From assembly GCF_002078875.1 (NCBI RefSeq), contig NC_034421.1, forward strand, positions 7,524,365-7,588,364: a stretch of DNA of 64,000 bases. Direction: 5' to 3'. Below are positions 1 through 64,000 of the stretch, piece after piece (position 1 is the stretch's first letter; each line of letters begins with the position of its first letter). The position numbers and the translations under genes were made by a program. The stretch comes from Numida meleagris (Eukaryota; Chordata; Aves; Galliformes; Numididae). The notes beneath the pieces were generated by a model. That model was not told the DNA's origin, did no database searches, and saw nothing but the letters and a program-made list of their open reading frames with translations.

Positions 1-3000
1 GGTTTCACCACAAACACAAATTCCTTCCAGATGTACCAGTGTCTGTGCTGTGCCTTCTTTATGACCTGCCTTCACGGATAACGGCCCTGCTGCAATACCT
101 GAATTTTGACCCAGCAGAGGATGCTGCTGGTTGGTCATCCCTCACCTCAGCGCTGCCTGCTGAGTGCCCCGAGAGCCCAGATCTTCAATGGCCATTCACT
201 GTCATGGAATTAAAATCTGATGCATCCCTTCCCTGACTTGTCTCTGCTGGGGTTTTGTAACTGCCTCTCATCCCTCTCCCACTGCTCAGTCTTCTTCTCA
301 GCTCCAGAAGGTGCTGCAGTTTTTATAGTCACAGCCACATTACTTTAATAGACTTAATCCCTCTGGGCCTCTTTTTGATACTGAATTATTAATTCATTAA
401 TCTGTTTTTCATATTTCTAAACAGACACAGACATTACTGGTGTGAATGATCAATACTGTGTTCCCTCATTCCTTTCCGTTTCCATCATTTTAGAATCCAC
501 TCTGCTTTCAATCTTGGGTCTTTTTAATAGGATTTGGTTTTGTGAAGAATTTGACACTTCATTAAGGCAACTCTGTGCTAACAGATTTAATAATTCCTAT
601 CTGCATTGGTCACTTATAACTGATGTTACACATTCAAGTCACTCTTGCATCTGCCTGAAATATATTCCTAGAGGAAAAAGACTTGCCTTTGGGATCTGTG
701 TTCCTATTGCCACTGAAGACAGTTCCAGAGTACATCAGGGCTAAGACTATGTGCCTTGCCTTCCGCTGCCAGGAGCTTTCTCGTCTCTCCTTTAGGAGAG
801 AGGTGACGAACCTTGCACATTGACACTAGCTGCAGCCAGCACAGCAGCCCAGCTCAGCCAAAAGTGGAAGAGGTCTTATTGTATAGAGCAGCATTTTAGC
901 CTAAATCTCCGCAAAAACCTCACTGCAAAGCTATCAAGCCTGAGACACCCTTGGCCAGACACAACCCAGATCCCTTCCAGTTCAGCAATCATATATCTTC
1001 AGGTTAACCTTCAGGGACCCATGTACATTGAAAGAAGGACCCGTTCCCTGCAGTACCAACCAGCTGACTCTGGCACATGGATTCCTGAAGCAAGAGATGT
1101 ATTGCAGAGGCAAGCTGAAACACACTGTCGGTGGAGTCCCCATTCACCTTGCCAGATGACATCCTCACCAACAAGTAGCCCAAATATTGCCAGCTCTCCA
1201 CCACATGACACAGTCTGGCCTGTTTGGTCCTGTTTGCTGTCCACTACAGTCCCTCTGCTGTAATCCAGCTTTCCAGATTCTCCTCAGCTCTGACTCTTCT
1301 CAGGCTGCAGTCTGGTATGCCAGCTGCACCTCCCATCACTGGACTGGCACAAGAGGAGTGATCAAGTGAGCTGACAGGTGTGCAAATCGGCACAGCTTCA
1401 TACAGAGAGGAGCTAGCTGAAGCACCTGTGACCAGAGTTGCCATCTGGTTGTGATGTTCCAGAAAGAAAAAGACAAACTGAAGACAATTATTTACAGTAA
1501 ATGTTTCTATTGTACACAATGATTTGAATACTTTACAGACTTAGAATGTGATGGCACAAAGGAAATCTGAATGAGGAATTAAGAAGCCATTGAGACTGGT
1601 GGAAAATGTTAACCAAAGACTACAAAAATAATAGGAAATGCCAAATGCCCACAAATGTGCTTGCATATATAGGCATATCCCAGGATGCAGAGAGTATAAG
1701 AGAAAGATGCTCTTGTCCTGCTAGAAGCAGCACCAGAAAGAGCCATGAAGTGCCTGGCAAAGCTCAGGATGTTGCTGTCTGCCACCAGAATGGATATAGG
1801 ACAGAGGCACCTATCTAGAGTGGACTTCATAAGGGAAGCATCTTTTTCTGCCAGGCAGTCTAACTCTTGCACAGTTCCCTACCACAATAAATGTCAGTAT
1901 GACTTCTTGCAATTGTAGAAAGCTCCATTTTACCGCTGAACTCTATGACTTTTCTTGAAACCAGCTGTCCTTTCTGTTAGCATTACACACTTTGGTTCAG
2001 GTCTTCTGCTAGAAAATGGTTTGTGCTATTTAAAACACAAAAGTTCACAAAATTTACTTCCAACAGCCCAGACAAAAAAAAGGCAGACAACATATTTGCT
2101 GCAAATTTAAGAGAGAAAACCACAGCTTTTCGTTTTATAGTAACAGAAAAACTTGAAAAAGACATGAACAGATCCTTTAATCATTATTACAGTGGATGTC
2201 ATTCTCTCTTCCTGAAATGAATGAACACATCAGTAGTTGGCCCCCAAACCCTCCTTAGCTGAAATACAATTGCTCTACACTAGATTTCAAACCATGCTGA
2301 ACAAAGCCTGCATTTCCCTTCACTGTTGCTATAGTAAAAGCTTAATGGTCAAGGCTGCTCCTTAGGCGCAGGAATTTGCTTTCTATAAAGGGTTGTAAAC
2401 CAGCCCAGCTTCAGCCCAGCCAACAAGAAAGCAGCAGAGAGACAGACAGCTCTCCCCTGTACCCCACAGTCTGTCCTGAGGGGAATGCAAGGTAACCTCG
2501 GAAGTCTTTCTCTGGTGGCTTCAGAAAGGGAGCACTTTACCCTGAGTTGCAAAGAAACTGCTCCATCCATAAGCAAAATAGTGGTACATTATAACTTTTT
2601 TTTTACTCACATCCTGCCTGTGTTCTCAGGAGGTACAAGACACCACAGACTGCTCCATTGCCTATGCAGTGTAACAAGCCCTCTCCTGTACCATGCAGTA
2701 AACCAGGGATACTGCACCTCACAGTAACTTGTGCGTGTGAGGCAAAGGGAGGGAAGGAAGCAGCAGCCACCTCCCTGACACACCTCCCTGTGACACCAAC
2801 AGAACAACATAACCTGAGCTGCCTGCTCCTTTCCTCCTCCTGGCCTCCAGCCCTTCCATGGTGGACCATGGAGCAGAACCTGTCACCCACAAGGCGAGCA
2901 AAGGGGTAGAGAACTGGATCACACAGAAGTGCTTTCAACTGATACACACCTCTGGCACCAGCTCCCTTGTCATCCTACCCCAGGAAGTATTTATTAATGA

Positions 3001-4186
3001 AGCTTGCCTGATTGTTGATTCATTTGATTGTTAAAGCTTGTGGAACTCGTACTGTTATTATTCATTGTTATTAATGTTCACAGCTCAGCCTCTCTCTTTC
3101 CAATACGCTCCACAGAGGAAATCGAAGGCTGAAACCAATTGTTACAGTAAATGAATGATGGAGCCGCTTGAGGATAGGAGCATGCCTGCTGCTCTGGGAC
3201 CAGAGCATGTTAGTGGGAGTCAGTTAATCTTCACACACAAGGACTGGAAATGGAGAGGCTATTTCAGGTTGGTTCTCTGTTCTGCACACTGCTTCCTGAG
3301 TCAAACTGGTCTATGAGAGTCACCCTAACAAAGCGGTCTTTGCATAGGACCAGTGACCCAGGGCAGGCTTTGATCTATGTGCAGAAACAAGGTTTCCTTT
3401 GCACTCCTCCACAAGTACAGAAGACAACACCAGAACAGTGAAGCAGAGAGCAGAGGGGAGCTCAGCAGTGCAACTTGTATGCAGCACTTGCATGTGCATG
3501 CTGCTTGCTTCAGTACTCCCCCTCTCCTCCCCTTCTGCAAGCCTTCTCCAGCTCTCCACAGCCTCTTGGTATGTGATCATTTCCAATTGTTGCACCACAT
3601 GTAAACTCCCCAAGATAGAACAGCAGCGCTCCTACCTGTCTGGTAGTCAGGATGCTTCCAAATCCTCAACAGGGCCCTTATGGCAGCTTTTCAGAACAAC
3701 GTATTGGTTCATGTTATACCTCCAGCATCTACAGAGCCGTCACATACCATATTCAGTCTATTATTCATCTCAAGTAGAGAATTCTGCAAAGCAGGAGGAA
3801 ATAAAAGAGAGCTTAATACAGCTTTACTAAAATGGAATTTGCCAAGGACTCATAGAAAAATGGATTTAATTAGGGCTGCTAATGGGGAACAGTTTGTTCC
3901 TGTGATTTAAGGCAGAAGTTAGATAGTGTCTATAATTTCAACATTTTAAATTATATATACCAGGTCATTTCTCATTTCTACCTTAATTATAAAAATCCAT
4001 CTTTATGTATCACAATTTCAAGGCAAATAAAGCAAAGGCAGCAAAAATGATATTTTATTTAATAAAACTTGTAAGAACTCACAAAAGAAGCAAAAGATAC
4101 TTTGTGTGGATGAAGCAGACTTAACAAAGGAAAAAAAAGTTGCCAGACAGCTCTCTGTACATTACTTTGGGACAGCACAAAGAGGC

Positions 4187-4220
4187 TTTTTTTTTTTTTT
4201 TTTTTTGGGTGTGGGGGGGG
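4187..4220. repeat. poly-T run followed by G-rich run
   Basis: Twenty T in a row (4187-4206) are followed by a short GT stretch and eight G (4213-4220). This is a simple low-complexity repeat. Read on the minus strand it could be the A-rich tail of an old retroposed sequence, but no flanking element or target duplication is evident. Confidence 0.8.
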
Positions 4221-7200
4221 AACAGATGTTTCCAAATAAAGAAGTAAGTTGTGTTATGTTATATTAAAAAAAAATGAATCTTGGTGTGATTTTTATTCAG
4301 TGGTGTGAATGTCCTTCATTTAATTTTGCAGCTAAGCAGAATATTATAGTTGCAGGCACTAATTGGCCTGACGTGCTCTGTCTAGTAATCTCATATTCCA
4401 GAATTCTCTGCTGCACCTTCAGACATTGATTACTGTCAGAATATCTGAATTGCCTGAAAATCAGTTCTCCAGATAGAAGGGCCAAAAGATCTTGTTAGAA
4501 CCACTCCTCCCACATCTCCTCTGTAGCCCTGGGTTTATTCAAAACTAACAAACGTCGCTTTTGTGAAATTCCTTCTGTTAGCTGACTCTGACCAGATGAC
4601 CTAAGTAAATGAGTCCTGGCATTGTAAATTAATTTAATAACAAGTAACGCAGACAACTGACTAGCAAGCTAGGCCCAGCCGCTGCCACTGCTGCAGCTTC
4701 TGCACCCACTGTAATGTATTTTAATACCGTAGCTCAGATCAGAACAGAATCAATGAGTGAAGTTCAAATGTGGCACTTTTCCTATTTCCCTGACAGCTTA
4801 TTTCATGGATCACAGGGACCAAAGTACAGCTGCTTATTCAACAGAGGAAAGAATGAATCAATTTTCATTCTTTAATACACTATGTGACCTATTCTCTGAT
4901 GCTCTCTCCTTTACAATGGCTCTAGTCTTTTCAAGACCTTCAATTTTGTCAGATAGAGAAAATTTAAAATAATGACAGAATCCCCTGCCCTAGGTCTGCT
5001 TCCAACTGACTAACTGCTCTGCCAGTAATAAGTCCAAATGAAAGATATTATGTCACTCAGGTTGAATTAAACAGACAAACTGTAATCCTACATCATTAAA
5101 AAAGATCCTATCTCCTGGGAGATTTCTGAGCTTTCTCTCCAAGCATCCCATGAAAGGTGCTGAACTCCACAAAGATTCTGATTCTCATCTGCTTCAGTAA
5201 TTCTCCCTGCTTCAAACTGTGAAGGAATAACCCAACAAAATGGCATCCACCAAGAAGCTCATGGGTGGAAGAGCAGGCACGTGGCTGTGGATGTCACCAC
5301 TTCTTTTTAAGCAGCTCTAATTTGGGCAGAATTTACATGCTGAGAGGCATCATGCTGCAGTTTCACCATGAAGATTATTTCTTTTCATTTAGAAACATCC
5401 CTTGGTACTGTAGTTTTAATTACCCTCTGTGTGGCTCTTGTTTGTCTTGCGTTATTATTTATCCTCAGTTCACAGGTGATACTCAAACTGTTCTCATCAC
5501 TGCTGACTTTGTTTCAGCCTGGGCTTTCTGGTGATAGCCATGGAATGGAGGCTATGTGGTCAGCAGCTATTGTAGTCAGCTGCTGAGCTACTGGATTTTG
5601 ATGAAGTTGACCTGACTGGCTTTAGGTGCACAAATGAGAACTCCGCATCAAGCACTGACCCCACAGCCATATGAGTTAGCACTTTGCATCCCTGTCACCA
5701 GCACCCATTTGTCCCCCAGCTATCAGAGGACATGAAATCTGCCCACTAAGCTCTGTCAAAGTAATGTTTAAAATGAAGTTCCAACAAGACCTTTTCCCTT
5801 CAAACAAGGTACACATTAACAGCAGCATTTGAAAAATGGCCCTAAGCCCTGCCTGCACTGGGAGTTTGTTCCCAGTGCAATGTGCCATATTATGGCAACA
5901 ATATATTCTTCAAGTGAATGAAAACTAATGAATAACTAACCCCCTGACAGTCTTGCTATTACTGAGTGCTTAGGAGCTGGGTAAAACTGACAGAGTAAGA
6001 TGAATACGGCACTAAGACGAGATGTTACTTTGCATGACTGGTCAGGGGAATCCAGATTTAATGGACATTACAGATGGGTTAATTCTAACAGCTGAATTTG
6101 ATTCTAAGCTGTAGATGCTCTGTGAGCAAGAAGAGCTAATTTTGCAAATAGGAAGGCTTAATCACTTGGACAACTGAGTCACAGGTTGTAGCCCTCTTTG
6201 TGAAGGAAGCATTGGGAGCTTAGTCCTGGAAAGAACAGGTGTGAATTGGTGAGTTGCTTCCATTTCCCTGCGAGGCAGAGCCCTTCACCCTCCTCAGCAG
6301 CATCCAACAAAACTCAGGCAGATGCCCCATCTACAGTCACAGCCAGGAAGGAGGACCATCCCTGGCAGGAGGGATCACCAGAGCACACTGAATGTGCACT
6401 TGCCTGTGTTCACAGCACAGGAATCACAAGGCACTGGTGAAATTACCAGGTATCAAACTGAAAGAGGAAGGGCAGTGTGACCGCAGAACTGGCATCTACT
6501 CACGGTTGTGGCCAAAGAAAGGCCCTGAGCTGGCCGACTACCACACCACGCTTTCTTTCAGATTGCCTCCATGATGGTGCTGGAGGCCTTTCAGCCTCTG
6601 AAAGGGCCTCCTGATCCTCAGCAGAGCACCACCGCTTCCTGTGCTTGTTAGCTCTGCCTCTGCCCAGGCTAAGGCAACCAAGTCCAAGGAGGACTTGCAG
6701 CAGCAACCACATGTCACTCATTCCTGGAGCCATGACGTGGCTGCACTTCACAGTTTAAATATGACCGATGGCAGATCTCCTCTGTCCTCTGGAGATGTGG
6801 AACAGGTCCCAGCCTGTACCTCTTCCCAAGAGCACAGCTTTCAGATGATGGTAACCTCAGCCCAGTAAGACTGTGGTCACGGTGATGTTGGGACATCAGG
6901 TATAAACCAGGAGGAGACAGTTCTTGTAATTAGAAAATTGAGCAATATCAGAGAAAAACTAATCCTTTGCTGGATGCCAGCAAATTAAATATTAGTCATA
7001 ACTGTTTTGAACACAAAAATGCTCATCTTCAGATATTTTCCATGAGTGTTAAAATCAGAGCAGAACTAAGGCTTTATTCATTTTCCATTATCAGCTTAAA
7101 TAAAAACACTCAGAAAAACGGGCAATGATGTACAGAAGCCACTCAGCACAGATAATTGGAATGTAAGTTCAGGCAAGCAATCACTCCTTGATTTTGCTTC

Positions 7201-7599
7201 TGATCAAGATAACTGGCTTGTTTCCCTGCTCTGCTCAGTCAGCACAGTCTCTCATCTTTGTCTGATGGAGATGGAGCTCCCAGAGTCAGCATCTTTAAGT
7301 AACAAGAGGGCAGTGTGGGAAGCAGGGGGAGTTCACCCTGCCAACCTCCAATCAGGAAGGCCGAGGAGCAAGAGGAGCAGTGAAAGGACAGAGAGTGGGG
7401 CAGGTGCCGTGAACGCTGCTCCTGCACAGGGAGATGGTAGAAGGAGCAGCTGCGTGAGACAGAGAGTGCTTAGCCAGGATCTGGGTGGTTTTGCACTCAG
7501 CAGTATGTTAAGGCAATGTCAGACGATTGTATTTACTTTATCCAGAACGGAGAACATGAACTTCTCTTTATAGTTACAGCGGATCGTCTTTATGTTCTC

Positions 7600-7950
7600 A
7601 ATCACTAATTTACATTTAAATTTTTGCTTGGAACCAGGGCAAGAATTATTTCATAACAGCATTCATGGATATTCTCTCTTCTGCTTAATTATTAACTTTG
7701 TTGTAGTAAATAAAGGGTGTTTATGAATTCCATCAATCTCAACAGGCCCTTCGCATGTAAGACACTCCCAGGCGTTTGTAATGAAGAAACAACATTCACT
7801 TTTGCTTTATTTAAAGGAATGAAATGATAAATATAGTTCTGTGGATGCTCTTGTGCAGTTCCCTAAATTAGAATGCCTGCCAGCAATTATGCCTGACTTA
7901 CTAGCTGCTTCGTTACAACAGCCTAAAAGATAGAAATAGACTGGAATAAA
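7600..7950. other. candidate conserved non-coding element
   Basis: An AT-rich, repeat-free block with clustered homeobox-like cores (CTTAATTATTAAC near 7685) and POU/forkhead-like words, and without long ORFs. Its texture resembles deeply conserved developmental enhancers in gene deserts. This is pattern recognition only; no alignment was available. Confidence 0.25.
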
Positions 7951-9499
7951 TTGGGACTTTAAGAGCTCAAATGCCCTTCAGCAACACAGGTTTTCAGAGA
8001 CAGCAGAAGCTCTGCTAGCTAACACAGCACTCAGCGTTCTGTTTTGAATCTACTTTATCTCTCCATGCCAGGAAATGTGCATCAGTTGAACTCTTCAGCC
8101 ACGTCTCTGAACTCTGCTCTCACAGCTCTGCTCACTGTGGTGGTAGCAAGCTGCTTTGGAAGGAGATGCAGAAATTCAGTATTTATTTCCTTTAGTACAT
8201 TTTCTGAGCAGCCTTTCTTTAGTCACTCTGATGGGCTTGTGCTTTGTGGAGTGCTGGGTTGTTCTATTTGTTGTCCTCAAGATCCCTATCAGAAAGAATG
8301 CACAGGGAAAGTGCCGGCCTCTGAATTATTTATTCAGTGCAGCCCCCACAACTGGCCTCACCATTGCAAACACATCTCTCTAGAGACACAAAAACTCAAG
8401 CAGTCATTGCTCCTGAGTGTTACACATCCCAAGATGCTTCTCACAGCTATTTATACCTCATATTGCTAAACACACATTGGCAGGGTTTCTTCCTCTGATC
8501 CAGTCTGACCCTGACAAACAGTCATTTCCCTAAGACAGACACACGAATATGTTCTTTTCTGTTTTCTAAATAATTATCCGTCTTTTTCCCCCTCTTGATT
8601 TCAGAAAGCCATAATCTTTGGGTGCTTAGCTGTGCTGCTTAGGTTGATGGTAGGGGCTCAACACAACCGATACAGAAGCCAGTAAATGATTTCAGCTGAG
8701 CGGCAGAACAGTGAGAGCTTTTGTCCGTATAAAATGAAAATGACCACGCTCTCATTCTGGAAGAAACTCTGGTATTAGAAAGCATAGGTTTGACAACATA
8801 AACTAAAAGCTACACTCTTCAGATTCCAATAGGCTCATTCCATATTAATTATTTACCAAGATGTTTTCTTAAAGTAGTGTCTTTGTGCCTTTAATTTTCA
8901 ATTCCCTTAATGCTATGAGGATCTCTGCTGGCAACTCATCAATTATTAATAGCGTTAAAACAATATTTGTTTTCCCCTGAACACATTTTTGAGTGCCGTC
9001 CTCATACCAGTTAGGTTTTTCTGAAACTTTAATGAGGGTCTCTGATTTCCTCCAGACTGGTGGCTGAGGCACAGGCTGGGCCGGGCCTTTGATGTAGCTG
9101 TCAGAGCATGCATAGCTCTGCATCCTTCACAGCATTTGTCTCACTGGGGTTGGGGGAGTGATCAAGCTAAACATCTGTGTTGAGGGAGGAGAAACAGCAG
9201 CATGTCTGTAATTGGGAATTCCAGTTGCTGAGTTCAGAGGTTCTGCTGTTCAAATGACTGTTTTGCATTTTCTTATTCCAGCAGCTGTCCCAAGGCTCAG
9301 TGAAGAACGTCTGGGTTTTTCCTGCTTTGGAATACTTTTCTCCTAACAAAGAAAACAGCAGTGCAGTTCCTTTAATCTACAAGAAAACCACTTCATTTCA
9401 GCAAAAGGGTACTTGAAACACCACAGTTTTAAGAATTTTGTGCAGTCTCAGCCACTTTTCTCTCTGCCAGGGCACATATTAAAAAATTAAAACCCCAAA

Positions 9500-9930
9500 T
9501 ACTGCTCCTTGCTCTTCTAGGCCCTAATTATAAACACATTTCCACCAGGAGGAGTCAACGTAAGCCTAATATTGTGTGAAATCTTATAATTTCAATACAA
9601 TCTTCACTTACTGTGGATTGGTAATTGGAGCTGTGGAATCAATTTTTCCCCTGCTTGAAACACCCAAATGAGTATGAAATATGTTGCATTTGTTCCATGC
9701 ACATCTACAGTTCTGCACTTTGCTTGGAGTGGGATGATCATTCTGATGTATTTTTTATAACAGAGCAACGTTCCCTCAGACTTTGATGTTCCACATCTAG
9801 AGCTATTATAACCATTTGCTATTTAGATGCATGATCCGTGGCTAATCTCCAAAGCTTTGATGCATGCAATAATTATTACTATTGATGTCATTGCGCCATA
9901 TTTAAAATATGAACCTCTCTTTATAAGTCT
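9500..9930. other. candidate conserved non-coding element
   Basis: An AT-rich unique block containing CCTAATTATAAAC near 9523, GGATTGGTAATTGG near 9616, and a dense run from 9790 to 9915 with ATGCATGATCC, TGATGCATGCAATAATTATT and GATGTCATTGCGCC-like words. These resemble POU, homeodomain and CRE/C-EBP sites. No coding potential is seen. Conservation is inferred from texture, not measured. Confidence 0.25.
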
Positions 9931-12299
9931 TCCACTAACAGAAAAGGGAGGCAACCAGTTCACCCCAAGGCTGGAGGTTTCCTGTTCATTAGGAGAAAAC
10001 CTCCAAAGCAGCGTAAGCTGACATTCTATAACCTTCAGTGAGGCAATAGCAATGATGATTGCAAGGGCTCAGAGAAAAGAAGGTGATGTAACGTCTGCTT
10101 TGGTCTCTGTGCACAGAGAACTGCTCCAGGAAACTGAGCCTCGGGGTCTCCAGTCGCTGCATTCAGACAGTCTGTTCTTGATGCTTGACCCTGAACTCTG
10201 CCATGTAGCGTGTTTCACCTAACTCCTGAATCTAGGACTCTGAATAGTTTTATCTGTGCAGTGTGTCACTGGCGTTCAGGAGCTGGCGTTCACTCAAGCC
10301 CTGGCTTTCAGATCTGGCTAAGCAAAACACCCAGAAGTTCCCCAAGATTCTCCACTGCTCTATCCTGAAACCTGGGTCTGGATAGGCTGCTACCTGGGGC
10401 ATCGTCATGAGGGTTTTCCTTGAGGGCCACAAAACACTGTGACTTAGTGCCTCTCTTGGTCTAGCTGCATTCAGGCAGTGACATTTAATCAGAACTGCAC
10501 AGGAGCATGACCACTGGGAGAAAGTGAATATCCCTAGAAAAGTTTCCTACTTGTGCACACATTTTGGGAGTTGGCTTAGCTCTGGACGAATAAATGTCAT
10601 ACTTTAAAGTTGGAAAGATGCCCTGACATGGCTTTGTTAAGCTGCAGTGGAGCCAAGGTTTCACATGAACTTCATCAAAAAGCTAATTTCTGTTCTCCTG
10701 GGAAGGGTCCTTACTTGTTGGCTGCTTCTTCAGCTTTTGGGGGAGCATCAAACAAGAAAACCAAAATGGTCCATAGCAGTAGCTTGTGATGAACTGGGGA
10801 CCAGTGAAGAGAAAAAAGCTGCCATTTTTTTATGGTGCAGCAAACAGCCCACAGATATTCTTTCCAGTGGAAGAGGCAGAGGGAAAAGGTCGGAGTTCCA
10901 AATGAGTGTGACCCACCTGGAGCAGAGGAGTTCACGACTGTTTGCCAGGCCAATGCCACACAGTGCAGAACGCTGCATTTCTGAGTATGAACATCTCTAG
11001 GCAAAGAGTAGTCTGACAGATTCCTATTGAAGAAGTCAATGAAAAGTAGATGCTTCAGTGAACACTTTCTCAAGTACCTTGTTTACACTGCGCAGAATTA
11101 TGGCCTACAAAGAGATGTGCACTGCTACTCCAAAGGGCACAGGCAGAGTATGCTGGCAGCCTGGATACCTACTGTGTGGCTGATCTGCCACAGATGGGAA
11201 TAGTTTATTCTTCCATGTACATAGTGATAGGAGTGGATGTTTTTCATGGAGACTACATTCAATCCATATTTTAGGAAGTGCTTACTGTGGCAAGCCTACA
11301 GAAGAAATAATAGATGCTGCCTCCCTGAGCCAGAATCCTGGACATAACCTAGAGCCCCTGGCGCTGCTGAAGCATGTTCCGGAGAGACCTACAGCCCTAC
11401 TGTGCAGAAACTAACTGCCAAGCTGCATCACATTCCTCCATCTCTTGCCTCAGAGATAGCCACTCCAGCTATAAAAACATCTCCCTCTTGGTCTCATCTG
11501 GTTCTCTTGCCTAAGCTTCTCTATTCTGAGTCTTCCTGTGCACTCATTTGCCTTAGAGATGAGCCCTTCCCCTCAAAAACCGCTCGCCAAGGCTGGCACA
11601 GAAACAAGGCTGATTCAATGGGCAAAAAGGCTGCAATTGCTGAAAAAGAAACACCATAGTCAAAACCAGAAAGACTCAGTATTTTTCACTTGTTAGATTA
11701 ATTCCTAGTGACTAGAATAAAAAAGTTTCCACATTGTCTTCTTCTTTCTCTCATCATCATTTCATTACCTCTGTTTTCCCGAACATTACTAGCTGCAAAA
11801 TGGAAGGACAGAACAACATGGACACTCATCTGTCTCATGGGACAGGGACACCTGATGTCCATGATCTCACTACCCCCCTCACTCTCTCCCCTCTCTACAA
11901 TGACTTGTTCTCAGCCTCACTGTGTGCATGGCCTGGCGCAGCACAGCAGAATTCTTCAGGTTGCAGGAAAGCACCCAAGCTGCTGTGCCATCAGCCTCCT
12001 CATCACTGCCCCAGCCAGGTACAACTGCGCCCATCCTGCACCGGGAGCTTCTGGTGCTTCCACCAGTCACATAGATTCATCTTCCCACTCAAGCAGCACT
12101 TCTTCAGCATTACAAAGCGCTTGCATGCTGCACAGCTTAAACCACTTCATACTTTATTAGCTACGTTAAAGCACAGCTTGGCCCACCAACCCCAGCAAAA
12201 CAGGTGTGATGCCTTGGTTTGCTCCAAGAGCACAGGGAGGTCTAGTCCTTGTCTCTGCACTCCAGCACTGCAGGTAATGTTACAAAACTGAAAATGTAC

Positions 12300-12620
12300 A
12301 AGTGTATGGGCCTTAATTAACATTTTCAATTTGCTAAAATGTACTTCATAGGTGTCTAATTACACTGAGGTAAACTGCATTCATATATTTAGTTAACTGT
12401 TTCATTATGCTCCTGGCAACCACTTCTGGAAAGTCAAATTTAATAAATCCAAACATCTAAATAGCAGAAAAAGTGTTACGTGTTGATTGCATGCAATGTT
12501 ATTGGTTAATATATTCTTAAAGCTTCTGTATCAGAAAAAAATTGCATGCAAAGACTCATTTTTGTATCAAGAGCCAATAGGTGCTACAATTATCTTACTG
12601 TAATGCTGTAGCTACAGAAA
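12300..12620. other. candidate conserved non-coding element
   Basis: An AT-rich unique block with CCTTAATTAACA (near 12311), GTCTAATTACACTG (near 12354), AGTTAACTG (near 12392) and two ATTGCATGCAA-type octamer-like words (near 12487 and 12541). Its base composition and clustering of TAATTA, HNF1-like and octamer-like words set it apart from its flanks. It could be an enhancer, but this is not shown. Confidence 0.25.
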
Positions 12621-15600
12621 AACTTGCTAGAAGATAACAACAGACAGAAAGCAGATTAAGAACTTCAGCCTAAGAAGTCACATGGGTCTGTAGGCACAGT
12701 GGGGACTCCACTGGGAGGCATAGAGCATGCAGGATAAAATCAGTTTGATTCTGAAAAGTGCATGGCTTAAGCTGCTAAACTCAGCCTCTTCCTGAGGACA
12801 CCTGGAAAAACTTGCAATGTATTCTGGCTTAAAACAGCCAGCTGACACCAAATGAAAGTTGTTAGTGTGCACCTCCTTACAAAGAGACAAGGAAAGACTT
12901 TCAACCAGCAAAATTCGGTGGCTCCTGCAAGCCAAGCCAAGAGCCAGAGAGCCAGCCTGTCTGGATGGAGCATGCCTGTGTGCAATGAGACAGCCCTTCT
13001 GCACTTCCGTAAGAGGTTAATTATGGGCTGTCTTTGCCTTACTCAGACTCCACTGTTTGGTCGGACATGTAATGTCTAAGTAGAAATTTCATTGATTTTA
13101 TTATATACAGCCAATGTTTTACACAGCAGAATCAAGAGACAGAAGACAAAGAATGATTAACTGAGAAAAAGAACAAAAGCAGAAGACCAGCAAGGGCAGA
13201 TACAAGGATCAGGAGTCAAGGACAGATGAGAGCAGGGAATAGAAGAGGCTCTTTGGAGCTACAAGACAATTACATATAGCAAGGACATTCACTGTTCGCT
13301 GTCAGGACAGTCTCATCTTGCCTCCCTGCCTTACTCAGCCATTACGATCAGAACCATGGCCTTTACTACTCCTGTCTCTTTGAAGATGCATGTGGTTGCC
13401 CAGCCCAAGGGGTCCTGACCTGCTCTGCTAGCTGCAGAGCCTCTCCTCCTTATTCTGTCTGCAAAACAAAATGCATGATCTGAATGCAGCATATTGTTCT
13501 TTCACTGGTGTCAAGTTGCTTCAGCAGGATGACACAAAAGGTTCCTAGATGACTTTATCTGCCACCAGGGCACTCCGCTTGATTTTCCCAGCAGAGATCT
13601 ATGGCTAGCCTGTATTGTGCTGTGAAGGAAAGCTCAAGTTAATCCAGAACTGAATCAGGCATTTCATTCTGCAATACAGCGATACAGATCAGAAAGCACT
13701 AGGAAAGAGGCAAGATGATCTCTCCGACAGGACAGCATCAAACCACACGCCTGAGAAGACCAAGTGTTGTCTGCCCACAAACTCAGTGGTCATAGCAGAT
13801 GTGCTCCCACTCAAAACAAGCACCTCACACAGAAGCTCTCCTTGAACCAGGAGCTACTTTCCAATCTGACACTTGCCTATCAGGAAGCTATTTGAAAACT
13901 ATCATCAAAGTTTTAAAAAGAGATGAATTCGAGCATCAAACAGAGTAAGCTCAGAACACAAATAATTATTAATCAAGTCTGGCCTGCATTCTGGACCAGG
14001 CCAAGAGACCCTCAGAGCTGCACGTAAGGATCACACAGTCAACTGAACAAAGCTGCACAGAAACCTCTGGGGTATTTAAGCATTCAAGTGGCAATGTAGC
14101 ACTGTAGAGTCTTGCTTTAACGTGCATTACCAGCTGCCCTTCATGATTTGGGTTATTTAAAATAAAACAGAAGAACTGATGGGGGACATTTCTCACAAAA
14201 ATATGTTTGTGTGTCTGAATGGCATTTTAAAAAGCTCTCAGGTATAAGACTGATAACATATTAACCCTAGGTATATCTGCCCAGGGTTACATACATTTCC
14301 AGTTTCATATTTCCAGACCAACTTTTCATCTAGATTGCTCTGAATTCACAGAAACAAGCACAGCCAGCACAAGGTCACTCCTGTCCCACCCCCCCGTGCT
14401 CTGTTCTTTTGTATCTGTCATCAGTTCCTGGGTGGAACTGTGCCTGGGGACACCATTGGCACTGGCTGAGGACACTACCTCTCTGCCAGATTGCAATCTG
14501 GCAAGGATTTTCTGGACAGAGCTCTCATAAACCCACACTGTCATCTGAGGATTGAGGATTATGGTGATAGGAAAGTAATGACGGTATTTCCACAGGCAAA
14601 AAGAGCCTGTTAACCTGGTGCGAAGCACAGGGCTATTTGCTGTGGCACGTGGTACTACGCCTGCTCATGGATTGCAAAAACTATGCAAAAGCCCCAGGAA
14701 TTTTTTGGCAACTTTTATCTGGAAACTTGTTCCAAACTCATTTCTCAATTTGAAAACAAAAGGACACGCAGGACTTTGTCACCTGAAAGATGACGCCTCG
14801 GATTTCATTGTGCCCCAAAACAAGCATGGTTGAAACACACATGAAATTGCATTTTTAAGCAGCAGTGTCAGTGTTCGCTTTTTAACTCACTATTCAGCTT
14901 TAACTTGATGTAAGAATTAGAGAGAGTGGGGCTTGCTCAGGTTTTGTAGCAGTCTCCTTGTCACTAGCTGCTCAGGCGTACATGCAAAGCACACAGCAGC
15001 TGGGACAAGCAGACAGTCCTGGCTGAGAGGGAAGGAGCTGAAATATCCATAATGAAACTGTTCTGAACTTGTTTTCATTTTTTGTCTCACAATGAAAATT
15101 ATTGGTATTACCAAACATTTGATTTCATTTTTAAGATGTGATGCTGTGTCACCTTTCCTAAGCAAGGCATCAAAGGTAGAAAGTTGTTTAGTTAACTGAT
15201 GAGGCTGCAGATAGGAAGCAGGTACCCTCATAGCTTCTAAAGTACAAAATATCTGGACAGGATCCAAATACCATTCAATAGGAGAGGAGAGAGGAGAAAA
15301 AAGAATTTCTATAGCCGTTGGCCTGGTCACTCTATCAATAAGCCAATAAAAGAGCTTCATTATCTACAATGAGAGCTTCAAATGCTGCATCATTTTTTGT
15401 ATTCTCAGCAAGATACTGGGTAGTTTCCCTGTTCTCTGCTGTCAGTTCTGAAGACCTGATGACACCTGGCAGAATAGGCTTTGCACAAGAACACCAGAAC
15501 TCCTTAGCACTTGTCAGCCTACAGAGGTGGGAGAAAATCTATGGGGAAGTGACCAAGCATCACAGATAGCAACAATTACATTCAGTGCTTAGAAGGACAG

Positions 15601-18600
15601 AAAAAATGGCAAGGGATAAAATGCTATGCATGGAGAATGGCAACTGCTTTTTTCTTACCAGGCTCTTCCTTTTTTTCTGCACAATCTCTATCACACATGA
15701 CAGTGGCTCCTAGCACACTACAGTTATGGCCTCCTGTGGCCAAGTACTGTACACATACTGTGTGGGAAACTGTCCTTACCATAGGAATTCTTTGTTCCAA
15801 GAAGCAGAATAGAAAACAGCTGTTGGTGCCTGAATAGCAGAAGGGCAAAGCTTGGTGATAAAACAGCAGTCACACCTTCCTCGCCTTACTGCCTGAGAGT
15901 TTTGGTGCTTGTAAAACTGTCCCTATATCACATCTCCAGACACAGCTCTCCTCACTTTTCTCAGTGAGGCTGGAAAACTCCTCAGGGCCAGGTTCCCAGC
16001 AGTCCTCTCCCACCAGTTAAGGAATGAAAAACCAGCATCCTTTTCCTTTACCCAGTGATCTCTCCCTTCCCATCCTCTATCTTTGACTAACTAGCCTAAA
16101 AGAGTCACATTCTGGCCAACTTCAGGAATAAGGAAAAGTCCCAAATACTTGCAGCAAAGTGCCAGAGTTGCTTACCATCTTGACACATTGAAGAAATCAC
16201 CGTATAGTATATAAATCACTTGTCATCATCCTCCCCTGAAAACTCATTATAACAATAGCCTAATCATTGTGATATCCACTTGCATTGCTCCCATGAACGT
16301 TAACCCTCATTATTCATCTGGTATTAACGTAAATGCCACAAATACTTCCACATGGTCTTCCAGACCTCTTGTATGCTTTAGCCACCCTGGTTTCTGCTTC
16401 GAAGAAAAAATGTTTTTCATTCATTACTTGTAGACAGGCACAAAGTCCCAGGACTCATTAACTAAGCTGATCCTTTCCCTTGGGTCTCCCAGTGTCTTCC
16501 TTCTAGTGAAAAGCACTTCATACCCCATCATTGTGCAAGCTCCTTGATTTAAGTTCTTTGTGTTTTCATTTTGTTATTTTGTACACATTCCGCAGAAGTT
16601 GATTACTACATCAGTGCTCAACAATTAACTCTACAATTATCAAATCCATCTGATGCCTAGGTCAATCTTTTAAGCAGCAGTGAAGAGCTGGGCTTTCCTA
16701 CCTGCTCTCTTCTGTACCTGTGCACACCACTGGCCAACAGAGTGTGACTGTTCTGCAGGCAGGTCACACCAGCACCACTCATTTTCATGTCAGACAGCCC
16801 ATGGCAAAAAAGCACAACTGCTAGTGAGCGGCATATTCTCCTATGGTAACAGGAATGGGAATAACACCGTCTGCACAGTCCAGGCATCTTATCACAGAGC
16901 CAGGAGTTTTAGTACCAATTCCTTCAATGCTCTTCTACATTTCACTGGCCCTGCCTTAGACACGGCTGGAATACAAAGTACAATTCCATGGAAGGAGCAT
17001 CAGCTAACCCATGCTGCCCTCTTCAGGAGCTGCTATTAATTCATTACCAGGGTGCAGCACAACCCTGCTGGGTAGAGAATTTTGGCTGGTTTTCATAAAC
17101 AGGCCCATCAAGAACTTCATTTTAGCAAAGAAGAAAAATGTTATCTCTATCTGAAGATAAATGAGACAGAGCATGAAGAGCATCTACCCAACTTACTCCT
17201 TAGCAAGCTCCTGAAATCACTTCCCAAGTGTCACTCTAGTGTGCACAGAACAGCAGCTGATATGGGGTCCAAGGAGTGCTCTTGGCAGAGGAACAGCAAA
17301 ACCACTCGTTGCTGAGCCCTGCAGAGGTTTTCAGGTCACTGGTCTGAGTAGCACAAGGTAAAGACAGCGCCCTCTCAAAAGGAAGAGCTTTCTCTCCTGC
17401 ACCAAATGCTCTGATATTTGACCCAGGCTCATAGGAAATAGAATCAGTTTTTCTGCGGGAAGAACACACATTTGGAGATGCAAAGGAAGATGAAGAGAGA
17501 GGCAATGATGACAGTAGCTATACTCTTTGTTAGTAACTGGGAAGTGCAGAACAAATGAGAGAAGAACAGCAAAAGCAATAGCTCTTGCTTCAAGCTCTGA
17601 TGCAGCACACACAGCACGTATGGATATTCCCTGATGGCACAGGCTGTCACACTCACGTCATCATGAGCTCAGCTGCTTGACCACAGTCACAGGCTTGACA
17701 CTGAAGAGACCTACTCTGACAAAGGACTTTATTGCTCAGGAAGTAACAAAGCAAGCCAGTTTGTCCACCCAGTGACAGGAATATGTTGTGTCAGAACCGA
17801 AGGGATGGGCATCTCATGCAGAGGAGAGGAAAGACTCCAGGGGCAAATGCACACACTTGTCTGGGCCTTGTGCAGTCATGAACACCTGAAGTAGGTATGG
17901 GGAAGGGGTGAGTATCAAACAACACACCCAACAGAGAGTAACAATCAAAAGGCAAACATGAATAGACCATGTGAAGTGAGAACAAGGGAAGATTTTAGCA
18001 TTACATCAATATGAGGGAAGACCAGAAAGAAAGCCATTTAGAGAATTTCAACTAGCTATGTCTCATTAATCAGTTAAGAATAAGCACAAGTCTATGTTCA
18101 AAAGGTGCAACTCTGTCTGGGAAGGTCATAGTCTACCACATACTGCAAAGAGCTCCCAGTAATGCTGCCTCAGTGAAGAGCTTTAAGCTTCTTCCCATTA
18201 CACAAGAGAAAAAGCTAGACCTGTCATATCCAAAGCAGATATCTGGAGGCAAGCTAAGGCACATTTCAGAGATAGTGTGCTTATAGTCCAACGATGTTTA
18301 AATCTTTTGCTCCCATCTGCCACCCAGGGACATCTTTGCATTTTGCTTTTATTTACCACCAAAGTCTATTCTCATTCCAGCCTGTAGAGGCTGGTGAACT
18401 GCATTTCTTTATTTTTCATTCCAGGGGAGTATTACTTATGTTGAACCCATTTGTCCCTAACAGAGATGTAAGATGTAGCTCCCTAGGAATTCAGATGTTA
18501 TTTAAAGTTCTTTTCCAATATCTAATTTGCCTTTTATTTATTTAGGGAGTTATTTCAGCCAGAGTCTTGCTATTGAGAGACACCATGACTTGTTTACAGT

Positions 18601-19734
18601 GCCGGTCCTGAAGGCAGCCAGGAGCTGGGGGAGTCAGGCAAGCAGCAACATTATAGATTAAAGAAGTAATTACAACATAGAATACAACACTAAATAAAAA
18701 TAAAACCAGCAAAGACAAGGGAGGAAAAGGAAACAAATTGGGGAAAGTGCACTGGTGTTCAGAATAATCACAGTGAGGGGTCAGGTCTCAGCCAGACATC
18801 ACCTCATTTTGGAGCAGTGCACATTGTGGCACTGTCTGTGGCTACTAAATGGGCTGGCATTGCACCTTTCCAAAGGCTGTACGCCAGGCCTGCCCTGAGC
18901 AGATGGTTCCTGGACCACTTCAGCAAAAAGAATTGTCTTGCTGCAGCATCAGCATGGAGCTGGTAACTCCTAGCACTAGGTACATGAGATTCTTTCCATG
19001 TCCAGCTCTGCTCTGTTGCAGACATACAAAACCTTGCAGCCTGGCATTCACAGTACAGCTTACGCCAGACACGCAGGGAAATCTTGGTCAGGTAGCAGAG
19101 GCTGAGCAGCCTCACTCGTGTGGAGCCTCTCAGTGTTGAAGCCCTCCTATACCAAGTGAGCTCAGCTCCCTGTGCACAGCAGAGTGCTGCCAAACAGACA
19201 CTCCCTCTGCAGTACCAAAAAAACACACTGTCCTGAACTGCTTGGGCTCCTAAGGAGCATTAAGACCTGTCCTGCCCTGGACGCAAAGTAGCTGCTAATT
19301 ATTCCTCTGCTGTTGGTTTCCTTTGGTCTCATTCTATGATCACTTAATGGGAAGTAGATTATGCAATAATTGAGTGTTGGAACCAGCAGATCCCTCCACA
19401 GCAGGAGATGTACATTATTTACCCATAAAAAATATTTCAATGGTTATTACCATGTAAACTGTGATTAATTAAATTCACAGGAATTATTTCTGAGGCATGT
19501 AAATGGGAAAACTCCTGCTGAGGAAAAGCTGGAAAGCTGGCTCCATCCTGACAGCAACAGGGCCATGAAGCGAGAGGAAGCTCTGAACTTATCCCCATGA
19601 TTCTTGCACTTCAGAGAGCAACAAAGCACGCAAAGGAATTGGAATGGTGGGGGCTGAAGTGAGTGCCCCATTAACCCATTGAAAATTTCCTTCTAGAGGG
19701 GTCACAACCTCCTGACCATCTGGGTTCTTCAGTG

Positions 19735-20118
19735 CTAGCCAGGCTCCAGAGAGACCTCACTGTGGCCCTCCAGTAATTGAGGAGAGCTTATAAACAGGAG
19801 GGGGACCTACTTTGTACATGGTCTGATAGTGATAGGACAAGGGACAATGGCTTTAAACTAAAAGAGATGTGATTAAGGTTAGATGTGAGGAGGAAATTCT
19901 TTACTTGGAGGTGGTGACACCATAGCACTGCTGCCAAGAGCTGTGGGTGCCCCATCCCTGGAGGTGCCCAAGGCCATGGATGGGCCCTGGGCAGTCTGAG
20001 CTGGGGGGCAGCCAACCCCCACAGTGCGGGGGGAGTGGGCAGGGAGTGGGGCTGGAGGGACTCAAAGGTCCCTCCCAATCCAACCAAGCCCAAGCCAGTC
20101 TGAGTTTCTATGATTGTT
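19735..20118 (+). mobile_element. CR1 LINE fragment, 3' part
   Basis: The stretch follows the 3' part of an avian CR1: 'cttataaacaggaggggga', then 'gatagtgataggacaaggg' and 'ggctttaaactaaaagag', then the 'aggaggaaattcttta' block, 'gtgccccatccctggaggtg', 'gggcagtctgagctggggggc', and the tail 'caaggcc... tttctatgattg'. It is 5'-truncated, as most CR1 copies are. The open frames here are fragments of the degraded reverse-transcriptase end and 3' region, not host genes. Confidence 0.9.
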
Positions 20119-20699
20119 ATTCCCTTGCGCAAGCATTAGGAATACTCTCCAAAATCGCATAGGCTTAGATCAGCATCAGCTCCAGAGAGGTGTACATAAA
20201 CATTCCCAGTGCCAACTGATTGTCTCACAGAGAACTCAGAATGGATCCCAGATGCTGACAGAGCCTCTTCTTCCCCTTTCTTCCTCAGTCAGCAAAACTT
20301 ACCAGATCAGGGGTTCACTTCCTGACTTCCAGTGGAATCTGAAATCCGTACAACATGGCACTTGTCTCCATTCTTTAGATCTGGCTTCCACTGCTGGCAA
20401 CATGACCTTCACTGCAAGCACCAAACACAACACAGCCTAAGTCTGCAGTGATCTCTGAAGAGTCAGAGGTAAAAATTAGAGTAAAATAAAGCAATGTTAA
20501 AAAATACTGGACCTAAATGTCATATGCAATTTCTTACCTAAGTTATATCCGTTTAGGATAATACCCACATATAAGAATGGTCACAAGAGTTCAAAGCTAA
20601 AGTCCACCAGCCCAATATCCTGGTTTTGTAACAGCCAACAGAATATGAGTTAGAAAAGCGCGTAGCACCTAGTGCATCCCCAGCCTCTAGCAAGGTGTG
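20119..20699. other. non-coding spacer between two CR1 copies
   Basis: Nothing recognisable is seen here: no coding chain, repeat or RNA gene. Confidence 0.5.
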
Positions 20700-21735
20700 T
20701 ACAGCTTTGGAGCTTTCTGAGATAGAGAGAGGTGAGTCTTTGTTATTTAATGTTCACAGAGGGATTTTTCTACCACTGTTTTAGCATTTACAACAACCTC
20801 ATGGCAAGGAGTTCCACAGCTGCACTGTGCACAATGTGGAAAAATACCTCCCTTTTCTTTCGGCTTTGAATTTGATGTGTTATCGTGTCCTTCCTTTCAC
20901 CTAAGCTCCTTCATAAACAGGGGCGTTGAACAATTCTTCCTTCCTCATTCTTCCTATCTCATGTGATATTATACACATATATTTCTCCTAACCATCTCTT
21001 TTTCAAGGAAAGCTTTCCTCAAAAGAAAGCACTCCAGGTGTTTGATCATCTTTGTCCCACTTGTCTAACGTTTTCTAGTTTTGCTCTTTGCTTTCTGTAA
21101 AGGAGAAACAGCACTGCATGGAGTATTCAAGGTGTGCAACACCTGAAATGTATGCTAGGACATAACCACATCACCTGTTTTGCTTCTTCTCTCAGACCTC
21201 CTGACACATTAATTACATTTTGGATTACTATTGAGTGCTAGGCCAGCACTGCAAGATAAGTATTTATAAGAACCCCAAGTCTCTTTCATTACTTAACAAT
21301 CTCTCTGTACTCATCACTGTACACATAAAATTAGGATTGTTTTTCCTTCTGTTCATCACTTTATCTACACTGAATCACATCAGATCAGTCATTCGCTATG
21401 CAGATGGATTTCCACAGCTCTTTGCATTCAACTCTTATTTCTACTGCCTTGAATAGCTGAGTATTGTCTGCAAACATGCAGTCATTGTGCATCCTTTTCT
21501 CCAGACTGTGCTTGAGTATGTCATACAGCCGAAGCACAGATCCCCACAGGATTCAGCTGGTGACCTCCCCCCACTGTGAAAGCCATTTACTCCCATGCTT
21601 TTTGAGCTACGTGTCCATTTGGGAATCTGTCCTCATACCCATAGCTGCTTGCTTTATTTAGAAGTCTTTGACCAGGAATCTTCTTGAATCCTTTTTTGGA
21701 AATCAAAGCAGGATATATAAATCCATTTTGTTGTC
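20700..21735 (-). mobile_element. ancient CR1 LINE, antisense, highly degraded
   Basis: Read on the plus strand, this matches the reverse complement of an old amniote CR1 of the type abundant in turtles and crocodilians. Recognisable pieces occur in the expected order: 'ggagttccacagctgcact' with 'gaaaaatacctccc' (20811-20855); 'catggagtattcaaggtgtg' (21118-21137); a degraded 'aagtctctttcatta' block (about 21275); 'gtctgcaaacatgcagtcat' (21467-21486); 'agcacagatccccacaggat' (21533-21552); and 'ttttttggaaatcaaagcagg' near 21694. Frameshifts are everywhere and no reading frame survives. The element is much more diverged than the other CR1 copies in the window, so it is probably a pre-avian or early avian insertion. 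Confidence 0.75.
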
Positions 21736-22769
21736 CTAGGTTTGCTGCCTCCTTTGGAAACCTCCAAGAGATTTATGAGACATGTTGCCTTTCTCTGCAG
21801 AAGTCTTACATCTTTGGTGCATCACATGCTTCTGACTTTGTGCATTCCAAAAAGAGCAAGACAACAAAACAGAATTCTTTCCCCTCTCTCACCCCTGGCC
21901 CATGCTGTATTCAGGTTCTCCCTAGTGAGGTTACAGTGACTAATTAACAGGGACCTTTCTCGTATGCTAGTATTGACATCTCCTGGGAATACACAGCCAA
22001 GTCTTCCCAAGAAACTCTGCCTGAAGCCGCACTGAGACAGCTGGAATAGGTACCTCTGCTACTCTGTGCATATCAGAAAAGTCAGATGAGCACAGTGAGG
22101 AGGAGGTGAGCTCTTTACTGTGTTCACGGTAATGCTCCTTTCTCTAAGGGCACAGGGAAGCTTCCTGGCTGTCACAGGCCAATCTGCAGTTCTGCCACTG
22201 GCAATGGGCAGCTCATCTCCATCCACTTACACAGCTCCCAACATCCCCCAGCACAAGGACTCCCAAAAACAGCATTAAAGCTAAAGGGGTTTGGTTCCAC
22301 GCTCAGAATAGCTGAACAGGTGCAGCAGACAGTAGTCTGAAGCAGCATGTGCAACCTGGGAGCCATTTGTCACCGACTTTGTCTAACTTCTTAGACTGAA
22401 AGAGACAGAAGAATGTAGTATTCATCACCTTAAATTCTACACAATGACAAACCAGCAAGTGCATGTAACAACTGAAATATACTCTACAGACAGTAATGGC
22501 CACTGTTAAAGTGTAATCTGATATTTGGATTATGACGGAGTCTATCAATTTTTGCTTTTGTATTAAAGTTGTTTTTTTCCATCTGTTGAAAGTGGAGCTT
22601 TGTGATTTCACAGGGCATTACACTTTATGGGCTTCATTTGCTGCACCCAAAGAATTTCATTCTGCTACATTAAAAAAATACCTTGGGATGCTGGATATGT
22701 TTTTAACTTTCCAGGGCATACTGTTGTGTGAAGTTCCTAGCAGTGAGCTTCACTGAATGTTTAGTTTAT

Positions 22770-22852
22770 ACGTTTTTAATATACAATATTATATATATAT
22801 ATTAATTACTAATTAATTACAATTAATTAATATATTATATAAATATGCTTTA
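22770..22852. repeat. AT-rich low-complexity tract
   Basis: Alternating TA dinucleotides followed by repeated TTAATTA words. About 80 bases are almost entirely A and T. This is simple sequence; the repeated palindromic TTAATTAA cores arise from composition. Confidence 0.85.
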
Positions 22853-24094
22853 ATATTGAATAATACAATGCAATTCATGAGGCATATTGGCCTTTTCACA
22901 ACAATCAGAATTCTGTCCCTACTCCTCTGAGCCAAATCCACAGTCATCACCTCAGCTACTACCACATTGTTGGGAAGGGAAACACCTGATCTCTGAAGGA
23001 TGCTTGGGTCTGTACCAGTGCTTTCATTTTCCTGTGCTCCACACACAGACAGAGTAATGGGAAACTACTTCAAAGCTCATTTTGCTGCTGACGTCATGGA
23101 GACATGTACTACACACGTGCAGATACACTTGAGTATGCTTACACTCTCGTGGTAATCTTGCTTTTTGCCTAAGGCAAAGCACAGGTGGTTCTAGCTGAGT
23201 TTTACCAATACCAAACCAGGACTAGCTCTTGGAGGATGACCCCAATCGTATCACCATGGCTACCACCCACTGCAAGTACCACCACAAAACCAACTACCAA
23301 ATGTGTCATCTGTCCTTCCTCAGCAACCAAACACTGTTATCACCAGTGATCTTGCTTCAGTAGTGAGCCTAGTCCCCCGTTTTGTCCCAGGTTGGAAGCC
23401 CACAGCTCCCTGCACACTTGCCCTCCTTGTTACTGTTATTGCATTGACTCAGATCTTGCCCTCATAAGATCCTTCTTTCAATGGATCTTGCTACAAAGTA
23501 AATTCAGCAAGGTTTAGTACATTGCTCAGCCAAAGCCTTCCTACTGGGTCTTCCCCAGCTGCCCTATTACTTTAGAAAGCTGTTAACTGGAACTGATGGT
23601 TTAGCTCAGCAGGTGATTTGAATTTGCGTGTAAAACACACTGCCAAAGGCAGAGGAAGGGCTAGGCAATGCAACGATGTGCAATCTGGGAGACCACCTTC
23701 TTAGAATATCACGACAGCCTACAGTTTCCAAACACAAGCTGTGTGGAAAACCAAGTGAGAGGTCACTCACTGAGAAATGCAGCCCACTCCAACGATGATG
23801 CATATTACATTTCCTTTTAAATCACCGCGGGGACAATTTCCAGGGCAGAGGAATCTGCACAGCTCTTTCATGGTTTGTTACAGCACAAAGGGGCACTGAC
23901 TGCATGCTGCTTCTGTTATCTTCTCCACAGTGGAGCAGAAAGTTTCTCAACAGGCCCAGCTGGCTATAACTAGAGAGCTCACAAATGGAGGATCTCTTTC
24001 CACTGTGTGGGTGAAAACACAACCGTAACTTTTTCTATTATTTCTCCTTACTGTGGCGAGTAGCTGCTCATTTTCAGAGCAAATAGCAGTGTGA

Positions 24095-24182
24095 CCTGAC
24101 TTTGCAGGATGCCGAGTACCCCAGCTGTGGCCATACCCTCCGGATGCTCCGCGAGGAGCTTTGCTACCGCTCGCACCACGCA
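24095..24182 (+). other. CpG-rich, exon-like pocket of unknown nature
   Basis: Within an AT-rich desert, about 90 bases are rich in C+G and carry at least five CpG. They are bounded by an acceptor-like 'tgacctgactttgcag' ending at 24107 and a donor-like 'cgcaag|gtgggt' at about 24184. The enclosed segment is open in one frame (starting DAEYPSCGHTLRMLREELC). I do not recognise the peptide, no partner exons were found, and it may be a chance pocket or part of a non-coding transcript. Confidence 0.2.
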
Positions 24183-26666
24183 AGGTGGGTACAGGAAGAG
24201 CCAAAACCAACATTCCACTCGGTGTCACATACAACATCTTGGATCTAGTCAGGAGGAGGCAGCAGAGCAGCAGGCGTTCCTGCCACTGCAGCAAGCATCT
24301 ATCTACAGTCTGCCAGTATGGAGAAAGAAAAAAATACATCCAGTTTGAGAAGAATGCTATAAAACAATGCTAAGAAAAAGCCTCCTGTTTCCTGCTGGGC
24401 ACACACAGCACCACAACAGAGTGGAGCTTCAGGTTTTCTGCTATGAGTCAAGCCAAGTGACACCAAACTACGTACAAAGCAGAGAGGCACCAGGCATCAC
24501 AGGCAACACTGAAAAGTCTGAGCTTGATGTGTTTCTCTCCTGCATTTTCTCACAACCTCCAGTATTATTATAGTGACGCACAACACCATAGAATATAATT
24601 GCTGTAGTGATTACTTACAGCCATTACATTAAGCTTTAAAATGCTCCTTTCAAATTGAACAATGTTTTTTTTCAAAGTCAACAGCTGGTTCACAGCTTGA
24701 AAGCAACAGTTAAGATAAATTAAATAAAAAGGGTAATAAAATCACAGACTAAATTTAATTTCTGAAGCAGATGCAAACTCCAGCAAAGCCTTTTAAATAT
24801 CTTTTTAAAACATCCAGAGAAACAAAAGTCAATACGACCGATAATTATGCTGTGCTCATTAATAAGAATGTGATGTATGAGCACAAATAACTGTGTACAT
24901 TTCTAAATATACTTAAAGCAGAGTACAAAAACAAATTCATGCAGCATTTATAGCTCCAGTCTGGGGGATAAATCAAACAGAAGTTTCCAATGAGTTTAGT
25001 AAATCTTGGGAGGAAGGAAAAAAGCATTTACATATATATTCTTCTTCTCAAGGTATATATGCATATATAAAGGGTGGTTTATAAAAAGGATTTTCTTACC
25101 CTTAAGATGAAAAGGTGGTCCGATATAAGCTCAAGATCATTACAATACCTGGAGCCTTTATCAGCTCTTGAAATGCACTACTGGAGCGAAATGCAAACTT
25201 TCCAGTATTTCTAGAGTACACAACCTCACTCAAATGCCAAGAGGCTTTTCTCTGGCCTGGTTTTCTGGTCTGGTTTTCCAAAAAAAAAAAAAGAGTTGAA
25301 TATGTAAAAGAGGATGTATCCCTTTACTTTTATGAAAAGATAGCAGACACATCTCTGTGCAGATGGACTATACCAAATATTTCGCTACACTTAAAGCACA
25401 AGCAAATACACAGAACAAGAGGATGCCTTGGCTTATATTCAGTATGTGATTCACCTCTCCTAAGTTTATCTGCCTGAAAAGCAAAAACGTCATCTAAGTT
25501 AGCCTGTTAGCTTCTTTCTATAGCCTGAGGAGAGAAACAGACACCCACAGAGAGTAACTTATTCCACTTGCTTGTCCACAATAACTATCCTATCTCAGGC
25601 TATGAAAAAAACCGTGCTGAAGACATCTCTCTCTCCAGTCTCTCAAAAGAGCCTAGAGAAGCAGCTTACACTGACACTTCATGAAATAAAATTAAATCCC
25701 CCACCTCAGGTCCAGCTGAGACATCAGGAGGAGCATAAAGATTTTTTTTTGTTTCTTTTAATGTTGAAAAAGCTGTGGGAACCTGTTTGCAAATATGAAG
25801 GAGATTCAAATCAATATAAGCAAAGGGAGAAATAACCGTATTTTTAAAATAGTGTGACTTACAAAAGTTCCATCCAGCAGAGGTAACTAAGACTACATAC
25901 AGTAAGCAATACTAATAGTGAATATGTCTCATTTGCATCTTAGCACTGACACGTATGTCCCAGATGGGTGTTTTGTAACATTTTTGGAAAAAGAAGCGTT
26001 TTCCAGTGATTTCTGAAAGTAGAACTGGGAGTGCTTTTATAGCCCGCTCCAGAGAGAACACTGTGTGTCCTACACACACTGCAGTAATATGCATTCCAAA
26101 GCGCCAAGCAAAATGTCACCTTAACTCACTGGAAGTTATTCCATCTCATAATATCAGAGAAATTACGACAATATGTTGTTCTACATGAAAGTACATGGCA
26201 CTGCTATTTGTGAGACCTGGCAGCTGCCACTCTCAGCAGAGCAGATGGCAGCGATAAAAACACAATGCAGGGAACAGGTTGATAAAGACATATCCATCAT
26301 TACACTTTTGCTTTAGTGACGCTCAACTCGAAGATACAATCAAAATGCATGGGTCTGTCACTCTTGAGTAGGAAGAGTTTGCTTATCTGAGGAAAACAAT
26401 TCTCTTGTAATGATTAATTCTGTATGTATTATTAATCAATATTAATCATCTCCTGTCCACAGGAGCAGGCAGAGACAGCCAGGAAGGCTTCCAAAATCTT
26501 TAAAGCCTTATCTGCTCACCCCTTTGTTCTTCAGACAGACAGACAACCATTCATTGTCTGTAATGGAAAATCAAAGTCAGCCACGATAACGCTGTCACGG
26601 CAATCATCAGTTTACATTCTCACCAGAGGACCACAGGACACATTACACTCTCATTTTCTCTTCTCT

Positions 26667-26700
26667 CATTTATTTATTTATTTACTTATTTATTTATTGT
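26667..26700. repeat. (ATTT)n microsatellite
   Basis: About eight consecutive ATTT/ATTC-type tetramers ('tttatttatttatttactta' and onwards) form an imperfect tetranucleotide microsatellite. Confidence 0.85.
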
Positions 26701-27289
26701 TGCAAGCTGAAGGCATTAAATGAAAGTAATTCTCATGGGAGGTACTAGCCAACAGTCCTGGAAGCAGAAAGGATCTATTTACCTGAAAACACACAAACTG
26801 ATGGACTAACTAGTGGACAAACTAATAAAATCAAATACAACTTTAAGTTCTAGATGAAAATCTATTAGCTTTTGTAACAGAAAATCTAGGCCTGAGGCAT
26901 GAATAAAAAAATGCAAATATGTTTTTTTAATATATGACCTCCTTCCTTACTTTTCTAAGATTAATTCCACCCTTGCTTATTAACTACTCAGAGCAATGAT
27001 CTTGCAGTGTCTGTGTACCACATTTGAAATGTCTGTAAGCTGAACGGTAAGAGTGTTACAGAGATATATCTCCATTCTAGTAGGACATCAGTGGAGAACA
27101 CTCACGTTTTCCAAAATAAAAAATAATTTCTAACAACACAGTAGTCAATGATATTGTAATGTAAGACTACTGTAATGGTAATTAATATGATAAAACATAA
27201 CATGGCTGATACAACATCAACAAATAGAGCTAAATGTGTATATAACTTAAATACTAAACAATAGATATTAACCACTTTTTAAAGGCTTT

Positions 27290-27492
27290 GCACAGTCATA
27301 AAAGAGTTTTTACAAGTGCGGCATACGGCTCTTGTTCATCGCTGGTGAAAGTGCACAGCTAACGGAGATGGCTATACTGAAAAACAGCGCTTTGTAGCTG
27401 AGAATTTGCTCTATCAAAGAGTGTCACTGTGCTCTTTGTCTTTGTTGTCATTTCCATGGAAGTAAATAGGAGGCACTGCTTTTGGTGTGACC
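27290..27492 (+). mobile_element. mariner 3' end (transposase C-terminus plus terminal repeat), copy A
   Basis: In one frame the sequence reads KEFLQVRHTALVHRW, stop, KCTANGDGY. This is the C-terminal end of a mariner transposase (family pattern ...aLv-RW-KC---NG-Y). It is followed by the 3' untranslated part ('tttgtagctgagaatttgct') and an outward end 'aaataggaggcactgctttt' whose reverse complement fits the mariner terminal repeat pattern (AAAGTAATGCCTCCTATTT-like). The rest of the transposase is absent and there is an in-frame TGA between RW and KC, so this is a dead 5'-deleted copy. It lies about 0.4 kb upstream of the KDM8 CpG island. A related copy is at 41183-41294. Confidence 0.8.
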
Positions 27493-27895
27493 TCTGCATA
27501 CACAGCCCATGACAATTCCTCTTCACTCAGCAGGGCCCAGGCAAACCAAAAGTTGGATGCCCGTGGGCTAATGTTTTGGAGGCCCACCACAGAGACACAG
27601 TTCATACCAGACTCATAGCAAGCTAGACTGTAACCTTAATAAGATGTATATAGAATTAATAGCACTTAAGATTCAGGATTCATAAAATATTATTACAGCC
27701 ATCAAAGTATCATGAAATGTCATATGTTTAAATGCAACTTGCATAGTTTTACCTTGGTACATTTTCTTCTTTATGAAAGTACTTCATAAAAGCACTCCGT
27801 TAAAACTGAAGCCTACTCTCAACTGCTTTTTCAGCTGCAGGGAAGCTGGCAAAGCCCATCACGGTTTTAATGTCCTGTTACTCCTCTGGAGACCT
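27493..27895. other. non-coding upstream flank of KDM8
   Basis: AT-rich sequence between the mariner remnant and the KDM8 CpG island. Nothing specific was recognised. Confidence 0.5.
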
Positions 27896-27899
27896 CGTG

Positions 27900-28720
27900 T
27901 TTAGCACACGGCCCACACCTGTGAGAGCCCACACCACGCCCCACGACGACCAGGACCACCCGCCCGCGCAGGGCTGAACCCCGCCCTCAGAGCCGGGCAC
28001 GCGCTTAACCCGGAGGAGCTCCGCGTTGCTTCGCTCCGGCAGCGCCACGCATGCCCAGCAGCGCCGCGGAGCCGTGCGGCCATGGCGGCCGCCGCGGGGC
28101 TGTGGGCGGAGGCGCGGGCGCTGCTGCCTGACACCGAGGAGGAGCTGAGCTTGGCGCTGAGCGGAGACGTGGACGACTGCGTCCCGCCGCTGCTGCTCCG
28201 CGCCCGCGGGCTGCTCTACGGGGCGGCTCCGCCGTGCGAGGAAGCGCTGCGGCGGCTGGGCGACGTCCTCCGCGACTACGCCTGGGAGAAGCTGAACGTG
28301 GGGCCGTGGCGGGACGTGAGCAAGGCCTGGCGGCAGGTCTACGCCTACGGCTGCCTCTTCGGCGCGCTGGCCGAGGTCGCCGCCCGCCGCCCGCTAGCGC
28401 CCGCCGTCCGGCTGTGCGACATGGGGCTGCTGATGGGTGCCTCCGTGCAGGACAACGTCCTCGTCCGGCTCGTCCGACTCTTGCAGGCGCACCTGCCCCG
28501 CGCCAAGCGGCGCAGCGCGGCCCCGGGCAGCGCCAAGGTACCGCCGGGCCGGGCCCCGGGTTCTGCGTTCCGCTCGGCCCGCCTCTTCCCGCGGGGCTCC
28601 TCGGTGGCCGCCGCCGAGGCCGTGAGGGGCTGACGGCGCTGACGGCGTTTCCACGGCGGCGTTCTGTTACAGAGGGCCCGGACTGACCCCCCTCCGGAGC
28701 CTGTTATACGGCCCGAGGAC
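27900..28720 (+). promoter_or_regulatory. CpG island promoter of KDM8
   Basis: The sequence changes abruptly from AT-rich to CpG-dense at about 27.9 kb and stays so through the first coding exon. Just upstream of the start codon is 'ccacgcatgcccagcagcgc', which resembles an NRF1-type site. There is no TATA box. The start codon context is 'gcggccATGGcg', a strong Kozak context with G at +4. The transcription start is probably within about 100 bases of 28082 but cannot be fixed by eye. Confidence 0.7.
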
Positions 28721-31700
28721 GCGGTGCCACGCGAGCGCTGCCCCTCGCTGGAGCACTTCCGAGACCACTATCTGATTCCACAGAAGCCCGTTGTCTTAGA
28801 TGGGATTATTGACCACTGGCCATGCATGAAGAAGTGGAGGTGAGAATAAGTGCTTGTTTCTTGTCCTAACGAGGACCAGGATGGGTTTTGTGTCGGGTAT
28901 CTCAGTGTTCGTTACACAGCAGACACCTCCCTAGGAAATCGCTGCCAACCGGAGCGATGTGTGCTGGGAGCCTTCCTGCTGCACCGCATCTCTGCTCTGT
29001 GTCAAATGGCACAAATCACTTCAGAACTTCATGCTGTAGGGGGTGCAGTGTGCCATGGCAGTCAGGTCCTGACTGTTGTATCCAGCCTGTCCTCGCAGGA
29101 GACTGCGTAACGCCAGGATACTCCCTTTGCTTTGTTTTACTTTGCTGGAAGCTAGAGGCGAGTATGAATTGTCAGCTGTACCAGCAGATTTACTCACATT
29201 TCAAGTGGGTTGAGCTCCGTCAGGCACTCGCTACTACTCAGTGATTTTTACATCTCAAAACTTGCTCTTCAATTTCAGAGCAAGCATGAATAAGCATAAC
29301 TTCAGTTCTTCAATTTCAGAGAAGCATGAATAAGCGTAACTGGCTTTTTTATTCACAAATATGAACCTTGTCAAGTAGCAGTTTTCAAGCGTTGAGTTTC
29401 AGACAACCACGTTCAGGAGCGATAACAATATTGTGCTGCTGTTTGTTGTAGGCAATGGTGCCAGCATTTCCAGTCCTGAGAATGAAATATTTGTGAGATA
29501 AAGCTTATGATCCCTCTCAGAAGGGGAGAAAACGCTCAGGAGCAGTTTGAGGAATTGCTTACATTCTTATTTTCTGTGGCCAAGGATAAAGTCTATGTTA
29601 ATTGAATGTAGATTATTGTTGTTATATATTTTCTATGTAGCATCATATATGAATATATATAATTAAAGTTATATATGTTACATAGCCTTATTACTTCAGA
29701 AATATTTTAGTCTTTTTTGCATCCAAGGTACTCCATTCTTCAGACACTTACAGTGATGAACTTTTTAATATAGATAATAATCACGGTCAACGAAGGGATA
29801 TGGATGACTCTTCAGAGGAACTCCTCTGACCTTTTGAAAAAAGCTTGGCCATCACTAGTCAAGAGAGGCTAACAGCTTAAATCTCAGCTGGTAAGGAAAT
29901 GATAATTGAGATAAACAAGGTATTAAAGCAAGACAGATGTAACGTAATGTAGATAGGAAATTTACCACTTGTTTTCTTACTGCTTGAGTCGTTTTCTTGC
30001 TAACTTTTGTCTCTGCTTGGTTGGTTTTAGAGGAAAGAAACTCACATTAGTAGAGTTTTATTACTCTCAAAGATTGATTTTTTGGTTGATGTCCTAGTCG
30101 CATTCAAAATTAGTAAGAAGAGAATTAACAAAGTGTGATGGAACTTCTTTTGTTTCAGTGTGGACTATGTTTGCCAAGTCGCTGGGTGCCGCACGGTCCC
30201 TGTAGAATTGGGTTCCCGGTACACAGATGAGGAATGGTCTCAGAAGCTCATGACCGTCAGTGACTTCATCAACCAGTACATTGTGAATGAGGTCTGTTGC
30301 TTTCATATTTTGTTTTCATTTCCAAAAACAACAACATCTATTGGTACAGAATTTTTGCCTAGTTGGAGCTAATTAGCATAAATATGCTTGGAGGTGATCC
30401 TAAGGGTGAAGTTATGCTACAAGCACAGCCCTGAATTAAAAGGTTTGACATTTGCAAGACCTGAAGCTAACAAATAGTTACTGCAGCAACAGATTAGGTT
30501 GTATTTTTATGTACAATCAATGTACAGCAGCTGAAATTTGAGGAATAGATATCTTCTACATCAAAAGCCTGAATGGTGAAGTTCAAGGATAAGGGATTTA
30601 AATTTCCTCCTCAGCCAGCAGCATTGTTCCTCTCAGTTATTAAACTGCTTAGTGAGATCTATTGTCAGGATCCAAATTTGTGTGTACCAGCAGAAAATTA
30701 AAAAGGTGATTGGCTATTGAATGGCCGCTTACTTTCACAGCTAAGGATCTGGAGCTTTATTTCTGTTTAAGTCTTCTAGCAGGAGGGACCATGTACCATT
30801 ACAAATTAGTCTATGGTATAGCCTGGAATGGAATATCAGGGTGGCTGTGGGGAGCAGAGGCGAACTAGTCTGTGTGCCAGCAGGGTCTAGCTACAACACT
30901 GCAGAGTATTGTCATAGAACTGACAACTGAAGAACTGGTGTGACTCCATATTATTATTGCTTGGTTTCTACCAGTATCTTAAGCTAGATGATTTGTTAAC
31001 TGGGGATCTATCTACACTGTTATAATTTCAGTATGTCAGTAAATATTTTTCAGAAGTCTCCTTATACTAGTCAACTATTTAAGCAATTCTAGTATGCTGA
31101 GATAGTAGACTGTAAATGGATCTTACCTATAAGTAAATTCTACCTAATTGTATGTAAATGACCAAGAAGTCTTACACTATATGTCACTATGCTTTTTTTT
31201 TTTCCTATGTTTTAATTTCAGAATAGCGTAGGATACCTTGCCCAGCACCAGCTTTTTGATCAGGTAAACCTGCATAAATATTTCTTTCTGTAGTCAAGTG
31301 CTCCCTTTGTATGACAAATCATCTCTGTGAATGTCATTTCTACTTGATGGAAGGGCATAGGGAGGTTTTTTTTTTTTCCACTTGGCTGAAAGGAGGGGGA
31401 AACAAAGCCTTTGGGGGGCAAACATTCAATCTTGGGGCTGTTTTGGTACAATGTAGCATTTGCTTACAGGGATACCACCTGGAAAGCAGCATTTCTCCAA
31501 ATGATATATAAGTCAGGGCAGAGGTTTGAACGGGGAAACAAACTTCAGTGTTGGTATGTTCAAGGTGTTCTGCAATGTCACTTCAGGTAACCAGAGGAAA
31601 TCAGGTTTTAGGGACAGTTCAGTGGGCATGGTGCTGATGGGTTGACAATTGGACTAGGAGATATTAGTGGTCTTTTCCAACGTTAATGATTCTATGATTG

Positions 31701-33369
31701 GTGGGAGATATGAAAAGGAATAACACAAAGAAGCGAGCTTAGTGTATAGAAGATAACCACTACCTTTTCCTTAAACAGCAAACCTACATATTCTTGTAGT
31801 TCTCTCATTCCTTGAGTTTCTCTGGTTTCTTCTAAAGCAAAGAGTCTCTAAATCATGAGAAACCCCTTTCCTTTCTTTCACACACCTCCTTCCAACAGAA
31901 TCTGCTAGAACAGAAGGTGTGAGGACATTTCCTGCAGATTCCCAGCAATCCAGCTACTTTTCAGCTGCCATTGCTGGACAAGAAGGTTATTTGTTTTTTG
32001 TGTCAGGCCCTGTTACTCTCTTCTACAAACTATGTCTTTTGCAAGCCAGGATGTACCCTTTTTAATGTTCATTTCCTTATGGAGCAGATCCCAGAATTGA
32101 AAGAGGATATCAGTATCCCTGACTACTGCTGCCTGGGTGAAGGGGAAGAAGATGACATCACCATTAACGCGTGGTTTGGGCCAGCAGGCACTGTCTCACC
32201 TCTTCATCAGGATCCCCAGCAAAATTTTTTAGCCCAGGTCTGTACTCCAGTTACTCTGCGCAAGCCTTTAATACTATAGCTAGAAAAAAAATGCTTATCA
32301 TGTGTAAATATAACAGACAAGAATGGTGGGCAAATGGACAGATAACTGAAGGACAGAGAATATGATGCTGGACTCTTTAGCCTGGAGAAGACTGAGGGGG
32401 AATCTTATCAACACTTAGAAATATCTAAAGGGTGGGTGTCAAGAGGATGGGGCCAGGTTCATTTCAGTGGTGCCCCACAGCAGGACAAGCTGCAACAGGC
32501 ACAAACCTGAACACAGGAAGTTCTAGATGAACATGACAAAAATGTTCAGTACTGTGAGGGTGAGAGAGCCCTCGAACAAGCTGCCCAAAGTGGTGGTGTC
32601 TCCTTCTCTGGAAATACGTGGAATCCACCTGGATACTTTCCTGTGCAACATGTTCTAGGGAATGTGCTTTAGCAGGGCTGCTGAACTACATGCACCTCGA
32701 ATATGCATCCAGGTAGATGAAAAGCTCAACATAAGCCAGCAGTGTGCACTTGCAGCCTTGAAGGTCAAATGTAACCTGGGCTGCATCAGAAGAGGGGTGG
32801 CCAGCAAGGCAAGGGAGTTGATTTTCCTTCTACTGTGCCCTTGTGAGGCCCCACCTGCAGTACTGCAGCCACCTCTGAGTAAGCAGGTGTATTTTACTGT
32901 TAAATGCTAACTGTGGCCCACAGTATGGTATATTAGACTGGCTGCTAGATAATGGAACTTGTCATTTTCCAATAATGCATAGGTTCACAACTGATTAAAA
33001 GTATTTACTGTAATATATACAGGTATTGGGAAGAAAATATATCCGTCTTTATTCACCACAAGATTCAGAAAACCTGTACCCACATGAAAGCCAAATTCTT
33101 CACAACACCAGTCAGGTAAATAATCATCTGAAAAGTTAGTGTCAGTAATGTTAGTTCATCTAATCATATTTAAATAAATATTGTTCGTTTTTGTTTTTAA
33201 ATAGGTTGATGTAGAAGATCCTGACTTAACAAAATTTCCCAACTTTAGAAAGGCTGCATTTCAGTCCTGTATTCTGATGCCTGGACAGGTTCTCTTTATT
33301 CCAGTTAAATACTGGCACTATATACGGTCTCTTGATGTTAGCTTCTCTGTCAGTTTCTGGTGGTCATAA
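28082..33369 (+). CDS. KDM8: JmjC-domain dioxygenase KDM8 (JMJD5), complete
   Basis: Seven coding exons join in frame: 28082-28537, 28673-28839, 30159-30291, 31222-31263, 32088-32237, 33023-33115 and 33205-33369 (stop TAA). The 401-residue product is close to the human protein (416). It is a nuclear Fe(II)/2-oxoglutarate oxygenase; the family is known as an arginyl hydroxylase and was first reported as an H3K36me2 demethylase, and that activity is debated. Residues 1-152 (exon 1) form the helical N-terminal region. The JmjC domain covers roughly 180-401. Iron ligands are visible as H306 and D308 (SPLHQDP) and H385 (KYWHYIR), and the 2-oxoglutarate lysine is K321 (GRKYIRLY). The peptides [30 protein letters not shown] and ITINAWFGP are near-identical to the mammalian protein. 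The ATG at 28082 was chosen for frame and Kozak context. All catalytic residues are intact. It is convergent with NSMCE1. Confidence 0.95.
29266..29340 (+). repeat. imperfect 41-base tandem duplication in KDM8 intron 2
   Basis: 'tcttcaatttcagag(c)aagc' followed by 'atgaataagc(a/g)taac' occurs twice, at 29266-29300 and 29307-29340, offset by 41 bases with only small differences. Each copy contains a polypyrimidine-like 'cttcaatttcag'. This is probably a recent replication-slippage duplication. Confidence 0.85.
31608..31699 (+). mobile_element. CR1 LINE 3' end in KDM8 intron 4
   Basis: The run 'cagtgggcatggtgctgatg', 'gttgacaattggactaggag', 'tagtggtcttttccaacgtt', 'aatgattctatgattg' is the typical CR1 3' terminus, ending in the short ATTCTATG-type tail. 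It is heavily 5'-truncated and in the same orientation as the host gene. Confidence 0.85.
32360..32662 (+). mobile_element. CR1 LINE fragment (3' region) in KDM8 intron 5
   Basis: 'ctctttagcctggagaagac', a shortened 'gtgccccacagcaggacaag', 'gcaacaggcacaaacctgaa', 'gagagccctcgaacaagctg', 'ctccttctctggaaatacgt' and 'ggaatgtgctttagcaggg' follow the 3' region of CR1. The terminal tail is missing: the sequence breaks off near 32670-32700, just before the expected ATTCTRTG repeat. Confidence 0.85.
32700..32885 (+). mobile_element. CR1 LINE internal fragment, out of order after the 3' fragment
   Basis: 'gatgaaaagctcaacataag', 'agcagtgtgcacttgcagcc', 'cctgggctgcatcagaagag', 'gtggccagcaaggcaaggga' and 'ccttgtgaggccccacctgc' belong to the reverse-transcriptase C-terminal coding part of CR1. 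In an intact element this part lies upstream of the preceding fragment. The two fragments are thus in reverse order on the same strand, implying two insertions or a rearrangement. Confidence 0.85.
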
Positions 33370-33483
33370 TGCTGAAGAACACATAGTGTTTATTGGTATT
33401 GTAACAGCAATTAAAGACCAGGAAAAGTAGCATCTGGTATGCTTCAGAAGTGAATTTTATTTAAACATGTTTTTCTCCCTATA

Positions 33484-33489
33484 AATAAA
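33484..33489 (+). terminator. KDM8: KDM8 polyadenylation signal (AATAAA)
   Basis: A canonical AATAAA about 115 bases after the KDM8 stop codon. A second AATAAA is at 33689-33694. Either or both could be used; no GU-rich element was clear enough to choose between them. Confidence 0.5.
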
Positions 33490-34577
33490 AAGTCCCTGTT
33501 TCAGCATGGTAAAAGAATGTGTGCAAATGCTACCACTTTATTTCTGTGGATGTTTCTAATATAACCTCCTTGTAAAGAGCATCTGTTGGGTCAGCACAGT
33601 GTGTGTGTGTATAAAGCACTATATATAAACAGTGCCAGGACTGCTTTATAAGTCAGGTTAGTTTTAATTTCCACTTGAATTTAACAACAATAAAAACTTA
33701 CATAAAATCATGGATAGTGCTGCCCAGAAGTTCAATAATCTGAAAAAAAACATAAGGTAAAGCAAGGTACCAGTCTCCTATGAGGAAAAAGTTGATTTTA
33801 AGGACTATGAAACTAACTGAAGTTAATCCATAGTTTATTTAATTAGTTAATCTGTTGCTTAATTATCTTTCAATCGAGACACTCTGTCTGCCAAAATACA
33901 ATGCCACTCCATACTAATATCTAGCAACATATAGTCCTTGTTTCCTTTTCAAGTCACTTTTAAAAGGACAAAGCATCTTCACAGAAAAGAACAGTGTGAA
34001 GTCCTCATTCTAAAAACTGGACAATAAATCTTTATTTTTAAAGCTTCACAGATTAAGTTGAAATTGTCACTGGTTTTGACTGTGGAAACATTCTATCTAT
34101 TCTTGAACATATCTGCCTGTGACCTCACCATATGACATGAACTCTTCTGACAGAAGAAGAGACAAAAAACAAGCAGTGGTGCAAGCTGGAAGTTCAGACT
34201 CGAGCCAGCCCTTGCTCAGAGACTGAGCTGACTTTTTGGTAGAGACCTTGAAGCACTGTGTGGTCAGCTACTTGAAAACCGTGTAAAAAGTTACATAAGT
34301 GAACTGATTGAGGAGAATTCACAAGCCCCGTAGTGCTAAAAACAGGTTTCATTCTCAGTTTTGCTACTGAAACTGTACAAGTATGGAATACAGTGGCTGA
34401 GAAAAGCTTTGTGTAATAATGCATTTGCATAGATCAGCTTTCAGAACTGAGCAAAAACATTCACATCTTTTGTTCACAAACATGCACTGAAAATATGGAG
34501 AACTGCACACACAAACACACCTCCTAGAAAGTTGTCTTGACATAACCATGTAGGAAAAGAGGAAAGCCAGAGACAGT

Positions 34578-34583
34578 TTTATT
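34578..34583 (-). terminator. NSMCE1: possible NSMCE1 polyadenylation signal
   Basis: TTTATT on the plus strand, which is AATAAA on the minus strand, lies about 140 bases downstream of the NSMCE1 stop codon. It is the nearest canonical signal. Confidence 0.5.
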
Positions 34584-34724
34584 GTCAGTTTCTTAAAACT
34601 TCAGAACAAATAAATACATTTAACAGTGTACTGTTACTAGTGAATACAGAGCAGTCTGATTGTTCTGCCAGAGAATGGGAAAATAAAAATCACTAAAAGC
34701 TTTAGTTGTTGCTACTAAAACTTG

Positions 34725-37700
34725 CTAAGAATGAAGCTCTTTTCTGCTTTCTCTTTTTGATGATGACTGGGACTCTGTCCGACTTCTATCTACAGAGAAA
34801 GGAAAAATGCAAAGGTAATGACACACACAAAAAAAACTATAGGGTATGACTTCCAGATTTTTACAGTTCTTTATACGTTCCTGTGTTCCTGTTCAGAATG
34901 TCCAATTTCTCTCGTTAAATTGAGGAAGTCTTAGAAGAGTTTCTGCTCTTCCTAGCAACTCAGTATTTCCAGAAGTTTTAGTGTTCCTGCCCATCCCCCA
35001 AATCATTAATGCTGTTCTAAATAATATGCACAGGATCTGCTAATGACCACAAGACAATCTTTGTCATTTCAGGGCTCAGTGTTGCCTGAGTATGGTTCAC
35101 TTTGAAACATACAACTGAAGTCAGAAATATCTGATATTCAGTTACAATTAAGTATTTCAGGCAGTGCCACTGAATATCACAGTCCATTCTTAAATATTAC
35201 ACTTTAAGATGTTACTTGATACCTGGAATCTCATAAGGCCAGACATCATTACACTGAGGACATCGTGGTTTAGACTGAGCTTTGAAGTACTTTCCAACAC
35301 AAGGTAAATGCATTCCAGTTCCACAGGTTTCACATGCTTGGCTCTGAAATCAGAAGTGTTACTAGAAAACCTTTCTCATCTGCCCTTCTGTCACAAAAGG
35401 CTGAAGATAAACGATACTTTAAATTGTGAACTATTGTTGGGAATAAAGTTGAAGGACACTCAGAAATCAAGGCTGGTAAAGCATAATAGGAATTATTCTC
35501 CTGGAAACTAGGAAAGGCCATTTTCCTACATGAACATAATTTAGCGTGAAAGACAAACAGAGCTATTTGGCTGCAGTGAAGGAGAGCCATTAGGATGGAA
35601 GAAGTAATATTAGGGAAGCAAGTTAGCTGGGAAGATGAAGATTCAAGGGCAAGGAGCAAGAAAATGTAATAGTTCTAGAATAGGAGTTCAGGCTGTAATC
35701 TCTTATGCAAGATTAAACTGGAAGCTTGCCAGGTATCAACACACAGTGCTTTAGTAAACTATATATAGATACACATTCATTCTTAAGTCCAAGATGGTCA
35801 ATTCCTGAACTAAAATCCCACAACCAAAGATGAAGGTGTCAAATGGAAGGTACAGTTGTCTACATTGTATTATATACGTGAATAATATTACCAGATTATA
35901 ACACCAGAATTTTCACTGCCTGCCTAATACTCAAGGGAAAGCGTCACAAACTTCCACTGTGACACAAACTCATCTGCAGATACCAGCAGAGGTAATCAGA
36001 TGCATTACCTGGATGGCAAGGCTGTGACAAATATTACACTTCTTTGCTATATCTTGATAGGTGCTGAGTATGTATTGTTCCATCTCCATTATGCAGCGAG
36101 TATGCAGAGTATATTCCCCATTTCTCTATGGAAACAACAACTGATGAGATTATAGCAATATCCCTCAGCTCCTTTCTTCATTTTGGAAATTTCTCACCAC
36201 CTGTTAGCAAGCACTGACATTCAAGGGTGTTTTTTTCCCCGCCATCACGGATGAAACATTCTTACACCAATAAAACACAAAGCCAAAATGCTTTTGAAGA
36301 GGCAGGACTAATTTACTAAGAGGGTCATAAGAAAAGTCACACTTAACAAATACAGTCCTTGAAAGGTACAGATGAGCAAGCATGCTCTCCTTAAAGGCAT
36401 ATCACTAGGGGACCCTTCATTTGCACATCAGTGGAACTTCTACTGGTTTTGTAGAAAATCTGAGCAGTCACTACTTGAGGTATCTTTGAAAATCTCTACT
36501 AATTCTCTCTAATGTAAGGAAACGGGTGGCAGCAGGGTGGAAATCTATGATGTGCTTACAGCCAGGAGAAAAGAAACTCAGGTCTCAATTGTCTTGGTAA
36601 GAAGTTGTAGTATTCCACATAGCAAAAACTAATCTCAATTTCTCCAATTTTTCCAGAACTGGCAGAGTAGCCTGTGCATTTCTAGTTGAGGAGTTTTTTG
36701 CATGTTTGGTCTTACTGCTTTTCAGGGAATTCTAAATGTAACTGACAACAAGGACCAACCTGAAAAGCTTTGGCCAGCTTTTGTTCCAAGCTTTAAATGT
36801 GCCATGCTGTTTTGTATGAAGAATGCCTTTTATGTCGTAATGCAGAGATACACACATTAGCTTAGGTAGAAGAAATGGAAGCCAGACTGTCATTATGCAT
36901 CTACCAAAGGACTTTTTGCTTTTAAGTGTACTAGCTTTTACAGAAAAGTCACTGACTGGAGCAATAAACATAGGCCTCACAAAACCATTTTTATCATCAT
37001 CTATTAATGAACATCTCCAGTTTCCACCATCACATCCATAAGAAAATAACTGGACCTATTAAAACAAACACCTGAAAAATAAAGTAGTTACCTCAGAAAG
37101 CCACTTATCATCCACAAAAATTTTCAGCACTTGTTCTGCTTCCTTTTTCTTCATTTTCTTTGTCTTCAGTTGGTCAGCACAGTTTAAAATATCCGTAGAA
37201 GAGGCAAAGCCATTTTCTGATAAAATTATTAGGTCCATCTATTGAAAGAAACATTTTCAATTACTTAAAGAGACTATGCAATTCAATAGACACACCGTAT
37301 GGTAATGTACAGCTTTTTCAGCATCCATACATAAGCATACATGACCAATTTTCAGAGGTTCTCTCATTGGGAATATTCCTGCTGCACATTATCACAGAGC
37401 AGAATGCAGTTTATGTGCTAGTAGTACTATGTGCCACAACAACCCATCTCTGCAGCACAGACATGGCTGTATGTGCTACCTCAATAATGGCAGAGTGGAT
37501 TCTGAATAGCATCAGTTTAGATGGCACTTCAGCAGCTGTTCCAGAACAGTAAATAACCTCTTTCTAGTTTATACAAAAAAATTAGAATGCAAAATTAAAA
37601 AAGCTAATTCCCTTCAAGAGGGAATCATTACCCATATATATTCCCATTTCCCTCCCTGCTCTATTTCATTTAGGAAAAAATTCAATTCAGTTATGCAAGA

Positions 37701-40700
37701 TGGCAACTAATTCTTGAAACACATCTCAGATTTCCATTCATTTTAAGAGAGTACCTCCACAAATGATGTTATTTACTAATTAGTAACAGACATACTTACT
37801 GTTTTTCTGAACAATTCTAGTTCATTTTCTGCATAGTCAGATGCCATTTTAGTAATTTCAGTTTCTGCCATATTCACCTACCAAAAAAATAATTGTGAAA
37901 GATCCTCCAGGGTAAAGACGACATCATCTTAAAATTAAAAGAATGTCATTTCTTTAAGTGGCATGAAAGAGGCTATTCCTTAAAGTTGTTGGCTGAGTTC
38001 TGTCTTTACAACCCCTGACCCTTCCAGCCATACATGCCTCACAACTCCCTCTGCCCAGCCCAAATTCTTAAACAATTCCACCTGCCACCCGTGATAGCCT
38101 GGGACAAATGGAGATGGAAAAGTCTAGAAGAATTTAACTCCAATTTCTCAGCTTACAGTAAGCTAACAGAAAAGAAAATGTCAAATTCTGGCACAAAATG
38201 CAAAGTAATAAAGCATCATTAATTTATTCCACCGGGATAACAGTGCTGGACAGCAGCAGTAACTATTTTATAATACATGTTGTTTCATTTTGAAGAACAA
38301 CTACTGGCATTTCATATTCTTATTGTATGTTATTACTATTTATTATTCAGTCACCTTAATTAGCAAAATGACACAAATGATAAAAGCAGAGTCTAATAAT
38401 AGGAGACCTCCTCTGTGGTCTTTCCATATCATTATTTAACCTTTTCTCTTTGGCATTTGCATTTCAGAGCATCCAGGGAAATTCTCCTAGTTTATTCTTT
38501 AGCACCCCTTGATGTTAGGTTGCTTTTTGATTAAGAGAAAAAGAAAACTCGTGTTGGAGAGTTCTCCGTGTTTTCTAGCTTAAAAATTCCTCTTTAGATA
38601 GAAAACCTCCCATGGAAGATTTTACTTCAGCAATGTTTTTGCTAAATAAATCAGACGCTGGTGTGGGCTTTGCTGCCATGTTCCCTTCCCACACACCTAC
38701 ACTGCTAGCAGTTTATCTTCCCCCTTCCCCGTTCTACACGTAGCTTCTCCAGCAGCTGTCAGAATAACAGTGGAACAGCCCCACAAAAAAAATCAGGACA
38801 TGCTAAGGGCAGGTCTCATGCTGGCAGATATAGCCTTCAGTTCTACTTCCTCATGTAGCAGTTGTATTACACTGTAAGAAAGGATCCTAGATTGATTGAT
38901 CCTAAATCAATTTTACAAACACCCAAAAGGTGGCACGTAGCTCCAGTTTTTTGTCCAGGTTACTCACCTTTCATTAACACATTACTGAACACTTAATTTT
39001 ACATCAGACACACAGGAGAATCTCCACAGTGTATCTATCCATGTACTCGTTACGAGAAGCTTAACACCACGAGATGGCAGCACCTCCCGTACTTACCAAG
39101 GCATAATGAGTTTTCCCATCAACTTCAGACATTCCTTTCCGGATCTGCATGAACAAAGGCTGTAGCTGGTTGTTGATCGTAGTGATGAAATCATCCAGTT
39201 TATCTTGTGCATAGTAGACTGAAAATATGAAAGAAACACAGAGGGAAGAAAAAATAAAACATCTTGTTTTGTTTAATCTGCTTAAACTAGGTGAAACTGT
39301 AGCAGTTTTAGAGGTAGAACTCAAGTCCATTAAGCGCAGTTACACAATGTAATTGATTTCTTTAATTCATCAACAGCAAATTCCTTATTCCTTTGTTTCC
39401 TGTTTCATAAACTAGTGGTACGTAACAAGCTGCATGCCAGCAAATGTAACATTCTAGCTTCGTAGTTATACTGTTAATACTTTGTGTTGTGCTTTATAAG
39501 CAAATGAAATAGTACAAAAAGTTTTATCATAGACATAATTCAGATGAACTTTGGAGTAATTTTGTAGAAGCATGTGCTGAGACTTATGCTTGCACAGCAA
39601 TAGCATGCACCCTCTAAAGTTTTCATCCAAAAAAAAAAAATGACAGTGGCAAAACTCCTGCTGACTTTGAGTGTTAGTTCACTCACAGTTCATAACTTTA
39701 GAAACACAACTGATGTTTCAAAAATAGCTACCAGTTATACTATTTGCAATTATAAGAGTCAATTACTAGTGTAACAGCATTAAACAAAGGTCCCAAGCTC
39801 AAAACCCCACTGTACTGTACAGTATAATACAATGCAAAAACATCACTCAGGATACTCCTGCCCAGGAAGCTCATTAAATAAGTGTCCATAAATGGACAAA
39901 AACAGACAGCAATAGTAAATTAATATTAAAATGTGTGAAATTTTGACCCATTGTCTTGCCTGGCACCTCTGAGCAAGAAACACTCTGTGTAAATCAAGTT
40001 CAGTGAGAATTAACGATGCTCTAGAAAAAGAGAAGGTGAAAGATAACACGTATACTCTTCCATAACATTTTGAGATGAATAGCTGCTCTATTAGATCAAA
40101 AATGGTATAAGCCCTCCTGTAGCAATCAGAAAAACCAACACAATAGAAAAGGCATTACAAAAGAGGTGGAAGGACTAGCATGATAGAAAGGCGCCTACAA
40201 GGAAAGGGAAGTGGATCACTCACCTATATCAGAAGATTCTGGGCTCAGAGGGAAAAGCTTCCACCAAGAAGGGATCTCCACAAAGAGACCCTTCCTCGGT
40301 GGCAGTCAGCCCTTAAATGAGGCCTAAGAGGGGTGGAGCCTGGCTCCAGGCCTTCCAGTCACACAGTGAATTGCCTTCACCTGTGCTCCCAGGGCTGGCT
40401 GGGTCTTTCCTCCAGGTGCTCAATCAGGAGTTCAGGCCGTGACTCAACAGTGCCCATACACTCCCCATACATATTTAATGGAGAACAGACCACATGAAGA
40501 GCTACAGTTTAAGATCTGAGAAGCCTACCATTCCAGACTCAGAATACCCTTTACTATTTGCAAAAACACTCAGCTTCCACCCACAAAACAGTTCTTGTTT
40601 GGGAAGCTGTACCACCTGATTGGATTAGAAACCATTTATTCAAATGTTATTACTGAAAACCAGCTACTTACTAAGTATGCTGAGATATTACAGAGTACTG

Positions 40701-41098
40701 TGGTCTCCATTCACTGAGTATCCAATATCAAGTTTTTTAAAATACGTAACCTGAAAAAGCATCTTTGCTAAAAATAAAAGCGCTGTTATAAGGTTTTGTT
40801 TTGCTGTTTGTTAACTCTGAGGAAAAAGAGAGAAAAACTCACGCCACTGAAGTTTTCTGGTTTGTTTCAAAGTTTTTTTAGCTAGCACACACTTTCCAGA
40901 ACTGTAATTATTTACAAGTTGCACCATGAAAAAAAGAGTGCTCCCATCTCCCCGCATTTCTTTCCAGAAGAAAGACCCACCTTTACTGATGTCACAACAG
41001 CGCCTGTGTAACCTCCTCGCCTCTGCTCCCTCCATTATCCCATGCGACATCAGGACCTGCAAGAACCGCCGATGAGCGTCGGACATCGGAGCCGTCAT
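34725..41098 (-). CDS. NSMCE1: SMC5/6 complex subunit NSE1 (NSMCE1), RING-like E3 component
   Basis: Seven coding exons on the minus strand: 41098-40981, 39218-39097, 37877-37800, 37238-37092, 36125-36009, 35343-35223 and 34789-34725 (stop TAG). They join in frame to 255 residues (human 266). NSE1 pairs with the MAGE protein NSE3 and with NSE4 in the SMC5/6 complex, which acts in DNA repair and chromosome maintenance in the nucleus. Diagnostic peptides are [55 protein letters not shown] and [15 protein letters not shown]. The C-terminal variant RING shows C185/C188 (CNIC), C198/C201 (CETC), H206, C209 and C222/C225 (CPQC). The first ATG (41098) lies in an exon whose acceptor is near 41125; a second in-frame ATG at 41086 could also serve. 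The extra mammalian N-terminal residues are absent. The final exon encodes a divergent Ser/Lys-rich tail. Confidence 0.93.
40190..40480 (-). other. GC-richer insert of unknown origin in NSMCE1 intron
   Basis: In an otherwise AT-rich intron, about 290 bases are clearly richer in G+C ('aggcctaagaggggtggagc', 'ctgtgctcccagggctggct'). Read on the minus strand the stretch begins with TG-rich sequence, has a weak CATTTAAGGG TATA-like word (about 40315) and a donor-like 'ataggtgagtg' (about 40225). This could be an LTR-type or other transposable element fragment, or an alternative exon or promoter. I do not recognise a family. Confidence 0.3.
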
Positions 41099-41182
41099 CG
41101 CGACGTGCCTCCAGGTTTCAAGTGCTGCAAAACACGCAAGCTGCAATTAATGCACGTGCAAATTAAAAGCATGCATCTTGGA

Positions 41183-41294
41183 AAATAGTGTTTTGTAGCT
41201 GGGAATTTGCTCTATCCAATAATGCCATTGTGCTCTTCGTGTCTGTCGGCGTTTCCGTGGAAATAAATAGGAGGCGCTACTTTCAGAGCGACCC
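41183..41294 (+). mobile_element. mariner 3' end, copy B
   Basis: 'gttttgtagctgggaatttg', 'cattgtgctcttcgtgtctg' and 'ggaaataaataggaggcgct' ending 'ttcagagcgacc' match copy A at 27383-27492 at about four bases in five. They also fit the end of a mariner terminal repeat (TCGCTCTGAAAGTAGCGCCTCC on the opposite strand, comparable to GGTCACACCAAAAGCAGTGCC in copy A). No transposase coding sequence remains. It lies between the first coding exon of NSMCE1 and the CpG island, so within or next to the 5' untranslated part of that gene. Confidence 0.75.
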
Positions 41295-41637
41295 TCGTCT
41301 GTTGGGAAGAACGTTTCGAACAAAGTAACTGCACGTCAAGGCATTCCTGGACCAAGGAGCCCGACAAAGTTCCGGAAACCTCCACACCGCGGGATCCAGG
41401 AACGGACCGAACCGGGAAGCTCCGCTCCGCGCCGAGGCGCGAGGGCCCCGCCCGCCCGGGGGCTCTGAGGTCGGAGCGCTGCCGCCCGCTGCTCCCCCCC
41501 GCACCCCCCAACCTCTCACGCTTACGGCAGTGCGAGCTGCCGGCTCAGCACTCTGGGCAGCAGCTGCAGGATGGACGTGAGGATCTACCGCAAAGTCCCT
41601 CTGCCGCCCTCCTTTCAGAGCGGGCAGCGGCTCCAGC

Positions 41638-41698
41638 GATCAGCTCAGCGATCGGCGCGGCCTCCTGCCATCGATCAGCTAGCTCAGCGATCGGCGCG
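41638..41698. repeat. short duplicated motif inside the CpG island
   Basis: 'gatcagctcagcgatcggcg' at 41638-41657 recurs, with a four-base insertion, as 'gatcagctagctcagcgatcggcg' at 41673-41696. This is a small local duplication. Confidence 0.7.
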
Positions 41699-41794
41699 CG
41701 GTGCCCGCCCTCAGCCGAGCGCGTGGCCGCGGAGAGACGGCGCTGTGATGGCGCCCCCTTGCGGCCGCGACAGGCGCTCCTGTGCCGGACGCGA

Positions 41795-41830
41795 GGGGCG
41801 GGGCTGGGGCTGGGGCTGGGGCTGGGGCGG
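41795..41830 (+). repeat. (GGGGCT)n run with G-quadruplex potential
   Basis: GGGGC followed by four GGGGCT-type units and a final GGGGCGG gives six G-tracts of four with loops of one or two bases. This arrangement favours a G-quadruplex on the plus strand. It also contains Sp1-like GGGGCGGGG. Confidence 0.8.
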
Positions 41831-42490
41831 TGCACGATCCCGGCGGAACGGAGAGGAGGGGTCCGGCCACGCCCGCAGCGGAAGAAGGGCGGGGTCACGA
41901 GGTTCGCTTCGGGTCCGGCGCTGCGGGGTCCTCCCGTAAAGCTCGGCCTGGCATCGTCTGCCCGCGGTCCGTGTGGGGCTGCCGCGTGCTCTCGGGCGCT
42001 CGGCGCCCGGTGCGGGAGTTGCGGAGGCGGGGCGCTGCGGGACGGGACCGCTGGCGGAGGAAGAAGGGCTTTGTGGGCGGTGGAGGCGGATCCGAGCGGA
42101 CTAGGTAGGGCGGCAGGTCCCCTTTGCTGCGTTGGGCGATGCGTCCGTGCGGGTGTCGGGCGGTGCACTCGGTGTGTGCCGGTTCCCCTCCGTACCCGTC
42201 CCGGGGCGGCGGTTCCGCGTTTCCGCTCTCGGCGCTGCCCGTGACGGCGGAGTTTGAGCCACTCGGAGAGGCCCTGCGGGTCCGCGCTGCGTGTAACCGC
42301 TGTTGGCATTCCTTCATGGATCACGGAGCTCTGCCCCGCCGGGCGTTCTAGCAGAGCGGTCTGTGCGGGCCCGGGCGCGGTGCCGCTCCCGTTGGGCTGA
42401 GCGGGCCGGGGCTGCGGGGGTCCCCGGGCTGCGCGCTGTCCCTCAGCGGCTTTCTGCGGACGCGTGTCCTGCGTTCGGGGAATTTGCCGC

Positions 42491-43154
42491 GGTGAACTTG
42501 CTCGGAAACAATGAATGTCCTTTTCCTGACACGCTGATTTCGTTCTTTAACAACTGTTCCCGGTACGGATGGATTGGAAGAGAGCTTAAGGCCAATTTGT
42601 GGTAGAGTCTCAAAACCGGATAGCAGAATCGATGGACCAGGGTGAGCTTCTCCAGGAGCTCAGCCCCAATTCCTTTCCTGCTGGAGTTTCCCTGGCTGTG
42701 TTCCATGATGAGTTTCTGCCGTGCTCGGTTTCATGGGCAAGTCTGAGTGATGTGTATGCGAAAGACTCCAGGGAACTAAACACGTGCATGAGTTGAGGTC
42801 CTGCTGACAGCCTGCGTGGATTCCCTGCCTGCCGAGGAGGGGCAGCGGGTTGGTTACCTCCCCCCACGCGGAGGCTGGGTGATGTTTTCATTGCTGCTGC
42901 TTGGGAAGCTGGCTGGGAAAGGTGGGTTCCTCTCACAGAGCGGTTGAGCTTGGCTGTGACCTCTCGGTTCCTCTGGTACTCCCCCCCCACCCCGCACTCT
43001 AGAGCAGGGTGCCCAGCCCCACGCCCCATGGGTTTGGAGGTCTCTGAAAGAGTGAAACTTCACGGCCTCTTGCAGTTCCTTCCCCTGAACTTAAAATCAG
43101 ATTTACTTTGCTGTAAATTACAAGGGTGGCACCGCGTTCTGCTCCAAGCTGTTC
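42491..43154. other. non-coding flank or first intron of IL4R
   Basis: Moderately GC-rich sequence downstream of the CpG island, with no recognisable coding exon or repeat. Short ORFs on both strands are unrelated to known proteins. Confidence 0.45.
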
Positions 43155-43642
43155 TGACACTGTGCCCAGTTCTGGGCTCGCCACTTGAATCCCCAGAGGG
43201 ATCTCTTAGAGAGAGGCTGGCAGAGTGCCATGGAGATGATGAGGGGCTCGAGCATCTCCCATACCGAGGAAGGGCTGGGAGACCTGGAGCTGTTCAGCCC
43301 AGGGAAGGGAAGGCTCATCGCTGTTTATAAACATCTAAGTGTGGGAATCAAGTCAGTGGGGGTGAGCTCCTTTCAGTGGTGAACAGCAATAGAACAAGAG
43401 GCAACGGGCACAAACTGGAACTCAAGAATTTGCGTACTAACACAAGGAAGAACTTTGCTGTCACAGTGACGGAGCACTGGCATGGGCAGCCCAGAGAGGT
43501 GGTGGAGGCTCTTTCTCTGGAGATGTTCGAGACCCACCTGGACGCCCAGCTGTGGAACCTGCTGTAGGGAACCTGCTTTAGCAGGAGGTCAAGCTCGATG
43601 ATCTCCAGAGGTCCCTTCCAACTCCACAGCTCTGTGATTCTC
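43155..43642 (+). mobile_element. CR1 LINE fragment, 3' part
   Basis: 'gcccagttctgggctcgcca', 'gatgatgaggggctcgagca', 'cctggagctgttcagcccag', 'acaagaggcaacgggcacaa', 'tggcatgggcagcccagaga', 'ctttctctggagatgttcga' and 'gatctccagaggtcccttcc' ending 'ctctgtgattctcct' follow an avian CR1 from late ORF2 into the 3' end. The copy is complete at the 3' side and truncated at the 5' side, and is better preserved than the others here. It lies in the probable first intron of IL4R. Confidence 0.92.
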
Positions 43643-45823
43643 CTCGGCATTCCTTTCAGGATGTCTTGACTCAGAGCTTTCCACAGCTTCTGCTGCTCTA
43701 AGCTGGAAGATCCCTGGAGCTGTCTTGGTGCTTCAGGTCCAGTTTTTCAAATTATGACCAAGCACTACGTTCATTATAGGTGATAAATGATGCATTGTTA
43801 ACACCCCTTGTTTTCTTCTATTGTCTCGATAAGAAAATATATTGGAATACAGAAACCCCAGCTTAAATTAAATATCTGGGACCGCACATACACACTGTGC
43901 GTTGCCTTTGACGGTCACACTGCATGTACAAGAGCTGTTGTTTGCAGTTATGTTCCGGTAGCTCTGCCACTTTGTGTTGGTGTGTAGAAAACAATGAGAT
44001 GAATTGGTTCATCAAAAACTTTCATCCCCTTGTTTTCGTATAAAAATATGAAAAGAACGTTGCTTTGTATTGTTGATCTCATGTTGGGTGGCAGTGACAG
44101 CCAACATATTAAACCAAAAGGAATAGGACAGGCTTTGCTTTAATAAGTTTTAAAATAGGGGGTGGTTCTGTCCAGTAGCAGCAAAGGTAAATTGAGCAGT
44201 CTTAGGTTGAAATGACCATTGTCAGTCTTTTGTGCATGAGTTACCCTTTGAGCACAAGTTTTGCAAATTATACCTGTAGGTTAAAGATTACCCTAATTTA
44301 CTTAAAGGCCTATAGCAGAAATTACTGCTTTTCTAGATATTGAATGAAATCTATTCAGTCATATCTTTTTCTCCTTTTTTTTATTCCTTCTTCCTCAGCA
44401 GACAGGGACGATTGGATCTGCTGATCCCAGCATGGAAGCAAAGCCAACAGACAGAGCTGCTTCCAGCCCCAATACAAGTCTTTTATAGTTTCTGGGAAAG
44501 TCACTTAAGCCTCTTATACCTTATTTCCTCATATATATTGAGACTGGTAGGTTTGCTGTGTACTTGGTATTCTCTTTATGTGTCACGTATTTTATTAAGC
44601 TTGACATTTTTATGTCATTATCTGGCATAATCTTAAGAGCTAGCAGATGTTGAATTTTTGAATTTTGTCCCTTTGTGCTGGCTTTATGGTCTGTTTCATT
44701 ACTGTTTCGTCAAAGCTGTGGATTAACTCCATTTTTGTCAACACACACCGAGCGTTTTTCATACATCTGTGTAAATGTAATTTTTTTTTTTTTGCTGCCA
44801 TCTGTGGATTCATATATGTATATATGTGATACAGGATTCTTTGCCAGAGTTTTAAGGGTTTCTTATTAATTAACAATGGACTGGAAAGCAAACATGTCCT
44901 CTCATGAAAAGGAGAGGAAGAAAAAGAAAAGGAGAACGATGCCTTGTGCTGCAGTCATCTGCTCTTTATTTCTTCTCCCAAGCGGCAGAAAAACCATTTG
45001 TGTTCTTTTTCCAAAATGTTATTGCTGTACTTAGTTACATTTTCTGTTCCCAAATGTGAAAAGATCTGTTCTTGAGTAATAGCTTTCTTGCGTATTTATG
45101 GGAAACTTGCTTTTGAAGCTGGTCATCTTTTACTGGATGAGCAGTAATTGCTGCAGATAAGATCTCAAAACAGTTTCCATTCTGATGTTCTGTTTTCACT
45201 CAGTGTTCTTATCTCTGGACCTGTAAGAACGAAAGCTTCAGGAGCTTGTATTAAAGAGTGATCAATTACACATGTGGGAATAGGAGTAGTACTGTACCTC
45301 TTCTGATCGGCACTGCAAGTTGGGTTATGAATTGGTTATCTCAGGGCTGACTGGCATACCAAAGCAGTGATTCACTGTACAAGAAGTACTCACACTGTTA
45401 AATATGTTGAAGATATTAGCGTTCTGTTGGTATTGTCTCCCTTGTGTTTATTCTGGCTGACAGAAAGCGGCTGTGCTTCAGAATCCTCCCGGTTTTTGAG
45501 ATGAGTTATTTGAGGGAATATGGCTTTGGTAGCATGCCTCAGGCTCCACGTTCTTACACGGATATGGCATCCACATGCATACTTGCAAAAGGTCATTAAA
45601 TAATGCCTCGGCTAATTACTTAACAAGGTTATGCCACAGTGGGGTTTCCTAGTGCTTGGCGCACTTCTAGCTCATTTGTATTACCTTAATTCGCCTACAC
45701 TTCTCGCAGAGCAGATTTTTGGGGGGATATGAATCCTAACATCTAGCAAAGCAGCAGAGAAGAACTGTGCCCTTACTTTAATTGGGACTGATATAAGCTT
45801 ATAATATTGTAATCTTGTTGCAG
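43643..45823. other. probable IL4R intron upstream of the start-codon exon
   Basis: AT-rich sequence with no recognisable coding exon. A polypyrimidine run followed by 'cttcctcagcag' at about 44390-44401 could be an acceptor for an alternative 5' untranslated exon, but nothing confirms it. A T-run is at about 44779-44792. Confidence 0.4.
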
Positions 45824-45931
45824 AATCTCAGCACAGCTTGCCTTCCTGAGCGCAGCCAGTGAAAATGATGGCAAGATTCCCTGCACTGTGTACCCTGTGG
45901 TTCCTTCTCTCTTCATATGCAACAGTTGAAG
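45824..45931 (+). other. IL4R: IL4R exon with start codon and signal peptide
   Basis: The acceptor is 'aatcttgttgcag' ending at 45823, followed by about 41 untranslated bases, then MMARFPALCTLWFLLSSYAT, a typical signal peptide with a hydrophobic core. The donor is 'gaag|gtacac' after 45931. At least one untranslated exon must lie upstream, most likely in the CpG island. Confidence 0.8.
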
Positions 45932-48900
45932 GTACACCTATGAATGTTCTTAAATTATTATACTTAAGTTTTTCCAGCAACTTTTTCTTGTGACTAGGAA
46001 TAACTAGCAGGCAACACTATTAACATTAAATAGTATAAAATCTCTAACCTCAAAAGCCAGAAATATCCATGTACTAAAATAAGTCTTAGATCTCTTTGTT
46101 TTATTGACCTTTTCCACATGGGCAAGAAAAAAATAGGAATTTGCAATAAGGAGAAACTGAGGTTTGGAAAGTCATCTCTCTGCTTCCCCGTTGCCTGATC
46201 TGTTCTGGGCACTGTGCTGCAAACAGGATGCTTGGCAGTGACCCAGCAACATCTCTGTAGAAATCTTGTAGGAGTCTCTTGTTTATTTCTATAGCTGCCA
46301 CTGCTTGCCATGTGCACTAACCAGCAATAGACCTGCGGGGACCTATGGGGGAAAAAAGCAGGAGCATATAGATCTGCTGTCAGCAGGCATCTGTCGGTCT
46401 GTGTTCTCCAAAGTGTGCAGTTAGAAGACTGAGTTGGCTGGATTTAAACAGATTTGGAGGACATTGTCTGTCAGACATTGTGTACAGGCACAAGGCAGAG
46501 TACAAGGACAGCTGACTTGCCTGTGGGGTCTTCTGTGTTCTTCTCTACACCTTTTTTGGTCTGGCAAAATGTGTAGCTGCATTAAGTCTTAGTGCTGCTT
46601 GTTAGTTAATGGCTCTTTTATGAAGTTCTTAATAAAGAGAAGTTATAAAGTCACGTTTTTCTGGCAGTGCGCCTTTATTCATTGAAAAATGAGTCTTACG
46701 TTTTACTTTCTGTAGCTTTTAAGTTGTGTCACAGAAATCTACAGTTTTTTTGGGTGTGTGTGTGTGTGCTAGTTTTTTAAAGCCAACCAAAACAGTTAAA
46801 GTAAAAAATAGCCTGTTCAAAAAAAAAAAACAACAAAAAAAAAAAAACCAAGATTTCTTAGCCATTTTCTTATATGCAGTGAGTTCAGACACGCTCCTAA
46901 TGCTGGGGGAATTTTTCAGTTTGAATTAATGAGAAGGATGAAGGTTTGTAAAGAACATATACTCTTGTCAGCTGATGTAGGTAGATTTGCTGTAAGTTAC
47001 CTTCGTCAACGTTTAATTTCACAGGTGCCCACCCCCCTGGTTAATGATATGTTTTAAGTTCCTTTGTATTCCAGTTGAGGATTAAAAAAACGAAATCCAG
47101 TGTTTCAGTTCCCTTTTCTAACTGCATGAACTGAAAGCAAACTCTTTACGGAATGTGGATGCAAAAGAAACTTCCCAGAGATTAGGTGTGTTTTTTTTTT
47201 TAAAAAGAAACTTTGTACCAGAGATGAGGAAGGGGAAAAGGTCACAGGAAGAGAGTACAGAAAATAATTCAGAGTGCTGGGAATTCATGAGCACCGTGAA
47301 AGGCAAGATAAACTGCTGATCAGCTTAATGCAGCAGGAAGAGCTTCATTTAATTCAGGTGTTCTCAAAATGGTAATGTTTCAGTATGTGAATGATAAAAT
47401 TTACCTTTAAATGGATTAGAATGTTAGTGTTTCTTTCAGAAGTCTATCTTAAAGTGAAAGTAAGGAAGACACAAACAGTAATAAAGGGCAGCACATTATA
47501 AACAGCAACAGGATAAATGGTAGTTCTTGTTTGAAATAAATGAGCTGTGTTAGTGTTGTAGTAGTGCAGATGCTGAGTCTTCAACTTGCTGCAGTTGGGA
47601 TGATTTTTGCTTTTGTCTCACTGGTTCACTTGTTTGGTGTGTTTTGTTGTTTGTTTTCCTTTGGTTTTGTTTGTCTTTGAAGAGCCATGGACGTTTCAGA
47701 ACAAAAGGGAGCAAACACCGTACTGCATGCAGGAAGGATACGAGTGATAGCTCTCATAGATTAGTTACGAGGGCAAGATATTTATCTTACGAAAAACACT
47801 TTCTAAATATCAAACAACAATGAAACCACAAACTGCAGCCAGCTCTAGGTTTATGCCAGTTGATGTATCAGACAACTTCTATCGTGATTTTCACTGACAA
47901 TGTGAATAATTCTTTGGCAATGTTGTACGTCCTCATTTGCATAAGTGAGCCTCGTTAACATTTCTGAGCTCATTCAGGTGATCCAGGACTCCTCGTTAAT
48001 GAAGTTTTATGGGAGGCTTTGTAGAAAGACAAGTGAAAGCGATGCGCGTGTGAAATGAGTGTGAGAGACCACATGCTGGTAGTGGTAAATGATTAAGTGT
48101 TTCTTTGAGTCGGATTTCTATTGAAGTACCACAGGATGCAGTGGTAAATCCTGTTGTTTGTGATGTACCAGTGCACCCCAAAGGGGAACTGACCATCGTA
48201 TGTATTGCGTTTGCAGATACTGCACTGTATCAGAGTGTGCATAAGCTGCATCAGAAAATACGACATAAAGGGACCACAGAAAAAGAGAAACGTGGGAGGA
48301 ATAGAATCAAATTAAGTACTTAGGAAAAGAAAAGCTTTTGCTTTGGAGGAATAATTTGAAACAGGCACCCACTGAGATAACTCCTGCAGTAGCTGGTGGG
48401 CCTTACAGGATGTGAATTGTTGGCAACTAATCATAAATTTGCAATGTAAATGACAAGAATGGAGAGTTAGTAATGTGCTAGGCCATGTGAGCAGGAATGT
48501 TTACATACTGCAGAGAAACCAAATCATGTATTTATATGGCCCTTGTGTAATTGTCAACAGAAAGCTTCTAGCAGTGTAAGTAAAGAAACTCCAAGAAAAA
48601 ATACCAATTAAAAGAATCCTGAAAACCAACCAAAGATATTCTAAGTTTTAATGGGGAATTGAGGGAGAGAAGAGTTAGATCTGCAGTGAGGAACTGTTGA
48701 AGGGAGGCAGAAGGTATGAGCTTAGGAAGCTTACAATCTTTGTAGATAAAGCATGAATTCAGGTGTGTAGGCAGTGAGCTTGGTCTGACTATTACTTGGC
48801 TGCATTTTGTCTTTTGAATTTAATTATTTTTTTAATGTTTTTGCTTTGTTCAATTTACTCATCTGATTTTCATGCATCTCATTATGTGTTGCTTCTCCTT

Positions 48901-51900
48901 AGTTATGGCTACAGAACACGTACAGGAATTTGCATGCTTCTCTGACTATGCCAGAGAGCTGGTTTGTCACTGGAAGGTGCCTCCACAGCTGAACTGCTCC
49001 AAGGAATTCCTGCTCTACTACGAGGTGGAGCTTCTTGCTCTCAGGTGAGTGCTTAATAAGATTTTCCTTCATTGTCATTGGAACTTTATGTATTCTATAG
49101 CCATTACTAGCTTTGATTCCATCCCTCTGCCATGGGTGCCTGGGACAAGATGTAGTCAGGGCTGACCTCATTGCCGGGAGGAAGATGTGTTCTGGAATTA
49201 ACATTATGCTCTGTTCAGTGGACTACTCTTCTGCAGACCTCCCTGCATTCTTGGCACAGAGTATTTGTCAAGTAGTGCTTGTAGAAGTGGTAGTGGTCTC
49301 ATAAGTGTACTGAACCTTCATTTCATGAGAAACCATGCATGATTTACGAGGCTGTAGCATGCAGTACAACTCATTGTTCACAGACTGTTTGCTGCCTTCT
49401 GCAGCAGGGGCTGTATTCTTGCCTTCTCCTACAGAGGAAGACAAGTCTGAGCCTTCCTGTTCCTCTCCATATGATTTCTCCAGAGAGACTTCCAAGTAAC
49501 CTTGCTGTGTACACTGCAATAAAACTGTTCCCATAATAGGAGGGCATGAGTCCATTCCTTCAGAGGTGGAGTATGTGATGAAGGTTGCTTTTAGGGTTAA
49601 CTTTTCTTATCTAGATTCTTAGCTTTTCATTAGTGGAACACCAAGGGGTGTCTGGGGAGGATGGAGGTTTGGAAGTTGTGAGGACTTAGCTTTGTTTTGG
49701 ATTTGTTTGGACTAAACATTTCTACAAACTGCATTTCTACAAAGCTTGCTTGTATCAGATTTGACTGGCTCCACACACTGGGAAGCTTGATGCCAACACT
49801 TTCAAGAAATAGCAGGCCATGCTGTGTAAACACTCGTATCGTTTTCTACCTGTTTTTCAGAAATGTGTGCCTCCCTGAGGATGGAAAAGAGAGTTTCACA
49901 TGCACTTGCACAATATATTCTGATTATTTTGTATCAGGCCTCAACTATATTCTAGCTCTACAGTTCAATGGGACCAGTGTGTGGAATTCCACTGTTAGAC
50001 CAGCCAAAGTTGGTAAGAAACTGTTTATTTTGTCACCAGGACATCTAGTTTCAGGCTTTGCAATCCTAGCTAACTCCTTGTTAGTGCTACCAGAAGAGTT
50101 TTCCTTAATAGATGTGGAAAACGTGAAATTTGTAATGCTGGCTTAAATGAGAAGTCCATTTGGCTTAGAAACCTGATTCTGAGTAGATTCTTAAGGGAAG
50201 AATACAAGTAATGGGGCAAGCAGAATGGTTCTCCCGCTAGCTTTACCCTCTCAGCTGCCAGCCATCCACAATTTGGGGGCTTACATGTGTATTTAGAGAA
50301 TTTCACTTGTTGCTGTAGAATTCAAGGATGAAGAGGAAGGCACTACTTCCAGTTTCTAGAATGCTAAGCTATCCCTACTGAAATTCTTCCATTCCTGTCT
50401 CTGTCATCTTCTGATGATTAAAAAGTTAATGACCCTGCTCTTTCACAGGACAAAGCATAGATACAGTTCCTATTTCTCTGTCAGCACCTGGTTTGTTTAA
50501 GCCAATATGTGTTTGTAACACTGTCACCTCAAACACTCAGAAGTCATTCACATGCCTTGGGCAGACGTTCATCTACAGTGATGGTCTGATTTTTTTCCTA
50601 CCTGATGTCACTGTGACTCACCAGCAGAATAAGCAGGAGCCTGCATCAGTTTCTAAGACACAGGTAGCCAGGACTGTCTGACTGCAAAGTGGTGAGAAGT
50701 TGTATGCCCACCATATGGCACAGCATGTTATTGTGAGGGTGCGGGTTGTCACCGTTTCCTCAGATTGGAAGCTGCATTCAGTGCAGCAAAAGTAGAATTT
50801 GAAGTTTCTTCAGCCAGCCTGAATTTTCAGTGCTTGTTGATGAATACCTCACAGTTGTGCTGTTTTGGCCTCTGTATCCTTGCACTAGAGCTTAGTGAAA
50901 AGGGCTGAAATGCATCAACTCAGACATTTTGGCCTCTGGTGAATGTTTTTTGTCTCTGCTTCTTTCCACCAGCACTTCTACATTGTCATGTTCCCCTTAA
51001 TTGTATTTTTTTTTTTTAAACTTACAGTTAAGCCAAGGGCTCCCAAAAATCTTGCCGTTGAGAAATCTGAGAATGGTAATTTCAATCTGAGCTGGGAGGA
51101 GAGCTACACTGATTCATCTGTACTTTTTGGACAGTCAGTCATCTATGAAGTAAAATACTGGAGCAAGCAGCGCCCAGGACAGGTAAGAGACAGCTCGTCT
51201 CATTTTCTATCGCTGGAGCTTCAAGGTCCAAAAGTCTTGAAGGACTTTGAAACCATTTCATGAACAATGGTGTAAGGGCCAGCGAGGGCAAGCCCCACAC
51301 TGTTTCTGAGCACATACTTTGTGTTGGTCTCATTCCCAAGTCAGTTCAGACAGGGCCTTAAAGGACTGGAACTTTCCTGACTACTGCCCCAAAGGGACCA
51401 GCTGCTCACAGGGAGACAGGGTGGAGACTGGAAAATACAATGCTTCTGTTACCTGACTTCGGGAAGCTGGAGGCAGTTTGTGACACTGGTGCACTTGAGA
51501 CATTTCAAACACCCTTCTGATCTCTGCAGCATTGTAGGGCAGGGCTTATTCTGCGAGGGGAAGAACGTGTGTGGTGGCATGTCAAAAATATGACCCCTTC
51601 ATGACAGCACAATAGCACATAGCGAATAATGTGTGCAGTCATTCACTTGCTCGTTTATGAAAGGTCACAGAAATGTATAACACAGTTGGTATCTAATTAC
51701 TGTCACAAGCCCTACTCCCCATAAAGAAATCAGTGACCTCTTACTTTATAACCTTCTTTTCAGGTTTCTGTGGTCCCAGTTAGCTACCAGACAAGAAGCT
51801 TTGAAATTACTGCAAGCTTCTTGCAGAGAGGCTATGATTACACTGCAAGTGTACGGTGTAAGTATGTAGAATACCCAGCCTACTGGAGTGACTGGAGTGA

Positions 51901-54900
51901 TGGAGTTGAGTTTCACTATGGTAAGTATTATAACTAATCACAGCTTGGTATAAGAAGAGATATTTAAACTTAAATAAATAAAAGCAAGTGGGTATAAATG
52001 AGCAAGAGACAACTGAGTGGAAAATTAAGCAATACTTCCATCATTAGAGGGGTGAGGCTCTAAAAATAGTATTTCCGAAGAGCAGCAGAGAAGGCAAGAA
52101 GCACAGCTGCACTACAGTTCCGTTCCAGGGACTACACGATGGGTTTGTTTCTGAGGGCTGACAAATGGCTTCACAATACACGTGGCTGTCCCAGTTCCTA
52201 AATCACTGATGGTAGGAAACTGAGGTATCTGCGTTGACCTTTAGATGTGACACACGCCACTGGCACTGGTAGCTGTGTACGTTCTGTTGTTTATCTGCAA
52301 AGGCTTTGCTTTACATCCTTTAAAGTAGTGTTATTTTGGTGTTGGATTAGGTATTGTTAGTACATGTATATGCACATGCATATGTAAATATACCTATTTA
52401 TTTAATAGATCATCAAGTAACATCTGAAGACATCCTGCAGATGGCTGTTCCTGTATCTTGCATCCTGATCATGGCAGTAGCTGTAATTTGTTATTTCTGT
52501 TTTGCCAAGTAAGTGTCATACTGTTCGTGGGCTTTAGAGACAAACACTTCACACAGATATCAGTATTGCAGTTGCTTAGCTGAATGTCTAGTAATACAGG
52601 AATCTAATGATTTTTCCTTAGCACCTTTATCTCAAATTCTGTGTGCAAACATCTTTTAAACATGAATCTGCTGCACTCTGTCATTTTCTGAAAAGACTGA
52701 GTGTTTTCTACTAATCTCACTAGAATGGGCTTGTTACAGCATTAAAATAGGCTGTAGCTATGGGTCTTTTAGTTTTGAATCTCAGTCTTTGCTGGAGTTC
52801 CAGTAATGATGGCTGAATACGTGTATTTCTTTTTACATTTTTAGTGGCAATATGAAAGTGGGATCCTGTCTGTTTCACATGTCATTTTAAGGGTGATTGG
52901 AAGAACTTGTGACTGTGGTTGTGTAGAGCAGTCATACACAAAACATAAAGTTAGTGCAAATATGTTTATGAAAAGCAGCATTTGGAGATGCAGAGAACAA
53001 GTACTTCCCTCTTCTGCTCTAGGAAGTGTATGCTGATCAAGCCAAAATTCAGTTAAAGCAAACAATTTTCATTCTTGTCTTGCAGAGTGAAGAAAGAATG
53101 GTGGGATCAAATCCCAAACCCAGCAAAGAGCCATTTGGTTGTAAAAAATGTCAAGGTAATATAAGATCTTTGCAAAATATACCTTTTCCTGATCACCAGA
53201 AATGGAATACGAAATATGTGCTCTTGGCTGGCTAGTGTGGGAAATACTAAAAACATTTTGGGTGTCCTAAAATTTCTCTCTGTTTTACTAGTTTTCAGTC
53301 TTGAGCTACATTGATGAAATGAAGTTCCCTTTCTATGATTCGAAGCAGAGTCACATGGAAAAGCAAACGTAAGTAAGATAAATGGAATGAAGTGACAACC
53401 TCTGCTTTACAGCATAAAATATTTTCCTATTACATAAACATTCTGTCCTTTCCTTTTTTGTTTCAAAAAACAGAAGCTGCAAGAACTGTCTGGCTCAGAG
53501 TTTGTCAAGCCAAAACTTCAAGGAAAAAGATAACATCAGTAACATTGAGAAATCTTGCAGTTGCTGCAACAAGCCTGGAGAGTGGTTTCCAAAAGGCATT
53601 AATGCAGTTTTAACCCCTGAGACTGTTCTTGTTGAAGAGTCTGTAGAAATCTGTGAGTGTTTAACAGACATTGAGGCGGAGAGCCAGGAAAAGACCAGCG
53701 ACCAGATCGCCGTATTTGGGTCTTGTGAGTGCAGTGTCAGCCCTCTCAGAGAGCACACTGAGCACAATGATGCACTAGCTAACATGTTCATGGAGCTCTT
53801 GGCAGATGAAAAAGGCATGCAAGATGATAAAGAGCCAGGCATTATTACAAGTGAAAATAAAACCTTCCAGAAACTTGAGTCAGAAAATCCTTCTCAAAAA
53901 AATCCAAAAGTAAGTGCAGTCCAGAGTCAGCAGTCACAGTCAGCTTCTCATTTCACGGAAGCCTCTCAGGATGAGTACAATTGCAGTACAACCAGCAAGA
54001 AGTCAGCACAATCAGAAGAATCCTTTGAATCTGGCTATCGGAGCTCCAGCACAAATTCTGCTTCTCTGGATGCAAGAGATAGTCCCTGTATGCTTCAACA
54101 AAGCCTTTTGCCATGCAGTTCTGAAAGTCAGCATGACTCATCTGTGCTTATTTGGGAATCTCTAAATAAACCAGCCTTTGAAGGAATAAGCAGCCCTGCA
54201 TACAAGAGCTTTGATACCCTCATATCTCCACCTGTGGAGCCCTGTAGCTCTGCATACAAGAGCTTTGATGCCATAATGTCTCCATCTGCGGAGCCTTGTG
54301 GCTCTGCATACAAGAGCTTGGACACCCTTATGTGTCCATCTGTGGAGCCCTGTGGGTCTGCATACAAGAGCTTTGATGCCTTAGTGTCTCCATCTGTGGA
54401 GCCCTGTGGCTCTGCATACAAGAGCTTGGACACCCCTGTGTCTCCATCTGTGGAGTCCTGTGGCTCTGCATACAAGAGCTTTGATGCCCTAATGTCTCAG
54501 TCTGTGGCTAACAGTAGCTTGAATATGCATTTTGAAAATATGTGCTCCTTACCATCTTTAACCCCGTCTTCAGAGACACATGCAAACGATGGAGTTTCAG
54601 CTTTCCTACCAGAGGAGGAAATTCATAAGCAAGCAACGTATCAAAATCTTCAAAAGGAAGGCAGCGTGCTTTCTTGCCCTGCTGGACTTCAGCCATCTGG
54701 TTATAAACCTTTTGATGCTGCAGTTAAATGTAGTGGGGCGCAATTTGACAATAGCAGCGAGGTTATCTCAGAGTCACTGTGCGAACCCTTAGTTCATCTT
54801 CTGTACAACAGCCTGAGAGAAACACCTCCAGGTAACATAATCTGTGAACCTGACCAGCAGACAGATGGCCATGTGTGTTTGATTGCACAGGACTTCCATT

Positions 54901-55529
54901 CTGGCATTGCCCCAGGTGTAGGCTCTAGTGAGAAAGTCACACACAGTAGTAGTGATGACAGCCTTTCGATTGTCAGCTCTAATGAGCTGTTAAGCGATAA
55001 TGGAGATGAAAACACCAGCAGAGACAAACAGCTGTCTCATTTCTTAGAGCTGAACTGTCAAGATTTTAATGGAGAGAGAACTATAAAGGAAACAAAACAT
55101 AATGACTTTAACTGTTGTGAAGGAGTGGAAGGGAGCAGCAGTAACAGAATAAATCCTGACTTCCAGCGTGCCCCACACAACCATTTGAGGAAGTTTGGAA
55201 ATGCAGAGGAAAAAAAAGGGGTGGCAAACAGAAGGTGTAGCTCAGCTAACGTACCTGAAGAAGCACCGGACAGCATTGTGCTAGCCTTAAAAACTGCGGA
55301 AGAGCCCCTGGAGCTCTTGGTCTCAGACGAGTTGTCAGCTCCTCTTTGTGCAGATAACCCTCATCCTTCTGATTCTCACACCACTTGCACTGGGAGTTCC
55401 GGTCTGGCACCTGCAGTTAAAAAAAGCCCATCAGAACTATTAAGGGAAAACAACAAGAAGAACGAGAAAAAAGTTAAACTTCTACAAGCTCTTGCCCAGG
55501 AGGACAGCTGTTACATGAAGGTCGCCTAG
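45865..55529 (+). CDS. IL4R: interleukin-4 receptor alpha chain, complete coding region
   Basis: Nine coding exons join in frame: 45865-45931, 48903-49044, 49861-50012, 51028-51182, 51764-51920, 52409-52508, 53086-53155, 53292-53368 and 53474-55529 (stop TAG), giving 991 residues (human 825). The protein binds IL-4 with the common gamma chain or, with IL13RA1, IL-4/IL-13, and signals through JAK1 and STAT6. Seen in order: signal peptide (1 to about 20); cytokine-receptor domain 1 with six cysteines (34, 44, 54, 73, 84, 86) and sequons at N53, N106 and N112; domain 2 from VKPRAPKNL (121) to the WSDWS box (213-217); membrane span about 236-257; Box 1 in VKKEWWDQIPNPA (259-271), almost identical to human; then the last exon with a six-unit AYKS(F/L) tandem repeat (Tyr 550-640), GYKPF (Tyr717), LLYNSL (Tyr751) and the conserved C-terminus YMKVA (human YMRVS). 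The start is the first of two adjacent ATGs at 45865. The extra length is in the cytoplasmic tail, which is otherwise poorly conserved. Confidence 0.95.
45932..48902 (+). other. IL4R intron after the signal-peptide exon
   Basis: A 3-kb intron with a (GT)n tract (46754-46768), an A-rich run (about 46819-46850) and a T-run near 47190. No other exon or transposon was recognised. Confidence 0.6.
46754..46850. repeat. (GT)n and A-rich simple repeats
   Basis: GTGTGTGTGTGTGTG is followed about 50 bases later by an 11-base A run, CAACA and a 12-base A run. These are simple sequence. Confidence 0.8.
54198..54518 (+). repeat. IL4R: six-unit 54-base in-frame tandem repeat in the IL4R cytoplasmic tail
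   Basis: GCATACAAGAGCTT(T/G)GA recurs at exactly 54-base spacing: the Tyr codons begin at 54201, 54255, 54309, 54363, 54417 and 54471. Each unit encodes 18 residues of the type AYKSFDALVSPSVEPCGS. Position 5 alternates F, F, L, F, L, F. The last unit degenerates after MSQSV. The motif resembles the tyrosine sites of mammalian IL4R (NPAYRSF for IRS, and GYKAF/GYKPF for STAT6). The first unit is preceded by SSP, like the NPAY context. The array is in the expected place in the tail but the copy number is expanded. Confidence 0.95.
54699..54713 (+). other. IL4R: conserved GYKPF STAT6-type docking motif
   Basis: The motif encodes GYKPF with Tyr717, identical to one of the human STAT6 recruitment sites (GYKPF in mammalian IL4R), followed by DAAVKC. 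It confirms that the tail is orthologous and anchors the neighbouring tandem repeat as a variation on the same motif. Confidence 0.85.
54798..54815 (+). other. IL4R: ITIM-like motif LLYNSL
   Basis: Residues 749-754 fit the ITIM consensus (I/V/L)-x-Y-x-x-(I/V/L), with Tyr751. The human tail has an ITIM (IVYSAL) in the corresponding distal region, which recruits SH2 phosphatases such as SHP-1. The match is by position and consensus, so function is inferred. Confidence 0.65.
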
Positions 55530-55936
55530 CCATGTTTCCCAAGACAACCAAAACCACCTTTGGAAATGAACTGCAAGGCAAATTAAATTGTGCTTTATTA
55601 TTCTAGTCGTGCCTCCAGTGAGGGCTGCTGCAGTTCAGACATGGATTCACTGGGTTGTAACGCTCATGCCTGCTGCTGGACAATCAGCTGGTACATGAGG
55701 CAGACCCTTGGGTACAGAAGGGGCTAGCACCTAACAAAAGGAGCTACTGTACTCTCAGGGAGGCGAAGCCAGAGCGGAACTTTCTCTGGTTGTGATCTTT
55801 CTCTGAAAGTGAGCAGGAGCTGCATCAAGTTGGAGTTCTTGTTCAGCACAGCTCCTGTGGTTGTTGCTCTGGTTCTGTGTGTTGCTTGGAAGGCACAAGA
55901 GATGACATGGACGGTGCTGATGCACCTGGAGGTGAG

Positions 55937-55985
55937 ATAGAATCATAGAATGGTCTGGGTTGGAAGGGAGCTTTAAGAGGAAGTG
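55937..55985 (-). mobile_element. CR1 LINE 3' tail, antisense, in the IL4R 3' untranslated region
   Basis: 'atagaatcatagaatggtct' and 'gggttggaagggagctttaa' are the reverse complement of the CR1 3' terminus (the ATTCTATGATTCTAT tail and the 'ccttccaaccc' block). Only about 50 bases are left. Confidence 0.85.
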
Positions 55986-56096
55986 ACTGATTTGCACTGA
56001 TGGCATCGCACCTTCAAATATTTCTTTACTGGGGGTGTCCCGTGTACCTGGCACCAGAATGTGGTATGTTTCTATATTTGCTCAATCAAGATCTGA

Positions 56097-56102
56097 AATA
56101 AA
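56097..56102 (+). terminator. IL4R: IL4R polyadenylation signal (AATAAA)
   Basis: A canonical AATAAA about 570 bases after the stop codon, followed by T-rich sequence. It is the first clear signal downstream of the coding region. Confidence 0.65.
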
Positions 56103-56119
56103 GATTACTGTTATTTGGT

Positions 56120-59100
56120 CTTAAGAAATTACTTTTATTGATGTTCGGTTTCTTACTTTAGAAGTGAACAGATATTTCACACTTACACCGTTGTAAATGG
56201 AATCAGATATTTCTAAATTGTTTTCTCTGAAAGTTTACTGGTTTATGGTCAGACTGCGTAAGTTCATGATTGTTCCTTGGCTTCTTGTTTTTGTCCAGTC
56301 ACAGTGGAAACTGTGCCTGCAGCTTTTAAGCTCTTGTTGGATAATTGTTCCAGAAGTTATACTCATGACTCTGTATTGTTCTAGGGCATTATCGTGTATG
56401 TTGATGTTGTAAATTCCACCTTAGTACGTTGGCAGTGGCCCAAAGTAATTAAGACAATTATTTTATTTGCGTAAAAGTACATATGTACTCATTAATTAGA
56501 AAACTCTGTTGGCATTGCCATTCATAAAGAAGGAAAGAGAACAGATCTGTGACTGCTGCACAGAAACTCATTTACTGCATTTTGTAAGATTTGTGTCCAG
56601 CAATTCTTCAAATTCCAGGCTGGCTCGGCAGCAGAGGTGTTTATGCATCAATTTTGCAGCAGTAAAAAGTGGTATATAAGCCCGGGAAGGAGACTCAGAG
56701 TGAAGTGTCTGTATTTGCATGTGACAATTAACACGTGTGGTTTAGCCAACTAAAGTGCTGATGAGCATGGTAGTAATTTTTTTTAATTGAAAATATGAGG
56801 ATGAATTTTATTTTGATATGGATGATCTTCAATCCTCAGAAATGCTCTTTGTGAAGGCAGGCAGTGCTGAAGTGGGAAGTCTGTGGAGCACAAAGGTGAA
56901 GAGGCCTTCCAGGACTCTAAGCAAATTCATTAAAATGGCGGGGCAGGGACGTGCACGAAGGCCATGGTCTGTTTCATGATTAAGCTGACTCACTTCCTGA
57001 AATCCTAACAAAAAGATTAAGCAAACCCCCCATTATTGCAGCTACCCAGAATGGATTACTCACTGTTTGCAGTAGTAGTACAGGGCTGTGAATGGAGGCA
57101 CAGTGCTGCTTTCTTCCCCTTCTGTCTCTGCTCTCACCCACATGCTCTTGGGGGAGCATAGGGATGCCTGCACTTGGCTGGAGCAGCCAAGAGAGCTCTG
57201 CTCAGACTAGGATTGCAAGGCTGTTTACTGCAGCAGTTCCTCTGCTGAGCCCCAGCTTCGTTCTCACTTTCTATTTTTAACTTATTTATATTTTCCCAAC
57301 ATAGCTGCATGCTCCTGTCTGCTCGTTTCCATTGGAAGATGTTGTGTTCTTGAGTATTCAACATCAGCCCTTCCTTCAAGATTTCTCTGGTGAAATCAAA
57401 CTGCAGCTCTTTGGGAAGGAGCAGCCCTGTTCTCACGCCTTGGCAGAATCCAGGACTGGTGTTTAAACACCAGGACTGTGTGCAGCTGGCCTGCCCGCCC
57501 CTGTGCTATGGGGCGTAGCATGTATGTGACTCAAGTGTGATCTCAGCGTTCCATCTCCCACTTCCTCTGCTTCTGCAATCTAGAGCTATTGCTATAGGCT
57601 GCCAAATCACGGCTGTGCTTCAAATGGCAAGTTTGAGGCTTAAGATTAAGGTCTGCTGGGAGGGTGTGAGAGTTCTGACTTTTAGGACTGGCAGAATGTG
57701 TATTGGCCTGAACCACACCACCTGGGAGCTGGTCCCTGTTTGGGAGGGTGAGGAGCTTCAAACCTGAAGGATGAGACCCTCCAACCATGGCCTTTTTACC
57801 TAGTAGATTACCAGGACAGAGAACTGCCTCTTGCAGTTGAGCGTCTTTTCAGTGTTTCTCAGTTTGTTTTGTAAGACTGAAGTGCAAATGGAGGCTTTTG
57901 CTGACTTTCAGCCAAGCTCTCAGGCCGTGCATTACTAACTCACAGTTGTTCCACCTCTATGTCATCCTTACCTGTCTGCACACCCAGTGTTAGCAACCTG
58001 ACTCATTGTCCTGAGTGGGTAAAACGAGTTCCTAAGGAAAGCAGATGTATTCCCAGTTCAGGAGGAACTCGTTCTGATATGCTGTTTTTCCTCTGCAGAG
58101 AATGTTAACGTGGTTTTGTTTTTTTTCCTTCTTTCTAAACATCTTTTAGCATCTTAGGAATAAGCACCTGAACTGAGCAGTTGCATTCAAATTCCTCTCA
58201 GCCACAAGTGTTGTCATTGGAAAACACAATAACCTCAAGAGGAGGGTGCGAGAAATATGGGATTCCACAGACCTGTGAAACGAGTTAACCCAGGGCAGGG
58301 GCGTGTTGTGAGCTTTTGTAAGAGCTTGTGGCATCAACCTGTGTTGTTCAAGCAGGGTGCAAGGACATCCAAGTGCTTATCCCTTAGTGGACGGCGACTG
58401 AGAGGATGGTTTGCTTTCTCCAAACCATGTCTTTCCTGTAGGAAACTCCTTTAGCATGACCTTTGCTGTTTGTGCTCTGACAGAGGTGCTTCCTTCCAAT
58501 GTGTGTAAATTTGCATGCAGATGCTTTCCCATAGAACAGGTGGTTTGGGCTAATTCTCGAGGGCACTGTGCCCATGCAGTGCAAGTGTGTGTGTGTGTAT
58601 GTGTGCACACACAGATCACTTCCCCACCTCTGCAGACTGAGTACAGGCTCTGCCCCAGCATCCCACATGGCGATGTATCACAATCACATTATCGTGCATT
58701 TCATCTGTTTTTCCCCATGCTATGACCGAAGCAGCCATCTCATGCTGTGAGATTTTCACCATTTGCAGCCAGTGCACACAGCCTTCAAGGCCTTGTCCGA
58801 GCTGTGATGGCAGTCAGGAGCGAAACCCCAGCTCAGAACCATCTTGCTGGCAGAGGAATGGGGCTGATGCACCAGTCGAGTTCTCAGCTGCAGCACTGTT
58901 GTCCTTACTGGTATCTCAAAGCAGATTGCTCCGAAAGACAGCAAACAGGCAAGTAAAGGAGAATGCACCTCCCAGGCGCCTGGCTTAAAGCTTGCTGAAT
59001 TGCTATACCTCAGTGTGTCGTCCTAGAGCTCCTAATGACAGCCAGCGTCAGCATCAGTGGTTTGCAGAGTCTCACCTGTTCTTGGACAAGATGAGGATGC

Positions 59101-62100
59101 AGTGGTGAGAGGAAATTTGCATCTCTACTGTGCTCTGGCCAAAATCTTTGCACTGTTTCTCCCTTGGCCAGTCTTACTTCAGTCCTGTCCATTCTCTGGC
59201 TTTCTACAACACAAAATTTCCACACGCCCTTATTCCACCTCACCAGCAAGACTTTAAGATAAAAGAAAAATGACTGCAGCTTTGTAACAAACAGTGCAGG
59301 GAACTGCTTGCTGTGGCACGGTTAGCTGCCCATTGATCAGATATTAGACTCCCCCCAGTCCATGGGGTGTGACAAGTCTCCTAAGGAGCTCCTTCCCTGA
59401 TTCAGTGATGGATCAGCTGCTCCCGTGGTCCTATCTGTGCTTGTCCTCCGCTGTGTAAGAGCAGGGCACTTGGAGCAGTGTGATTGGAGGTAACTGAGGC
59501 GGTGACTAACATATCACTGGGACTTTCCTACTTGCTGCTGTTTCCCCAGCTCTTAGACGTAGGGGAATTTGGCACAAGCAGAAGAGATTGGGGTTGGCTG
59601 CTTCTCCCCAGCTCAGCCACTACTGGTTTCACTTGCAGTAAACCACCCACACAGCAGCAAAAATTGTAACAGGGTGAGGAAGCATTGGACTGCCTTCTGA
59701 GGGGGGGGAGAATTTCCACACCTGGCTCAGAGTCTTAATCAGCCCTTCGTTCTTGTTCTAGTGCTGTAGACAGTTGCTGTGAAAACCAGCTCTGTGCTGG
59801 CCATGGTTTGCCCTGAAGCGAGCACTCCTGTTGTGGTGAGCAGCCCACAGAGGTGCCAGGGAGATGGCTCTGGCAGGTGTAAGGTGTGATGTGTTCACTA
59901 ACTGGTACATGTACCTGACAGGCTCTGGGCTTGAAGGTTACATGTGGCAGTGTGCTGCTGGGGTTCCCCTCCCCAGCTGCCTGGCAGAGGGGCTCAAGGA
60001 ACACCAGGCTCCCCTACAGCAGCACGAGGGAATTAACAGAACCATCAGGTGATTTGTTTCTGCCAGAGGGGCAGGAACTTGGATCAGTAGTTCAGCATTA
60101 CAGCCTCATTCTGAGCTGTGCTGGGCCTTTGCAACAGATGCTGTTGTTCTGAAGCAACAGCATTTCTTCCCACTTTTGGTCAGTCAGCCCCCCCTGTTCT
60201 TATTACTTGTCTTAAAAGCATCCAGCTGAGTTCCCCAGTGAGAAGGGTCATTGCAGTCACCTGCTGTCCTTTTTGTTTCTATTTTACATGCTCTCTGCCC
60301 TTGCTTGAAAATGCCAATCCTAGCATGTCCCTTTCCAACTTCTGCAAATGCACAGTGGACACTCGGCAGTGCAGAGTTATTCTTCCTTGACCCCAGAACA
60401 GCAACTGGGGGATACAAGCAGCATCCTTGTTAGATCAACGACCATACCACAGCCAAAGCTGCTGTGGAACATGGAATCTCCCAGTCTCTACACTTCATAG
60501 GAACAACATTCAGACTCTTCTTCTTGCTGAGCAATGTAAAACATCTACCAGTGTTTATGTGGATGCAGGGGTACGGACATGACATTATGTTGTTGTATTA
60601 TTCCCTGTGCTCCAGTGGAGCCGATAACCCCATGTTTCATCCTTTTTAGCCTGAAGTGAAATGGGTGCTGGCTTCTGCCACCTTACAGCTTCATAGCAAA
60701 CCCCAGCTTCATGCAATAGGGATGGCTGCAGGAACATTCCAGTAAGCCCTATAGCTTCTCTGTACAGAAATATAATTTGAATTTTTTTTGAAACACTGGT
60801 TACTCCAGAGCAGTCCATTTCCATGAAGACCACCATTATCTCCAGCACTGCTAATACACTGTAACATATTGCTGCTCTGAACTGTCCGTCCTGCATCCCG
60901 CTCTTTTCTCCTGAAGACACGGTATGCCGCTGCCAGTGACATGAGGAGCTGCCAGCTGCACTAGGACGGTGTGTTCTGTGAGTTTTGGGGTGAGCTAGCA
61001 ATGCTGTTGGAGTCTGTGCACTGCCGTGCGGCCCTCTGCAGCTCACTGCTTGCACACCAAGGCAGCACGCAGGGTGAGCCATTAGCTTTTGCTTTGAACA
61101 TGCTTCTACACACACAGGTTGAAAGCAGCTGGTGTGTTTGCAAACCTATCTGAGATGCCAAAGCTGTGCGAGGTACACTTGGTTGCTGCACCCAGTCCAG
61201 GAAGTGGAAGGGCTGCTGCAAAAACTTGTGGCCAGGCAGCATTGCAAAATTGGTGAGGTGAGTCTTTTGCTACCAGAAGCCATATGCCAGCAGCACTGCT
61301 CCAATCTTGGTACATCACTGGAAGCAGAGGGGATACATTGATGGATGTTGGCCCTAAATGGGTGTGACAGACACTTCTGGAGGGAGAGCCCTGTGTATGG
61401 GCTTCCAGAGGGGCCTGAGCACTCTGAGGAGGGCTGTGTGGAGGCTCCATCAGAGGAAATGCTCTTTCCTGCAGGCTGAATGTCTGCCAGCAGGTTCCAG
61501 CTCAGCAAAGTGCCTGAGGAGAGAGCCCTGGGCACGTTCTGCATGGTTCAGATGAGGGTGATGGATTTGAGCAGAGCTGTAGGTTTCTGTTCCAGATGGT
61601 CAGGGTGAGTTGACAGGCGCAGTCATTCCTGTTTCTGCTTACCAGTGTATATCTGGTGATTTCCTTAAAGAAGAAGATACAAAGCTGTGAGTGCTCCCCT
61701 CCGTGTGAGCAAGACACATGGTCACAGTTCTGTGAAGGTAAGCCCTTTTCCTCTGGCAGGAGCCAAAGCATCATCTCCTTCTGCAGCCTTCATGCAGAAT
61801 AGGGTCAGACTGAGATGTGTGCTGGGGAGAATAAGAGGCTGAGCCCACTGCTGGCAGCTGTAAAGAGACAATCAGGAAAGGAAAGAGGGAGTCCGGGGGC
61901 AGTGATGTGGGGGTCTGTGTGGGTGGCACTCAGCATTCCCCATGCTGAAAGCAGTGTGCTCCCTCCTCTGTGCAGCATCCTGTGTGAGCTCGCAGGCGCC
62001 AGCTGTGGGGCTCTGTTGTTTTTCAGCCCTCCGCTTTGCTGACTAACACCTCCGCTTTCTGCCAGGCTCATTCATATTTTAACCCATTTCCTGAGCTTTG

Positions 62101-63530
62101 AGGTGGTTTCTTCTATTGCTTTTCCCTCCAGTAGAACGCAGTTACTCAGGTCTCAGCTGTTCTCCTGTCGCTGTTGACTCATTCCTTACGGTAATACATT
62201 ATTGTCTCTCTCTTAAATGTCACCAGAAGTGTCTTTAGAATTATAATGCCTGGTCTGTATCTTTGAGGATGCATAGAATATTGCTCCAATTCCTGGACCT
62301 GCATGGAGCCAGCCAAGGCAGGGGGGAGCCAGGAGCCAGGCCACCTGCCTGCCTGCACTCTGATGGTTGCTGCTGCCTCCTGGTCCCAGAGGCCATTTTG
62401 GAGACAGGTGGTAGCAGAGTGAAGCGGCACTGAGCTGTCGGATGTGGTCCACACTGTACTATTTAGTTAGGCTTAACCACCTAATGACTTGACACCAATG
62501 CCTCCCTACTGCGAGCCACTCATTCTACCAACCCCTCTAAGCAACTTAGATGACATTTTAGATCTAAGCCCTGTGAGTTTGCTTTATCTTCTCTCCCACC
62601 TTTTTCTCACATCAAAAGTAAGATAATAGAGCAATACAGTAATAAATGGTGTGTGGGAGTCCAGACTTGAATTCATTGCCTCCTCTATGCTCACCACATC
62701 CTTCTGTCAGTAATACTGATACAGTGATGACGTCAACCACCGCCTATCACTGTGTATTCCAATACAGCACAGCTCCTGGTGCACACACCAGGCGCTACTC
62801 TCAGTGCTGATGAGAGCCACCTGCTCTCCAGCTCCCACATGCAGTATCTGCGGTCCCAGTAACCATTTAGCCAGGCCAGCCCGGCCAGGGGAGTTTTGGA
62901 GGGCTGACATGGACAGCTGAAAGGACGGGGCAAGGTAACGTCCATGTTCCCATCAATTTTCCCTGCTACCAGTCTGCTCCTGCTTGATATCTGTGACTTC
63001 ACTATAAATCTTTCCTATTGCTGACATGGCTCTTGTGCCCCATGTCATTCATGTTGCCTTGTACTGGGCAGCTGGAGGAGCCTGCTGCCTCCCTATTGCT
63101 TTGAGCGTTGTGATTAGGTAGCAGTGCACATTGCTAATGAAGTTTTCAAGAAGAAAGCTTGCTTTTGCATCTAGCTGGTAGCCTGAGAGACTAACGCAGA
63201 CTTTCCCCTCTTTTTACTTGGCTGTAACTGGGACATTTGTTTTCTCATGCTTGGAAGTATCAGAATCATTGTTTTCTTATTTCACATAAACTAAACTTTT
63301 AATTAGGCTTTTTCTTACAAGAGTATAACGTTCCTGGACACATTTCAAATTATGGGCTTACTTTACATCCATCTTTGGCAGCTCATAGCACAGTACCCCC
63401 AGATCATTAGCAAAATAATCTTAAATGTCTGTGTACTGGTCCCGTCTCCTATTCAGTGGTGTATTTTAAAACATTGCAGAATCGTTTATAGGTGCGTGCG
63501 TATATGAACAGCTAATCACCTTTTATTAAG
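56120..63530. other. intergenic stretch downstream of IL4R
   Basis: No conserved protein or exon chain is recognisable on either strand. In particular I find no WSxWS box and no sequence resembling IL21R, the next gene in mammals. The G+C content is moderate and the ORFs (up to 176 codons) are short and overlapping on both strands, as expected by chance. It may contain regulatory DNA of the IL4R/IL21R locus. Confidence 0.5.
58582..58612. repeat. (GT)n microsatellite
   Basis: 'agtgtgtgtgtgtgtatgtg' followed by CACACACA, an imperfect GT/AC dinucleotide tract. Confidence 0.85.
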
Positions 63531-63531
63531 A

Positions 63532-63648
63532 ATGGCCAGGTTGGATGGGGCCCTGGGCTGCCTGATGCAGTGCATGGCAGGGGGTTGGAACTGGCTGCTC
63601 CATAAGGTCCCCTCCAACCTAAGCTGTTATGTGATTCACATGATTCTG
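63532..63648 (+). mobile_element. CR1 LINE 3' end
   Basis: 'tggccaggttggatggggcc', 'ctgggctgcctgatgcagtg', 'gcagggggttggaactggct', 'aaggtcccctccaacctaag' and a degenerated 'gtgattcacatgattctg' tail mark the 3' terminus of a CR1 copy, strongly 5'-truncated. Confidence 0.9.
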
Positions 63649-64000
63649 TAATTATTATGAAGGGGTGGAAGGGGCTTCTCTAATACGAAACAGGGAGTAA
63701 GTTCCTACCTCTGCTCATTGCCTACTGCCATTCTACCTTCTGCTCCAAAGTGAACAATCATGCAAGCAGGGAGCTGTCTTCATTCTGCTCCTGTGCTCTT
63801 ATCCAGAAAGCTTCCTTCTAAATTGCTGCATTTTACAATAACATTCCTCCTGTGTGTAATGACAGGCTCTGATGTTGCTATAGAACTACTTGGGCTTGTT
63901 GCTTTGACTTTTTTTGTGTTTGATCTTTCCTGTTCTCTGAGCAGAAAGGAAATAAGGAAGAAACAACAGTCCAGTAAGCAGCAAAGGCTTCCCTCTCCTT
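63649..64000. other. end of window, non-coding as far as visible
   Basis: No exon, repeat or RNA gene was recognised in the last 350 bases. Confidence 0.4.

Follow-up and report, generated by a model that had tools for sequence, protein, structure and literature searches.

A length-variable tandem array of candidate phosphotyrosine-docking units in the interleukin-4 receptor tail of birds and reptiles

Type 2 immunity has its gateway in the interleukin-4 receptor (IL4R), whose intracellular tail in mammals offers tyrosine motifs to several partners. According to the available text of PMC5962649, STAT6 docks at GYKxF motifs, any one of three being enough; the accessible parts of two further papers list the STAT6 motif as Y..F (PMC7444064) and describe the STAT6 probe peptide GpYKPFQDL (PMC5589592). 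Docking of IRS proteins through their PTB domain centers on an NPXY core within PL-(X)4-NPXYXSXSD, and the human IRS site, PAYRSF, is described as independent of STAT6 docking (PMC5962649, available text). The human tail, as printed in the accessible part of PMC7444064, presents these motifs in the order NPAYRSF, GYQEF, GYKAF and GYKPF, with one unit of the NPAYRSF type.

The window (the whole 64,000-nucleotide stretch of Numida meleagris DNA analyzed) contains an open reading frame at 53418–55529 that spans the tail region of this receptor, and protein searches matched the tail reading frame at 53472–55526 with 100% identity to N. meleagris interleukin-4 receptor subunit alpha (IL4R). From the reading frame, this identity and tblastn of the Numida IL4R protein (P0001) against the window, we place the last coding exon, which encodes the bulk of the intracellular tail and includes the stop codon, at 53472–55529 on the forward strand, its start being set from sequence; tblastn also places the upstream IL4R exons at 45865–53155. 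P0001 carries the Pfam domain IL4Ra_N (PF09238, E = 2.2e-28), which identifies it as IL4R. A KDM8 N-terminal domain match (PF24472, E = 1.2e-13) in the reading frame at 27905–28633 marks a neighboring gene upstream of IL4R.

Within the tail exon, six head-to-tail in-frame 54-base units, phased from Y-3, occupy 54192–54515 with zero indels. Tandem Repeats Finder, run with a score threshold of 50, reports a single array at 54196–54507 with a period of 54 (5.8 copies, 84% matches, score 449); read with a period of 108, this stretch has 89% matches and scores 498. Both scores lie far beyond chance. The two read-outs confirm the six-unit, 54-base array of the original prediction, whose coordinates, 54198–54518, were correct to a few bases. 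Unit 1 (SPAYKSFDTLISPPVEPC, 54192–54245) aligns where mammals have the I4R motif (NPAYRSF); it is followed on the same, forward strand by unit 2 (SSAYKSFDAIMSPSAEPC, 54246–54299), unit 3 (GSAYKSLDTLMCPSVEPC, 54300–54353, with L at Y+3), unit 4 (GSAYKSFDALVSPSVEPC, 54354–54407), unit 5 (GSAYKSLDTPVSPSVESC, 54408–54461, again with L at Y+3) and unit 6 (GSAYKSFDALMSQSVANS, 54462–54515), the last being the conserved terminal unit according to the conservation counts and tree described below. The unit cores read, in order, SPAYKSF, SSAYKSF, GSAYKSL, GSAYKSF, GSAYKSL and GSAYKSF, so that the earlier description as AYKSF or AYKSL was exact, with four F and two L. The consensus is [SG][SP]AYKS[FL]D plus ten residues, with Cys at the end (Ser in the last unit), and the acidic residues noted after the motif can be specified as D at +4 in all six units and E at +12 in only five of them. 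All six units use the same codons for A-Y-K-S, even at silent positions, although silent sites are few. At the DNA level, units 3 and 5 share 93% identity; this and the 108-base period point to a past duplication of a two-unit block. Two further sites lie downstream on the forward strand: distal site A, YKPF (54702–54713, residue Y717), aligned to echidna SGYRCF, and distal site B (54780–54782, residue 743), which is Tyr in most birds (LYEPF type) and aligned to echidna EYKSF, and where Numida has lost the tyrosine and carries Cys.

AlphaFold2 predicted the array with pLDDT values below 50 and without secondary structure, which suggests that this region is disordered; an ordered repeat fold was rejected on the same prediction. 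Helices were predicted in the tail only at residues 92–113 and 653–684 (tail numbering). The C-terminal 32 tail residues (window 55428–55523), predicted as a helix with a block pLDDT of 79–94, form the sole confident long element of the tail.

Protein searches yielded 107 distinct proteins, this gene's own record among them (106 sauropsid proteins and one from echidna); they are 90%-cluster representatives and not independent species, Falco naumanni and Chelonia mydas being among the species present twice. The original prediction had called for units to be counted across birds and reptiles, and a profile scan found 2–15 of them in 104 of the 106 sauropsid proteins and one in echidna. The two bird proteins without the array (P0104 and P0105, 439–440 residues) stop about 100 residues before its place. 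The array had been regarded as a bird feature, which is too narrow, because turtles, crocodile and tuatara carry it too. The 104 array proteins hold 567 units, 492 of them with the tyrosine and all in exact 18-residue phase, units having been chained in 18-residue steps; a separate off-phase scan retrieved the distal GYK[PS]F site alone, in five proteins. Unit number is 3–11 in the 96 bird proteins (median 5), 2–4 in six turtle proteins, 11 in Crocodylus porosus and 15 in the tuatara. Lepidosaurs are represented by the tuatara alone, monotremes by echidna, and therians by the human sequence, read as printed in PMC7444064. No squamates and no mammals other than echidna were returned by the protein searches, an absence that proves nothing at their limited recall (one of them missed P0100 and P0096 of the query alignment).

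Copy number changes 47 times on the 100-row gene tree and 42 times on birds alone. A Gallus-like protein (P0008) has three units against six in the chicken record (P0002), with 54 gap positions and about 98% identity outside the gaps; the difference may reflect a length allele, another junglefowl or a short-read or assembly collapse. In the bamboo partridge, the protein (P0026) contains four units, compared with the chicken's six. P0035, from Apus apus, is named interleukin-21 receptor, yet it has IL4Ra_N and the IL4R tail array, and the record is probably misnamed.

Among 441 tyrosine-bearing units outside Galliformes, the residue at Y+3 is F in 334, C in 102, Y in 3, I in 1 and S in 1, and never L, V or M; among 51 such units in Galliformes, it is F in 33, L in 11, S in 3, V in 3 and I in 1. 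The galliform usage would suit endocytic YxxPhi (AP-2) signals that set receptor internalization and that phosphorylation would turn off, and both YKSF and YKSL match Y..[LMVIF], a pattern listed for these receptors in the accessible part of PMC7444064. Free use of L, M, V, I and F at +3 is, however, not what the units outside Galliformes display, and S at +2, invariant in the last two units, together with further conserved positions, extends beyond a four-residue signal. We consider an endocytic role quite unlikely: with F or C in 436 of 441 units outside Galliformes and never L, a STAT6-type YxxF motif fits better than YxxPhi.

In Numida, the Y-K-x-F core is present in four of the six units and at distal Y717, the other two units having L at +3. 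At least two Y[KR]xF units are retained in 94 of 96 birds, F occupies +3 of the last unit in 95 of 96, and in 27 of 96 the residue at +1 of the penultimate unit is R. Speaking against STAT6, the G of GYKxF at −1 is replaced by A in all six Numida units, which places them nearer to human PAYRSF at this position; because this nearest human sequence is an IRS site, resemblance alone cannot settle STAT6 binding.

Cysteine at +3 occurs, with the tyrosine kept, in 102 of 492 tyrosine-bearing units. Middle units of the AYKSC type are frequent in non-galliform birds (P0009, P0011, P0035 and others); 20 of 96 birds have at least two C(+3) units, and seven such units, all with tyrosine, are present in each of Tyto alba (P0011) and Apus apus (P0035). 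Judged by sequence, such units should bind STAT6 poorly, and they are either weak or decoy sites or a sign that another reader is involved. Since the tyrosine is kept in 99 of 103 C(+3) units counted in tree rows, a partner without need for F at +3 is possible. The array would in that case dock another phosphotyrosine reader (for example of SHP, SOCS, Shc or DOK type), distal site A would mainly serve STAT6, and YKSC units would share the role of the others. Site A does retain its tyrosine in 94 of the 98 rows scored, and the available text of PMC5962649 reports that the I4R region also docks Shc, FRIP1 and p62DOK, but the near-fixation of F at +3 in the last unit resembles YxxF STAT6 sites, and we regard another reader as unlikely.

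Constraint was counted on proteins only, using FastTree gene trees. The main tree comprises 100 sauropsid rows; four array-bearing proteins shorter than 600 residues (P0026, P0092, P0094 and P0098) were omitted from the trees and column-change counts and kept in the bird conservation counts and Y+3 tallies. Tuatara, crocodile and echidna are long branches, and we recounted changes on a tree of 92 birds, of which the 90 with at least four units were scored. Counted over the 96 bird proteins, first units retain the tyrosine in 28 cases, middle units in 230 of 234, penultimate units in 95 and last units in 94. On the 100-row tree, its column shows one change in the penultimate unit and two in the last, compared with a median of 8 for the 493 other tail columns, while S at +2 changes in neither unit and F at +3 changes once in the last and seven times in the penultimate unit. 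When the 18 columns of a unit are ranked from the least changed in the birds-only recount, the tyrosine comes first (tied) in the second unit, second in the penultimate, third in the last and 16th in the first; on the same tree, F at +3 of the second unit changes 11 times. Tyrosines of this tail are not conserved by default, since the first-unit tyrosine column undergoes 21 residue changes on the 100-row tree (8 if scored as Y or not Y) and that of site B 14. Residue 730 changes 12 times, and Y475 and Y495 once each. Other tail motifs match the unit tyrosines in conservation, with 54 of 493 tail columns changing at most twice.

At the position where mammals dock IRS, 68 of 96 birds have H, D, Q, R, C, N, L or P instead of the first-unit tyrosine, in a unit that is otherwise still recognizable. 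Compensation between loss of site B and intact units was not detected: the raw mean numbers of intact units lean in that direction (4.20 in 20 losers of site B, 3.15 in 67 keepers), but independent pairs, too few of them informative for adequate power, gave a median p of 1.

The 47 copy-number changes, and middle units that are more alike within a protein (identity 0.86) than between proteins (0.75), are what neutral minisatellite growth in a disordered linker would produce, young copies making the tyrosines look conserved. The last two units, in contrast, are distinct orthologous units and not homogenized copies: identity is 0.76 between the last units of different proteins and 0.55 between the last and penultimate units inside one protein. 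As these two units are orthologous, the constraint on the unit tyrosines looks like selection and not recent copying. With their Y and S near-fixed amid variable neighbors, and with the first-unit tyrosine free to drift, we give little credence to neutral growth.

Elsewhere in the tail, an ESGYxS motif (EESFESGYRSS in Numida, residues 488–498, window 54015–54047) is found in 102 of 107 proteins, echidna included, with columns that rank among the best conserved in the distal tail. It presumably resembles a DSGxxS phosphodegron. ESGY was not seen in the human tail in the form printed in the accessible part of PMC7444064.

The position of the array points to its source. In the alignment, the single echidna unit, NPAYRSFSALLAQS (the NPAYRSF unit), coincides with the first array unit, upstream of the distal sites, where echidna SGYRCF aligns to bird site A (GYQPF) and echidna EYKSF to site B (LYEPF). 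Given one unit in echidna at the aligned place and one in human, the array was probably made by duplicating an ancestral I4R (Y497-type) unit. The amniote ancestor would have had a single such unit, the first 54-base duplication would most simply be placed on the sauropsid stem, and later growth and shrinkage would have proceeded by unequal exchange of whole 54-base units; alternatively, duplications of the same length may have arisen independently. An I4R-like ancestor (echidna NPAYRSF) and the NPxY found in 8 of 11 crocodile and 2 of 15 tuatara units would agree with an array of IRS PTB-docking sites, but the whole Numida protein contains no NPxY, on which ground an IRS array was rejected for this species, only 5 of 96 bird arrays contain one, and the first-unit tyrosine is missing in the 68 birds mentioned above. 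We therefore judge IRS docking of the array highly improbable. It cannot be claimed for Numida, and with NPxY so rare, most of the birds examined lack a mammalian-type IRS dock.

The original prediction had read the repeated tyrosines as docking sites for adaptors or STATs. The IRS part of that reading fails on the missing NPxY; the tyrosine-docking part gains from the constraint on Y, the predominance of F at Y+3 and the alignment to the I4R place, and a phosphotyrosine-docking array is, with partial support, the best reading of the repeat. We lean slightly towards a specific form of it, in which the array constitutes tandem STAT6-type phosphotyrosine-docking sites in the disordered IL-4R alpha tail, derived from one duplicated ancestral I4R-type unit. 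Phosphorylation, and STAT6 as the partner, are what we infer here: on binding of IL-4 or IL-13, the unit tyrosines would become substrates of JAK1, and STAT6 would dock by its SH2 domain at the YKxF units, which would supplement or take the place of scattered distal sites of the mammalian type. More units would then give stronger or longer STAT6 activation. A broader account, possible but doubtful in our estimation, is that sauropsids converted one IRS-type dock into a tunable, length-variable STAT6-type array that rewired IL-4 receptor output, most birds losing the NPxY tyrosine and one distal site decaying, with unit number setting signal strength and perhaps varying within species.

The array also touches on published selection data. 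Downing et al. (2009; PMC3224688) resequenced IL4R in chickens and relatives, and we mapped the numbering in the available text to P0002 with an offset of 116, at which 29 of the 31 residues compared agree (the comparison leaves aside the row for position 70). Seven of the 29 rows of their Table 2 fall inside the array, and unit 3 contains the chicken differences S590G and L594R. The 48 sites given there as 9.8% imply a total near 490 codons; as the array would make up some 22% of these, seven of 29 represents no enrichment of the published selected sites, and we rejected that idea. The words "repeat", "indel" and "tandem" were not found in the main text of PMC3224688 as available, and since unit number differs between bamboo partridge (P0026, four) and chicken (six), codons in this region may have been matched across non-orthologous units. 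Reports of positive selection in chicken IL4R, as far as this text presents them, thus include array sites whose unit orthology is uncertain, and should be read with that caution. A description of the array was not found in the literature searched, a scope outside which most subscription papers fall; the string AYKSF occurred there in one paper, on a Streptococcus transcriptome.

These sequence comparisons suggest that birds and reptiles multiplied a signaling dock, and what appears to be new is the conversion of a docking site in a receptor to a tandem array that is constrained yet length-variable. Should STAT6 dock at the units, a natural copy-number series, from 2 to 15, for studying extra redundant docking sites would be available in birds and reptiles, and most birds would be without the mammalian IRS dock.

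Set beside known systems, as far as the available sources describe them, the array has a close counterpart in the mammalian GYKxF STAT6 sites (in human GYQEF, GYKAF and GYKPF, which we take to be Y575, Y603 and Y631): both belong to the same protein, lie in a disordered tail, share a Y-K-x-F core and are redundant. The human sites are three and dispersed, whereas the sauropsid array is tandem and exactly phased, has A before Y and stands at the I4R position. With the mammalian I4R motif (Y497, IRS docking), the array shares the aligned position, by way of echidna, and the PAY[KR]SF core, by way of human; that motif is single in echidna and human, in contrast to the 2–15 copies of the array, from which NPxY is missing in Numida, as it is in 91 of 96 bird arrays. 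A third likeness is to the EPIYA-C repeats of Helicobacter pylori CagA, which dock SHP2 and likewise multiply a tyrosine-docking segment in tandem within a disordered tail. STAT6 has one SH2 domain and SHP2 a tandem pair, and the steep avidity of the CagA type may for this reason not carry over to the array. CagA is an unrelated bacterial protein, its partner SHP2 has tandem SH2 domains, and duplication of EPIYA-C raises SHP2 binding over a hundredfold (PMC4623810, available text).
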